Assembly (NCBI GenBank): GCA_032622095.1
Contig: CP136069.1
Location: 107,474,278-107,538,277, forward strand
Direction: 5' to 3'
Source of the DNA: Siphonodentalium dalli
Lineage: Eukaryota > Mollusca > Scaphopoda > Gadilida > Siphonodentaliidae
DNA length: 64,000 nucleotides
This document shows positions 1 to 64,000 of the stretch, in pieces (position 1 is the stretch's first letter; every line of letters begins with the position of its first letter). The translations under genes and the position numbers were made by a program. The notes under the pieces were generated by a model. It was not told the origin of the DNA. It made no database searches and saw nothing but the letters and a program-made list of their open reading frames with translations.

Positions 1-551
1 ATAAAATAATCAAAAGACCATAACTCCATTAAAATATATCGGATCAAACCCATATTCGAACTCGATCTGTATTTTGAGTTGAGAAACTCACATACAAAAT
101 TTGGTTCCTATCAGTTGAAAAATTGTAGATTTATTGAAACATGCATGAATTCTATGTCAAAGGGCCATAACTCCATTAAAAAATATCGGATCAAACCCAT
201 ATTCGAACTCGATATGTATTTTGGACTGAGCAACTCACATACCAAATTTGGTTCCGATCAGATAAAAATTGTTTGAGAAATGACAGCATGCGTGAATTCA
301 AAGTCGAAAAAGGGCCATAACTCCGTAAAAAAAACTCAGATCGAACCCATATTTGAACTCGATCTTTATTTGGTGCTGAGAAACCCATAAACAAAATTTG
401 GTTTCGATCGGATAGAAAATTATTGAGTTATCGCACCATGCGTAAAGTGTCTACGGACAGACAGACAGACAGACGGACGGACGGACGGACGACGAGTGGT
501 CAATCCGGACGTCGATATTATGTTTACCATACTATGGTATGGGTAAACATA
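1..551 (+). mobile_element. Pearl/HINE-like element, family C, 3' part
   Basis: The block holds about three diverged monomers of roughly 120-170 bp, each with a GGCCATAACTCC-like start, CGGATCAAACCCATATTCGA and TACCAAATTTGGTT. An ACAG/ACGG microsatellite (about 460-490), the words GACGAGTGGTCAATCCGGAC and a terminal palindrome TGTTTACCATAC / GTATGGGTAAACA (about 522-551) follow. Order and content match bivalve pearl/HINE elements. Its 5' end lies outside the window. The same element ends at 35918 and 41410. No protein is encoded. Confidence 0.75.
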
Positions 552-980
552 AAAACAAAAATTGGGCAAGAAATTAATATCAATTAAAAAAAAAAAAAAT
601 TTGAAAAAAAACAAAACATTTTTGCTTTTTGTTTAGTTTGTTAAATTAAGCAAGTAGTTCAATCTAGGGCTTCTCAATATGATCAAAAATATTATCGATA
701 CGATATCCAAATTATTATCGCGATATGGGTATATATCGATAATCTAAAGTTTTGAATTCCAAACTAATGTAATTTTAAATTGTATGCTTTCATGAAAAGC
801 CGCGAACGAGCGTTAGCAGTTTGCGTATTTTCGTTGTATACATAACATTTCCATGTTAGTTCCTGTTGTAATTGAAAGTAAGAACTAAACGATAAGTTTA
901 CGTAATATAGTAATGTTTATTGAATTAACACAGCATTTGAATGAAAGAACATACAGGTAAAACAATAATAACAAAAGAGG

Positions 981-1328
981 CTAACAATGTGAAGGTGACT
1001 TGCACAGAGACATATTTACATGTTTGACGCTAAGAACGCGCTGAATAGCTCTTAAGTTGCGTCGACGTATCCAGCTGGTCGAGAAAGCAGATACTATCCC
1101 GCGGCAAATACTGAGCAATCTACTAACACGTTTGTCGTCTTTCATAGAGTTGTTAACAGCCAGATTCAAATTGTGCCCGAAGCAGGAAAGGTGTTGCCAT
1201 CCGAGTATGTCAACAGCTTTGATAATGGTTGACCCATTGTCTGTTGTGATGCACGACAGCTGATCGGGGTTGAGACCCCACGTCCTTAAACAATCAGGCA
1301 ATACTTCCGCGATATTCTCGCTAATTTA
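981..1328 (-). pseudogene. hAT transposase fragment (ZBED-like)
   Basis: Read on the minus strand, this stretch gives the central part of a hAT transposase: a LSCITTDNGSTIIKAV block with the DDE-site aspartate context (TTDN), then LGWQHLSCFGHNLNLAVNN (the conserved C-x-H-LNL motif), then RGIVSAFSTSWIRRRNL. The order and spacing fit the RNase H-like core of ZBED/hAT transposases. Only about 115 codons remain of a protein normally 600 or more residues long. The BED finger, the catalytic C-terminal part and the dimerisation region are missing. The reading frame is cut on the right by the pearl-like array and degrades on the left after a CKSPSHC end. It is a dead relic of the element that encloses it. 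Confidence 0.85.
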
Positions 1329-1336
1329 ATGACAAT

Positions 1337-4300
1337 AAAGTGTCAATGACACTGTAGCTCAACTTGGAAAGGGAATAAATTTAATGTATTACAGTCAATG
1401 GAGCGATTAGGAATATGGAAAGTTGAATGTCTAATACTAGTTTATAGACATGAAGAGAAAAGTAAAATCCAAGATGGCTGCTGGCGGCCATGTTTTCGGC
1501 CGAATGACCCCAAAATGAGTCGTTCCCATCAACATGTCATCATTAACATCCATGACAAATTTTATGACGTTCAGACTAAAGGTACGACCTGTAGCCCGTG
1601 CTAAAAAATTTAGTCATACAAAGAGTAAAATCAAAGAGGGCTGCTGGCGGCCATGTTTTTTGTCCGAATTACCCCAAAATGACTCGTTCCCATCTACATT
1701 CCAATTTCAACAGCCATGACAAATTTTATGATGATCAGACTAAAGGTACGACCTGTAGCCCGTGCTAAAGGATTTAGTCATACAACGAGTAAAATCCAAG
1801 ATGGCTGCTGGCGACCATGTTTTTTGGCCAAATGACCCCAAAATTACTCGTTCCCATCTACATGTCAATATTAACATCCATGACAAATTTCATGATGATC
1901 AGACTAACAGTATGACCTGTGGCCCATGCTAATGGATTAAATTATTAAATCCAAGATGGCCACTGGCGGCCATGTTTTTTGTCCGAATGACCCCAAAATG
2001 ACTCGTTTCCATCTACATTCCAATTTCAACAGCCATGACAAATTTTATGATGATCAGACTAAAGATACGACCTGTAGCCCGTGCTAAAGGATTTAGTCAT
2101 ACAAAGAGTAAAATCAAAGATGGCTGCTGGTGGCCATGTTTTTTGGCCGAATGACCCCAAAATGACTCGTTCCCATCTACATGTCATTATTAACATTCTT
2201 GACAAATTTTATGATGATCAGACTAAAGATACAACCTGTAGCCCGTGCTAAAGGATTTAGTCATACAACGAGTAAAATCCAAGATGGCTGCTGGCGACCA
2301 TGTTTTTTGGCCTATTGACCCCAAACTTACTCGTTCCCATCTACATGTCATTGTTAACATCCATGACAAATTTTATGATGATCAGACTAAAGGTACGACC
2401 TGCAGCCCGTGCTAAAGAATTTAGTCATACAAAGAGTAAAATCCCAGATGGCTGCTGGCGGCCATGTTTTTTGGCCGAATGACCCCATAATTACTCGTTC
2501 CCATCTACATGTCAATATTATCATCCATGACAAATTTCATGATGATCAGACAAACAGTACGACCTGTGGCCCATGCTAATGGATTGAATTTTGAAATCCA
2601 AGATGGCCGCTGGCGGCCATGTTTTTTGTCCGAATGACACCAAAATGACTCGTTCCGATCTACATTCCAATTTCAACAGCCATGACAAATTTTATGATGA
2701 TCAGACTAAAGGTACGACCTGTAGCCCGTGCTAAAGAATTTAGTCATACAAAGAGTAAAATCAAAGATGCCTGCTGGCGGCCATATTTTCTGGCCGAATG
2801 ACCCCAAAATGACTCGTTCCTATCTACATGTCATTATTAACATTCGTGACAAATTTTATGATGATCAGACTAAAGGTACGACCTGCAGCCCGTGCGAAAG
2901 GATTTAGTCATACAAAGAGTAAAATCCAAGATGGCTGCTGGCGGCCATGTTTTTGGGCCAAATGACCCCAAAATTACTCGTTCCCATCTACATGTCAATA
3001 TTAACATCCATGACAAATTTGATGATGATCAGACTAAAGGTACGACCTGTAGCCCGTGCTAAAGAATTTAGTCATACAAAGAGTAAAATCCAAGATGGCT
3101 GCTGGCCGCCATGTTTTTTGGCCGAATGACCCCAAAATTACTCGTTCCCATCTACATGTCAATATTAACATCCATGACAAATTTCATGATGATCAGACGA
3201 ACAGTACGACCTGTGGCCCGTGCTAATGGATTAAATTTTGAAATCCAAGATGGCCGCTAGGCCATGTTTTTTGACCGAATGACCCCAAAATGACTCGTTC
3301 CCATCTACATTCCAATTTCAACAGCCATGACAAATTTTATGATGATCAGACTAAAGGTACGACCTGTAGCCCGTGCTAAAGGATTTAGTCATACAAAGAG
3401 TGAAATCAAAGATGCCTGCTGGTGGCCATGTTTTTTAGCCGAATGACCCCAAAATGACTCGTTCCCATCTACATGTCAATATTAACATCCATGACAAATT
3501 TGATGATGATCAGACTAAAGGTACGACCTGTAGCCCGTGCTAAAGAATTTAGTCATACAAAGAGTAAAATCCAAGATGGCTGCTGGCCGCCATGTTTTTT
3601 GGCCGAATGACCCCAAAATTACTCGTTCCCATCTACATGTCAATATTAACATCCATGACAAATTTCATGATGATCAGACAAACAGTACGACCTGTAGCCC
3701 GTGCTAATGGATTAAATTTTGAAATCCAAGATGGCCGCTGGCGGCCATGTTTTTTGTCCGAATGACCCCAAAATGACTCGTTCCCATCTACATTCCAATT
3801 TCAATAGCCATGACAAATTTTATGATGATCAGACTAAAGGTACGACCTGTAGCCCGTGCTAAAGGATTTAGTCATACAAAGAGTGAAATCAAAGATGCCT
3901 GCTGGCGGCCATGTTTTTTGGCCGAATGACCCCAAAATGACTCGTTCCCATCTACATGTCATTATTAACATTCTTGACAAATTTTATGATGATCAGACTA
4001 AAAGTAACACCTGTAGCCCGTGCTAAAGAATTTAGTCATACAAAGAGTAAAATCCAAGATGGCTGCTGGCGGCCATGTTTTTGGGCCAAATGACCCCAAA
4101 ATTACCCATCTACATGTCAATATTAACATCCATGACAAATTTCATGACGATCAGACAAACAGTACGCCCTGTAGCCCGTGCTAATGGATTGAATTTTGAA
4201 ATGCAAGATGGCCACTGGCGGCCATATTTTTTTACCGAATGACCCCAAAATTAATCATTCTGGTCTAAATGTTGATGTCAACAGCTATGACAAATTTCAT

Positions 4301-4421
4301 AATGATCCGACCAAAGGTACGACCTGTAGACTGCATTGTTGACGCCTTACGTACACATGCACACACACGGACGACAAAGCCATGGCAATAGCTCAAACTT
4401 TACAAAGTAAAGTTGAGCTAA
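1337..4421 (+). mobile_element. Pearl/HINE-like element, family A, copy 1 (18-monomer array)
   Basis: The 5' end has the hairpin AGTGTCAATGACACT then GTAGCTCAACTT. The 3' end has the hairpin AGCTCAAACTTTAC / GTAAAGTTGAGCT followed by AA. The 5' AGCTCAACTT is thus inverted at the 3' end. Between them lie about 18 tandem monomers of roughly 160 bp, each centred on AAGATGGC..GGCGGCCATG. A short ACAC/ACGG-rich stretch precedes the hairpin (about 4350-4375). Long open frames in the array are only repeated translations of the monomer. The element is inserted in the hAT-1 transposase remnant. Confidence 0.85.
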
Positions 4422-4928
4422 CAATGACTCTGCTTTAGGGACACGCCAACATCGAACTTATAACTTAAATGGCTTCACGCCAGATTATCCAAACGCAATA
4501 CAACCTGTGAAAACACTGCTTATATCACCACAACAGTGTTTAATCAACGAACTCAATTACTGAATGAGTAGCCTTCTTTTCACGTTAATTATTTGTAACG
4601 CCTTTAGCAATACAGCGGACTCTTTGTCTAGCCAGCCACCAATGCGGGTGACAGTCCCGGCTATTTGCACGTTATCACACTGTTGGCTAGAATGCGCCTA
4701 CATGAAACTTTTTGTTTTATTTAATTCAAATGTATTAAACTTTGGAAATATATCGTTGATGACGATAATTTAGTTTTGGGTCGATACGATAATTAAAAAA
4801 TATATCGACATTCGATAATATATCGATATACCGTGAAGCCCTAGTTCAATCTAAAAAAATAAATATTTTTTTTTAACAGTTGTGTCCCTGGCTCTGCCCC
4901 TATTTGACCCAGTGAACAAATCTGAACC

Positions 4929-6769
4929 TAACGGCCTGCGAATATTCGAGATTCGATTTGATGTCGATATCGGGCACCCGATTCAAGATCGACACCGATT
5001 CAGTCCGCTGATTCGGATATTTTCGAATCGTTGTTTTCTGCGTCTACAAACACGTGTCAAATGACCTGACCTCACAAAAATTGAAGTACAAGGTTGCCAA
5101 GTTACCCAACGTATGTAATTTTGCATGTATGCCGTTCAGAATAGACGTGCATTATGCAAATTAGGCCTATGTGCTTCGATCGCAACCCGTGACGGTGATC
5201 AATCGCCCCATATATTTGTAATCTGTATCGACACTATGTAAATGTAACTTCTACATGGTGCGTGCTCGCTAATTGTGGAACTCAATTGATCACATTATGT
5301 TTAGAACTTCAGATATCAAATTATTTAGATTATATGAGTAATATTCAATGTCAGCTGCCATTATGAGCAACAAAACATAAATTGGAATGAACAGAAACGG
5401 TGAGAAACATTAGAACAATCGGTCGATTACCTTCTTAAACGGATGTCGTCATGTGCGACCAGTTATCTGCGACACTGCTGGCCGAATTCCTATAAATTTC
5501 CTACTTTCAGTTTGTTTCCCCGGGAAATCGTGCGCGTTGCATCAAGTTTTGATACGTTGAATCTTGTTGATAACGTTTAACACTTGTAATTTAATTGTGT
5601 CTGTTTTCTGGAATCCCTCAGTGAAGACAACTGTTGTGAATATGTGATGTAGGTGTTTGGTGTTTGATCTATTGTGCATGGGGTGAACAGTTTAACAGAT
5701 AACTACCATTGGTAACGGACTACAACAATTATATACAAGTGCACCACTGGGCGGAGGTAACACCCCCGACTGTACAATCAGAGAAACTTTCTGGTTAAGC
5801 GCTATAAAAATGCCACATGTTGTTCTATATTAGCTTCAAATTTGGTCTGGTGCCACAAAAATAGAAGGAAAACTGAATTTTCTAATAAAAAAATGAATTT
5901 TTTAAGTCGAAAAAGGGTCATAACTCTCACAAAAATTATCCGATTGAACCAAAATTTTACCTTGACCTGTATTGCGATATTAGTAATACACACGGGTTTT
6001 GCAAATAAACGATCCAAAATCAAGTTATCATCTGGAAACCAAAAAAGTAGCAGAAAACCTGAATTTTCTAAGTCCAAAAAAGGGCGTAACTCTGGAAAAA
6101 ATGGGCGGACGAAACCACGGCTATGGGGAAATCTTGTCCCCCTGGCTGGTCTATTGGCATACCAAAGATCAACTGAATTGAATTAGCGAAACCAAAGTTA
6201 TGAGTTGAAACGTTCGTATGCCACAGAAAACTGAATTTTCTAAGTCCAAAAAGGGGCGAAAACTCTGAAACGTTCGTACGGACGGACGGAAGGCTCCACT
6301 ATATACCCCCAAATCTCCATCGGAGATCGGGGGCATAATAAGCTGAATGGTGTACACATGTCCGCTTGTAATCTTTATTATCTTTATTAAATAATGTAGA
6401 CAAGTGACTTCGATTCCATGGGGTTTGTTATATGTTGATTTAACTGTCTTTAAGTGTCTTACTGTCACTTCTTGTGTCATGTTTGTTATGACACAGTTAG
6501 ATAGAAATTCAATACAACGTATCCGAAATCCTCCATGAGACTGAGGGTGACTTGCCTATGTCATGATTTTCGTAAAAAAAAAACCCACAAGTTCCAACGG
6601 ATGTTTAAGGAGATTAACATTGTTATATATTATCTACTAAATTTTGCAGTTTTTTGTCATGAGATATCGAAATACACACTGGTAAACAATGTCAATCACT
6701 AGCTGATTCGATTTGATGTCGATACCAGGAAGGAGATTCGATGCAAAATCCCAGATTCGCAGATCCCTA
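4929..6769. mobile_element. hAT-like element (hAT-2), non-autonomous
   Basis: The left end begins TAACGGCCTGCGAATATTCG and the right end, on the other strand, begins TAGGGATCTGCGAATCTGGG; CTGCGAAT is shared at the same offset. Flanks are TCTGAACC (4921-4928) and TCTGATTC (6770-6777), an imperfect 8-bp duplication. They fall exactly where other family-B copies read AAATCTGAACCCCAGTCA without interruption. Subterminal DNA is rich in GATTCGA words, as in hAT-3. No transposase was seen, and the interior carries a family-E pearl-like insertion. Confidence 0.6.
5735..6340 (+). mobile_element. Pearl/HINE-like element, family E
   Basis: The start is ACAAGTGCACCACTGGG followed by AACACCCCC. Two or three degenerate monomers with CTAAGTCCAAAAAAGGGC and GTAACTCTG follow, then a short ACGG run (about 6276-6293). 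The 3' palindrome ATACCCCCAAATCTCC / GGAGATCGGGGGCATA ends near 6340. The layout is that of the other pearl-like elements with a different terminal hairpin. It has no coding capacity and lies inside hAT-2. Confidence 0.65.
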
Positions 6770-7327
6770 TCTGATTCCCAGTCACCCAAGGACCCTCCAT
6801 ACCAAATATAAGCTAAATCGGCTCAATGGTTCTTGAGAAGTCATTCTAAGAATTACTATGAAGGAATAGAGTTATGGCCCTGCTTTCGTAACTATTTGAC
6901 CAAGTGACCTCATTTGAACAAATCTGAATGTGAGTCACCTAGGGAACATCCACACCATATATGAACCCATTCAGTCTTATGGTTCCGAAGAAGATGTTTA
7001 AAGAATTGTTGACGGACGGATGGATGGACGGATGGATGGACGACGGATGAGGAGTGATGACTATAGCTCCACCAGAGACTTGGTCTCAGGTGAGCTAAAA
7101 AGCAAGCTTTCATGCAATTAATAATTCTATATTACTCATGAAAAGATATATTTAAATCACCAGATGCAAAGAGTTAGAAATTAAAATGGACAGTGCTTTT
7201 AATTTCTTTATGTAAATCGAAAAAAATGCAACTATGTATAACAAAAATATCTTTTGGAAAGAAGTGGGACAGTGTCCTAGCCCAATACAAAATCCTCTCT
7301 AATGATTGACTTCACATATGCATATCA

Positions 7328-7354
7328 TCTGAATGGGGGGGGGGGGGGGGGGGG
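7328..7354 (+). repeat. Poly-G run
   Basis: An uninterrupted G tract of about 20 bases lies directly upstream of the LINE endonuclease remnant. Its true length may be affected by sequencing. Confidence 0.8.
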
Positions 7355-7357
7355 TTT

Positions 7358-7673
7358 AAAACAGAATTGGCTTCTTTTTCATCTCAGTCACGAGGTGTGG
7401 CCATTTTATTCAGTCAAAATCTCGACTTCGAAATACACAACTCTATTAAAGATGTCTGGAAATTACATAATAATTGACGTAACTGTTGAGAAACTTAGGA
7501 TGACTATAGCTAATATATACGGCCCAAACGAAGATAACCCTGAGCTCTACAATAATTTGAAGGATAAGCTTCTTAAAGTCGGTAACACCCAAATAATAAT
7601 ATGTGGCGATTGGAATATGGTTCAGGACCAATCGATGGATACTTATAATTATAAACATATCAACAATCCATGA
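7358..7673 (+). pseudogene. LINE apurinic-like endonuclease fragment
   Basis: Translation gives the middle of a non-LTR retrotransposon endonuclease (exonuclease-endonuclease-phosphatase fold). One frame (7358 to about 7455) reads SRGVAILFSQNLDFEIH. After a one-base frameshift near 7455 the next frame reads SGNYIIIDVTVEKLRMTI, then ANIYGPNED and IIICGDWNMVQDQSMD. The N-Y-x-P-N loop (here NIYGPN) and the catalytic GDWN (usually GDFN) are recognisable. Such a domain would nick target DNA for target-primed reverse transcription. Only about 105 codons survive. The left side is lost at a poly-G tract and the right side is cut by Helitron-like DNA at about 7677. It may belong to the same LINE family as the reverse transcriptase at 52-56 kb, but the two do not overlap, so this is untested. 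Confidence 0.8.
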
Positions 7674-7676
7674 GCT

Positions 7677-7872
7677 AAATTTGGAGTGCCGTTTTTTGTG
7701 ACTGAGAGTGGAGAACGGGTGGTCTGAGCTTCTCCAAAACACGACGCCGACGGTGTCCGTGGGATTTTACCTTTGGATAGGAAGTTTGGTCTTGATCGGT
7801 CAACCCGTTTTCGATTCTATAAAGGACAGACAGACAGACAGACAAACAGAGGTCTTCAAAATATATATGAGA
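7677..7872 (-). mobile_element. Helitron-like fragment, 5' end
   Basis: On the minus strand the piece begins TCTCATATATATTTTGAAGA, the same 5' end seen at 24131, then a CTGT microsatellite. It also carries ACGGGTTGACCGATCAAGAC and TCTCCACTCTCAGTCACAAA. It breaks off into the LINE remnant without a 3' hairpin. With the next feature it forms a head-to-head inverted repeat. Confidence 0.65.
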
Positions 7873-8803
7873 TATAAATATATGTGTCCTCTATAGACTC
7901 TAAAACGGCTGGCTCGATTGAGTTCAAACTTCCCATCTAAGGGTAAAAACCCACGGGAATCGTCGTCGCGGCATTTGGAGAAGCTCAGACCACCCGTTCT
8001 CCACTCTCAGTCACAAAAAACGGCACTGCGGTGGTTAATCAAGTGATAATTTAATGAGCGTTTGTTTTTGACGCATCGCTATAAAAGAGCGCTTGTTTAC
8101 AATTCAACGCAACAGAGATATACGGAAACAGACGCAGTTGATTTACTATTCTTTGTGAATAGCTAGACTGCCATTTGTTCGAGTTGTTTTAGATCTACAA
8201 TTCAACGCAACAGAGATATACGGGAACAGACGCAGTTGATTTACAATTCTTTGTGAATAGCTAGACTGCCATTCGTTCGAGTTGTTTTAGATCAAACAAT
8301 ATTCTCTGTCGCACTCATATTTCGTCATGAACGAATCCACTGTAATCGACCTATTTTTAGAACGCAACACATGATACCAAACAAAATTACGTCGCGTTGG
8401 TGATGGGGTTCACGGCGGGGTTAATTGACTGTCCGCTCTTTCCAGGGACTATTGACCATCTCGTAAGGGTGGACAACCTGTCAGGGCTGCTCAATGGCCA
8501 CGGGCAGGTTAAAAAAAAATCATACCTCTTTTAGGGACGGGTATCATAATTTCTCTTGATTAAAAAGTCTGTCGTTCCTAGGAACGGGGAAGTTTAAGAC
8601 GGGTACCATGAATTAACTCGTTGAAAAACAAAGAATGCGTTGTCTGTCGTTCCTAGGAAGGGGGGGGGGGGATTTCATGGGGTCAATTTTTCCGCCAGAA
8701 CAGACACAATTACCTCATTGAAAAAAAAAATTTCAAAAAAAATAATTAAATATTAAATGTCATGTTTCTGACCAACCACGCCAGTGGCGGGCTAACCTGC
8801 TAG
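7873..8803 (+). mobile_element. Helitron-like element, 5'-truncated, with intact 3' end
   Basis: The 3' end shows the Helitron rule: a hairpin (GCCAGTGGCGGGC, stem CGCC/GGCG type), a short spacer TAACCTG and CTAG at 8800-8803. No Rep/helicase coding was found. The first 160 bases are the reverse complement of the preceding feature. Poly-G and two C-T-G-T-C-G-T-T-C-C direct repeats (about 8567 and 8645) lie in the second half. Confidence 0.65.
8094..8295 (+). repeat. Two-copy tandem duplication, about 100 bp each
   Basis: The block ACAATTCAACGCAACAGAGA ... GAGTTGTTTTAGATC occurs twice in a row (about 8099-8199 and 8200-8294) with only a few differences. It is a recent local duplication inside the Helitron-like element. 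Confidence 0.8.
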
Positions 8804-10382
8804 TCTATACTATATATTTTGAGACTTCGTATATATATATGTGTGTGTGTATGTATGTACTTCATAGAATCGAAAACGGTTCGCTCGATTGAGTTCAAAC
8901 TTCCCATCTAAATGTAAAATCCCACCGACACGACCGTGGTCGCGGTTTAGAGAAGCTCAGAGCACCCGTTCTCCAATCTCAAATCACCGCAAAGGCACGG
9001 CGTGGGTTAATCAAGTGATTATTTAATGAGCGTTTGTTTTTGACGCATCTCTATAAAGAACGTCTGTTTGCCATTCAACGTTATTTGCATCTGCAGAGAG
9101 ATATACGGAACATACATTAAATTTAAAAAACATTTGTTTCTGACCAACCCTGCGAGCACGGATGGCGCGCTTTGTTTTTACATTATATAGTTATATACCG
9201 AAATCATCCCAGATAATCACGAATATAGCATCAGATTTCTCCCCAGATATACCGTTATAAAGCTACTGGAATCTGCCAATCTACGGGAAATTCCAGGGAA
9301 TGCCGATTGAGCTCAAACTTGCTACCCACGGGAAGTGTCATATATATGAGTGTGTCCTTTATAGACTCGAACCGATTGAGCTCTAACTTGCTAAATAAGA
9401 AAATAGCCCCCAAGCCGTAAATACCAACAACAACGATATTACTAAATACACGTTTTCGGCAATGTGAGAGTTTTCGGGGAGCCGTGATGCCAACAACAAC
9501 GACCCGAAGCCCTGAATGCCAACAACAGATTCAATGCAATGTTATCTATTATGCAGAGAGATTTCACGACATTACGACGTCATTGGCCGGGAGTGCTTAA
9601 CGCAATAACGCTAAACGCTCCTTATATCTTCCATATTTGGGTTCGTTAACCCTTCGGCTTTCGCATACAGCTTTTGTTTACGTTATCGCTCGAAAGCTCG
9701 AAATGGAACTCGCTTCTGTGTGATTCTTACGTACTTAGTGCTTCCTAGGAACAATTTTCATCGGGTCAGTTTTTCCGCCCGAGGTGATCTTCACCTTGAA
9801 ACGGGTACCCACAAATGATATATATGTGTGTGTCCTTTATAGACTCGAACCGATTGAGCTCAAACTTGCTATTTTGAGAACTACGTAAATATATGTGTAT
9901 ATATATATGTGTATATTTGTCCTTTATAGACTCGAAAACGGCTGGACCGATTGAGACCAAACTTCCTATCTAAGGGTAAAAGCACACGGGAATGGTCGTC
10001 GCGGCATTTTCGAGACCGTGCGACATGACCTTCAAACCCATGACCTTGAACTCACATCTCGAGATCCGCTGAGCCGATTTCCACCCAATTTGGTGTGTGG
10101 GGGTAGTTTGAGGCGCTGAGCAATTTTGTCACATCTGGATGCCCGTGCGACATGACCTTGATCTTTCAAATGACCTTGAACACGTATCTCGGAATCCGCT
10201 GGGCCGATTTCCACCATTTTTGGGGTGTTAGTGTAGTTTGACCCGAGGAGTAACATGGACCCATCCGTTTGCCCGTGCGGCATGACCTTGACCTTCCAAT
10301 GACCTTGAACTCATATCTCGGGATCCGCTGAGCCGATTTCCAGTTTCTGACGATTGCCGCCAGTGGCGGGCTAACCTGCTAG
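8804..10382 (+). mobile_element. Helitron-like element, directly abutting the previous one
   Basis: It begins TCTATACTATATATTTTGAG at 8804, immediately after the CTAG of the preceding element. It ends with GCCGCCAGTGGCGGGC, TAACCTG and CTAG at 10379-10382, followed by a T. TC at the 5' end, a 3' hairpin and CTAG before T are the defining Helitron ends. The interior has AT-rich TATATGTG tracts and a minisatellite near the 3' end. No Rep/helicase ORF is visible, so it is non-autonomous. It may itself be composite, as a second copy of the subterminal words starts near 9830. Confidence 0.65.
10018..10345 (+). repeat. Minisatellite, about 120-bp unit, three copies
   Basis: Each unit carries GCCCGTGCGACATGACCTTG-like DNA, then ATCTCGGRATCCGCTGAGCC and GATTTCCACC. 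TGACCTTGA occurs five times. Related units occur at 25.6-26.2 kb inside another Helitron-like element. Confidence 0.75.
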
Positions 10383-10901
10383 TATAATATATTTACATAA
10401 ATATGGACAATGGAAAGCGTATTTCTTATATCATGACGAAAGTCCGTTTAATTAAATGCTCTTTAATAGCTTTCATTAAACTACATATATAGTCAGTCCC
10501 GAATTTATCATTCTTGCTTGAACGCAGCGATATACTGTGAAAAGACGAAGTGATGGGCCTAGATGTAAATTAACACTCTTTAGTTTAACCATATCGGGAA
10601 ATGACTCGTGTTGAACGCTCTTTAATTGTCTAAGACGATCAATTCAATGATTTATGTAATATAACTATCAAATATAACGTAGCGATTGTGTGTGGTGGCA
10701 AATAATTTCTTGATATAGTTGCTTTGATAGGTGTTTTGTGTGACATTGTGTTTATTTTTCGCCTTCTGTTGAAACCTAACGGTGCCAACATGAGCAGAAG
10801 GCTCATTGTGTATTCAAACTGCATTGTTCTTGGTTGATTTTTTTTTACAATCAAAAAGTCTATCATACTAGTCTCTCGTTTGGTCTGGTACGTCTTCGGC
10901 G

Positions 10902-11183
10902 ATGGCAGAATCGACTCCTTATGTTGGGGCCAGCAACTTTCAAGAGGACTTGTGCATCTTGTCCTTTCACAGCATGTGTCAATGTAATGTGGACACTAAG
11001 GAAAATCCATTGGTGAAAGTTATGGCAAAAGGATTGGAGACTTCGATTAACTTCTCTGATAAGCGATGATATAACCACTTAACTGAATATTTAAATGGAC
11101 AACAAATAACCACACCCATTGGTAAGGTATTGGTCCATAAAGACTGTAGGCGTGATTTCACTGATAGGAAAAGAACTTTCTGA
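10902..11183 (+). pseudogene. Cys-rich N-terminal domain of an unidentified transposon-type protein
   Basis: From the ATG at 10902, one frame runs 55 codons to a TGA (11067-11069) and continues in the same frame for 37 more codons to 11183. It shows EDLCILSFHSMCQCN, then VKVMAKGLETSINFS, then GKVLVHKDCRRDFTDRKRTF. This Cys-x-x-(x)-Cys, KGL and VHKDCRR arrangement resembles the N-terminal zinc-binding region of a poorly named protein family that is abundant in cnidarian and mollusc genomes and usually travels with transposons; I infer membership from memory of the pattern only. Downstream DNA (to about 11280) continues with a basic KKMRSNKKKTVSLWKGC segment. The in-frame stop and missing remainder make it a pseudogene. 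Function unknown. Confidence 0.5.
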
Positions 11184-11541
11184 GTGTATGGATACGGTTA
11201 AGCTCTCTAAGAAAATGAGGTCTAATAAAAAAAAGACTGTTTCATTGTGGAAAGGGTGCCAAATCAGATCCCCGTCATCCCGGTAGAAGGCAAGTGTGAA
11301 CAGTAGCAACTCTCCCTATTAGATAAAAAGGTTTAGAACATTGCCGAATAAGAGAAGATTCGTGAGCACTGAAGGTTCAGAAACTCATTAACTTGCATTG
11401 ATCTCGTTGCTGCATAAGCCGTATATCATGCATCTTGTTTCACCATGTTCTTGGGAGAAATAAATGAGGATCCATCTGAGAGAAAACCACTGGGCAGAAC
11501 ACCAAGTGTCGAAATGTGACAGTCATTTGATTCGTTGTGTG
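11184..11541. other. No gene seen
   Basis: AT-rich sequence with no recognisable element apart from the basic tail of the preceding pseudogene. The last eight bases (11534-11541) are the left target duplication of hAT-3. Confidence 0.5.
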
Positions 11542-12745
11542 TAGGGACGAATCTGCAATTTCAACATCGAATCGAATCTCGAATCGAATCTTTTTCAAAC
11601 ACTTTAGTAGATTGGCGGTACCGATCAGTGGGGGGTACGAGCAAAAATGGGGGCAATTGTCCAATGATTTTATAACGTCAGTGAGATAACTCAGATTACG
11701 AAGGAGGTTCATTAAACTTAATTTCTATGACATGATATGAACAATATTTAATCAGGGTTTAAACAGTTTAATATATGAGAATGGCAAGCCATCATTTCAT
11801 ATTTTTATCACTATGCCACTATGCGTGAAGATCGTGAAAGTAAGCAGTTTGGAATTTTGGAGTCAATGGAGTCTGATTCGAGTCATTGCAAACGGAAACT
11901 CTTCTGCGCATGTACGCTTCACCCTGTCGCGCACAGCAGGGACGCGCGATATCAAAATTGCGCACCGTGACTTGGCAAACGGGATTACAGGAACTATGTA
12001 ATGTATAGTATCCCAACTTGGGCATGTCCATCGGATCAATTGAGTTGTCATGAAAGCTAAATGGTCATCCATATTCCATTTCCCGGATAACATATTCTGT
12101 ATAAAGATGTTGATCGAATTTGACACGACATGTTGGAGCCCAGAATGTTTATTTAATATATTTATATCGTGTTAAATTTTAAAATTAAAAAAATAATATA
12201 TATTATTTGATTGAGCTGAGTAACAGAATATAGGTTTTTCTGGTATAAGAATATCAAATACCGATATACAAATATGTCTCACAAGAAATTCACTCGCTTC
12301 TGCAGCTGTGGCCGGACAAAATCGCCACATTGCTGGTTTTATGTGGTGGAGGAAACCTGTGTGCGCTGCGATTATGGTACAACCGTGATAAACACACGAA
12401 CCACCACAGACATACCAGCAGGTCGCACGAGTAACCCACCGAACTGCCAAGAGTAACCCTCTCTGTGACTGGGAGGCCAATATATATATGAGCAGTGAGC
12501 TATTGGACAACTTACCCTGTACACATTGGACCACGAAGTTCCCAGTTGGTCGCGGAAGGAGCCTCGATTTAAGTATTGGGGATATAATTAATGTTTTGTA
12601 TATATAATGCAGTCTATTCCCGGCGATAAAGGACTTGTATACAACGATTCGAAATATCCCGAATCACACGACCGCTTTCGAATCGAATCGAATCGGAACG
12701 TAAGATTCGAAATTGAATCGAATCTCGAAGCTTCGTCGGTCCCTA
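11542..12745. mobile_element. hAT-type element (hAT-3), non-autonomous
   Basis: The ends are TAGGGACGAATC (11542) and, on the other strand, TAGGGACCGACGAAGC (12745). A perfect 8-bp direct repeat GTTGTGTG flanks them at 11534-11541 and 12746-12753. Both subterminal regions are packed with GAATCGAATC words. The 1204-bp body has no transposase; a 60-codon open frame at 12274-12456 is not recognisable. Confidence 0.85.
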
Positions 12746-12753
12746 GTTGTGTG

Positions 12754-13219
12754 TATGGCTGGAGTCTGGGAGTGGTACAGAACTGTATAATCTGTCCGAG
12801 TTACATACTCAAATGGTAGAGCTAGCAATTGGGTCAGAATCTTAATTTAATTAAACACCTTAAACAGAAATTGGATAAACGGTATGGGGAGTATATCTTT
12901 TTTGCTGAAATCGAATGGCATAGCAACATCATTTGCTTCAAAGATATGGCCAAGTTATTCGATAAATGACAAGTGATATGCGCGAAGATGATTAGGGCAA
13001 AGTTGTGGGAAATGACATATAAGAAAAGTGGCACATGGCCATTTATGTGGTGTTCATGTATATATGGAGTGACTGCATGCTCATGTGTGATTTGTACTGG
13101 TGCACCTTTGTGTGACTATCGCTTTCCACAATAACTCAAGGATAAGTTAATCGATAGAGGTAATATCAGAGTGTTCTCCACATTAATTGCGTCTTATATG
13201 CAATGTGAAGAATGGTCAG
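12754..13219. other. No gene seen
   Basis: Ordinary AT-rich DNA between hAT-3 and the piggyBac-like element. I see no exon or known repeat here. Confidence 0.5.
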
Positions 13220-13223
13220 TTAA

Positions 13224-15423
13224 CCCTTTTCCCAACAGCACATGTAGTTAAACCACGTCATATAGCCAACGTCACCAGGTATGAAGGTAATTATGTTAGC
13301 CAACAGGAATTTGACGTTATAATATCATTGGGTGTTTCCCCACCCTGGCCACAGGTATATGTGCCATGTGTATCATCCGATATGCAACAACAAACATGCT
13401 TTCACTTAAGTGTCATCTGTGAATACGATAATGGAAACATAAACCAGTAGACGAACTAAATATGTCCATATAAACAACCGTTTATCCTCATTTTATCACA
13501 CATGTTAGTCAAAAATGACATTTTATGCAAATTTACGGTATGCCTATGCGAGTATGTCCTTTAAGTTTGTTTACCCACGGACTCGTGTCCTGATTAAAAA
13601 AATAATAATTCATGATTTTTGAAAACAAAAAAGCGTATTATAAATAAAATAATTAAACCAAATGTCTTTATATTTGATGTGCATTAATCATATAAACCAT
13701 GATTTGACAAAAGTCGTAAAAAGACTTCCGATAAAAGAGCAAATTATTAGCAATTACGTCACGTTGCTTTGTGAAAGTTTGTAAATTTTCGTGCAAAAAC
13801 CACATGTTCAAAGGTAACTTTTTGTTGATTCTAAGAATGTTTTCATTGACAACCAATGACATCAATGATTAGATGTTTGAACTGATTTCATTGGCTCAAG
13901 TTTAGGGGTGGAGTTTCCCCATTGATGCTAATTAGATGACAGAAAACGAGCGCAAATTGTTCAAAATGGCAGTGGGCTAACTTTATAGTAAGACGTCGCC
14001 AGCAGGTGCTCGAATGTGTCGCTTGGGATATTCTTTGTTTTATCGACATTGCGTTGATATAAGTACCCTGTTACTATATACTCGGTAATTATATATGCAT
14101 ACACACAAAGAAGCTTCCCAAGATGAATTTGAGATATCTGCATGTCAACTGTAAACTCGCCTTTATTTAGAAGCACCCACATTGGGCTGACTTGATGTCA
14201 AACCTGGAGATATTTACTTTTTTTTTATTTATTGATTTCTTTCTCGATCGATCAGGGTCGATGGTCTTTTGCGCGGTATATTTGAAATCTTGAACAGATG
14301 CATATATAAAAGTAATATCTCATCAATTTATTATACTAAATTTGTAGATAATAGATATAAAAAAGTTTTAATTAATTATGTGTTCAGAATCCCACCGATA
14401 GCACAACAACGGCCGCGTCCGTAGTTACATTACGATCGGAAATAATATTACGACGCTCAGACATAACCTGATTTCACAGAGTAAATTTGTGCAATAAAAG
14501 CAGAAAGATCCACTTTGAGTCATCAATTTGGAATTGCAATGTTCGAGCTCTCAAATTAAACAACAATTGTGACACTTAATGAATATGTTTCACAACATTT
14601 GGTTTGTGGAGAAGTTCACCTACATTAAATATTGAGACAAATTTCGTGTTCGTCGAAAATTCGCTACCACTGTACCAGTGAACCACGTGTTTCTGTTTCG
14701 TTTGTTTTCATTTTGTCAGCCAATACGAGACTGAGTAAATACTCTATGTCAACATTTTGTAATATTTAGGAAGGCAAGGTGGAAATACGTGCCTTCATTA
14801 TGATGTTAGTCCATTAAAAAAAAAATTATTATAAAAATCTTTTTTCACGGGTGAAGTGACAATCATAATGGAACTCGACAGGAAAAACATCCCAATGTCC
14901 AGTTCCGCAACTGTCACACTGAGATTTTGCTTAACTGTGGTCGATTTAATTACGACTGGGAAAAATGTTCATATTGCACTATTTGGAAATATAAAATCAC
15001 CACCTAGGAAATAATACATAATCCAATATAAATATAAATTTTAAGTTGTCATATTTTACATAGATTACCCTCGCGGCCACGCATAACGCAATCAACAAGG
15101 AAGCGTCTCTGACAACAACTTTCGTTTTCGTCGAACCCACGTGTTTCTATTTCGTTTGTTTCAATTTTGTTGGCCAAAACAGTATTCTAAGTAAACATTT
15201 TGCAAATCTAAAGCCTAGCAAAGGAAGAAAGGATTTAATATGTGCCCTTCATGATCTTAACCATCAGCGGAACAAAACACAATTAATGTAAATCGTCATT
15301 ATAACTCTTTATTCGAGTCTCAAATCCGAGTGTTGAAAATGCAAACGCTACAACAAAAGATGTCAAAAGACGATACGGATGCTACAACAAAAGACATCAA
15401 AAGACGATACGTTGGAATAAGGG
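13224..15423. mobile_element. piggyBac-like non-autonomous element, copy 1 (uninterrupted)
   Basis: TTAA occurs at 13220-13223 and 15424-15427. The ends facing inward are CCCTTTTCCCAACAGCAC and, on the other strand, CCCTTATTCCAACGTATCG, sharing CCCTTWTYCCAAC. TTAA target sites with CCY-type ends are the piggyBac hallmark. The 2200-bp body is shared with copies at 20937-26676 and 37322-47482, in the opposite orientation. No DDE transposase is present; an 87-codon open frame (13187-13450) begins outside the element and is probably chance. This is the cleanest reference copy in the window. Confidence 0.8.
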
Positions 15424-15427
15424 TTAA

Positions 15428-15870
15428 CATGCTAGATACAAAATAATGTCAAAATTCTCAACCAGTTCCAAACCACAGAAACTTATCTTAAAGGCAAAAA
15501 AACGTAAAAATTCCACTTCCGGTAGTCATTTTGGTGGCCATCTTGGACGGTGAGTTCCAATTTTGGCACTTAAAGGTGATGTTATGTCTTAGCTTCACAA
15601 AATGTATACATGTGTATACATATGACAAGATGTTCTCACTATAATTGCATCAAGCTGACTTATAGGAAAATGGCAGCCATCTTGGACACCATCTTGAATT
15701 ACAAAAAATGCTCAAAGCGAATTTTAGATATGTTATAGAGGATAACATCCTCTTCAAAGTGGTATAAAAACCAACTTAGTCCGAATTTTTTCTAGGTTGA
15801 CCCTAAAATTTTAGTTTATCGACCAGACTATGATTGAACAAATCTGAATCACAATCACCAAAGGAGCAAG
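15428..15870. other. No gene; repeat-like words
   Basis: The first 20 bases (CATGCTAGATACAAAATAAT) also flank copy 3 of the piggyBac-like element. The rest has GGTGGCCATCTTGGAC and GCAGCCATCTTGGACACC, words typical of another interspersed repeat. A family-B fragment begins near 15830. No exon seen. Confidence 0.5.
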
Positions 15871-15976
15871 CCTGCAAATAGTGTGCCTATTCCTACATTG
15901 TATGTGCCTGGCCTCAAGCAACACAATGTATTATACAATCAAGCCTTGAAATAGTGTGATAGTGTGTCTGTCATTT

Positions 15977-16072
15977 GCAGAATTAGGTCCCCCAGAGGGT
16001 GACTTTAGTGACGCTATCCTGCACAATGGGCGAGCATCACTAAATTCACCCTCTAGGGACCTCATTCTGCTA
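15977..16072. repeat. Fold-back repeat, arms about 40 bp
   Basis: GCAGAATTAGGTCCCCCAGA ... TTTAGTGACGCTA is followed after a short loop by its inverse, ending GGGACCTCATTCTGC. The same palindrome recurs at 20229-20335 and, in a tandem setting, at 62523-63395. It interrupts a family-B pearl-like element. Confidence 0.75.
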
Positions 16073-16079
16073 AGGCCCT

Positions 16080-16452
16080 CAACTGCTATTTAAGTTATGT
16101 CACTGGCTCCGCCGACATTCGACCCATTGACCTCATTTGAACAAATCTGAAGGACCCTTTATACCAAATATGAACCCATTCAGCCAAATGAAATTGAGAA
16201 GAAGTCGTAGTAAGAATTAGAGTTATGGCCCTGGCTTCGCAACTATTTGACCCAGTGTCCTCATTTGAACAAATCTTAATAAGAGTCATCTAGGGAACAT
16301 CCACACCAAATATGAACCAATTCGGTCTGACGGTTACAGAGGAGAAGATGTTCAAAAAATTGTTGACGGACGGATGGACAGTACGACGGACGATGGACGG
16401 ACGACGAGTGATGACTATAGCTCCACCAGAGACTTCGTCTCAGGTGAGCTAA
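16080..16452 (+). mobile_element. Pearl/HINE-like element, family B, 3' part
   Basis: Two monomers carrying TTATGTCACTGGCTCCGCC and TTATGGCCCTGGCTTCGCAA are followed by an ACGG/ATGG microsatellite (about 16364-16405) and the palindromic end around GAGACTTCGTCTC, GGTGAGCTAA. A 5' fragment lies before the fold-back repeat at about 15830-15868. Confidence 0.75.
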
Positions 16453-17316
16453 AAAGTCTCGCCTCTGCAGTTTCTTCAAATACAAGTTAATAGTCAGTTA
16501 ATATTAAACCCCTCCATGATTGGAGCTTCCTGAAGTTTTGGGAAAACACTGAGCCGATATGTTCCCTTATGTGTACAGGTTTCCCATGCAGAGCCTCGCA
16601 TATGTGAGGGAACGTATTAATTGGCCTAGCAATTTTTACATTGACCTTGTAAACTGGTACATTCTCTTATATAGGTGGGTCCCCCTAGGACCTATAGGTG
16701 ACTCACATGTGTGAGGGAGTGCACTGCCACAAAGATTTTAATGCTGCACCAACGTGGCTCCAGTCAGGAAGGGATTAACATAAGAATTGCATAGAACAAA
16801 ATTTATGACACTGACGGAGCCAAATTAACAATAATTATAACACGCCAATCAGCCTTCGACCAATGGAAGTTATCTAATGAGGTCCGGTGACCGACCTTTA
16901 TTTACTGTAAAGATCTTTAAGTTGTCGTGATTACAACAAGCTTATTGATTGACCAATTATGCACTCCCATTCATTCAAACAAGTTATTTTTCCACCGATG
17001 TGAGCATTACTAATATGGGCTGTGATACCATGTTTAGTCACAATGAGCAGATGCAGGGATTGGAAGACATGGGCGATATGTCATGCCAAATATATAAACG
17101 TTAATAATTAAATAATTAATTAAAGTAATACCGAGTATACCCAAACTAAAATTTCGGCTTATTTCATTCCAACAATTTATTTTGGTCACGAAAATAATCT
17201 CATGATCTTCAGGGAGAGTTCTGGATTGAATCTGTGGTCGATTTATCAAATTATGTTAAAAATAGCTATAAAAAACACTAAAACCGTTTTTAAAGGACCG
17301 TGCCAATCCAGAATAA
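16453..17316. other. No gene seen
   Basis: Near-unique-looking sequence without a convincing exon. Open frames on either strand are short and show no recognisable motif. Confidence 0.45.
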
Positions 17317-17933
17317 ACAAGACAGTCAAAGACTGTGGGGTCGCTCACCAGACTGTAAAGACGGAGAAGACTGGGACTCTGAAGACTACAATAGTCAGTA
17401 AGTTGTAGTATAATATATTTCAAAAAATTTTAATTGAAAATTGAAAAAAAAATTCATTAAAAAAAAAAATTGAGCAAGGAGTCAAATTTACTGGTTTTTT
17501 TCTCGTTTAAAATTATGTTTTTTGTTAAATTTAGCAAAAGGAGTTAAATGTAAAAACTTAAATCTAAATTTTGTTTTAAAGATATTGATCCTGCCCATGT
17601 TTGCCCCAGTGACCCCCATTTTAAGAAATCTGAACCCCAGTAAACCAGAGACCCTTCATACCAAATATTAACTCATTCGGCCTGATGCCACTTGAGAAGA
17701 AGTCGTTTTAAGAATTACTATGGAGGGAAAGAGTTATGGCCCTGGCTTTGGAACTAATAGACCCAGTGACCTCATTTGAACAAATCTGAATACCAGTCAC
17801 CTAGGGAACATCCACACCAATTATGAACCCATTCGGTCCTATGGATCTGGAGAAGATGTTCAAAGAATTGTTGATGGACGGACAACGAGTGATGACATTT
17901 GCTCCACTGGAGACTTCGTCTCAGGTGAGCTAA
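17317..17933 (+). mobile_element. Pearl/HINE-like element, family B, complete copy
   Basis: It begins ACAAGACAGTCAAAGACTGT, a hairpin, then GGGGTCGCTCACCAGAC. The last part ends GAGACTTCGTCTC, AGGTGAGCTAA at about 17933. The 5' GCTCACC is the inverse of the 3' GGTGAGC, giving subterminal inverted repeats as in Helentron-type elements. The core has two monomers and a reduced ACGG stretch (about 17875-17885). At about 617 bp it is the best guide to the family's full structure. Confidence 0.75.
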
Positions 17934-18238
17934 AAAAGATGTCACCAGTCTTAGAAACAAAATCCATGCAAGTAAAGGTGGATTATTATCATTATAAACC
18001 TGGAGATAGAATCGTAGGATTTAAATTAAAAATATCACAAAAGCATAAAATTGGTGACCAGGGTTAATACATGTAACCCATTAAATGATGGAATTGTGCC
18101 CAGTATGTCACTTGAATGTATCATAGATACAATGCTAATATTTCAAATGTGTTGATAAACAAATACCACAGTTGGCACACACAATTACAGTAATCCTGGG
18201 CTGGTCACTAGCAGAGTGAATTCTAATTTATTGTTTAA
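17934..18238. other. No gene seen
   Basis: AT-rich spacer between a pearl-like element and Helitron-like DNA; nothing recognised. Confidence 0.45.
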
Positions 18239-19045
18239 TAGCAGGTTAGCCCGCCACTGGCGGCATTCATCGAAATGAGCAAGTTTTACCTGATTTGACC
18301 TTGAATTGACCATTTTGTAGGTCAAGTCCTGGTCATGATTTGACCAGTCCAAAACACTCCCCGGACAAAAGTACAGAAATCCGCCAGTTTTACCCCCATT
18401 TGACCTTGAATTCACGTCGGGGTCACGATTTGACCCGTCCGTTACACTTTCGGGACAAAAGTACCCATTGGTAGCAAGTTTGGGCTCAATCGGTTGAGCC
18501 GTTTTCGAGTCTATAAACCCATCCCGAGTTGACCATTTTGCTTCCATAGAATTTTTAACAGTGTATCGAAAATAATATTTAAATTTTAACATGGGATTTC
18601 CCATTCAAATCGATTTATGTCGATAAAACTCTTATTTTTCAAAATTTCAAGCTGAGACTTCGTGTGTCTGCGTGTAATACTTATATATTCTTAAAATGAC
18701 ACAGTCCAACACGTAATTAGGTTTTTGATGAAAGAAATTAAATTTTTTCATTGCTAAATTTCGAGCGATAACGTTGCGTTGAATTGTAAACAAACGCTCT
18801 TTTATAGCAACGCGTCATATACAAACGCTCATTAAATTTTCACGTGATTAACCCCCGCAGTGCCGTTTTTTGTGACTGAGAGTGGAGAACGGGTGCTCTG
18901 AGCTTTTCCAAAACGCCACGACGACCATTCCCGTCGGTTTTTACCCTTAGATGGGAAGTTTGGTCTCGATCGGTGCAGCCGTTTTCGATTCTATAAAGTA
19001 CACACATATATATTTATATACGTAGTTCTCAAAATATATAGGAGA
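18239..19045 (-). mobile_element. Helitron-like element
   Basis: Minus-strand reading starts TCTCCTATATATTTTGAGAA at 19045 and ends with GCCGCCAGTGGCGGGC, TAACCTGC near 18240, where the final CTAG has decayed to CTAT. The interior holds TTTGACCTTGAAT repeats and the CTCTCAGTCACAAAAAACGG block shared with the copies at 7.7-8.0 and 24.9 kb. Non-coding. Confidence 0.65.
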
Positions 19046-19759
19046 CTAGCAGGTTAGCCCGCCACTGGCGGCATTCGTCCCATGGCTTTGTTCGAAAAAG
19101 CTTTTTTAAAATGAATTTATTTTTCAATTCATCGAAATCCGCCAGTTTTACCCGATTTGGCCTTGGATTGATCATTTTGAATGTCAAGGTCAGGTCGGGG
19201 TCACAATTTAACCCGCCCATGACACTTCCCGTAGGTAGCAAGTTTGAGCTCAATCGGTTCGAGTCTATAAAGGACACACACATATATATATCATTTGTGG
19301 GTCCCCGTTTCAAGGTGAAGATCACCTAGGACGGAAAAACTGACCTGATCCCAGTTCCTAGGAAGCCCTAAGTATGTAAGAATCACACAACACGATCATG
19401 TCTGGATACCAAGTACGTAAGAATCACACAACACGCTCACCGACGCTGACGCCCGTGTACAGACGTAAGAATCACATTACGCATATACGCTCTTTATCGA
19501 CTACACTGTGGATAGGAACGCTCTTTAACTATCAACGCGATTAACCACCACCGTGCCGTTTGCAGTGATTTTGATGATTGGGAGTGGAGAATGAGTGCTC
19601 AGAGCTTGTCCAAAATGCGACGTGGACGATCCCCGTGGGTTTTTACCCTTATATACAAAATTTGACATCGATCCGCGCAGCAGTTTTATATTCTATGAAG
19701 TACCCATATACACACATATATATATACACATATACGGAAGTCTCAAATTATATAGGAGA
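19046..19759 (-). mobile_element. Helitron-like element, head-to-tail with the previous one
   Basis: The 5' end TCTCCTATATAATTTGAGAC is at 19759 with an A before it. The 3' hairpin (19053-19073 region) and CTAG occupy 19049-19046. The neighbouring copy starts at the next base, so the two lie in tandem without a spacer. The block TCAGTTTTTCCGTCCTAGG, also present near 9770, lies inside. Confidence 0.7.
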
Positions 19760-20360
19760 TTTAATCTGAGAGACCAAGTGTATGGTGATTGATGGGCCAA
19801 TTCTATATCACATAGATAATGGATCACTTTCAATTAATCTTAAGATGTCTGTATTTAAAATGGATCAAATAAATTTTGATAGCATGCATTTATGTAGCTT
19901 AAAATAATATGCCAGCCAAGTCTGAATATAGTGTGTCTGACATTTGCAGAAAGAGGTCCCCAAAATGTGAATTTAATGACAATATTCTGCAAGGTGGGCT
20001 AGCATCACCCGATTAATCCTCAGTCTGATTAGGCCTCAACAGCCATGGGAAACCTAGGAACAGATTGAAGTTCTACAGTTGAAGTTTGTAATGCACACCC
20101 ATTGAACACTTCAATTATGCTTTTTATCTTCTGCAAATTAGGGGGACATAGAAACTGAACAGAATGGAAAAAGTAAAAAAAGTTACTAAAACAAAATTTC
20201 AATTTGATACTTAAGATACTTACCAGAAGATGATGTCTAAACAGAATTAGGTCCATTAATGGTGTATTTGGTGATGCTAGCCTGCTGTATGGGGTAGCAA
20301 CACTAAATTCACCCTCTGGGGACATCATTCAGCAAATGTCGGACACACTAAATTCAGGTA
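19760..20360. repeat. Diverged fold-back repeats; no gene
   Basis: Two palindromic units related to the 435-bp tandem family at 62-63 kb (19930-20035 and 20229-20335) with the linking TTCTGCAAATTAGGGG block between them. They are older and more diverged than the 62-kb copies. Confidence 0.6.
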
Positions 20361-20531
20361 CAGTAATGTCCAAAGTAATTGACCACTTAACCACAGCAGA
20401 ATTATGGGTAATTTTTCAGGATTTAGTCGGAAATATGGCTTGTTGCCATTCATCGGAAAGCTCTCCTAAATCCTGAAAAATTACCCTTAATTCTGCTGTG
20501 GTTAAGTGGTCAATTACTTTGGACATTACTG
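20361..20531. mobile_element. MITE, Tc1/mariner-like, near-perfect inverted repeats
   Basis: Ends are CAGTAATGTCCAAAGTAATT on both strands, flanked by TA at 20359-20360 and 20532-20533. The inverted arms are about 65 bp with a single mismatch and a loop of about 40 bp. TA duplication and CAGT-type ends suggest the Tc1/mariner group. It is 171 bp long, non-coding and young-looking. Confidence 0.8.
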
Positions 20532-20533
20532 TA

Positions 20534-20932
20534 GTTTGTTTTAATATCTAGCAGTGTTGTTTATACAAGCCAGCTGCCAGATGACATATATTATTCTAAT
20601 CTAGATTGATGACCTGTTTGTGTGTCTCTCTCTGTCTATCTGCAGAGATATATATCTGCTTCTGGATAAAATAGACATTAAAGTTGGAAGTTGCAGATGA
20701 TATCCATTGGAAGGGGTGTTGGTTGGGTGCATGGTGGGGGAGGGGGGTTGGGTCTGGGCCATGTGGGAGGGGGAGGGGTAATGGGATATTGCTGTAATTT
20801 CATTAAAGATTAAAGTTTCATAACTCTGCAGATGTTATAATAGTGTGACATTTTTCAAATTTTATAACATGTTTAAAAAAAATGTTTTTGTTTGTTAAAT
20901 TGAGCAAGGTGAAAATTCGAAAAAATCTGAAT
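20534..20932 (+). mobile_element. Left part of a family-B pearl-like element
   Basis: G-rich DNA (TGGGGGAGGGGGG near 20734) and TTGTTAAATTGAGCAAGG precede the piggyBac-like insertion. The same words precede the family-B body at 63.6 kb, so this is probably its left half; the right half resumes at 26681. Confidence 0.5.
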
Positions 20933-22500
20933 TTAACCCTTATTCCAACGTATCGTCTTTTGTTGTAGCGTCCATATCGGCTTTTGACGTCTTTTGTTGT
21001 AGCGTCCGTATCGTCTTTTGACGTCTTTAATTTTTGCTTTTTCAACACTCGGATTTGAGACTCGAATAAAGAGTTATATATAATGACGATTTACATTGAT
21101 TGTGTTTTGTTCCGCTGATGGTTAAGATCATGAAGGGCACATATTAAATCCTTTCTTCCTTTGCTAGGCTTTAGATTTGCAAAATATTTACTTAGAATAC
21201 TGTTTTGGCCAACAAAATTGAAACAAACGAAATAGAAACAATTGGTTTTGACGAAAAAGAAAGTTGTTGTCAGAGACGCTTCCTTGTTGATTGCGTTATG
21301 CATGGCCGCGAGGGTAATCTATGTAAAATATGACAACTTGAAATTGATATTTATATTGGATTATGTATTATTTCTTAGGTGGTGATTTTATATTTCCAAA
21401 TAGTGCAATATGAACATTTTTCCCAGTCGTAATTAAATCGACCACAGCTAAGCAAAATCTCAGCGTGACAGTTGCGGAACTGGCCAATGGGATGTTTTTC
21501 CTGTCGAGTTCCATTATGATTGCCACTTCACCCGTGAAAAAAGATTTTTATAATAATATTTTTTTTAATGGACTAACATCATAATGAAGGCACGTATTTC
21601 CACCTTGCCTTCCTAATATTACAAAATGTTGACATAGAGTATTTACTCAGTCTCGTATTGGCTGACAAAATGAAAACAAACGAAACAGAAACACGTGGTT
21701 CACTGGTAGCGAATTTTCGACGAAGACGAAATTTGTCTCAATATTTATAAATAATGTAGGTGAACTTCCCCACAAACCAAATGTTGTGAAACATATTCAT
21801 TAAGTGTCACAATTGTTGTTTAATTTGAGAACTCGAACATTGCAATTCCAAATTGATGACTCAAAGTGGATCTTTCTGCTTTTATTGCACAAATTTACTC
21901 TGTGAAATCAGGTTATGTCTGAGCATCGTAATATTATTTCCGGTTGTAATGTAACTACGGACGCGGCCATTGTTGTGCTATCGGCGGGATTCTGAACACA
22001 TAATTAATTAAAACTTTTTTATATATATTATCTACAAATTTAGTATAATAAATTGATGAGATATTACTTTTATATATCCATCTGTTCAAGATTTCAAATA
22101 TACAGCGCAAAAGACCATCGACCCTGATCGATCGAGAAAGAAATCAATAAAAAAAAAAGTAAATATCTCCTGGTTTGACATCAAGTCAGCCCAATGCGGG
22201 TGCTTCTAAATAAAGGCGAGTTTACAGTTGACATGCAGATATCTCAAATTCATCTTGGGAAGCTTCTTTGTGTGTATGCATATATAATTACCGAGTATAA
22301 AGTAATAGGGTACTTATATCAACGCAATGTCGATAAAACAAAGAATATCCCAAGCGACACATTCGATCACCTGCTGGCGACGTCTTACTAAGTTAGCCCA
22401 CTGCCATTTTGAACAATTCGCGCTCGTTTTCTGTCATCTAATTAGCATCAATGGGGAAACTCCACCCCTAAACTTGAACCAATGAAAACATTCTTAGAAT

Positions 22501-23982
22501 AAATGAAAGTGTCAATGACACTGTAGCTCAACTTGGAAAGGGAATAATTTTATGTATTACAGTCAATGGAGCGATTAGGAATGTGGAAAGTTGAATGTCT
22601 AATACTAGTTTATAGACATGAAGAGAAAAGTAAAATCCAAGATGGCTGCTGGCGGCCATATTATCCGCCGAATGACCCCAAAATGAGTCGTTCCCATCTA
22701 CATGTCATCGTCAACATCAATGACATGATGATCAGACGAACAGTACGACCTGTGGCCCATGCTAATGGATTAAATTTTGAAATCCAAGATGGCTGCTGGC
22801 GGCCATGTTTTTTGTCCGAATGACCCCAAAATGACTCATTCCCATTTACATTCCAATTTCAACAGCCATGACAAATTTTATGATAATCAGACTAAAGGTA
22901 CGACCTGTAGCCCGTGCTAAAGGATTTAGTGATACAAAGAGTAAAATCCAAGATGGCTGCTGGCGGCCATGTTTTTTGGCCGAATGACGCTAAAATGACT
23001 CGTTCCCATCTACATGTCATAATAACAACATTCATGACAAATTTTATGATGATCAGACTAAAGGTACAACCTGTAGCCCGTGCTAAAGGATTTAGTCATA
23101 CAAAGAGTAAAATCCAAGATGGCTGCTGGCGACCATGTTTTTTAGCCGAATGACCCCAAAATTACTCGTTCCCATCTAGATGGCATTGTTAACATCCATG
23201 ACAAATTTTATGATGATCAGACTAAAGGTACGACCTGCAGCCCGTGCTAAAGAATTTAGTCATACAAAGAGTAAAATCCAAGATGGCTGCTGGCGGCCAT
23301 GATTTTTGGCCGAATGACCCCAAAATGACTCGTTCCCATCTACATGTCAATATTAACATTTCATGATGATCAGACGAACAGTACGACCTGTGGCCTGTGC
23401 TAATGGATTAAATTTTGAAATCCAAGATGGCCACTGGCGGCCATGTTTTTTGTCCGAATGACCCCAAAATGACTCGTTCCCATCTACATGCCAATTTCAA
23501 CAGCCATGACAAATTTCATGATGATCAGTCTAAAGGTACGACCTGTAGCCCGTGCTAAAGGATTTAGTCATACAAAGAGTAAAATCAAAGATGGCTGCTG
23601 GCGGCCATGTTTTTTGGCCGATTGACCCCAAAATTATTCGTTCCCATCTACATGTCAATATTAACATCCATGACAAATTTTATGACAATAAGATGAACAG
23701 TACGGCCTGTAGCCCGTGCTAATGGATTGAATTTTGAAATCAAAGATGGCTGCTGGTGGCCATGTTTTTTTTTCCGAATGACCCCAAAATGACTCGTTCC
23801 CATCTACATGTCAATGTCAACATCCATGACAAATTTCATAATAATCGGACCAAAGGTACGAACTGTAGCCCGTGCTAAAGGAAATTGTTGACGCATCACA
23901 CACAGACACACATACGCACACACGGACAGACGGATACCAAGCCATGGCAATAGCTCAAACTTTACAAAGTAAAGTTGAGCTA
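22501..23982 (+). mobile_element. Pearl/HINE-like element, family A, copy 2
   Basis: The same ends as copy 1 (AGTGTCAATGACACTGTAGC and AAAGTTGAGCTAA) enclose about eight monomers of roughly 160 bp. The microsatellite is ACAC/ACAG (23897-23935). Copy 1 of the piggyBac-like element and the 44.6-kb copy give the empty site, AGAATCAACAAAA, so the borders are well fixed. Confidence 0.85.
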
Positions 23983-24130
23983 ACAAAAAATGACCTTTGA
24001 ACATGTGGTTTTTGCATGAAAATTTACAAACTTTCACAAAGCAACGTGACGTAATTGCTAATAATTTGCTCTTTTATCGGAAGTCTTTTTACGACTTTTG
24101 TCAAATCATGGTTTATATGATTAATGCACA

Positions 24131-24742
24131 TCTCATATATATTTTGAAGACCTCTGTCTGTCTGTTTGTCTGTCATTTATACAAATCTACGATTCTCGAC
24201 CGATCGGGACGAAACTTGGTACGTGTGTGTAGTTTGACCAGGCGGTCGATGTTGTCGTATTGGCGAGCCTGTGCGGCACCCGCTTTGCGCATGCGCAGAC
24301 GAGATCTCGGAAACGGGTGGAGCTATCGACTTGAAATTTGGTACGTGTGTGTAGTTTGACCAGGCGGTCGTCGTTGTCGTATTGGCGAGCCCGTGCGACG
24401 CCCGTGCAGCGCATGCGCAGACGAGATCTCGGAAACGGGTGGAGCTATCGACTTGAAATTTGGTATGTGAATGTATCTTGCCCCGGATACAAATTTTATT
24501 GGGTCGCCGAGCCCGTGCGACGCCAGCTTCGCGCATGCGCAGACGAGATCTCGGAAACGGGTGGAGCTATCGACTTGAAATTTGGTATGTGAATGTATCT
24601 TGCCCCGGATACAAATTTTATGGGGTCGCCGAGCCCGTGCGACACTTCGTGCATGCGCAGACGAGATCTCGGAAACGGGTGGAGCTATCGACTTGAAATT
24701 TGGTTTTTGAATAGCCCGGACAACGTCGGGCTCATTGGCTAG
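24131..24742 (+). mobile_element. Helitron-like element, first of three in tandem
   Basis: It starts TCTCATATATATTTTGAAGA directly after host GCACA; the empty site in copy 1 is GCACA/TCAAAT, so insertion was between A and T. It ends with hairpin AGCCCGGACAACGTCGGGCT, CATTGG and CTAG (24739-24742). The core is a 120-bp minisatellite. No Rep/helicase coding. Confidence 0.8.
24185..24725 (+). repeat. Minisatellite, about 120-bp unit, 4-5 copies
   Basis: Units run GACGAGATCTCGGAAACGGG, TGGAGCTATCGACTTGAAAT, TTGGTA and a GC-rich part with GCGCATGCGCAGAC. They are far richer in GC than the surroundings. Open frames here are by-products of the repeat. Confidence 0.8.
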
Positions 24743-25546
24743 TCTATACTATATATTTTGAGAAATCCGTATATATATATGTGTGACGTGTGTATATCTG
24801 TACTTCATAGAATCGAAAAAGGCTGGTCGGATCAAGCTCAAATTTCGTATATAAGTGTAAAAACCCACAAACACCGTAGTTGTCGCGTTTTGGAGAAGCT
24901 CAGAGCACCCGTTCTCCAATCTCAGTCACAAAAAACGGCACTGCGTTGGTTAATCAAGTTATAATTTAATGAGCGTTTGTTTTTGACGCATCGCTATAAT
25001 TCAACTTTATTAGCATCTGCAGAGAGATATACGGGAACAATACTTTTGAGTGGTTTCCTATGCGGGGAGATTTATTGGATGCCATAGTACTCTTACAACA
25101 TCATGTTATAGTATGTATGACACTTAGGTCAGGGCTTAGGGGGGGGGTAGTTAGTGTGGATATAGGCATAATGCTTCTCAGAAATCCCGGTTACAAACCA
25201 ACACTCACAATTTCGTCTTTTGCATCAGATACCAACACCTCGACCGATCGGGACGAAACTTGGTACATGAGTGTAGTTTGACCAGGTGGTCGTCGTTGTC
25301 GTATTGGCGAGCCCGTGCGACGCCCGTGCAGCGCATGCGCAGACGAGATCTCGGAAACGGGTGGAGCTATCGACTTGAAATTTGGTATGTGAATGTATCT
25401 TGTCCCCGGATACGAATTTTATAGGTTCGCCGAGCCCGTGCGACGCCACGGGCTCGGATGCGCAGACCAGATCTCGGAAACGGGTGGAGCTATCGACTTG
25501 AAATTTGGTTTTTGAATAGCCCGGACAACGTCGGGCTCATCGGCTA
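24743..25546 (+). mobile_element. Helitron-like element, second of three in tandem
   Basis: It starts TCTATACTATATATTTTGAG at the base after the first element's CTAG. Its 3' end repeats the AGCCCGGACAACGTCGGGCT hairpin and ends GGCTA. The first half matches the 8.8-kb Helitron and the second half matches the first tandem member, so it looks chimeric. Confidence 0.7.
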
Positions 25547-26233
25547 TCTATTATATATTTTGGAAGATCTGTGTGTGTGTGTGTGATCGCGATGAACTCG
25601 AAAACGGCCGAGCCGATTTCCATGAAACTGGGTAAGTGGGGGTACTTTCGGCCGGGGAGTGGCATAGGCCTATTAATTTTCCCATGCAACGTGACCTTGA
25701 CATCGGGTTATTTCAAGGTCAAACGCCCAAATATCAAGGGATTTCGATGAAACTTGGTATGTGGGGGTACTTTCGGCCGTGGAGTGGCATAGGCCTATTA
25801 ATTTGCCCGTGTGACCTGACCTTGACATCGGGTCATTTCAAGGTAAAATGCCCGAGTATCACAGGATTTCGATGAAAATTAGTGTCTAGGGATACTTTCG
25901 TATGGGGAGTCTCATAATCATATTCGTTTGCCCGTGCGACGTGACCTTGACATCAGGTCAATTCAAGGTCAAATTGCGAATTTTGATGGAATTTCCACCA
26001 AATTTGATACATAGGGTTACTTTTGTCCACTGAGTGTTTTTGACGGGTCAAATCGTGACCCCGACCTGACCTTCAAAATGATCAATTCAAGGTCAAATCG
26101 GGTAAAACCGGATGGATTTCGACGGGTACTTTTGTCCGGGTCAAATTGTGACCCCACCTGACGTTGACCTTCAAAATGGACAATTCAAGGTCAAATCGCG
26201 CAATTCGCAGAAAAGCAGAGGGGAATGGACAAT
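25547..26233 (+). mobile_element. Helitron-like element, third of three in tandem
   Basis: It begins TCTATTATATATTTTGGAAG directly after the second element and continues until host DNA resumes at TCAAATATAAAG (26234). A normal 3' hairpin with CTAG is not visible, so the right end is decayed or deleted. Confidence 0.6.
25580..26200 (+). repeat. Minisatellite, about 115-120-bp unit, five copies
   Basis: Units contain GATTTCGATGAAACTTGGTA, GTGGGGGTACTTTCGGCCG, GCCCGTGYGACSTGACCTTG and TTCAAGGTCAAA. TCAAGGTCA or its inverse occurs about seven times. Related to the array at 10.0-10.3 kb. Confidence 0.75.
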
Positions 26234-26680
26234 TCAAATATAAAGACATTTGGTTTAATTATTTTATTTATAATACGCTTTTTTGTTTTCAAAAATCATG
26301 AATTATTTTTTTTTCAATCAGGACACGAGTCCGTGGGTAAACAAACTTAAAGGACTTACTCGCATAGGCATACCGTAAATTTGCATAAAATGTCATTTTT
26401 GACTAACATGTGTGATAAAATGAGGATAAACGGTTGTTTATATGCACATATTTAGTTCGTCTACTGGTTTATGTTTCCATTATCGTATTCACAGATGACA
26501 CTTAAGTGAAAGCATGTTTGTTGTTGCATATCGGATGATACACATGGCACATATACCTGTGGCCAGGGTGGGGAAACACCCAATGATATTATAACGTCAA
26601 ATAACATAATTACCTTCATACCTGGTGACGTTGGATATATGACATGGTTTAACTACATGTGCTGTTGGGAAAAGGGTTAA

Positions 26681-27075
26681 CAAAAAAATTGTTTTTTTTT
26701 AGTTATGTCACTGGCTCCTCCCACATTTGACCTAGTGACCTCATTTTAACAAATCGGAACCAATAACCGTTTGTACCAAATATGAACCCATTCGGCCCAA
26801 TGAAATTTGAGAAGAAGTTGTTGTAAGAATTACTATGGTGGGAAAGAGTTATGACCCTAGCTTGGCAACTATTTGACCCAGTGACCTCATTTGAACAAAT
26901 CTGAATGAGAGTCACCCAGGGAACATCCACACCAAATATGAACCAAATCGGGCTTATGGATTGGGAGGAGAAGATGTTAAAGGATTGTTGACGGATGGAC
27001 AGACGGACGGATGGACGGACGACGGACGAGGAGTGATGACTATAGCTCCACCGGAGACTTCGTCTCAGGTGAGCT
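26681..27075 (+). mobile_element. Pearl/HINE-like element, family B, right part
   Basis: It carries TTATGTCACTGGCTCCTCCC, GACCCAGTGACCTCATTTGA, a microsatellite GACGGACGGATGGACGGACG (about 27000-27025) and the palindromic 3' end GGAGACTTCGTCTCAGGTGA, GCTAA. It is the continuation of 20534-20932. Confidence 0.75.
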
Positions 27076-27600
27076 AAAAATCACATACTTGGGCGATATG
27101 TCCCAGGGGTCAATGCACGTGAAAATAGCAAGAAATCTTGAGGGCTCGGAAGTGCGGAGTCAATTGCATTTTTTAAAAACTCGTACTGGCCTATAACCTG
27201 GTCTGGCACATCCTGAATTCCGCTATTATAGCTATATTTGACTATTATAGTGGAATATGACTATATCATATTCATATTTTGTTTATTTGCGTTGGAAATA
27301 TGAGACGGCGCATGCCATTGCAGAGCCAGTTTTAGTTGTACGTGGTACTGAAGTGAACTGATATACTGCCGATAAAATTGGTTGTGCAGAGCGTTGCGCT
27401 GATGATATTTTAAGCTATCAAATTTTAAGTATACCTACTCAAATCCATAAAACATTCCTATTGAAGCAATTTCGAAAGAGAAGTTCTGTTGCGGATTTCA
27501 CCGATAGGTAGTCCCCCTGACGTAAGAAATCTCAATTGACTAATCAAAACATTTAATTCAATAAAATTAACACATTTAGGAATACCTACAACGTTTGTTT

Positions 27601-30161
27601 AAATGAAAGTGTCAATGACACTGTAGCTCAACTTGGAAAGGGAATAATTTAATATATTACAGTCAATGGAGCGATTAGGAATGTGGAAAGTTGAATGTCT
27701 AATACTAGTTTATAGACATGAAGAGAAAAGTAAAATCCAAGATGGCTGCTGGCGGCCATGTTTTCAGCCGAATGACCCAAAAATGAGTCGTTCCCAACTA
27801 CATGTCATCGTTAACATCAATGACAAATTTTATGACGATCAGACTAAAGGTACGACCTGTGGCCCGTGCTAATGGATTAAATTTTGAAATCCAAGATGGC
27901 CACTGGCGGCCATGTTTTTTGTCCGAATGACCCCGAAATCAGACTAAAGGTACGACCTGTAGCCCGTGGTAAAGGATTTAGTCATACAAAGAGTAAAATC
28001 CAAGTTGGCTGCTGGCGGCCATGTTTTTTGGCCAAATGACCCCAAAATGACTCGTTCCCATCTACATGTCATTATTAACATTCATGACAAATTTTATGAT
28101 GATCAGACTAAAGGTACAACCTGTAGCCCGTGCTAAAGGATTTAGTCATACAAAGAGTAAAATCCAAGATGGCTGCTGGCGACCATGGTTTTTGGCCGAT
28201 TGACCCCAAAATTACTCGTTCCCATCTACATGTCATTGTTAAGAACCATGACAAATTTTATGATGATCAGACTAAAGGTATGACCTGTAGCCCGTGCTAA
28301 AGAATTTAGTCTTACAAAGAGTAAAATCCAAGATGGCTGCTGGCGGCCATGTTTTTGGCCAAATGACCCCCAAAATTACTCGTTCCCATCTACATGTCAA
28401 TATTAACATCCATGACAAATTTCATGATGATCAGACGAACAGTGCGACCTGTGGCCCGTGCTAATGGATTAAATTTTGAAATCCAAGATGGCTGCTAGCG
28501 GCCATGTTTTTTGTCCGAATGACCCCAAAATGACTCGTTCCCATTTACATTCCAATTTCAACAGCCATGAAAAATTTTATGATGATCAGACTAAAGGTAC
28601 GACCTGTAGCCCGTGCTAAAGGATTTAGTCATACAAAGATTAAAATCCAAGATGGCTGCTGGCGGCCATGTTTTTCGGCCAAATGACCCCAAAAGTACTC
28701 GTTCCCATCTACATGTCAATATTAACATCCAAGACAAATTTCATGATGATCAGACGAACAGTACTAACTGTGGCCCGTGCTAATGGATTAAATTTTTAAA
28801 TGCAAGATGGCGGCTGGCGGCCATGTTTTTTGTCCGAATGACCCCAAAATGACTCGTTCCCATCTACATTCCAATTTCAACAGCCATGACAAATTTTATG
28901 ATGATCAGACAAAATGTACGACCTGTAGCCTGTGCTAAAGGATTTAGTCATACAAAGAGTAAAATCCAAGATGGCTGCTGGCGACCATGTTTTTTGGCCG
29001 AATGACCCCAAAAATACTCGTTCCCATCTACATGTCAATATTATCATCCATGACAAATTTCATGATGATCAGACAAACAGTACGACCTGTGGCCCGTGCT
29101 AATGGATTAAATTTTGAAATCCAAGATGGCCGCTGGCGGCCATGTTTTTTGTCCGAATGACCCCAAAATGACTCGTTCCCATCTACATTCCAATATCAAC
29201 AGCCATGACAAATTTTATGATGATCAGACTAAAGGTACGACCTGTAGCCCGTGCTAAAGGATTTAGTCATACAAAGAGTAAAATCCAAGATGGCTGCTGG
29301 CGGCCATGTTTTTTGGCCGAATGACCCCAAAATGACTCGTTCCCATCTACATGTGATTATTAACATTATTGACAAATTTTATGATGATCAGACTAAAAGT
29401 AGGACCTGTAGCCCGTGCTAAAGGATTTAGTCATGCAAAGAGTAAAATCCAAGACGGCTGCTGGCGGCCATGTTTTTTGGCCGAATGACCCCAAAATGAC
29501 TTGTTCCAATCTACATGTCATTGTTAACATCCATGACAAATTTTATGATGATCAGACTAAAGGTACGACCTGTAGCCCGTGCTAAAGAATTTAGTCATAC
29601 AAAGAGTAAAATCCAAGATGGCTGCTGGCGGCCATGTTTTTTGCCCGAATAACCCAAAAATGACTCATTCCCATCTACATGTCATTGTTAACATCCATGA
29701 CAAATTTTATGATGATCTGACTAAAGGTACGACCTGTAGCCCGTGCTAAAGGATTTAGTCATGCAAAGAGTAAAATCGAAGATGGCTGCTGGCGGCCATG
29801 TTTTTTGGCCGAATGACCCCAAAATTACTCGTTCCCATCTACATGTCAATATTAACATCCATGACAAATTTCATGACGATCAGACGAACAGTACGGCCTG
29901 TAGCCCGTGCTAATGGATTGAATTTTGAAATCTAAGATGGCCGCTAGCGGCCATGTTTTTTTTCCGAATGACCCCAAAATGAATCATTCCGGTACAAATG
30001 TTGATGTCAACAGCTATGACAAATTTCATAATGATCCGATCAAAGGTACGACCTGTAGCCTCTATTGTTGACGCCTTACGTACACACGCGCACACGCACA
30101 CACGTACGACGGACGACAAAGCCATGGCAATAGCTCAAACTTTACAAAGTAAAGTTGAGCT
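27601..30161 (+). mobile_element. Pearl/HINE-like element, family A, copy 3
   Basis: Ends AAATGAAAGTGTCAATGACA and AAAGTTGAGCTA flank about 15 monomers and an ACAC/ACGG stretch (30084-30117). The right inverted repeat of the enclosing transposon supplies the empty site GTTTGTTTTTAAAAAGTATG, which shows insertion within the T run. Confidence 0.85.
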
Positions 30162-30656
30162 AAAAAGTATGGAAAGCCGAATCGTTATGCGATATTATAT
30201 CTTCCACACCGCGGGAAATTCAAATAATTGACATGGATTTCGCATTTAAAGGTGAATTATCACATTAGTATTACTCATAGACGGACGTATGACGCTATAT
30301 GCGTTATAAATTAACTTTAATAGTTTTTTGTATTAAAAATTAGCTTGTTCAACAGTGGGAATTAATTTGGTACCATAGAATGAGCAAATCTGGAACCCTA
30401 TCATGTAACGCATCACGAGAATATATTATCTGTACAACATGTAAAAACTGGAATTTCTTATTTTACTATCCGAGCGAGCAACAAACATCTGTCAATCTAG
30501 TTGAAAAATCACTGATGGATATAGAAAAGATATATGATGTCATTCACCAGTGCTTAAAGTATAAACAACCAAGTCTGCCTGTGGCGCACTTGTGGTTGCT
30601 GAAGGTTCGTCCACACCAGCGGCGAGTATACCATCATCTCCTCACTCTGAGAGCAG

Positions 30657-30983
30657 TTGTTCCACTGCCAGCAGTGGTATATCTGCTGGTCTCATTTTGT
30701 CGACTACATCTCTACTCTACTTCGCCAAGTGCAGCACAAGTCGACAGCCACCCACAATGTTCTAGCGGGTGCAAATATTTGTACTCTCTGTTGCAAGCTC
30801 TACACAGAGGAGGATAACGCGGTTAATCTGTGGCTCGGTTGCGAGGTGTATATGGTCCTGAAATGTCCAAACCGGGCCCACGCAATCTGCGCAGGTATCG
30901 AAGGGGATGCGGAGAAAATAAAGGAATTCATTACTTTCAAATGTCCATTCCATAGGGGCGATCTCCAGGATCCAAGCAAATGA
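30657..30983 (+). pseudogene. PHD-like zinc-finger ORF inside the long-TIR transposon
   Basis: The C-terminal half of this 108-codon frame reads ICTLCCKLYTEEDNAVN, WLGCEV, KCPNRAHAICAGIE and FKCPFHRG. Cysteines and histidine follow C-x2-C, C, C-x4-H-x2-C, C-x2-H, close to a PHD (plant homeodomain) finger with the last Cys replaced by His. PHD fingers usually bind histone tails; several cut-and-paste transposases end in one, so I infer this was the tail of a transposon protein. Upstream, two other frames look coding in turn: SLMDIEKIYDVIHQCLKYKQ (30510-30570) and a Ser-rich linker with SSTPAASIPSSPHSESS (30608-30657). At least two frameshifts would be needed to join them. The stop lies just before a GTATGT donor-like site (30984). 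Confidence 0.5.
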
Positions 30984-31243
30984 GGTATGTATCTAATTTG
31001 CTAAAGTAATAAATTGCTAATTACAGGATAACTGTGGTGAATCTGTTATTGCAAATCCAAAACTTGCACTCAAACCATGTTTTACCCAATTGTGCTTTGT
31101 CGTTGTTGTTCGACGTATTTGTGACTTTGACAAGCTGACGCTGCGATGGGACCAGGGATTTGATTACTGTATTGTGCGAGACCCTGGTATCTGTTTCAAG
31201 TGTATTCACGAATAGTGCATTGAAATACTAATTTGATCATCTG

Positions 31244-31561
31244 TTGTTCACAAATTACTTTCTTTCAGCAGAAATCGAAGTTCCGATGGCCAAGTCAGAA
31301 TCTCCTGGGGGCAATGTTCTTGCGGTGGCACCTTCCACGTGCGTGGTTCCAGCGAGATGCAGAGGTGGTCGTGGTAGAGGTAAAGGTCGTGGTGCCGATA
31401 ATATTATGGATGAGCCAGGCAGGTCTGATGGCAATGTGCTTGCGGTGGCACTTGCTACATGTGCGGCTCCCACGAAAGGCAGGGGTAGTCGTGGTAGACA
31501 TAAAGGTCGTGATGGTAACAGATGTGCTAAAAAAGGACGGAGTCGCGGAAGTCAGGAATAG
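31244..31561 (+). CDS. RG-rich ORF of unknown function inside the long-TIR transposon
   Basis: An open frame of 105 codons has a polypyrimidine-AG acceptor-like site (TTTCTTTCAG) near its start (about 31269), so it may be a terminal exon. The peptide has two diverged repeats of about 36 residues, each with GNVLAVA, a Cys-containing TC.(V/A)(V/A)P, and an Arg/Gly-rich segment (RGGRGRGKGRG; RGSRGRHKGRDG), then KKGRSRGSQE. Such basic RG tracts usually bind RNA or DNA. No known domain is recognised. It could be the DNA-binding part of a transposon protein, or merely a GC-rich repeat that happens to be open; the antisense frame is also open. Low certainty. Confidence 0.35.
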   Translation: MFTNYFLSAEIEVPMAKSESPGGNVLAVAPSTCVVPARCRGGRGRGKGRGADNIMDEPGRSDGNVLAVALATCAAPTKGRGSRGRHKGRDGNRCAKKGRSRGSQE

Positions 31562-32433
31562 AATTGAATAAAATGTCAAGTGTTCAATCCGATGTTTGTG
31601 TCTGTCCCGTGTCACAATTGTCATTGTTTATGTTTCTTATGTAAAATAAGAAATTCCAGTTTTTACACGTTGTACAGATAATATATTCTCGTAATGCGTT
31701 ACATGATAAGGTTCCAGATTTGCTCATTCTATGGTACCAAATTAATTCCCACTGTTGAACAAGCTAATTTTTAATACACAAAACTATTAAAGTTAATTTA
31801 TATATATTATATAGCGTCATACGTCCATCTATGAGTAATACTAATGTGATAATTCAAATAGATTTCGTGCTAAATCACCTTTAAATGCGAAATCCATGTC
31901 AATTATTTGAATTTCCCGCGGTGTGGTAGAAATAATATCGCATAATGAATCGGCTTTCCATACTTTTTAAAAACAAACGTGGTAGGTATTCCTAAATGTG
32001 TTAATTTTATTGAATTAAATGTTTTGATTAGTCAATTGAGATTTCTTACGTCAGGGGGACTACCTATTGGTGAAATCCGCAACATAACTTCTCTTTCTAA
32101 ATTGCTTTAATAGGAATGTTTTATGGATTTAAGTAGGTATACTTAAATTTGATATCTTAAAATATCTTCAGTGCAACCAATTTTATCGACAGTACGTCAG
32201 TTCACTTCAGTACCACGTACACTTAAAACTGGCTCTGCAATGGCATGCGCCGTCTCATATTTCCAACGCAAATAAACAAAACATGAATATGATATAGTCA
32301 TATTCCACTATAATAGTCAAATATAGCTATAATAGAGGAATTCAGGATGTGCCAGACCTGATAACAAATCTTCTGAAATTTATTTTTTCTCAAACTAGAC
32401 CAATAGCCGCCTCGATCCAAGATTATAACTTAC

Positions 32434-32613
32434 ATTGGCTATTGCTGTGTAAAAGCTACGGGCTACTCCACTGCCTTCTCCTGGTTCATCTTTGAATGTC
32501 ACCTTCACTCGATGTACAGCTAAAGGAGGACCAGTTGTGTTTGTTCGTCTGTTGTACTGTGTGTTAAGCTGCTTGAAGGTTTGAACCAATAGACTGCTTC
32601 TCTCTCTTTCTAC
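32434..32613 (-). CDS. UBR5: Internal exon of HECT E3 ubiquitin ligase UBR5
   Basis: A 180-bp exon (60 codons, phase 0 at both ends) is bounded on the minus strand by TTTATTTCTTAG before 32613 and GTAAGT after 32434. It encodes [16 protein letters not shown], a short variable TNTTGPP linker, then [20 protein letters not shown] and FYTAIAN. The [23 protein letters not shown] block is one I recognise as nearly invariant in animal UBR5 (EDD/hyd), located between the UBR box and the MLLE/HECT C-terminal part. UBR5 is a very large nuclear and cytoplasmic N-degron ligase. Neighbouring exons were not found within the window, so introns here are long and transposon-filled. A long-TIR transposon ends 68 bp beyond the donor. 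No lesion is seen; the gene looks functional. Confidence 0.9.
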
Positions 32614-32746
32614 CTAAGAAATAAAAGAGCAGATGGAGTCACTAAATCCAGGCTGAAGTTCAGTAAAAATGGGTCCTGGAAATCATGCATAAATAATTTA
32701 ATTGTACCGATTAAACTAGAGGTGACTGTCCCAATGGCCTAAGGAT

Positions 32747-32747
<1 letters not shown>

Positions 32748-32778
<31 letters not shown>
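32748..32778 (+). repeat. Poly-C run of 31 bases
   Basis: An uninterrupted C tract, followed by GTGTTTTT. It stands where family-E pearl-like elements carry their ATACCCCC word, so it is probably an expanded version of that terminus. Confidence 0.8.
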
Positions 32779-32779
<1 letters not shown>

Positions 32780-32978
32780 TGTTTTTAAAATACTAAGATG
32801 TTTCACAAATCAGTAAAAATTTAGTTAAAATAATAAAATAACAGTTCCCATGGCAGGTGCACAACCCTAACCATGATCTTAAACCTATTGACCGAAAAAT
32901 TTAGGAATAAAAGTTCCCATGGTACTAAATATCTGTGTGAAGTTTTTAAAAAATTGACCTAAAAATGTAGGAATAAAA

Positions 32979-33212
32979 GCTCAGACAATATTATACATGT
33001 TGTGAAAAGTTTCTAAGTCGAAAAAGGGGAAATAACTCCAAAAAAAAAAAGTCCGACAGATGTCATAATCGCAGGTGCACAGGTTCCAATGGTGGTTGAT
33101 ATCAGTGCCTAGTTTCACGGAAAGTGATCTAAAAACGACTGAGAAAAACTCCGGACAAATTTGGGTCCACGGACGGACGGACAAGCTGATTCTAGTATAC
33201 CCCCCCCCCCCC
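32979..33212 (+). mobile_element. Pearl/HINE-like element, family E, degenerate 3' part
   Basis: It carries CTAAGTCGAAAAAGGGG, CGGACGGACGGACAAGCTGA and AGTATACCCCCCCCCC (ends about 33212). The second half of the terminal hairpin is missing. The poly-C run at 32748 may be its 5' ATACCCCC word. Confidence 0.55.
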
Positions 33213-33322
33213 TAACTTCGTTGCCAAATTTTATTATAATATATATTAAGTTTGATTATTACTTTTTTGATTAATAAATTCACATGTTGATATGTGGGAG
33301 GTAACAGCCATATCGTGATATA

Positions 33323-33345
33323 ACAAGACAGTCAATGACTGTTAA
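33323..33345 (+). mobile_element. Family-B 5' terminus only
   Basis: ACAAGACAGTCAATGACTGT matches the 5' hairpin of the family-B element and is followed by unrelated DNA. A solo end or a different family that shares the start. Confidence 0.5.
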
Positions 33346-33770
33346 GTTGAATACCAAACTACATAACTACATAGCAGAGCTGTTAAGTCTCACGGATTCG
33401 CTGGAAGACTCCTGCTTTACGATATCTTTTATGCAAATGCGGAAGACCCCTCCCCCATTATGTGTTGTATCCAATACAGCCCCCCACCCACCAGTGACGG
33501 TCCTACCCATTGCATCTAATGTCTAGACACTACAGAGAACAATCTCTGTCGGTATTGATTATCAAGTGACACAAACACATGAGTGGGTTATGATCTCAGC
33601 TTTAATGGTTGTCGATTGATTACAAGTTTGTCCTGCAGATCTTAACTAAACCAATCTATAACAGAGCTGACGAGAAACAGCATAGAGAAATGCTGAACAA
33701 ACCTGCTGTATACACAGGGCATTATGAGCAGCCAGATGAGATACGGTTCAGAGCAAAACACCACTATTAA
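33346..33770. other. No certain gene
   Basis: On the minus strand a 49-codon open stretch (about 33370-33520) reads VTGGWGAVLDTTHNGGGVF and ends near a GTGAGA donor-like site. I could not identify it, and it may be chance. Confidence 0.25.
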
Positions 33771-34228
33771 AGGGGTCATCTCAAAACTACTATCGGGATC
33801 CCGATAAATATCCCGATAGGATCCCGATAACTCAAATACTATCTTCTAAATTTCCCGATAGATCCCGATAGAGCGGTCGCCATTTCCCGAAAATATCCCG
33901 ATACCCGCATCCAAATATTCCGATAACATGCTGATTTCCCAAAAGATTCCCGATAACTTTCCGAAAGTAATGTACGTAGCATATTGCCGATAACTTTCCG
34001 ATAATTTACTCATTTATTTCAAGAACAATTATGTCTGTTTTGATAATCGACGAATCGAGGATGTTGTTTTGTTTATATATTTGTTTCTGTTTCCGGTTCA
34101 ATGTGTTGTCATTACTTTTGGATTCGCCCACAGGTTCCTTCGTAAGCACATTTTTATTGGGGTGGAAGCTTGTCTATATCTATCGGGAAATAGGCTGATT
34201 TCCCGATAGTAGTTTTGAAATGACCCCT
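33771..34228. mobile_element. Non-autonomous DNA element with CCGATA-rich body
   Basis: Inverted ends AGGGGTCATCTCAAAACTAC (33771) and AGGGGTCATTTCAAAACTAC (34228, other strand) extend over about 28 bp to CTATCGGGA. The left 150 bp is a cluster of TCCCGATA words. A convincing duplication is not visible; 3-bp TAA to the right versus AAA to the left would fit a Harbinger-type element. Confidence 0.65.
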
Positions 34229-34610
34229 AAGGGAGCATGTCAAAACATCTTTCGCATATGCGAAAAAAATGTGATAAAGTGCGAAAAATGTGACGTCATT
34301 ATCGTTTTTTTTTTGGACATTATCAGAGTTTTTCGTCCTTATCGCACGCCGTAACGTAGTACGTTTTCGTCATTTTCGCCGTCTTGGTTCGATGTTTTCG
34401 CAATTATCGCAGTTTTGTTTCACAGAATTTCCACGAATTGCACGTGCTCAGATTGTCCAGTTATGTTGTGCTATTTTTTAGCACTGTAATTTCCCAGGCT
34501 AATTCTAGTTTTGTTTGTGGGTACATGTACCATTGACTGGCAGAGGAGTTGAATGTTACATTTTTCTCGATTCTTTATTTATTCAAACATGGGACAACTC
34601 CAGTTTAAAA
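34229..34610. other. No gene seen
   Basis: Contains a short palindrome TTTCGCATATGCGAAA at about 34248-34263 and several TTTTCGC words; otherwise nothing recognised. Confidence 0.4.
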
Positions 34611-34640
34611 ACGAGAGGCCGATCACGATCGGCAGATGTT
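34611..34640 (+). repeat. Pearl-like 5' terminus (ACGAGAGGCCGATC type)
   Basis: ACGAGAGGCCGATCACGATC followed by GGCAGATGTT recurs almost unchanged at about 39528. It has the ACRAGAGG start and following hairpin (GCCGATC/GATCGGC) of pearl-like elements, but no matching 3' end follows. Confidence 0.5.
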
Positions 34641-35500
34641 AACCCATCCCTTTGCGATAAAAATTTAATATGATCGGATAAATGAGAGTTTTGGTGTTGA
34701 ATTATAGAGTATACTGTTATGTACTATTATAGACAAATGTACATAACACAAATTATTGGAATTTATGGGTCACTGGCATTTATATAAGAGAATGCACTGG
34801 TACAGGATCTGTAATGCTAAACCGCCACAGCCAGCAAGCCCGTGGGTTAAATGTGTAGGTGTGACCTGGACATGGAATACTTGGGTTAAGAGAGTCCAAT
34901 TTAAGTTTACAATAATAATGTGTCCTAGTATACAGATAAGCAACCTCACCACTGACCCATTAATATCAATTATATAGCAGAGCTGTCAAAAAATCACAGG
35001 AATTGTTTATGTTGAACACTGACCTCTCTTTTAAACCAATAACAATTATAATGATATCAGACCATCTGAAGATATAACTCTGCAGCACAGATGTTCAAGT
35101 CTACTGTTATTATCATGTGATGTTTATTGTTGAATCTTTATTTTAAATTAGATACCATAGCCTTCTTTATCAGATTATTTGCACATTGGCATAAGATACA
35201 TCAGAAAATAATATAGCTTTATCAATAGCTAAGTAGTCCAAATGCAATTGGTGAATTGGATTTAATGTTGCTCCAAACAGATTTACCAGCACATAACACA
35301 AGATTTTGGACCGATTTAATCAAATTTGGTGTGGTGATTCGGGGTACCCTTGGCAGAGTTATAATGGTGTTAGTTTTTCAAATTTTTTTAACTTTTTTTT
35401 ATCAACTTGTATTATAATCATCAATAACTAAATGCAAACAAATGACAATGTCAATGTCATTTTTTGTATTATTATTATAAAAGTTAAAAATATATATATT
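34641..35500. other. No gene; repeat-derived in part
   Basis: About 35280-35400 (GGTGTGGTGATTCGGGGTAC) occurs in inverted form near 41940-42000. The rest is AT-rich and not recognised. Confidence 0.4.
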
Positions 35501-35516
35501 TTTTTTTAATTGAATT

Positions 35517-35918
35517 TTTTTTTCGAAAAAGGGTCATAACTCATTTAAAATAAATCGGATCAAACCCATATTCGAACTAGATCTGTATTTTGGGCTGTGA
35601 AACTCACATACCAAATTTGGTTCCAATCAGATAAAAAATGTTTTGAGTTATGGCAGAATGTGTGAATTCTAAGTCGAAAAAGGGCCATAACTCTGTAACA
35701 AAACTCGGATCAAACCCAAATTCGAACTCGATCTGTATATTGGCCTGTATGTATACCCATATACAAAATTTGGTTCTGATTGGATAGAAAATGTTTGATT
35801 TATAGCATTACACGTGAAGTGTCTACGGACAGACAGACAGACGGACGGACTGACGAACGACGAGTGGTCAATCCGGACAACGACACTATGTTTACCATAC
35901 ATGGTACGGGTAAACATA
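35517..35918 (+). mobile_element. Pearl/HINE-like element, family C
   Basis: Two to three monomers with GGTCATAACTC and CGGATCAAACCCATATTCGA, then ACAGACAGACAGACGGACGG (35829-35850), GACGAGTGGTCAATCCGGAC and the terminal palindrome TGTTTACCATAC / ATGGTACGGGTAAACA. Confidence 0.75.
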
Positions 35919-37245
35919 AAAATATTGGGCCTGTAGGCCTACGTATCTTCCGAATATACATAGGTAAAATTTATTGCAATATGCGACAGAGCATTTGATG
36001 TACTTTATAACGGAATTGCATTTTTGTTTACCAGCACATGCATGGATCACAAACAACAAAACTCGCCAGAAGAAAGAAAATATAACTCCATAGTGGATTA
36101 AACTTTAAGCTTGAAATTTTTCTGTTATGCCTACATTCTGCATGGTCATGCAGTTTTGTGGGGGGGGGGGGGGTAGATCGATCATGCATGCCGTGAATAT
36201 CTACTCTGTTCTCTATCCTTTAGTCAAGAGAATAGAGATTCGTAACAGGACATATGGCGGGGTGGGAATCCTGCTGTATATGTATACTTTTAGCATTAAC
36301 AATTTAGTAGTAATTCCATAGTTTTTTCATGAATCATTTTTTATGGTAAATAAAGAGCGTCTATACAGACCTGTGGAACTATGAATGGAAAATTCCATGC
36401 AAATCTGCAGTGCAAAAATTATAAATACGCGAAGCAATCATAACATTTAACTGACAATTAAATGTGTGCATGGGCTGATTTTGTATATACTCTACATTAA
36501 ATTTGTTTTCTGTAATTACTACTAATTATAAATGGGCTGCATTGATTATTTCGATAAGTTGAGCCTAATTATGTTGACAGTATCAAATTTCACGATTGCA
36601 TCATCAAGGTTATTTGTAGTACCGATATTTCGTCATCCTTTTTCAAAAAGATGTCTTGCTAACTTTTATTTAGTTTGATATCTCAAATGCGCGTACTTTT
36701 ATCGATATTAATAGCCAGTCCATCGTTTTAAAATGACTTGACAATATTATGTCATATATGACGGGCATGATCGACGCATCGAAATGTGCAGGGATCTATC
36801 GATCATAACTGGGTCAAGTACGAACATTAGGTGCATATGAGGTTCTCGGAGGGGTAAACATTTTTGTCAGCGCTGATTAGTTTTGAGAAGTTTGAATTGT
36901 CCGATATTAACCAAATCGGAGATTTTAGAAGATCGGAGAAATTTACTAATATACAGAACTCCGATCAAATCAAGAGTTTTTTTCATATCGGAGAAAACTC
37001 TGATTAAATCAGAGTTTTATTTAAGTGTTCATTGGAATTCTTACCGGAGAAAAACTCCGATCTGAGAAATTTCAGCACGGACACCGACATATCTTCCCGT
37101 TCGCGACACATCAGTATAAAACTGCGACATTGGTGTAACACAAACTGTGCTGCCAATCATATCGACACTACAGCAATATTGACGAAAACAAACACTGTGA
37201 AAACATGTCGAAACAAAACAGCGAACATTTGAGCAAAACTCTGGA
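35919..37245. other. No gene seen
   Basis: A G run at 36163-36176. At 36890-37070 AACTCCGAT and CGGAGAAA words recur in both orientations and may be a decayed fold-back element. No exon recognised. Confidence 0.4.
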
Positions 37246-37317
37246 ACAATATTTTTTTTAATGGACTAACATCATAATGAAGACACGTTTTTCCACCATT
37301 ATTTTGTATCTAGCATG
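37246..37317. repeat. Partial duplicate of piggyBac-like interior
   Basis: TTTTAATGGACTAACATCAT and the next 35 bases repeat 37925-37975 of the adjacent copy, then ATTATTTTGTATCTAGCATG, which also flanks copy 1 (15428-15447). Confidence 0.65.
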
Positions 37318-37988
37318 TTAACCCTTATTCCAACGTATCGTCTTTTGTTGTAGCGTCCGTATCGTCTTTTGATGTCTTTTGTTGTAGCGTCCGTATCGTC
37401 TTTTGACGTCTTTAATTTTTGCATTTTCAACACTCGGATTTGAGACTCGAATAAAGAGTTATAATGACGATTTACATTGATTGTGTTTTGTTCCGCTGAT
37501 GGTTAAGATCATGAAGGGCACATATTAAATCCTTTCTTCCTTTGCTAGGCTTTAGATTTGCAAAATGTTTACTTAGAATACTGTTTTGGCCGACAAAATA
37601 AAAACAAACGAAATAGAAACACGTGGTTTCGACGAAAACGAAAGTTGTTGTCAGAGACGTTTCCTTGTTGATTGCGCTATGCGTGGCCGCGAGGGTAATC
37701 TATGTGAAATATGACAACTTGAAATCGATATTTATATTGGATTATGTATTAGTTCCTAGGTAGTGATTTTATATTTCCAAATAGTGCAATATGAACATTT
37801 TTCCCAGTCGTAATTAAATCGGCCACAGCTAAGCAAGTTGCGGAACTGGCCATTGGGATGTTTTTCCTGTCGAGTTCCATTATGATTGTCACTTCACCCG
37901 TGAAAAAAGATTTTTATAATAATATATTTTTTAATGGACTAACATCATAATGAAGGCACGTATTTCCACCTTGCCTTCCTAAATATTA

Positions 37989-38951
37989 AACAAGAGGTGG
38001 CATCAGAGATGCTGTGTCTCGTTTTCGGTGGCTTACCGCCGGTTGCTACCGCCAATTGGTGTGCATCAGTATCGGTAGACTAATTAATAGGTAAAATCGA
38101 AAAATGACTAATTAAGGGCCATAACTCCATCAAATTTTATCGGGCCAGGCTGGTTTTCGAACTCGTCCGAAATATTCTTGGCAAGTATGTCTATTCCAAA
38201 TTTTAAACAAATCGGAGGACGTTTGTTGAAGTTATTGCGCTAACGAGCTAAAAATTCACGAAAAATTCACGAAAAATGACTAATTAAGGGCCATAACTCT
38301 ATCAAATTTTATTGGGCCAGGCTGGTTTTTGAACTTGTCCAGGATATTATTGGAAGACACTTATATACCAAATTTTAGTTGAATCGGATGACGTTTGTTG
38401 AAGTTATCGCGCTAACGAGCTCAAAATTCGTACAAAATGACTACTTAAGGACCATAACTCTATCAAATTTTATCGGACCGGGTCGGTTTTCTAACTCTTG
38501 GGAGACACCTATATATCAAAATTTCAATCAAATAGGATGATGTTTGTTAAATTATCGTGCTAACGAGCTGAAAATTTGTGAAAAAATGACTAATTAAGGG
38601 CCATAAGCCCATAACTCTATCAAATTTTATCGGAACAGGCCGGTTTTCGAACTCATCTGAGATATTCTTGGGAGACACCTATATACCAAATTTCAATCAA
38701 ATCGGATAACGTTTGTTGAAGTTATCGCGCTAACGAGCTGAAAATTCAAAGGGCCATAACTCTGTAATAAATGTGCGGACGAACCCGATTTTTTGTCTGC
38801 AGCTTACGTGCATGGATATGTACTCACACACCAAATTTTTAATCCGTCAATAAACGGTTGAGTTATAAGCAAAACACGCCGCCCGCCCGTCCGACGCCCG
38901 CCCACCGTCCCTCATCAAACTATAAGTCGAGTTTTGGAAAAAAACTCGACT
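37989..38951 (+). mobile_element. Pearl/HINE-like element, family D, complete
   Basis: It starts AACAAGAGGTGGCATCAGAG (GCATC/GATGC hairpin) and ends AGTCGAGTTTTGG / AAAAACTCGACT, A at 38951. The core has four to five monomers of about 160 bp with AGGGCCATAACTCTATC, TTTATCGGRCCRGGCYGG and CGTTTGTTGAAGTTATCGCG. A GC-rich CGCCCGCCCGTCCG stretch replaces the usual ACGG microsatellite. Empty site in copies 1 and 2 is ATATTACAAAATG. Confidence 0.8.
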
Positions 38952-39527
38952 AAAAATGTTGACATAGAGTAAGTTCTCAGTCTCGTATTGGCTGACAAAA
39001 TGAAAACAAACGAAACAGAAACACGTGGTTCACTGGAAGACGAAATTTGATCAATATTTAATGTAGGTGAACTTCTCCACAAACCAAATGTTGTGAAACA
39101 TATTCATTAAGTGTCACAATTGTTGTTTAATTTGAGAACTCGAACATTGCAATTCCAAATTGATGACTCAAAGTGGATCTTTCTGCTTTTATTGCACAAA
39201 TTTACTCTGCAAAATCAGGTTGAATATGTCGGAGCATCGGAATATTATTTCCGGTTGTAATGTAACTATGGACGCGGCTGTTATTGTGCTATCGGCGGGA
39301 TTCTGAACACATAATTAAAACTTTTTTATATATATTATCTACAAATTTAGTATAATAAATTGATAAGATATCAGGGGAGGGGGTGGTAGTAAAAAATTTG
39401 CAGGAACGTATGCCGTTTTTTTGCATCTGGCATTTTCGGGGACCCACCACCCCCCAAATCTGCAAAAAAATAATTTTTTTTAGTCAAAATATTTTGACAC
39501 CCACCCCCCCCCCCCAAATTTTTACTA

Positions 39528-39560
39528 ACGAGAGGCCGATCACGATCGGCAGATGTTTAA
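39528..39560 (+). repeat. Pearl-like 5' terminus (second copy)
   Basis: ACGAGAGGCCGATCACGATC, GGCAGATGTTTAACCCAT matches 34611. It follows a CCCACCCCCC-rich stretch. Confidence 0.5.
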
Positions 39561-39881
39561 CCCATACCTTGGCGATAGCGATTAGCTATTTTTATAAATT
39601 TTATAAATCCTTACATCAACCTTTTCATGAGTGCTAAAGTTTCAACAATTCACACTTAATATAGTGATCATGTGAAAAATATTTAGTTATCACATTGTGT
39701 CAACAGGATTGGCGGAGGATGTTAATATTTTTAAGCAAATAAACCAAATGACCCTCACTATGCAGGTTAGGGGTGTGTTCTTGTCAACTATGCCAAGAAC
39801 TACATGTATAAACATAGTCAATGGAAATATTTGAGTTATCAAATCGGATAGAATAGGGTTAATCTTACCCAAACATCTTAC

Positions 39882-40051
39882 CAACAAAGCATGTCATTGG
39901 ATTTAGAAACCCATACAATAAGTCAGTCTCAAGAATACCAGCACCATTAATATTACCCTGGAGCCCAAATGCAACTGAGGGAATTTCAAAATAAGACATT
40001 TCCTCTAATGATGAATATATAATTGGTGATTTATTGAAACCCTTACTGAAC
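39882..40051 (-). CDS. Candidate exon of an unidentified gene
   Basis: The minus strand is open for 56 codons between an acceptor-like CTTTGATCCAG (pyrimidine-rich upstream, TATCCCTTTCAC) and a donor GTAAGA. The peptide includes FNKSPIIYSSLEEMSYFEIP, then SVAFGLQGNINGAGILETDL and LYGFLNPMTCFVG. I do not recognise the family. Composition looks protein-like rather than repeat-like, and the same-strand UBR5 exon lies 7.4 kb downstream, so it could belong to that gene or to a gene nested in its intron. A chance open frame of this length is also possible. Confidence 0.3.
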
Positions 40052-40586
40052 CTGGATCAAAGTGAAAGGGATAATATTATATCTGTCAATCGCATAATAT
40101 GTGTCTATGGAATGGTTTAATTTTAATCCCAAATCCATGCAAATCAAAAGTGGATGACCATCAACCTGGACATAATATAGGAGAATGATCAAACGAAAAG
40201 CTTCAAAACAATATGATGTGTGGAGAGGGTTAATCATTTGCAATGACATCACATCATGGAACTGAGGAATGTGTGGATTAATTTTTGTCTAAGATAAGAC
40301 AACAGTGCATGTAGACAACAATAGGTGTCCTATAGTGTTTACATAAACTTTAGTAATGAACCTGTTTCAGCAAAGGGGTTAACTTAATATTGCACAGAAA
40401 ACAGCACTCCACCAGATAGCCATCAATCAATTAGACATTAATATGATAACAAATCCTGCCAGCCAGCAGGACCACTATCAGGCTTTATAGCATGTCCATA
40501 GACATAGTGATAATTAACTCATTTCAATAACACATGGTCTGCCAGATATGTTCTCTTAAAATTCCCAGCAGTAATTACTTGAATTA

Positions 40587-41410
40587 TAAAGGGTCATAAC
40601 TCTGTTAAAATATATCGGATCAAACCCATATTCGAACTCGATCTGTATTTAGGGGTGATAAATTCATATACCAAATTTGGTGCTGATCAGATGAAAAATA
40701 TTTTGAGTCATAGCAGCTTGGGTGAATTCTAAGTAAACATAAGAGTGAAAAGGGTTAATTAAATAATACCAAAAACCGTACAGACTAAGAACGTGCTAAG
40801 AAAAACCTAGGTAAGAAATATGAGGCCGATCAGAAGAAATATGTTCAACTTATTGCATTGGATAGCATGTGTGTAAAGGGTTAATTATTTTTTAAACCGA
40901 TCAACCAATCAATACCAAAAACTATACAGATGAGGGGCATGTCATCATAAACCTACATATCAAATATGAACACAATCGGACAAAATATACTTTGGTTATA
41001 GCATCGGATTTTTGTTTTTTTAATTTTATTTTCAAAAAAAGGGTCATAACTCCTTTAAAATAAATCGGATCAAACCCATATTCGAACTCTATCTGTATTT
41101 TAGGCTCTGAAACTCGCATACCAAATTTGGTTCCGATCAGTTAAAAATTGTTTGAGTTATGGCAGAATGCGTGAATTCTAAGTTGAAAAAGGGCCATAAC
41201 TCTGTAACAAAATCTCGGATCAAACCCAAATTCGAACTCGATCTGTATTATGGGCTGAGAAACCCATATACAAAATTTTGTTTCGATCGGATAGAAAATG
41301 TTTGAGTTATCGCATTACTCGTAAAGTGTCTACGGACAGACGGACCAACGACGAGTGGTCAATCCGGGCAACGACACTATGTTTACCATACTATGGTATG
41401 GGTAAACATA
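40587..41410 (+). mobile_element. Pearl/HINE-like element, family C
   Basis: Monomers at 40587, 41038 and 41190 with GGTCATAACTC, CGGATCAAACCCATATTCGA; the ACAG microsatellite is nearly lost (41335-41345). It ends GACGAGTGGTCAATCCGGGC and the TGTTTACCATAC / GTATGGGTAAACA palindrome. About 300 bp in the middle is diverged. Confidence 0.7.
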
Positions 41411-41693
41411 AAAATGGTCTAAAATCGCATAAAACTCTACTGATATCACTCATGTGACTGGGATTTATCTCAGTTAGTTCAAATAACAGTTTAACCTGTT
41501 TCAGAAGCTGTTTTAATTAAAAAAAAAAATGTTTTATAAATTGCTGATCATCTGTAAACCAAGGTCATTGTGCAGAATACACAAAATTTCATAACTATTT
41601 CCTGATTAGTCTGTCAACCAGCCCATTATCTAACATATTCCATACCACTTTAATACATTAGTCTACTGGTGCAACTTACTTCTATTATACTAA

Positions 41694-42045
41694 ACTAGCT
41701 GAAACAGGCTCCCTTTGGGAGCCTATAGTCAGCATCGGAGATACCAGTGGCCCCATTAGTGGGACTTCGCAAACATTTCGATCCGAAACAAAGCCTTCAT
41801 TTAGTACATTTGGTCATTGAAACATTTTGATATATATATATATTGTTTTAATATATTTTTTTAAAGATTGAATTCCTTGCTCAATTTAACAAAACCAATT
41901 TTTTTTTTTTTTTTTAAATTAAAATTTTTCAAAAACTAACACCATTAACGCCAGGGTACCCAGAGTCACCACACCGAATTTGGGTGAACTCGGTCCAGGG
42001 GTCTGATAGAAAAACCCGGACAGATCTTACTCGTTTATATATATA
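41694..42045 (-). mobile_element. Pearl-like piece with AGGCTCCC hairpin
   Basis: A perfect hairpin AGGCTCCCTTTGGGAGCCT lies at 41707-41725. The inner part is the inverse of 35280-35400. Unit 2 of the surrounding direct repeat lacks this stretch, so it is an insertion. Confidence 0.55.
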
Positions 42046-42563
42046 TAGATGACAAGCCGTCACAGCACTATACCAGACTTGGATACGTTCGGTCTTGTGA
42101 GACATCATCTGATGACATGCAAATAATTCACTGATTGGCTTGATGCACTGATGACAGATATTTTCTAACCATTGATAGTCACATTAATGTTTGAGACAGT
42201 TGCTCGCTCTTTTTACATGCACACAATGATCTAGGCATTAGTTACATCAGGACAAGTTTACTTTATATATATGCAAACTTAGATCAATGTACAGGATACA
42301 CACAATTCCATTATTTCTAACCATTTCCCCGATTAGTCTGTCAACCAGCCCATTATCTAGCATTATGCCTTAACACTTTTGTTAGTCTACTGGAGTAAAC
42401 CTCTGTTATAATAAATCATAAACAGTCACTATGCCAGACTTGGATATTTTAGGTGTTGTGAGAGTAACAGATCATATGAGTTGATAGACATGTAAATATT
42501 TCACTGATTGGCTTGATGCACTGATGAACAGTGTGATGACAGTTATATTCTAGCCATTGATAG

Positions 42564-44021
42564 GGCCAAAAGGAAGAATACCTGAGTTTAGGGTAACATG
42601 AGGGGGAAAAAAACAGGGGCGGGCGGGCGGTACTTCATTTTATTTTTTCATTTTATTTTTCACGGGGAATAATATTTAAGTATTCGTGCCTTCTAATCGT
42701 CTGCCAGTGTCACTCGTATATAGCTTGGGCAAGTCATTGTCACACTAATCAATGCCATGGTAGCTTTAATCAGTTTAATGGTGTTGCAGAAGTTCAATGA
42801 CATGTATACAGCATGATATTAAATGATATTATATATAGAATAAGTGTCTAGTGTTGAAAATTAAACGGTTTATGTTCACGCTGAAGCTCGGATATTACAG
42901 GCCAAATCATACGAGTGGACATATTACTGTTCAATTTCCCACACAAGATACTTTAAAATGATATTTTGTTCATCCACCGACTCGAATACTAAGAAATTTT
43001 GCGAAATATTCAACTCAGAAGGTGAATTTAACAAGAGTTCCTCCATTGGAAATGGCACATACATGCGGCAACGCCAACGTGATGTACATAACATAATCAA
43101 TATGCAAAGCGGTGGTGGCATTCACACATGTAAAACAAAGTAAGCACCAAGAACAATATATGTGCATTGATTACCCTATGACTGATGTTGCATTCGGATC
43201 ATTGCGACACAGAAGATGCTGATTAATCGGGTCCGGTTTTCTGTAGAACTAATGAATATTTAATGAGAAATAGTTCTACTAGGAAAAAATTAAGTTCTAC
43301 CAGGCACATACCACTCCTACTGCATGGGTACACACAGACTCATGTTACGACAGGCTTATAATTTTCAGGGTGGATGCGGTGAGAGGTGGATAAACTATAA
43401 TAATGCCAGGAATTTTGAGCTTTGGGTCGATTTCAAAAGTGTCAGAATTATTTTTAATCTGACATTTTATTACTATGTCCTTTTCTGTCAGTTCAGAATC
43501 CGTGTGGTACCGGTTCACGCACGACAACATGTCTGTGCTATAGTTGACAGGCGCCATGATGTTTCTATTCTGATTCATATGAACGCATTTGTGAAGTTTA
43601 ATGGCTAAAATGCAGGATCTATCCGCACACGGAAGTGTTTCCGCCATATTCAATCGCCATGTGCAATCGGCAAAATATCCGGTTACTTTCGATTTGCTAG
43701 TTAATACATATTCCGGCACAAGTATCGCGTGTTTTCTGGTTTCCGCTTTCGAGAAATCGGCGAGGTTTGCCGAACAATGACGAGGGAATACGAATATACT
43801 TCAACAACAATGGCAGCACTTCCGTTTTTCGAGAATTGACGATATTTGCAAGGAAATGGTTTACTTGTTTAAGCTAATTCCGTAGTCGCGAATTCCTAAT
43901 TATAAAAAAAATAAAATGAAGTCGGAGGAAATTTTTGAAAAACGATAAAATGGAATTTGGCCGCAGGTTTTGAGTAGGGGCGGGCGGGTTACCCTAAACA
44001 CAGGTATTCTTCGTTTTGGCC
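42564..44021. mobile_element. Harbinger-like element with TAG target duplication
   Basis: Inverted ends GGCCAAAAGGAAGAATACCT (42564) and GGCCAAAACGAAGAATACCT (44021, other strand), about 33 bp through GTTTAGGGTAAC. TAG flanks both sides (42561-42563, 44022-44024), and the sister repeat unit reads GATAGTCAC uninterrupted with one TAG. A 3-bp duplication and GG ends fit PIF/Harbinger. GGGCGGGCGG words follow both ends. Inside, open frames of 94 codons (43324-43608, +) and 124 codons (43345-43719, -) overlap each other and match no family I know. Confidence 0.75.
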
Positions 44022-44115
44022 TAGTCACATTAAAGTTTGAGACAGTTGCTCGCTCTTTTTCCATGCACACAATGATCTAGACTTTAGTTACATCAAGACA
44101 AGTTTATTTATTTCA

Positions 44116-44338
44116 GTTTTCATTTCTCGAATCTACTTTCCGAAGGGTGTCCGAAGGAATTTTTTTCAACCCACCGCCCATATGCAACATGTCATATAGC
44201 TCAATGTCATCTCTACTAAGGCCCATATGAGGTCCCAGTAACATAAATATGGTGTTTTTGTCGTTATAAATTCTTATAATATGTTTTAAACTGTTACAAA
44301 TGTCATATAAGGGCACAAAAGGTCTTAAGTAAAAAATT
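44116..44338 (-). CDS. Uncharacterised open frame
   Basis: About 73 codons are open on the minus strand, including FMLLGPHMGLSRDDIELYDM and LHMGGGLKKIPSDTL, ending with a stop at 44113-44115. The sequence looks protein-like and is not part of a known repeat here. It could be the tail of a retroelement or host protein. No motif is recognised. Confidence 0.2.
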
Positions 44339-45971
44339 TACATGAGGGTGTAAAAAACATGTTTTTTCCCCCCTCGGGCCACCCACCACCCCGGGTTTAC
44401 AGTTGACATGCAGATATCTCAAATTCATCCTGGGAAGCTTCTTTGTGTGTATGCATATATAATTACAGAGTATAAAGTAATAGGGTACTTATATCAACGC
44501 AATGTCGATAAAACAAAGAATATCCCAAGCGACACATTCGAGCACCTACTGTCGACGTCTTACTAAGTTAGCCCACTGCCATTACGAACAATTCACGCTC
44601 GTTTTCTGTCATCTAATTAGCATCAACAGGGAAACTCCACCCCTAAACTTGAGCCAATGAAAACATTCATAGAATCAACAAAAAGTGACCTTTGAACATG
44701 TGGTTTTTGCACGAAAATTTACAAACTTTCACAAAGCAACGTGACGTAATCACTGACGTAATTGCTAATAATTTGCGCTTTTATCGGAAGTCTTTTTACG
44801 ACTTTTGTCAAATCATGGTTTATATGATTAATGCACATCAAATATAAAGACATTTGGTTTAATCATTTTATTTAAATACGCTTTTTTGTTTTCAAAAATC
44901 ATGAATTATTTTTTTTTCAAAGTTGACACGAGTCCGTGGGTAAACAAACTTAAAGGACTTACTCGCATAGGCATACCGTAAATTTGCATAAAATGTCATT
45001 TTTGACTCACATGTGTGATAAAATGAAGATGAAAGTGTCAATGACACTGTAGCTCAACTTCGAAAGGGAATAATTTCATTTGTTACAGTCAATGGAGTGA
45101 TTAGGAATGTGGAAAGTTGAAAGGCCTAGTAATGCAAAGAGTAAATTCCAAGATGGCTGCTGGCGGTCATGTTTTTTGGCTGAATGACTCCGAAAGGACT
45201 CGTTCCCATCTACATGTCATTGTTAACATCAAGGACAAATTTCATGATGATCCGACAAAAGATACGACCTGTACCCTATGTGAAAGAATTTAGTCATGTA
45301 AAGAGTAAAATACTGCTGCCGGCCATGTTTTTTGGGCGAATGACCTCAAAATGACCCGTTTCCCATCTACATGTCATTGTTAATATCCATGACAAATCTC
45401 ATTATGATCAGACCAAAGATACGACTTGTAGCCCGTGCCAAAGGATTTAGTCATGCAAAGAGTAAAATCCAAGATGGCTGCTGGTGGCCATGTTTTTTGG
45501 CCGAATAACCCCAAAAGGACTCGTTCCCATCTACATGTCATTGTTAACATCCATGACAAATTTCATGAAGATCCAAACAAAGCTACGACCTGTAGCCCGT
45601 GCCAAAGGATTTAGTCATGCAAAGAGTAAAATCCAAGATGGCTGCTGGCGGCAATGTTTTTTGACCGAATGACCCCAAAATGACTCGTTTCCATCTACAT
45701 GTCAATGTCAACATTCATGACAAATTTCATAAAGATCAGACCAAAGGTACGACCTGTAGCCCGCGCCAAAGGATTTAGTCATGCAAAGAGTAAAATCCAA
45801 GATGGCTGCTGGCGGCCATGTTTTTTGGCCGAACGACCCCAAAATGACTCGTTCCCATCTACATCTCATTGTTAACATCCATGACAAATTTCATAAAGTT
45901 CCGACCAAAGCTACGACCTGTAACCCGCGCCAAAGGATTTAGTCATGCAAAGAGTAAAATCCAAGATGGCT

Positions 45972-47085
45972 CCTACCACTGCTATATGAACTAAAGGTTT
46001 CTATAATTGACATATATGAGGTTTTGATGACCATATATCGGCTTTCAAGAGAATACATTTAACTCATTTGTTGTCAATCTTGAAAAAATTCCAATTATCG
46101 CTTCTAATAAAGAGCGTCCATACTTCCACCGAAACGTGGTATGTAATAAAGTGCGTTTAAATTATGATAGTTTGTACTCGTTTTCAATGTAAAACAATAA
46201 ACGTATGTAAATATAGATCGATGGTAAAACGGTGGACACTTTTGTGTGTTTTCGCGATGTCTGTGACATAAAATTGATGGTGACTATATTAACGTTTTCT
46301 GTTAACCCCGGAATGCTAGAAAAATACAATTTTGTCTAATTTGGTATCGACTGCATGGGACCGCGCTTGGATCTTCAAATGTATATGTTTTGTTTTCAAA
46401 TATTTTATGAAGACAAATAAATAATTCAATTGCAGTGATTTAATTCTGGTAAGAAAAACAGAATTTAACTGAATTATTAAACTTATATATACTACGGTAA
46501 AAAGAAAGTTAATATTTATCATATCCTTGTCTATACAATAGCGGGCAATTACTGAAACGTACATGTAGATCTCTTCGAAGCTACATTGAATACATTTCAT
46601 TATTTCATCATCATGGAAATAACACGACCTCATTGTGACACACGCTGTCCACTAGCCAATCAAAACCGACAAAGTTATGACAGCACGTGTTCAATCGAGA
46701 ATTATGTTTCGATTTACCAAAGACACGCCCCCTATTGTATTTGAGTTCATTGACACCACTGTCAATCATTCGCGGCAGGCTTTTGATCCGCGGTATGCAT
46801 GTGTCGATTACCCACGTGCGTGTACATGTACATGTGTGTTTTAGCGTACCCTCACAAAGATTTCAAATGACATCGGACCCTTGGCGTACAGGTTATCGAC
46901 CTGTATTGGGAGGTGACACTGAATATTAAATATTCAAAGAATACACGTACATGTACATTGAGAAAAAATCACGACCGCGTTGGAGTAACGTTACGACCGC
47001 GTTGGAGTTTTTACAATCAACGCGGTCGTAACGTTACTCCAATGCGGTCGGGAGGGACACTTCTTTTGAGAAGGTGTGTATATGT
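45972..47085. other. Insertion of unknown type in a family-A array
   Basis: The DNA between the two monomer blocks matches nothing else here except a TAATAAAGAGCGTC-type word also found at 36349. It contains RTACATGTACATG words (46823-46960) and a strong palindrome at its right end. No terminal repeats could be defined. An open frame (46316-46633, -) is AT-rich and unconvincing. Confidence 0.4.
46972..47050. repeat. 33-bp arm palindrome, 13-bp loop
   Basis: CGACCGCGTTGGAGTAACGT..GTTG (46972-47004) and its inverse (47018-47050) differ at one base. Within each arm CGACCGCGTTG or ACCGCGTTG is repeated. GC-rich in an AT-rich setting. Confidence 0.85.
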
Positions 47086-47486
47086 CAATATTAACATCCA
47101 TGACAAATTTCATGATGATCAGATGAACAGTACGACCTGTAGACCGCGCCAATGGATTTAATTTTGAAATCCAAGATGGCCACCAGCGGCCATGTTTTTT
47201 GGCCGAATGACCCCAAATGACTCGTTCCCATCTACATGTCAACATTCATGACAAATTTCATAAAGATCAGACCAAGGGTACAACCTGTAGCCCGCGCCAA
47301 AGGACACACGCATGTTGACGGACACACGCATGCACACACAGGCACACGGACGACAACCCATGGCAATAGCTCAAACTTACAAAGTAAGTTGAGCTAATAA
47401 ATGGTTGTTTATATGCACATATTTAGTTCGTCTACTGGTTTATGTTTCCAACTACATGTGCTGTTGGGAAAACTTCAAAGGGTTAA

Positions 47487-49290
47487 ATAAGCAACATTCC
47501 AGGCAGATGTATATTGCAGATGATATTGACAAGACAAAACCCTGAATGATGTATGGATGAAGTGGATCAGATCCCTCATATAAATAAGCTTGAACCTTAT
47601 TGGTCCTGGGTATATTATCTCCTGCATATCTGTAAAAGTCGCAGAATGATGTTCATGTGTTTCAATTTTTCGTGCATTTCCATGTATTGTACTCCCGTAA
47701 ATACCTCAAAATTAAGTTCAGATTCATAAGCATTCAGTACTAATCAGCAGTGAGTGAACAGAGACTAATTAATTTTCACACTTGTGAAAACCCATGACGG
47801 CTGTATCCAATACATTTTTCGCACTGGTGTATAAACGCACCATTGATGAACAGGTATTAAGTACCCAGTGATTATCGTACTTTATGATTTATGTTAACTG
47901 ATTAATGATGATCTTGTTTTCACAAAAATTCATGGGACTATATTCCAATCGAAGATGAGTTCAGTATATCTGTCTTACCTACATTGTACTTTATGAAATT
48001 GATACATGCACATGTGCTTGTTCGGTTTCCAAAATTATCCCATATTTTGAAATAACTCTGGAATTTTACACTTTCCGTTACCGTTTTGGATTCAAGTTTC
48101 ATTAAAATGTTTCTTAATTTCCGATGCTGTTAGGAGATGATCAACGGAACGGTAGCCTCCTGTGTTAGAAATATGTGAAACAACTTCAGTTATGTGGAGA
48201 TCGACACTGATATTAAATGGTTAGGGTTATTTTAGAGTCGATAGAGGTAATCGTCTACTAGTCGATAGTCAGACACCTCCCAAAATTTCATAGTTAAAAA
48301 ATTTGCAGTTTGCCGTGTGGTATCGTAGTTTTGAACTTTTTAGTATCCAACTTTTCGTTTTAGAATATTCAAATGCCGCAATTTGTTGGTGGTTACTTTA
48401 CTTAAGCTAAGCTGTTACTACAACGGCCTCACCTATTCACAGGGACCCGACGTTACAGACGTCCGCTACTATATACATGCAACGCCGACTATTAAAGGGA
48501 ACGGCATGCGTCCAGCCCAACATTCACATTTGTCCGGAGTGTCCCATATAGCGATGCCTCATGCCTTTACCAAGGCATATACACACTCAACATCGTGCAA
48601 CCGGCTTTCATCATTGCCAACATTGCAATAGACGGTTCAACCGCCGTACATAACGACGCCAAAAGGTACCAAAGAACACACAGTGTAAGATCCAGATCCC
48701 CAACTGTTTGTTTGCTTACAAGCATCACAATCACAATGTGTCATATTGCCCGCACTCTTGCATGCCCACACACTACTCCCATACACGGAACACACCGCAG
48801 CCCTCAGTTTACTTAGATGGCACATTATGGACACATTAATGTGATGCTTCAAGCATACATATCCTTACAAGAATGGACAAATATCCCGTTAAATGGACAA
48901 TACTTTATATGACTGTAGTTTGTGAGTTGAACATTACACAGTCAATCTCACATCCAGTAGTTGTCACTTCTCCCCTCATGGTCCAAATGACCCAATCCCA
49001 CAAAATACTCTTCTCGGATCCAAGCACATGTCCTCAATTCATCCGATTATTCCCATTTGATTGGTCAAACATCTCATCCGCCCATATTCGTCACAACCAC
49101 AAAGCATCGACTCTGTGACCGCGTAACGCCCTATATCGGCCACCACTACACAATACCTTCCGGTTTAAACAATTGGTAACCACCGACTCTGTGCTCACTT
49201 TGCACAAGACATACGTGGTCAATAATCCCCTTGTATGCCACCCAGGGATACAAGATATAACCAGAATATCAATACAATTGGACAACTGCG
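47487..49290. other. No gene recognised
   Basis: Unique-looking DNA. A GC-rich part (48430-48830) has several open frames on both strands, none with a known motif. It may be upstream sequence of the retroelement-like unit that follows. Confidence 0.35.
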
Positions 49291-49299
49291 GGTACTACA

Positions 49300-49615
49300 C
49301 AACACATACCCGCAGCTGGTACAAATTACGATGAATAAAGCGACATACCCGCACCACTTCGGATCGTTTCTTCTCAACATACCCGCAAATACACATCCGG
49401 CTTTCTAGGTTATACATCATATACCGGCGCCGTTTGTGCTTTAACCCATGGACACACCACGTTACTAGTAGCATTGTATCGAACATACCCGCTACAACTA
49501 CCCGCACTAAACTAGAGTGACTGGGCAGCAACAATATACCCGCACAAACTACCCGCATAGACTATCGGGAATCGCAAGGGACCACATACTCGCAATATAC
49601 CCGCACTCAACCCTG
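49300..49615. repeat. Cluster of TACCCGC motifs
   Basis: TACCCGC, mostly within ACATACCCGCA, occurs eight times in about 300 bases (near 49306, 49347, 49378, 49485, 49498, 49535, 49549 and 49601), with one near match (TACTCGC near 49587), all on the + strand at irregular spacing. It precedes a TATA box by about 90 bp and looks like a binding-site cluster. Confidence 0.7.
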
Positions 49616-49689
49616 AGACCTCTTCTGTGTCCATAAACAACCGACATCTACCCTTTGAACAATCAAATTCACGCTCAATCAACCTACAG

Positions 49690-49697
49690 TATAAAAG
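49690..49697 (+). promoter_or_regulatory. Candidate TATA box
   Basis: TATAAAAG followed by GACAGG, lying between the TACCCGC cluster and a hammerhead-like fold. Placement suggests the promoter of a retroelement-like unit. Confidence 0.4.
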
Positions 49698-49723
49698 GAC
49701 AGGCAAAATCCACATCTACCCAC

Positions 49724-49786
49724 ACCATCCTGGTCCTGATGAAGATACACTTGTTATCGAAAGTGCTAGACAATTTTTAGGAAATT
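49724..49786 (+). ncRNA. Hammerhead-ribozyme-like motif, one core irregularity
   Basis: CTGATGA (49736-49742) and GAAA (49759-49762) have hammerhead spacing. Stem II is GATA/TATC (49744-49747, 49755-49758). Stem III is the tiny AG-TG-CT with A as the cleavage base (49768). Stem I is GTC/GAC (49733-49735, 49769-49771), with TCCT/AGGA further out. An extra A at 49743 departs from the consensus. Minimal type I hammerheads are known in Penelope-like elements and in mollusc circular retroelements. Confidence 0.35.
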
Positions 49787-49789
49787 CAA

Positions 49790-50107
49790 ATGATTGAGTA
49801 TACCTCCCTGGAGGATCATCCTCGCATTTTTGAATTTATTAACTCACAACTCAATCGCAGGCAATATGGCCATGAGCATCTCTCTCATCAGTGTCACACC
49901 TGTTGACGTCAACTTCCCCACACCCAACGTGTCCCTCACTATAGTAATCCATGAAGACAACTTGCAAAGGGAAACAAAATGCACAAATCTGAAACAATAA
50001 ATCTCAGCACAGCACCTCAGCGCGCAAATAAAGAGAGAGATAGCGCAGATCTTCACTCTCTGCGCACCCTACCACTAGTAGGCACTAACAAGAAGGACTT
50101 TAATTAG
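49790..50107 (+). pseudogene. Decayed ORF downstream of the hammerhead-like motif
   Basis: The frame from ATG at 49790 gives MIEYTSLEDHPRIFEFINSQ and LNRRQYGHE, then two stops, then in the same frame HKSETINLSTAPQRANKERD and SADLHSLRTLPLVGTNKKDF before a final stop. Protein-like composition kept across 105 codons suggests a damaged coding region. It starts about 20 bp after the hammerhead-like fold, as an element's first ORF would. Family unknown; a Penelope-like origin is only inference from position. Confidence 0.3.
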
Positions 50108-50460
50108 TCGCCTCTAATATATATGTCAATAACATTTGAGGACATTTGTCCCAGGATCTATCATCAACATACAATCCGATGATCCAATTAATGTAGATAG
50201 TGATTTATCGACCAACATGCTGGTGAACAGTGCAATAAATTGATTCTGAAAACGAAAATGGAAGTGCAACAAATATTTTCAGGAATATGTTCCGGTGAAT
50301 CCGCTCTACTGGTGCTTTCTTCAAATCAAACATCGATCGTTTCCCGATGTGAATAAACGTTTAATACGTATATTCTTGGAGCCATTTTAATGCATGACTA
50401 TTCTAGTATTACACTGTTTTTTTTTCAAATAAAAAAATACTTAATCAGTATCTAGTGTCA
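50108..50460. other. No gene seen
   Basis: AT-rich DNA without recognisable signal. Confidence 0.4.
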
Positions 50461-50760
50461 ACAAGAGGTTGCACCATGGGTACTGGGTAACCCCCATGGT
50501 GAAAATTAAATAAGTCAAAAACCAAATTAAGGGGAAAAAATGTGATGAACGAACAATTTACTGGACAATTCTAACAGATGGAAATCCAACATTTTCAGAT
50601 AAAGAAAGAGGGATAACTCTTGAACGGAAAATGAGAACAACGTCGATGATCCCTCTTTTGAAAGCACTCATGATGCCAAACCTGCATACCAATTTTCATC
50701 AAGATCTGTTAACCCATGGTTGAGATATATGAGCGGACGGACAGAAATCCAACATTTTCA
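50461..50760 (+). mobile_element. Pearl/HINE-like element, further family (ACAAGAGGTTGC)
   Basis: It starts ACAAGAGGTTGCACCATGGG with a CCATGGGTACTGGGTAACCCCCATGG-type hairpin split here as CCATGG and CCCCCATGG. Monomers have AAATCCAACATTTTCAGATA and AGAGGGATAACTCTT, with GAGCGGACGGACAG between copies. A 3' end is not clear; DNA to 51020 is not assigned. Confidence 0.55.
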
Positions 50761-51022
50761 GATAAACAAAGAGGGATAACTCTTAAACAGAAAATGTGAA
50801 CAAGGTCAGTGAACCCGTCTTTTGAGGGAATATATGTACATGTGTCTTATGGAACAACCCAATTATAAAGTTGCACGACAAAATGATCAACATCGCTACA
50901 TGGAGAAGACATGGTATTTTTTTTCCCAATGAATTGATACATACAATTGGCAAATTTCACACACCCGAAAGTCTTCACACATCTTTTAATGTATCATCAC
51001 TTTGAACGCAATTCATAGACAA

Positions 51023-52106
51023 ACAAGAGGTGTGCACTCGAGTGCTAGCATACCCCCACCGTGGCAAATTCAACCCGCATTATCCGTAAATTAACCCAAC
51101 AAAAAAGATTTTTAACTTTAAAGAAAAATTCGGACTAATTATATCGATATGGTGTCGCAAGAAGCTTGTACAGAATTTTCTAAGTCAAAATAAGTCGAAA
51201 ATGAAGTGTAATATTACGAAAAACAGTTTGAGCCAATCCCTAGCAGCATCATGTAGAGAGGGTATTGTGAGAAGCATGTATACCAAAAATTATTGAAATC
51301 GGTTCATATTTGTTAAAGTTATTAAGTCGGACAGAATTTTCTAAGTCAAAATAAGTCGAAAATGAAGATTAACTTGAAAAAAAAAAGTTGGACCAAACCG
51401 CAATTAGCATCATGCGGAGAGACCGTCCTAATGATATTGCATACAAAAAATTATTGAAATCGGTTCATAGTTGTTCGAGTTATGAGGTCGGACAGACGGA
51501 CGGACGGATGGACACACGGACGTACCAACAAATGGGTAGATATGTGGCTTCGACCTATGTGGCTAGAAATGGTAATGTGGCTTTAGTTTTTATGTGGCTT
51601 CTCAAGTAGCCATAAAATTTTAAGTGGCTATCAAGTAGTAGATAGTGATAAAACTCCAGATTATGGATTCATAACATGTTGGAATTATAGCAGAAGAAGC
51701 TGATTAAAACTCAAATACTTGCTCACAGCAACTGGGACAGTGGAATAGGAGAAACTGACAGGTCCGTGATTGGGTGGCTAGCCACATAAATGTCTTGTCA
51801 GTGTCCGACATCTCCTATTGACGGGTCATGGATGTCTAAATCGATGGACTTTTTTTTCTCCAAATTTTGAGTGACTACAAAATTAAATAAGCTGATTAGG
51901 CCAAATAGATCATTATAGAACGTCCATCTGAAAGCTGTTACGTGGCTAGCCACGCAACGGAAGTTATGCACATAAATATCCATTTTACACAATCTTAGCC
52001 ACATAAGTAGTCATTAGTGAACACGGAGGGAGAAAGCATGACGGACGGATGGACGGACGCAGTCAATCCAGTATACCCCCCATTTTCTTTGAAAGTGGGG
52101 GTATAA
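51023..52106 (+). mobile_element. Pearl/HINE-like element, family E, with inserted repeat
   Basis: Start ACAAGAGGTGTGCACTCGAG (hairpin GCACTCGAGTGC) then CATACCCCCACC. Two monomers with ACAGAATTTTCTAAGTC follow, then GACGGACGGACGGATGGAC (51490-51512). A further ACGG stretch (52037-52060) and the hairpin TATACCCCCCATT / AGTGGGGGTATA end at about 52106. The gap between the two ACGG stretches is the next feature. It abuts LINE coding sequence at 52110. Confidence 0.7.
51538..52018. mobile_element. Insertion with repeated GTGGCTA words
   Basis: TATGTGGCT or its inverse AGCCACATA occurs about ten times, including palindromes GTGGCTAGCCAC (51775, 51945). Outer words ATGTGGCT and AGCCACAT are inverted with respect to each other. 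Probably a fold-back or MITE in the microsatellite of the enclosing element; exact ends unclear. Confidence 0.5.
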
Positions 52107-52109
52107 AAA

Positions 52110-52264
52110 GCATTTGATTCTATAAACAGGGAGTTGCTATTCGAGAAAATGATGAATATTCAAATAGGGGGAAATATTCTAGACATTTTGCGCTCAATAT
52201 ATAGTTCAAGCGACTACATTATCAAAACATCACAAGGACTTTCGCAGCCCTTTGCCTCAACTAT
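52110..52264 (+). pseudogene. LINE reverse transcriptase, N-terminal fragment
   Basis: The frame reads AFDSINRELLFEKM, NILDILRSIYSSSDYIIKTS and QPFASTI. FDSI with its Asp is reverse transcriptase motif A, where a catalytic Asp binds metal; the preceding Lys of the usual KAFD is supplied by element sequence. The left end is cut by a family-E element at 52106 and the right by a 2.9-kb element at 52267. The protein continues at 55139. The clade is not assigned. Confidence 0.85.
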
Positions 52265-52974
52265 AGCCCTTATGAAAATGGGAGCTTGCTGCGAGTTCGC
52301 TGCGAGCTCTTTGCGAACTTAATTAAGTTCGCAAAGAGCTCACAAGGCAACAAGCGATCTCCCTGCGAGACCACAAGAACTCGCAGGCGATTCTTGGTCT
52401 TCATTTAAGCTAACACTTGCGAACTTAACTGTGATTTAAGCTCGCAGTTGCGAACTTTGTGAGCTTAGTTATGTTTGGAGCTCGCAGTCGCGAGCTTAAT
52501 GATATTTGGAGCTCGCAATCGCGAACTTAATGATATTTGGAGCTCGCAATCACAAGCATACTGTGATGCTATCAACAGCCATCCATGCACTGACCAAACA
52601 AAATTTCTATAAATACTTCTGTAATTTAATCCAGTGACTGGCTCTGTGGAGACAGCATCTGTTCCTTAGGTTAACTTCCTGTGTTATTGTGAAATTTGAA
52701 AATGGACTGTTACTGAATGAGGGTATCACCCCCCCCTCCCCCCTGAATCCTGAATACGAGTTAATTTTGGGGGGTGAATCCTGAATACGAGTTAATTTTG
52801 GGGGGTGAATCCTGAATACATGTTAAGAAATAATACATAGAAGTTACATAGACACATTATGATGCCGGTCGCGTTATGAGGCCGTTATGATACCATTAAT
52901 GATACTTTATGACCAGGGACGTGGCTAGAGGGTTTCCGTTGGGGGGTGTCCACCTTGGGAAATTACAACTGCAC

Positions 52975-53050
52975 CCCCCCCCCCTTGAGTCAGAATCAGA
53001 CCGAACACAAGTTTTGCATAATTCCATTTGCACCCCCCCCCCCCCCCCCC
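52975..53050 (+). repeat. Poly-C runs
   Basis: Two C tracts (about 52975-52984 and 53033-53050) with intervening CTTGAGTCAGAATCAGACC. Part of a CTGCACCCCC-type direct repeat; lengths may be unreliable. Confidence 0.7.
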
Positions 53051-54029
53051 ACCTCCTTGCACCTCAGTGTTTAGGCCTAATATCCTATATCTTCATAAAC
53101 CATGATTCTATATTCCCGGTATGAGAAAATTCAGATATTTTAACCTGAAACATTGCATAAATCCTAACATCTAGTGGTCTAACTCCATACACATGCACAC
53201 GGCTACGAAATATGAACAAGAAAATCGCAAATCCTAGCATCCAGACTGGCCTCAACTAAAGCTTTCCTATAGTGTTGGAAATTTCAAACCTCATACTCCC
53301 CTTCAGGTTGGAAAATTCTCCAACTGATGACCACAAGTTTGACCAAATGTAGTAAAATATTGTTAAACTTATTAGCATTTTTGTATTGGCCACAGGGGAG
53401 AGACAATGACACACCGGGCCGAGACGCCATGGTTCGGCCCGGTGTGCGAAAATTTTGTAATCTGAACAAGAAAATCGCAAAATCCTAGCATCTAGACTGG
53501 CGTCAAGCATTTTTAGCATGTTTATGATGGCACGGTGGTCGAATATGCCAAAGAAGCTATTATACCCACCCATTCACACAGATAACTAGCACAAAATATT
53601 ACTTTGCGCCATCAAAACCTGCGTCCAAGATGTTTTGCTTGAACCCGAATACCAGTTAATTCGGGGGTATGAATCCCGCGTACGGCTTCAAAACACCCTG
53701 AATCCCGCGTACCGAAAAGGGGGGGGGGGTGATACCCTCCTGAATGGTATAATCTCTTTGTTCATAATGATCTCTCTATGATTTGTGAATTGTTTCATTC
53801 AACAACTTTGGAGACTGATAGGATTGTACAAAATTAATTTAATACTTCAAGATAACTGAGCTTGCAGGCATGGATAAACTATTTTCTAAAACTGAAAAAA
53901 CTATTCAAAATCTGTTTATAAATTTGAAGCAATCATTCAAAGAAGATATATACCGGTAGCTGCAGGCCATGCAGTGCATGGATTCCAGAAACTTAGGTAA
54001 GCATACTATTGAACTGTTGAAGACTTATA

Positions 54030-54590
54030 TAACTAATAGCTTTGTGTATTGTGCATAACATTATGATTGGGGGAGGGGGTAAATAGCTTTGTTTATTGGG
54101 CATGAAATGATGATGGGGGATAACTAGCTTTGTTTATTGGGCATGAAATTATGGTGGGGGGATAAATAGCTTTATTGGGCATGAAATGATGATGGGGGGG
54201 GGGGGGGTAGTTAACTACATGTAGCTTTGTTTATTGGGCATAACATGATGAGGGTAAGATTGGGCTTAACATGATAGGGGGGTAAGCATACTATTGAACT
54301 GTTGAAGACGTATAACTAGCTTTGTTTATTGGGCATGAAATAACAGGGGGGGGGTTGGAGGGTATATACCTAGCTTTGTTTATAAATTTGACATGAAATG
54401 ATGATTGGGGGAGGGGATTATATAACTAGCTTTGTTTAATGGCATGAAATGATGTGGGGGGGGGGGGGGTAACTAGCTTTGTATGTAGGGCATGAAATGA
54501 TGATGGGGGGGGGGACTTGCTTTGTGCATTGGCCATGAAATCCTGATAGGAGGGGGAACTAACTTTGTTTATTGGGCATGAAATTAATTT
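54030..54590 (+). repeat. Minisatellite, about 50-60-bp unit, ten copies
   Basis: Units run AACTAGCTTTGTTTATTGGG, CATGAAATGATGATGGGGG with a G tract of variable length (up to about 13). The variable G tract makes unit length uneven. Non-coding. Confidence 0.85.
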
Positions 54591-54754
54591 TCCAAACATG
54601 ATTCATTTAAATTGTTAAACTTAAATTGCAAGTAAATTATATTGTGATTATTGTATTGCAGCTTACATGAAGACCATAACTGGGCCAGATGGAAAACCAA
54701 CAATTACAGAGCCATGCATGGTTAACATTAAGGCAATAACTCGAAGTTCTCAAG

Positions 54755-55075
54755 GAGCAGGCGAACAGAAAAAGGAGTTTACAATGAGCTCGCAAGAGAA
54801 TGTAGTAAGGTCGCAAAAGTAAGGCAATAAGCTCGCAAGAGTTTGCAGTAAGCTCGCAAAAGTTTGCATTAAGCTCGCAGGAGTTTACAATAAGCTCGCA
54901 AGAGTTCGCAGGGAGCTCATAATAAGCTCGCAAGGTGTTCGTAGGGAGCTCGCAGGGAGCTCGCAGAGAGTTCGCAGGAAGCTCACAGAGAGTTTGCGGC
55001 GAGCTCACAGAGAGTTTGCAGGGAGCTCGCAGAGAGTTCGTGGGGAGCTCGCTATAGTTCCAAATTACACGCTCG
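54755..55075 (+). repeat. Minisatellite of AGCTCGCAGRGAGTTYGCAG
   Basis: A 19-21-bp unit is repeated about fifteen times with drift. Similar units start the element at 52285-52560, so it is the expanded right subterminal repeat of the same element. The 123-codon minus-strand frame over it (LRAPCELP.. repeats) is a repeat artefact. Confidence 0.85.
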
Positions 55076-55138
55076 CAGCGAGCTCACAAAATTCATCTTC
55101 TGTGAGCTTATCGCAAGCTCATAATTTTGGTAAGGGAG

Positions 55139-56340
55139 GGGTGAGACAAGGATATTCGCTGTCCCCTACCCTATTTAAGATATTTATTGACGACATCAAA
55201 TCATGTTTTGATGAATCTTGCGGTTCATGCACTCTAAAACAATCTAAAATTAACCACTTACTGTTTGCCGATGACCTACTTCTAGTTTCGGAAAGCCAAA
55301 CTGGCTTACAAAGGTCACTTGATAAATTTGTCAGCTACTCTCAAGACAACGTATTACCCATTAACATCAACAAAACTGAAGTAATGGTGGTTAATCAAAA
55401 CTCTACTTGCAGTTCCAATGTTCAAAGTTTTAGGTAATGAGTTGAAAATTTGCGATCAGTTTTCATACCTTGGACTAATTTTTACGAAGAGTGGAAAATA
55501 TAGACTCGCCCAAGAGTCATTGAGTACAAAAGCACTTAAAGTAATGCACAAACTGTGACGTGAAATGATAAATCGCTACCACATATCTATACCACTGGCA
55601 CTAAAACTTTTTAATACACTAGTAAAACCAATTTTGCTTTATGGAAGCGAAATATGGGCACCAGAAGTATCGCGCAATGATAACTCGCCCTCTGAGAAGA
55701 TACACTTGAGCTTCTGCAAAATGATACTCGGTGTAGGATCGAAGGCGGCCAACCATGAAGTGAGAGTATATAATTCGGCGTATATCCTATAATCTATGTC
55801 GAGTGCATAACGCAGGCTTTTAAATTTTTGAAGCGAATTAATGGTCACCCGAACCAAATCTTGCACGAAGCACATAGATCAAGCGAATCAAATACAATCA
55901 AACCCTCACTTAGAACAATGAAAGAAAAGTATGTTGCGTCATTGAACACGGCAGATGGAAATAGTTTGCACATATCGGATAACTATATTAATAACGCCAC
56001 AGAAAGATTGAAGGATGAATACATAAATAAATATATTGTTAGTGCAGACGATCCACACAGTAAACTAAGGACATATAATCAATTCAAAACCGTTTTTCGG
56101 CTCGAACCATATCTGTTATATACAACTTCGATGAAAGACCGTGAACAATTCTGTAGACTTCGAATCAGTTGTCATTCATTAGAAATAGAAAAAGGTCGAC
56201 ACAAACGCCCACCGACACCAGCTGATAAGCGTATATGCAAAATGTGCAATGCTAACTCAGTGGAAGACTAGAAGCATTTTGTCCTCCATTGTGCTAAATA
56301 CGACAAGTTGAGAAAACGTTTATTCGAAGAACTGAATTAT
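55139..56340 (+). pseudogene. LINE reverse transcriptase, C-terminal part, and zinc knuckle
   Basis: In order: GVRQGYSLSPTLFKIFIDDI (motif B region), INHLLFADDLLLVSESQTGL (motif C; FADD carries the catalytic Asp pair), ININKTEVMVV; then, after a frameshift near 55420, FSYLGLIFTKSGKYRLAQES, a TGA at 55557, then IPLALKLFNTLVKPILLYGS and EIWAP (thumb); then, after a further break near 55792, KRINGHPNQ and on to RICKMCNANSVED-stop-KHFVLHCAKY, a C-x2-C..H-x4-C zinc knuckle (zf-RVT type). At least two frameshifts and two nonsense codons make it inactive. A family-B 5' terminus cuts it at 56341. It is the continuation of 52110-52264. Confidence 0.9.
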
Positions 56341-56424
56341 ACAAGACAGTCAATGACTGTGGGGTCGCTCACCAGACTGCAAAGACTGATAAGACTGGGA
56401 CTCTGGAGACCAAAACAGTCAGCA
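56341..56424 (+). mobile_element. Family-B pearl-like 5' end, solo
   Basis: ACAAGACAGTCAATGACTGT, GGGGTCGCTCACCAGACTGC and CTGGAGACCAAAACAGTCAG match the first 85 bases of the complete element at 17317. No core or 3' end follows. Confidence 0.7.
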
Positions 56425-56774
56425 CTTTTCATAATCACTTTAAAAGAAGTAGATTTAAACAGGATATGTGGTTAGAGAGACTTCAAATATGTAGCTTGGT
56501 AAAAATCCACCTTGAAATTGCCAACTGTACACTACTGATCACCCCCCTCCTCCAGCTCAACAAGTCCCCTCCCGACCGGGATCCAGACTCCCAAGTCTTA
56601 GGTTGGAATTTCACAACCGACACCTCAAAGTTTCTCAATTGTTGGAAATTTCCAATCTCACAAGCGCCTTTTTCTAAAACCATTTAAACATGTTTGAAGC
56701 CCAATTATCCATGGACCCAAAACACAATACATGTATGTCAGACCAATCAGTCAGGTGGTTCCAAGGTAGATGTT
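56425..56774. other. No gene recognised
   Basis: May start with the LINE's 3' end. A CCCGACCGGGATCC-containing GC-rich part (56540-56600) has overlapping open frames of 66-73 codons on both strands without motifs. Confidence 0.35.
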
Positions 56775-57105
56775 TTAGGGACCATCGCGAAATGCAAAAA
56801 CCGATACCGACCGATAACCGATACCGACCGATGACCGATTGTAATAAATTCATCGGTCATTCTATCTTTTCCATCGGTCATTCTATCGCTTCCATCGGTC
56901 TTTTCATCTGTCATTCTATCGGTTCCATCGGTTATTCATCGGCGACTGATACGACGACGTTACAGCGACGTCGCAAAAACACAGGTGTCAGTCGTGCTTT
57001 GGCGACGTCGCTGTAACGTCGTCGTATCAGTCGCCGATGAATAACCGATGGAACAGATGAATAACCGATGGAACCGATAGAATGACCGATGGAACCGATA
57101 CTCGT
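56775..57105. mobile_element. Fold-back element of CCGATGGAA words with a 52-bp arm palindrome
   Basis: Left end TTAGGGACCATCGCGAAATG, CAAAAACCGATACCGACCG, then many CATCGGTC / GACCGATG words. A palindrome has arms at 56923-56974 and 57002-57053 (CGACTGATACGACGACGTTA at the core) and a 27-bp loop. The matching right terminus is missing. A relative in reverse orientation is at 61467. Confidence 0.75.
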
Positions 57106-57263
57106 GCATATAATCTTGAAATCTATGCTTATAAAGTCAATTCGAATGACTATCGCGCTGAGCATAATATACATATTTATCCATGCACTGTAGTTTATCT
57201 ATAGTTATACATGCAAAATATTGTTTGAGAGAATTCACTTACTATCATAGCCTAGTCCGATAG

Positions 57264-57600
57264 GCCTAGGTCTCAATCCGTAATTAGACATGTATTTACC
57301 CATACCGAGAAAGAATTTAATTGTGTTTATAAATGAATGCGTCATACTTTTATCAGTTTATTTGTATAATCGCTACCTGACTTCCCGTTCGCGAAGGGTA
57401 ATATTTCTTTACGGAAAATTATTGACCTATATACCGCATTCAATTGACGGCAACTTAATCGACTCAATTGTGAAGTTTTATGAAAACTTTCGGACAGTAA
57501 TTAACTGTTGTCAAATGACCAGCTGTACATAATAGGGCCTACTGCATTCAAGTTGAAAACGATTGCATTGATCTTTGCCGACGAATCAGTCATGTTCGCG
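57264..57600 (+). repeat. Dispersed direct repeat, copy 1
   Basis: Shares AATTGTGTTTATAAATGAAT, GACTTCCCGTTCGCGAAG, TTGTGAAGTTTTATGAAAAC and AACGATTGCATTGATCTTTG with 59025-59310 in the same order and spacing. Either an unrecognised element or a local duplication. Confidence 0.75.
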
Positions 57601-58107
57601 TGCTTACCGGAATACACATCTTTTACTGTGCCAGTGTGGGGTTCCTTTTAGGCACAAGATATTTTCGTTTTAATTATCTCAATCAAACACTCAATAATGC
57701 CATAATCCGACAATTTTATTTTAGAGGTTTTATAAAATATATGGATCATTGAAAGTGTAATAAAATGATACTTTATAGTTGGGAAGCGCCCCACCCGGAC
57801 ATTTACCCACCAGAAATTTACCCACCCTGCTAATAAAATGCAGACATCAAAGAATGTTTTCACTGATCAGTGAAGCCTGGTCAGTGATGCCATCTCAAGC
57901 GATGTCAACTCAGCCGATGTAATGTTTTGACAGACACGAAAGCGTGTTCTGACAAACATGAAAGAGTGTAATTTTGACGATAGTTTGGGACATCAACGCA
58001 GTTGAAACAATGTTGTGACAATTATGATCACAGTATGAATTCTAGTGAGTGAACTCTAGACAGCTATATAACCTTAGCAAAGTTATCATGGAATCATATC
58101 TTCAATC
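57601..58107. other. Upstream region of the FLYWCH exon
   Basis: AT-rich; TATATAA at about 58065-58071 lies 40 bp before the exon's ATG and could be a TATA box. Otherwise nothing recognised. Confidence 0.3.
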
Positions 58108-58260
58108 ATGGAACTGATTAAGAACAATCGTGGTGGTGACAAATTATGTTTCGAAGGTCATGCTTATACCAAAAAGAAAGTCAACAAATCGTCAATCAGA
58201 TGGGAGTGTTCGCAGTGACGAGCTCTCACATGCAAGGGGTGTGTCACAACTGATGACGAG
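58108..58260 (+). pseudogene. FLYWCH zinc-finger exon with a nonsense codon
   Basis: From ATG at 58108 the frame reads MELIKNNRGGDKLCFEGHAY, TKKKVNKSSIRWECSQ, a TGA (58216-58218), then RALTCKGCVTTDDE up to a GTAAGT donor (58261). The F-x-GHAYTKKK, IRWECS and LTCKGCV elements are those of a FLYWCH finger, which binds DNA and is common in mollusc Mutator-type transposases and in some host regulators. TGA stands where the family has Arg, so a single CGA-to-TGA change explains it. Only the first exon is visible; no continuation or MULE transposase was found downstream. It could be a pseudogene, a sequencing or population variant, or part of an old transposon. Confidence 0.75.
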
Positions 58261-58266
58261 GTAAGT

Positions 58267-59024
58267 CTCAATTTCCACGATGTTAATTCATTTTCTGAGA
58301 AACAGATATAAAGAGCGTTCTTAGTTAATTATCCAATAATATGTGCGCAAATTTCCATAAGGAGCATTTAATTTGATATGTTTTTAATATGTAAAAACTC
58401 AAAACATCGGGGCCTCATTACGCACTGTCTTTAGTGAATTTCTGTAAAAAAAATGTTGTTTCGCTGCGAGAACATGGCAGACACTTTTTGTCCAAAAAAA
58501 TAAATATATATAATCTTGCGGAGAAGAAAAAGCTTGCCGAGTTATGTATAAAATATAAAAAATTTCACGTCCTTTATATGTTTTATAAACATTTGCTGGC
58601 AATTCTCCCCTGCATTTGGGTCTGCCAGCTGGTCAGCACGTTTATTTGGAGCCCGAGAGTAGTACCGTACCAGTACCTCAATATTGGAATGATAACACGG
58701 AAACATTGATTTGGTATTAACTATTTTTTTTGATTTATTGAATTACAACTTGATACCTATCCATCCTTAGTGTATCCATCCTTGGGTGTTTCATTACCGT
58801 TTTTCCTTCGAAGTTTGGTGGACGGCTTGAATCCGTCCGTTGTGTCGGTGAATTTTCAACTTACCTGGGGCTGAGAAATAGACCTCAATGGGCTGGAAAT
58901 TTACTCCATCTTTGGGTTAGCCTACCTGTGTTTAAATGCATTTTTTCCCAATTCGAACGGACCCTGACCCATTCCCAAAATAGGCAAAAATCCCTGGGAC
59001 CGCGCACTATAGGTCTTATTCAGT
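58267..59024. other. No gene recognised
   Basis: Presumed intron or intergenic DNA after the FLYWCH exon. A 91-codon frame (58434-58709) lacks known motifs. Confidence 0.4.
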
Positions 59025-59310
59025 AATTAGATATTTATTTACCCATATATACGGTAAAATAATCGAAGAATTGAATTGTGTTTATAAATGAATGCGTCAT
59101 ACTTGATCGCCTCATGACTTCCCGTTCGCGAAGTGTAATATTTCTTACCGAAGAATATTGACCTATATAGATTTTCGCGCAATCACGGCAACTTAATAGA
59201 CTAAATTGTGAAGTTTTATGAAAACTTTCGGACGCATGTCAAATGACACACTGTAGTAGGGCCTAGTGCATTGAAAACGATTGCATTGATCTTTGCTGAC
59301 GATTCACTGT
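59025..59310 (+). repeat. Dispersed direct repeat, copy 2
   Basis: Second copy of the block at 57264-57600, with small deletions (for example around 59110 and 59240). Confidence 0.75.
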
Positions 59311-61466
59311 CATTGAATGTATAAAAATCTGTGCCAAAATTTTCTTCAGAATGAAAAATAAAGAGCGTTTCTGCGTGATGAGGTATTTTTCGGCCGCGAA
59401 AGATTTTATGAACCTAAATATTTCAAATACGTCCAATGCCGTATAGTTACCGTAAGACAAAGCCGAGGCAGCATGCAAGTGGACCTTTGATGAAACTTCA
59501 AAGGGAAAATCGAGGAGAAAGTGACATGTAATCATGTTCACTCAAACAAGAGTTACGATGTAGCAAATAATGTCGATTGCAACAAAGTCGACGTCTGGGT
59601 GTATTCTGCCTGGTGCACCTGGCGTTTGAGATATACAGACGTGCGCAAAAATAACGGAGATTAACAATTTCCCATTCAAGGGTTTTACTCACTTTTTGTG
59701 GCAATATACGTTAACAATACTTTATGGATATATATAACAAAATAAAACGATGCATGGTTTATACACCAATTGAATAAAGCGTCCACATGGTTTGTTTATG
59801 TGGATTTGCGATAGACCGGATATGGATGATTAGAATTGTGCTAAATTAATCGGCTTTCCGGGAAACGGGCACCAATCTGAGTGCACCGCTTCCCTTAGAC
59901 GTTAAGAAAAAGACTTTTAAAATAAAATAAATTGAGCGCACAAAATAAATAACAATTTTTTTAAATTGTACCGAATTCTACTATTGAAAACATCAACTCC
60001 AACACGCTATGGTTCACTACACTATCAATCATTACTTATTGATACAGTGCTTAAATAGGTACATATTTCACGTTTTGACTTGACTGTGGTGTTTGTTCCT
60101 TCAATAACCCGAAATGTATTTATGAAACTTGGCATGTATGGATTAGAGTTATGTCCCGCAGCTCGGGTATGTTACAAATTGGGAATCTGTTCGGAGTATG
60201 TGCAGAATACACCCAGACGTCGAATATCTTTCGGTATGCATGGGGGGGGGGGGGGGGGGGTCTTCAAAATCGAAGATCAGATAAATTGCTGACATCGTAA
60301 AATGTCGCACATTTCCAGTTTCGGGCGCTCGTATAGTTAATTTTCACTGGGCAATGGATATGCCACATATGGATTGAGAATATTACAGTTGTATTTAATA
60401 TGCTCATTTGTCCATATAATAGCCACTCGAATAAAACATGGGAATAATTTAATTTACTAATTCTCGGTTATGGTGTCAAAGTATACCACATTAGAACAAA
60501 ATATCGGTAAGCTCCTCCCACAGCCAACCAATTAAAGCAGAGAATAAAATCTCACTAAATAATCCGGGATTATTGACAGGTTTATGTCGACGTGATGGCA
60601 TGCGCGCGGGAACGATGCATCGGTATTTTTATTTTTGACAACAAAGTCCCACTAAAATCGTTAGATCGTTGAAACAGTGGGGTTAAATATAAATGTGATT
60701 CGCCATAATGACCACAAAGCCGATGTTATGTACGAATTTAAATTTCCTTTAATTAAAAATACTAACCTTCGTATATTTCTACTATAAAATACTTGTTTTA
60801 AACTCGAAAAAAAGACGATACAAACCAGAAATCTATCCCCGGTGTACATGCCGTTCGGTCGCAGTGTACTTGCCGTTCGGGACACAACAGTTTAATTCTA
60901 TCTGAGATAAATTTATTTCACTATCGAGCGTCACTGTATTTAATTAATAGATAAGAATGATGGCTTTTGTTGTCAATTTGGATACATTTGTAAAAATTAC
61001 TACTTTGAGCTAGATTATTCTCCATTTCTATTTTATCACCCTGTTTATACAATGTTTTGTCATAAGAACACTGTATTTAGCGGACAGTTATGATTGTGTT
61101 TACAAAACATTTTTCCATGCACGTGCACTGTCTCGTCAAGGAAGTCCTTGTATTCCCGCACACAAGGATTAATTGAAGTGATAGTGAAAGTCAAGATAGA
61201 ATTCAATATGATTTTTTTTATAAATACGAATAAAATATCCCATACAAATCCCAACCAAGAATTATTATATGACCGTCCACATGAGACAAGTCGTCCCAAA
61301 CACAAAATCACCGTCCGGGCGAGTTATCTCCCGTCTAGTTTCTCCGTTTCATTCGAATGCTGGTAGCTGGTGACGGATTATTACCTGTACGTTTATCTGG
61401 ATGCGAAGAGCGATAGTCATAGCACTGGCTTACAAACATGACGTTATTACGTCGTAATTTAAGTCC
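59311..61466. other. No gene recognised
   Basis: AT-rich with a G run at 60243-60260. GCAGAATACACCCAGACGTCG near 60203 occurs inverted near 59591-59612, so part is an interspersed repeat. Open frames of 60-90 codons have no known motif. Confidence 0.4.
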
Positions 61467-61672
61467 ATCGGTCAATCATCGGTTATTTTGAACATCGCCA
61501 TCGGTCGACCGATGTACGCCATCGGTCAAATGATTTACGCCATCGGTCGAACCATCGGTCGTTTATCACGTCAGTCGCATCGGTCGACCGATGATTTAAC
61601 CGATGTACATCGGCTATCGGTCGGTTATCGGTCGGTATCGGTTTTTGCATTTCGCTACGGTCCCTTAATGAA
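61467..61672. mobile_element. CCGATGG fold-back element, second copy
   Basis: The right end on the minus strand reads AAGGGACCGTAGCGAAATGC, AAAAACCGATACCGACCG, matching the left end of 56775. The body is a run of CATCGGTCGACCGATG words, several self-complementary. Confidence 0.7.
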
Positions 61673-61734
61673 TTTGGTATTTCGATGATTTTATTAGACA
61701 CAAACGTGTTAACTCCCCATAGCCTGCCATTTCT

Positions 61735-62212
61735 TGACAGGTTGACCTCATTTTAACAAATCTGAATCTCAGTCACTAAAGATCCTCCTGATTCCTCCAT
61801 ACTATATGTAAGCTAAATAGTCCAAACTCTCTTGAGAAGACATTTTAAGAATTACTATAGAGACATATAGTTATGTCCCTGGTCCCACCCTATTTAACCT
61901 GAATAAATTTGAATCCCAGACACCAAAGAACCCTTCATACATATCATAAATATCAGTCAATTAGACCTGATGGTCCTTGTGAAGGAAGCATATTAAGAGG
62001 GAAACTGTCCTTCGCTTGGCCCCTATTTGACCAGGTGACTCCATTAAAAAAATCTGAATTGCAGTCAAGGAAGAACATTCCATTCTATATAAGCCAACTA
62101 GTTCTTGCAAACATATTTTAAGAATTACTATGTAGTGAAATAGTTAAGTCTCTTGCTCTGCCCTTATTTGACTTTGTGATCCCATTTTCACAAATCTGAT
62201 AAGGATAAAAAT
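61735..62212 (+). mobile_element. Family-B pearl-like monomers, no 3' end
   Basis: Three diverged monomers with ATTTTAACAAATCTGAATC, TTAGTTATGTCCCTGGTCC-like words and GAATTACTATG. No microsatellite or terminal hairpin; it runs into the 435-bp array. Confidence 0.6.
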
Positions 62213-63410
62213 TAAGTTCCCCAGTTGAAGTTGGTGATATTCACCCATTGGGCACCTCATTTATGAATTTTATCTTCTGCAAATTAGGGGATATAGAAAG
62301 TTCCTAGAAGGGAAATTTAACTAACAACAATGTAAATTTGATACTATAGATACTTCCCAGAAGATGAGGCCTAAGCAGAATGAGGTCGCCAGAGGGTGAA
62401 TTTGGTGATGCTAGCCTGCTGTGCGGGATAGCATCACAAAAAGCGTGTCTGTTCCTACATTGTGTATGCCTGCATGGCCTCAAGCAACACAATGTATTAT
62501 ACAACAAGCCTTGAAATAGTGTGATAGTGTGTCTGTCATTTGCAGAATGAGGTCTCCAGAGGGTGAATTTAGTGACGCTAAATTCACCCTCTGGGGACCT
62601 CATTCTGATAAGGCCCTTAACTGCTATGGAAGACCTAGAATAAAATTGAATTTCCCCAGTTGAAGTTGGTGATGTTCACCCATTGGGCCCCTCAATTATG
62701 AATTTTATCTACTGCAAATTAGGGGATATAGAAACTTCCTAGAAGGGAAATTTAACTAACAACAATGTAAATTTGATACTATAGATACTTCCCAGAAGAT
62801 GAGGCCTAAGCAGAATGAGGTCTCCAAATGGTGAATTTGGTGATGCTAGCCCACTGTGTGGGATAGTATCACTAAAGGCATGTCTGTTCCTACATTGTGC
62901 ATGTCTGGCCTCAAGCAACACACTGTATTATACAATCAAGCCTTGAGATAGTCTGTCTGTTATTTGCAGAATGAGGTCCCCAGAGGGTGAATTTAGTGAC
63001 GCTATCCTGCACAGCGGGCTAGTATCACTAAATTCACCCTCTGGGGACCTCATTCTGATAAGGCCCTCAACTGCTATGGAAGACCTAGAATAAGATTGAA
63101 GTTCCCCAGTTGAAATTGGTGATGTTCACCCATTGGGCACCTCAATCATGAATTTTATCTTCTGCAAATTAAGGGATACAGAAACTTCCTAGAAGGGAAA
63201 TTTAACTAACAACAATATAAATTTGATACTATAGATACTTCCCAGAAGATGAGGCCTAAGCAGAATGAGATCTTGAGACTCTAGGTACTTCCCAGAAGAT
63301 GAGGCCTAAGCAGAATAAGGTTCTCAGAGGGTGTATTTGGTTATGCTAGCCTGCTGTGTGGAGCAACATGAATTCACCCTCTGGGAACCTCATTCTAAAA
63401 ATGCCAGACA
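62213..63410 (+). repeat. Tandem array, about 435-bp unit, nearly three copies, with fold-back core
   Basis: Unit: TTCCCCAGTTGAAGTTGGTG, TTTTATCTTCTGCAAATTAG, GATACTTCCCAGAAGATGAG, then the palindrome GCAGAATGAGGTCCCCAGAG .. CTCTGGGGACCTCATTCTG. Units start near 62213, 62650 and 63095; the last is shortened. In unit 1 the palindrome's loop is deleted, leaving abutting arms (62535-62608). Relatives are at 15.97 and 19.9-20.3 kb. Confidence 0.8.
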
Positions 63411-63539
63411 CTCTTGGAGAAAATGAAATTAATCTGATTCTAATGACCACTGAGTGATAATGTAAACAACAAGGGTGCTTCATTGATAACACCATTAATC
63501 TCATTTAAATTATGAATGACATGAATAGACTCCCTGGGG

Positions 63540-64000
63540 ACTCTGCCTATAGCTACAGAATACTTTATTTACCTGTGAGTTAGGTGAGATAGGGTGGAAT
63601 GCTGTTGGTTGGGGGCAGGGTGGGGTTCTGGGTCATGGGGGGGGGGGTTGATAAAAAAAAATTGTATGTTAAATTGATCAAGGAGTTCCTTATTTTTTTA
63701 TTATTTTTTGGGGAATTATGGCCCTGGCTCCACCCCTATTTGACCCAGTGACCCCATTTGAACAAATCTGAACCCCAGTCATTCAATGACCCCACATACC
63801 AAATATAAACTAAATCGGCATAATGGTTCTTGACAAGAAGTCGTTGTAAGAATTACCAAGGAGGAATATAGTTATGGCCCTGGTTTCGCAACTGTTTGAC
63901 ACAGTGACCTCATTTGAACAAATCTGAATGACAGTCACCTAGGGAACATCCACACCAAATATGATCAAAATGCAAAAATGTAATTTTTTGGTTTTTAGAG
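63540..64000 (+). mobile_element. Family-B pearl-like element, cut by the window end
   Basis: G-rich lead (GGGGGGGGGG near 63639), TGTTAAATTGATCAAGGAGT, then monomers with TTATGGCCCTGGCTCCACCC and GACCCAGTGACCCCATTTGA. It shows contiguously what is split at 632-7098 and 20534-27075. Confidence 0.7.

Follow-up and report, generated by a model that had tools for sequence, protein, structure and literature searches.

The 64-kb window, by which we mean the whole stretch of Siphonodentalium dalli DNA that was analysed, carries at positions 27198-32360 an element with near-identical, inverted arms, an interior with two visible open reading frames (ORFs) and a direct duplication immediately outside its ends (Table 1). 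The preliminary description of the locus had named inverted repeats of about 710-720 bp, a likely ATAAC target site duplication (TSD) and an interior of about 1.2 kb with a C4-H-C-C-H finger and an RG-rich ORF, and each of these features was recovered. The left arm is split in two by a nested tandem-repeat element of 2.55 kb, which consists of a 155/164-bp tandem array and has 11-bp inverted ends (TAGCTCAACTT/AAGTTGAGCTA). The two parts of the left arm match the right arm at 93% and 89% identity when gaps are included.

Table 1 Features of the element in the window (positions are those of the window)
Feature	Position	Strand	Remarks
Left TSD copy ATAAC	27193..27197	.	direct duplication with 32361-32365
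Left arm, outer part	27198..27610	+	about 413 bp; inverted match to right arm
Terminal ~78 bp	27198..27277	+	common to both ends of the long transposase-bearing copy; putative functional terminal inverted repeat (TIR)
Nested insertion	27611..30161	.	ends accurate to within a few bases; foreign to the transposon
Left arm, inner part	30162..30466	+	about 305 bp; shifted by the nested insertion
Interior of the non-autonomous element	30467..31640	+	1174 bp; module common to longer copies is 30597-31638
PHD-like ORF, exon 1 of accessory gene	30651..30983	+	C4-H-C-C-H spacing
Probable intron	30985..31268	+	phase 1, GTATGT...TTTCAG; predicted from alignment
RG-rich exon 2 of accessory gene	31269..31561	+	RG-rich repeat in ORF 31232-31561
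Right arm	31641..32360	-	720 bp; matches arm at transposase 5' end of the long copy
Right TSD copy ATAAC	32361..32365	.	direct duplication with 27193-27197
Arm pairing	27200-27384/32174-32358	inverted	185 nt, 96% identity
Arm pairing	27421-27600/31971-32150	inverted	180 nt, 96% identity
Arm pairing	30161-30263/31867-31969	inverted	94% identity
Arm pairing	30253-30300/31809-31856	inverted	98% identity
Arm pairing	30305-30466/31641-31802	inverted	162 nt, 98% identity

Both arm and interior recur in the genome far beyond chance. With the arm as query, at least 54 matches were obtained (40 of 3208 candidates scored), and with the interior at least 46 (40 of 491 candidates scored); the best other copy of the interior among the matches scored is full length and 92% identical. 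Among the copies fetched, 15 elements with two readable ends were evaluated, and two of these (L039 and L040), which share flanks with L034, were left out of the duplication count. A 5-bp duplication, which the preliminary description had proposed to look for in other copies, was present at exactly this length in 13/13 independent elements, compared to a mean of 1.48 and a maximum of 6 of 13 when the pairing of flanks was shuffled. Reading inward, 28/30 ends of the 15 elements start with CAGGTC; the exceptions are the left end of the window element (CTGGTC) and that of L040 (CCGGTC). The element family has the terminal inverted repeats and the TSD of fixed length (5 bp in 13/13) that define a TIR cut-and-paste DNA transposon.

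The preliminary description had suggested that the element is a deletion derivative of a larger one and that a genome search with the arm should reveal longer copies. Such copies were found; they have the tip, the PHD/RG module and, on one side, the long arm in common with the window element and contain transposase-like exons in addition, which supports the proposed derivation. Using tblastn, pieces of the transposase were located in six of them (L047, L048, L053, L028, L027 and L052), with only the C-terminal piece in the portions of L027 and L052 that were read. The sole long copy that was read to both ends (L048+L056) measures 7426 bp and has a 77-bp TIR at 96% identity and TTTAC on each side. 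It carries the ~720-bp arm at the 5' end of the transposase, while only ~78 bp of the arm are present at its other end. Because this copy has the long arm at one end only and 77-bp TIRs, the ~715-bp arms of the window element look derived and not ancestral; long arms as the ancestral TIR are not borne out in it.

All longer copies that were read contain stops or frame breaks. Genome-wide, the transposase core gave at least 149 matches (140 of 385 candidates scored); among those scored, open frames reach 765 aa. The transposase-like protein displays the motifs DNNQV, GDG (with a C2H2 finger ~17 residues further along), GxGHxEM and GGDFILE. Conserved D, D and E-like motifs occur in this protein, which lies inside a tip-to-tip element, but no named transposase family was matched in the ORFs scanned.

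Since PHD fingers may form the C-terminus of cut-and-paste transposases, the preliminary description had considered this origin for the finger of the window element. This did not hold: in the longer copies the PHD ORF lies on the other strand, as part of a separate gene antisense to and downstream of the transposase core. Across the genome, 27 PHD loci were found, 19 of which have a transposase core within 4 kb. At 19/19 of these the PHD gene is antisense and downstream of the core, and at 10 of the 19 it sits between the core and the C-terminal exon; one of the 8/27 loci that lack a core within this distance has the C-terminal exon. The antisense layout recurs in divergent families of the genome. 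In L055, a homologous PHD module is placed in antisense orientation next to a distant transposase relative, and its PHD protein is homologous to that of L048 (38% over 77 aa, E 5e-11).

Every Pfam match to PHD in the window ORF and its homologues remained under the cut-off. The best PDB profile matches of the distant PHD protein were chains of KMT2C (E 0.0079) and KDM5B (E 0.028), which we read here as matches to their PHD fingers. In the window copy, exon 1 has a stop codon immediately ahead of the splice-like site. The splice sites vary among copies, the 5' site being GTTAGA in L047, L048, L053 and L028, and the 3' site of L047 being altered in L053. Exon 1 gave dN/dS values of 0.26-0.45 (eight cross-lineage pairs, which are not independent), and exon 2 values of 0.5-1.92 in cross-lineage pairs, showing no clear constraint. 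As the latter holds for exon 2 and the values of intron frames in the same pairs start at 0.51, the evidence for selection is modest.

The preliminary description could assign the element to no superfamily, and our results agree with this. A Pfam scan of 18/19 ORFs of at least 90 aa in the L048 element and of selected ORFs of L053, L054, L055, L047, L052 and L028 gave no match to any transposase family. Weak matches to DUF6589, a family of unknown function, were obtained with 20.2 and 20.1 bits and did not reach the Pfam cut-off of 27 bits for membership. These two matches are colinear and non-overlapping (profile positions 134-229 in L055 and 281-366 in L054) and concern 2/7 members of the core alignment. 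A profile comparison between the transposase and a strong DUF6589 protein of the same genome was not significant (E 0.47), and all 117 transposase places compared were more than 24 kb away from any of the 90 DUF6589 places. Kinship with DUF6589 is a weak lead. For the catalytic part, profile searches against the PDB yielded C2H2 fingers (best E 0.0043) together with weak matches of no evident relation, and for the N part unrelated matches only. Among viral contigs searched for relatives, 80 stretches matched a pattern, of which none was confirmed. DUF6589 found no mention in the literature searched. A description of the element was likewise not found in the literature searched outside Repbase, including passages of PMC10045372, PMC12730594, PMC7204232, PMC8355894 and PMC10294476.

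It is possible, though less likely than not, that the parents represent a DDE transposon superfamily that has no name as yet and is a distant relative of DUF6589 proteins. Its transposase and its antisense gene for a PHD/RG chromatin reader would then have stayed together while the families diverged widely, as an independent counterpart of the RAG1/RAG2 pairing of a transposase with a histone-reading partner. It is also possible, if not what we would expect, that the parent belongs to the Academ superfamily and is perhaps already filed as such in bivalve libraries, with the 5-bp TSD and the PHD gene as a lineage variant. Academ elements have TSDs of 3-4 bp, in contrast to the 5 bp seen in 13/13 elements here, and encode an XPG nuclease or, in AcademH, a helicase, for neither of which the Pfam scan of the above ORFs gave a match. 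In favor of Academ is the abundance of the transposase in what appears to be a bivalve-like genome, together with the expansion of long DDE elements of this kind in bivalves: according to PMC10294476, Academ ranked third by ORF number among DDE superfamilies in an HMM survey, after TcMar and hAT, and comprises 100 curated bivalve families with a mean length of 5565 bp. The Academ question concerns the name only and is compatible with the anatomy proposed here.

An assignment of the parent to the RAG-like/Transib or other CMCT transposons, with a RAG1L-type transposase and a RAG2L-type PHD partner, is unlikely. In RAG-like (RAGL) transposons, the TSD measures 5 bp and a second gene, which includes a PHD finger, is convergent with the first, whereas CMCT elements (CACTA/EnSpm, Mirage, Chapaev, Transib, Plavaka) mostly show CA..TG termini, TSDs of 2-5 bp and, following the second D, a C(2)C motif (PMC7204232 and PMC12730594, respectively). 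Termini, TSD length and CxxC of the present element are compatible with the CMCT clade. However, its TIRs start with CAGG and not CAC, and its HxxxxH follows directly after the CxxC as part of a C2H2 finger instead of lying near the last E. In the interval between the second D and the last E, where CMCT elements have C(2)C and H(3-4)H, CxxC and HxxxxH thus occur here but stand side by side. Furthermore, Pfam gave no match to CMCT families among the ORFs scanned and none to kelch or RAG1 (E up to 1 or 5), and RAG1/Transib chains were absent from the PDB profile searches (E up to 10).

We consider it highly probable that the element in the window derives, as a non-autonomous and foldback-like form, from a cut-and-paste DNA transposon that carries a transposase-like gene and an antisense PHD/RG gene. 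The parent is predicted to encode a multi-exon, DDE-type transposase-like protein and, antisense to the catalytic part and downstream of it, a two-exon protein with PHD finger and RG tail; in the close family, the latter gene lies between the catalytic part and the C-terminal exon. At either end, the ~77-bp tip (CAGGTCTGGCACATCCTG) would be the site on which the transposase acts in trans to cut the element out and to insert it with a stagger of 5 bp. Loss of the transposase exons may have given rise to the window form, with the arm from the transposase 5' end coming to lie on either side of the PHD/RG module as an inverted copy, after which this form would have spread. The PHD protein may read chromatin, bind nucleic acids and, as a partner of the transposase, steer or regulate it.

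Both arms match the 5' end region of the transposase, and read-through would therefore give double-stranded RNA matching the parent. That the foldback form is for this reason more than a passive passenger, its hairpin RNA silencing the parent from the 5' (promoter-side) region, appears improbable to us, as inverted arms also come from repair as a neutral by-product. PHD fingers and RG tails occur in many host proteins, and non-autonomous elements often capture gene pieces; nevertheless, an interior derived from a host gene fragment that was captured once by a transposon with unrelated ends is very improbable, since homologous PHD ORFs occur antisense downstream of the core at 19 loci in divergent families, also beside the distant transposase relative.

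For the derivative proposed here, a likely route from an element with 77-bp TIRs to a foldback element with 700-bp arms becomes visible. If a second antisense pairing of a transposase with a PHD partner has come about, this time beyond the RAG lineage, association with a histone reader would be a recurring solution of cut-and-paste transposons, which could be tested by comparing where the elements insert and how far they depend on the partner. In that case, a large family for which Pfam offers 'unknown function' as the nearest name would also gain a meaning.

Among known systems, hAT5 has the 5-bp TSD in common with our element (PMC12730594), which differs in that no hAT family was matched by Pfam in the ORFs scanned. 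In layout, the RAG-like transposons come closest. The two-gene arrangement recalls the ancestor of the RAG1/RAG2 immune recombinase, yet seems to be built from different proteins. As in RAGL/ProtoRAG elements, a 5-bp TSD is combined with a transposase and an oppositely oriented second gene, which in protostome RAGL bears a PHD finger (PMC7204232). Judged by sequence only, however, the CAC terminus, the RAG1-like transposase and the kelch propeller that accompanies PHD in RAG-like elements are missing from the ORFs and ends scanned here. Instead, the accessory protein has only a PHD-like finger and an RG-rich tail, and in the close family its gene sits between the exons of the transposase.

Inverted arms, an ATAAC duplication and an interior containing PHD-like and RG-rich ORFs, as claimed in the preliminary description, are all present in the sequence of the window (C9:107474278-107538277; genome searched, 2.2 Gb). 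The interior of this element, which holds both ORFs, comprises 1174 bp. As the left arm is broken by a nested 2.55-kb element of 155/164-bp tandem units, the transposon proper measures about 2.6 kb. Pieces of the nested element, about 320 bp long, occurred with 99-100% identity at at least 11 other places in the genome, which indicates recent activity; it resembles bivalve pearl/CvE-type Helentron relatives. The PHD exon of the window copy contains a stop codon just ahead of a splice-like site. About 100 bp of the interior match many dispersed repeats at 84-86%, indicating that the left interior edge is itself pieced together. In a folding test, the outermost ~78 bp of the arm (the tip) outperformed 197 of 200 shuffles (z -2.4).

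Features in the window and in related regions of the same genome
Feature	Position	Length	Description
Nested element	window 27611-30161	2.55 kb	164/155-bp tandem array, 11-bp inverted ends
Palindrome	window 27217-27256		imperfect, within the ~78-bp tip
Interior edge piece	window 30493-30600	~100 bp	repeat-like part of interior
Tandem families	window 25308-26203		short, left of the element, TGACCTTGACATC-like units
L048 element	C8:144411077 to 144418502	7426 bp	TTTAC on both sides, 77-bp inverted repeats at 96%
Flank of long copy L047	L047 3-602		ORFs resembling non-LTR retrotransposon endonuclease (by eye)
L055 PHD ORF	L055 2038-2985		N-terminal part (query residues 1-47) matches a dispersed repeat with many genome copies

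Genome searches yielded at least 54 matches to the arm (40 of 3208 candidates scored) and at least 46 to the interior (40 of 491). Twenty regions were fetched for copy comparison, and both tips were located in 13 of them and in the window. Ends were analyzed in a set of 15 elements that included the long copy L048+L056; two, which had flanks in common with a third, were left out of the duplication count. The 5-bp duplication length proposed from the window copy recurred elsewhere, being perfect in 13 of 13 elements, and no 4-bp or 6-bp duplication was found among them. Read inward, 28 of the 30 ends begin with CAGGTC, the exceptions being the left tip of the window element (CTGGTC) and L040 (CCGGTC). 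The copies L034, L039 and L040, all in C8, have identical flanks and duplication and, thus, stem from segmental duplication rather than separate insertions.

Longer copies, which the preliminary description had envisaged as a possible source of the window element, were also found: besides ORFs absent from the window, L048 and L047 contain a PHD/RG module that shares 83% and 86% identity, respectively, with that of the window. L048 has the full 720-bp arm at a single end, that nearest the transposase N-terminus, and only ~78 bp of arm at the other. L047 matches the 3' end of L048 at 89% over 553 bp and has 73 bp of tip at this end; a tip search of the fetched L047 region did not find a second one. 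As the long arm is one-sided in the longer copy, the long arms of the window element look like a later, symmetrical arrangement, judging from a single copy with both ends read and another with one.

By tblastn, pieces of a transposase-like protein were identified in L047, L048, L053 and L028, and a C-terminal piece alone in the examined parts of L027 and L052. The aligned motifs (DNNQV, GDG, a C2H2 finger, GxGHxEM and GGDFILE) may provide the catalytic D, D and E. The transposase copies read have stops or frame breaks. The core, i.e. the putatively catalytic part, gave at least 149 matches in the whole genome with identities down to 32% (140 of 385 candidates scored) and open frames of up to 765 aa among the matches listed. 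Most likely, the window element would have been mobilized in trans by the transposase of such a relative and is now a dead passenger, given the stop in its PHD exon and the other element inserted in its arm. Two of the seven members of the core alignment weakly matched DUF6589 (20.2 and 20.1 bits at colinear profile positions, below the cut-off of 27). When the transposase profile was compared with a single strong DUF6589 protein, the match lacked significance (E 0.47), and none of 90 DUF6589 places lay within 24 kb of a transposase place, this comparison covering 117 of 149 rows. In Pfam, DUF6589 is a family without assigned function; 90 matches exceeded its cut-off in the genome searched, as against none in 14 control genomes, and the family is possibly mobile too.

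In the longer copies, the PHD/RG module lies antisense between the transposase E exon and the C-terminal exon. Splice-like sites around it (5' AG|GTGAGC in L054; 3' ...TTTCAG| in L055 and ...TTCTAG| in L047) are compatible with a transposase intron at this position; deviating sites are 5' GTTAGA in L047, L048, L053 and L028 and an altered 3' site in L053. The PHD/RG gene itself has a predicted phase-1 GT...AG intron. The transposase pieces of L055 and L054 share about 35-50% identity, with one 26-aa stretch at 81%, and at the corresponding place L055 has a 316-aa antisense ORF whose end comprises a PHD-like finger plus an RG tail. The protein of L048 is a homologue (38% over 77 aa, E 5e-11). 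The L055 ORF gave at least 128 matches in the whole genome (126 of 5268 candidates scored); once 98 rows located within the first 134 residues of the query had been removed and pieces merged, at least 27 loci were counted. Among the matches listed, 19 of the 27 have a transposase core within 4 kb. At all 19 the PHD gene is antisense and downstream of the core, and at 10 it lies between core and C-terminal exon. One of the remaining eight has a C-terminal exon; seven have neither. For exon 1, dN/dS was 0.26-0.45 in eight cross-lineage pairs, which are not independent; two close pairs gave 0.72 and 0.68. The values were 0.5-1.92 (cross-lineage) and 0.94 and 5.25 (close pairs) for exon 2, and about 0.3 to 6 overall for the intron frame, with cross-lineage pairs from 0.51. 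This comparison modestly supports constraint on the PHD part alone.

The point of interest is the conserved antisense PHD pairing rather than the window copy. For the parent type, the longer relatives with both genes, the main rival name is the Academ superfamily. The hallmark of Academ is XPG/helicase, but neither occurred in the ORFs scanned, including 18 of the 19 ORFs of at least 90 aa in the L048 element, and the 5-bp duplication differs from the length typical of Academ. Judging from its repeat style, the genome would be bivalve-like. In layout, the parent type most resembles RAG-like transposons, although neither CAC ends nor kelch nor RAG1 similarity turned up in the elements and ORFs scanned here. 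According to PMC7204232, RAG-like transposons combine a 5-bp duplication with an oppositely oriented PHD-bearing gene, as the parent type does. The analogy is one of layout; following the example of RAG2, the most plausible role for the PHD/RG protein would be that of a chromatin-facing partner of the transposase.
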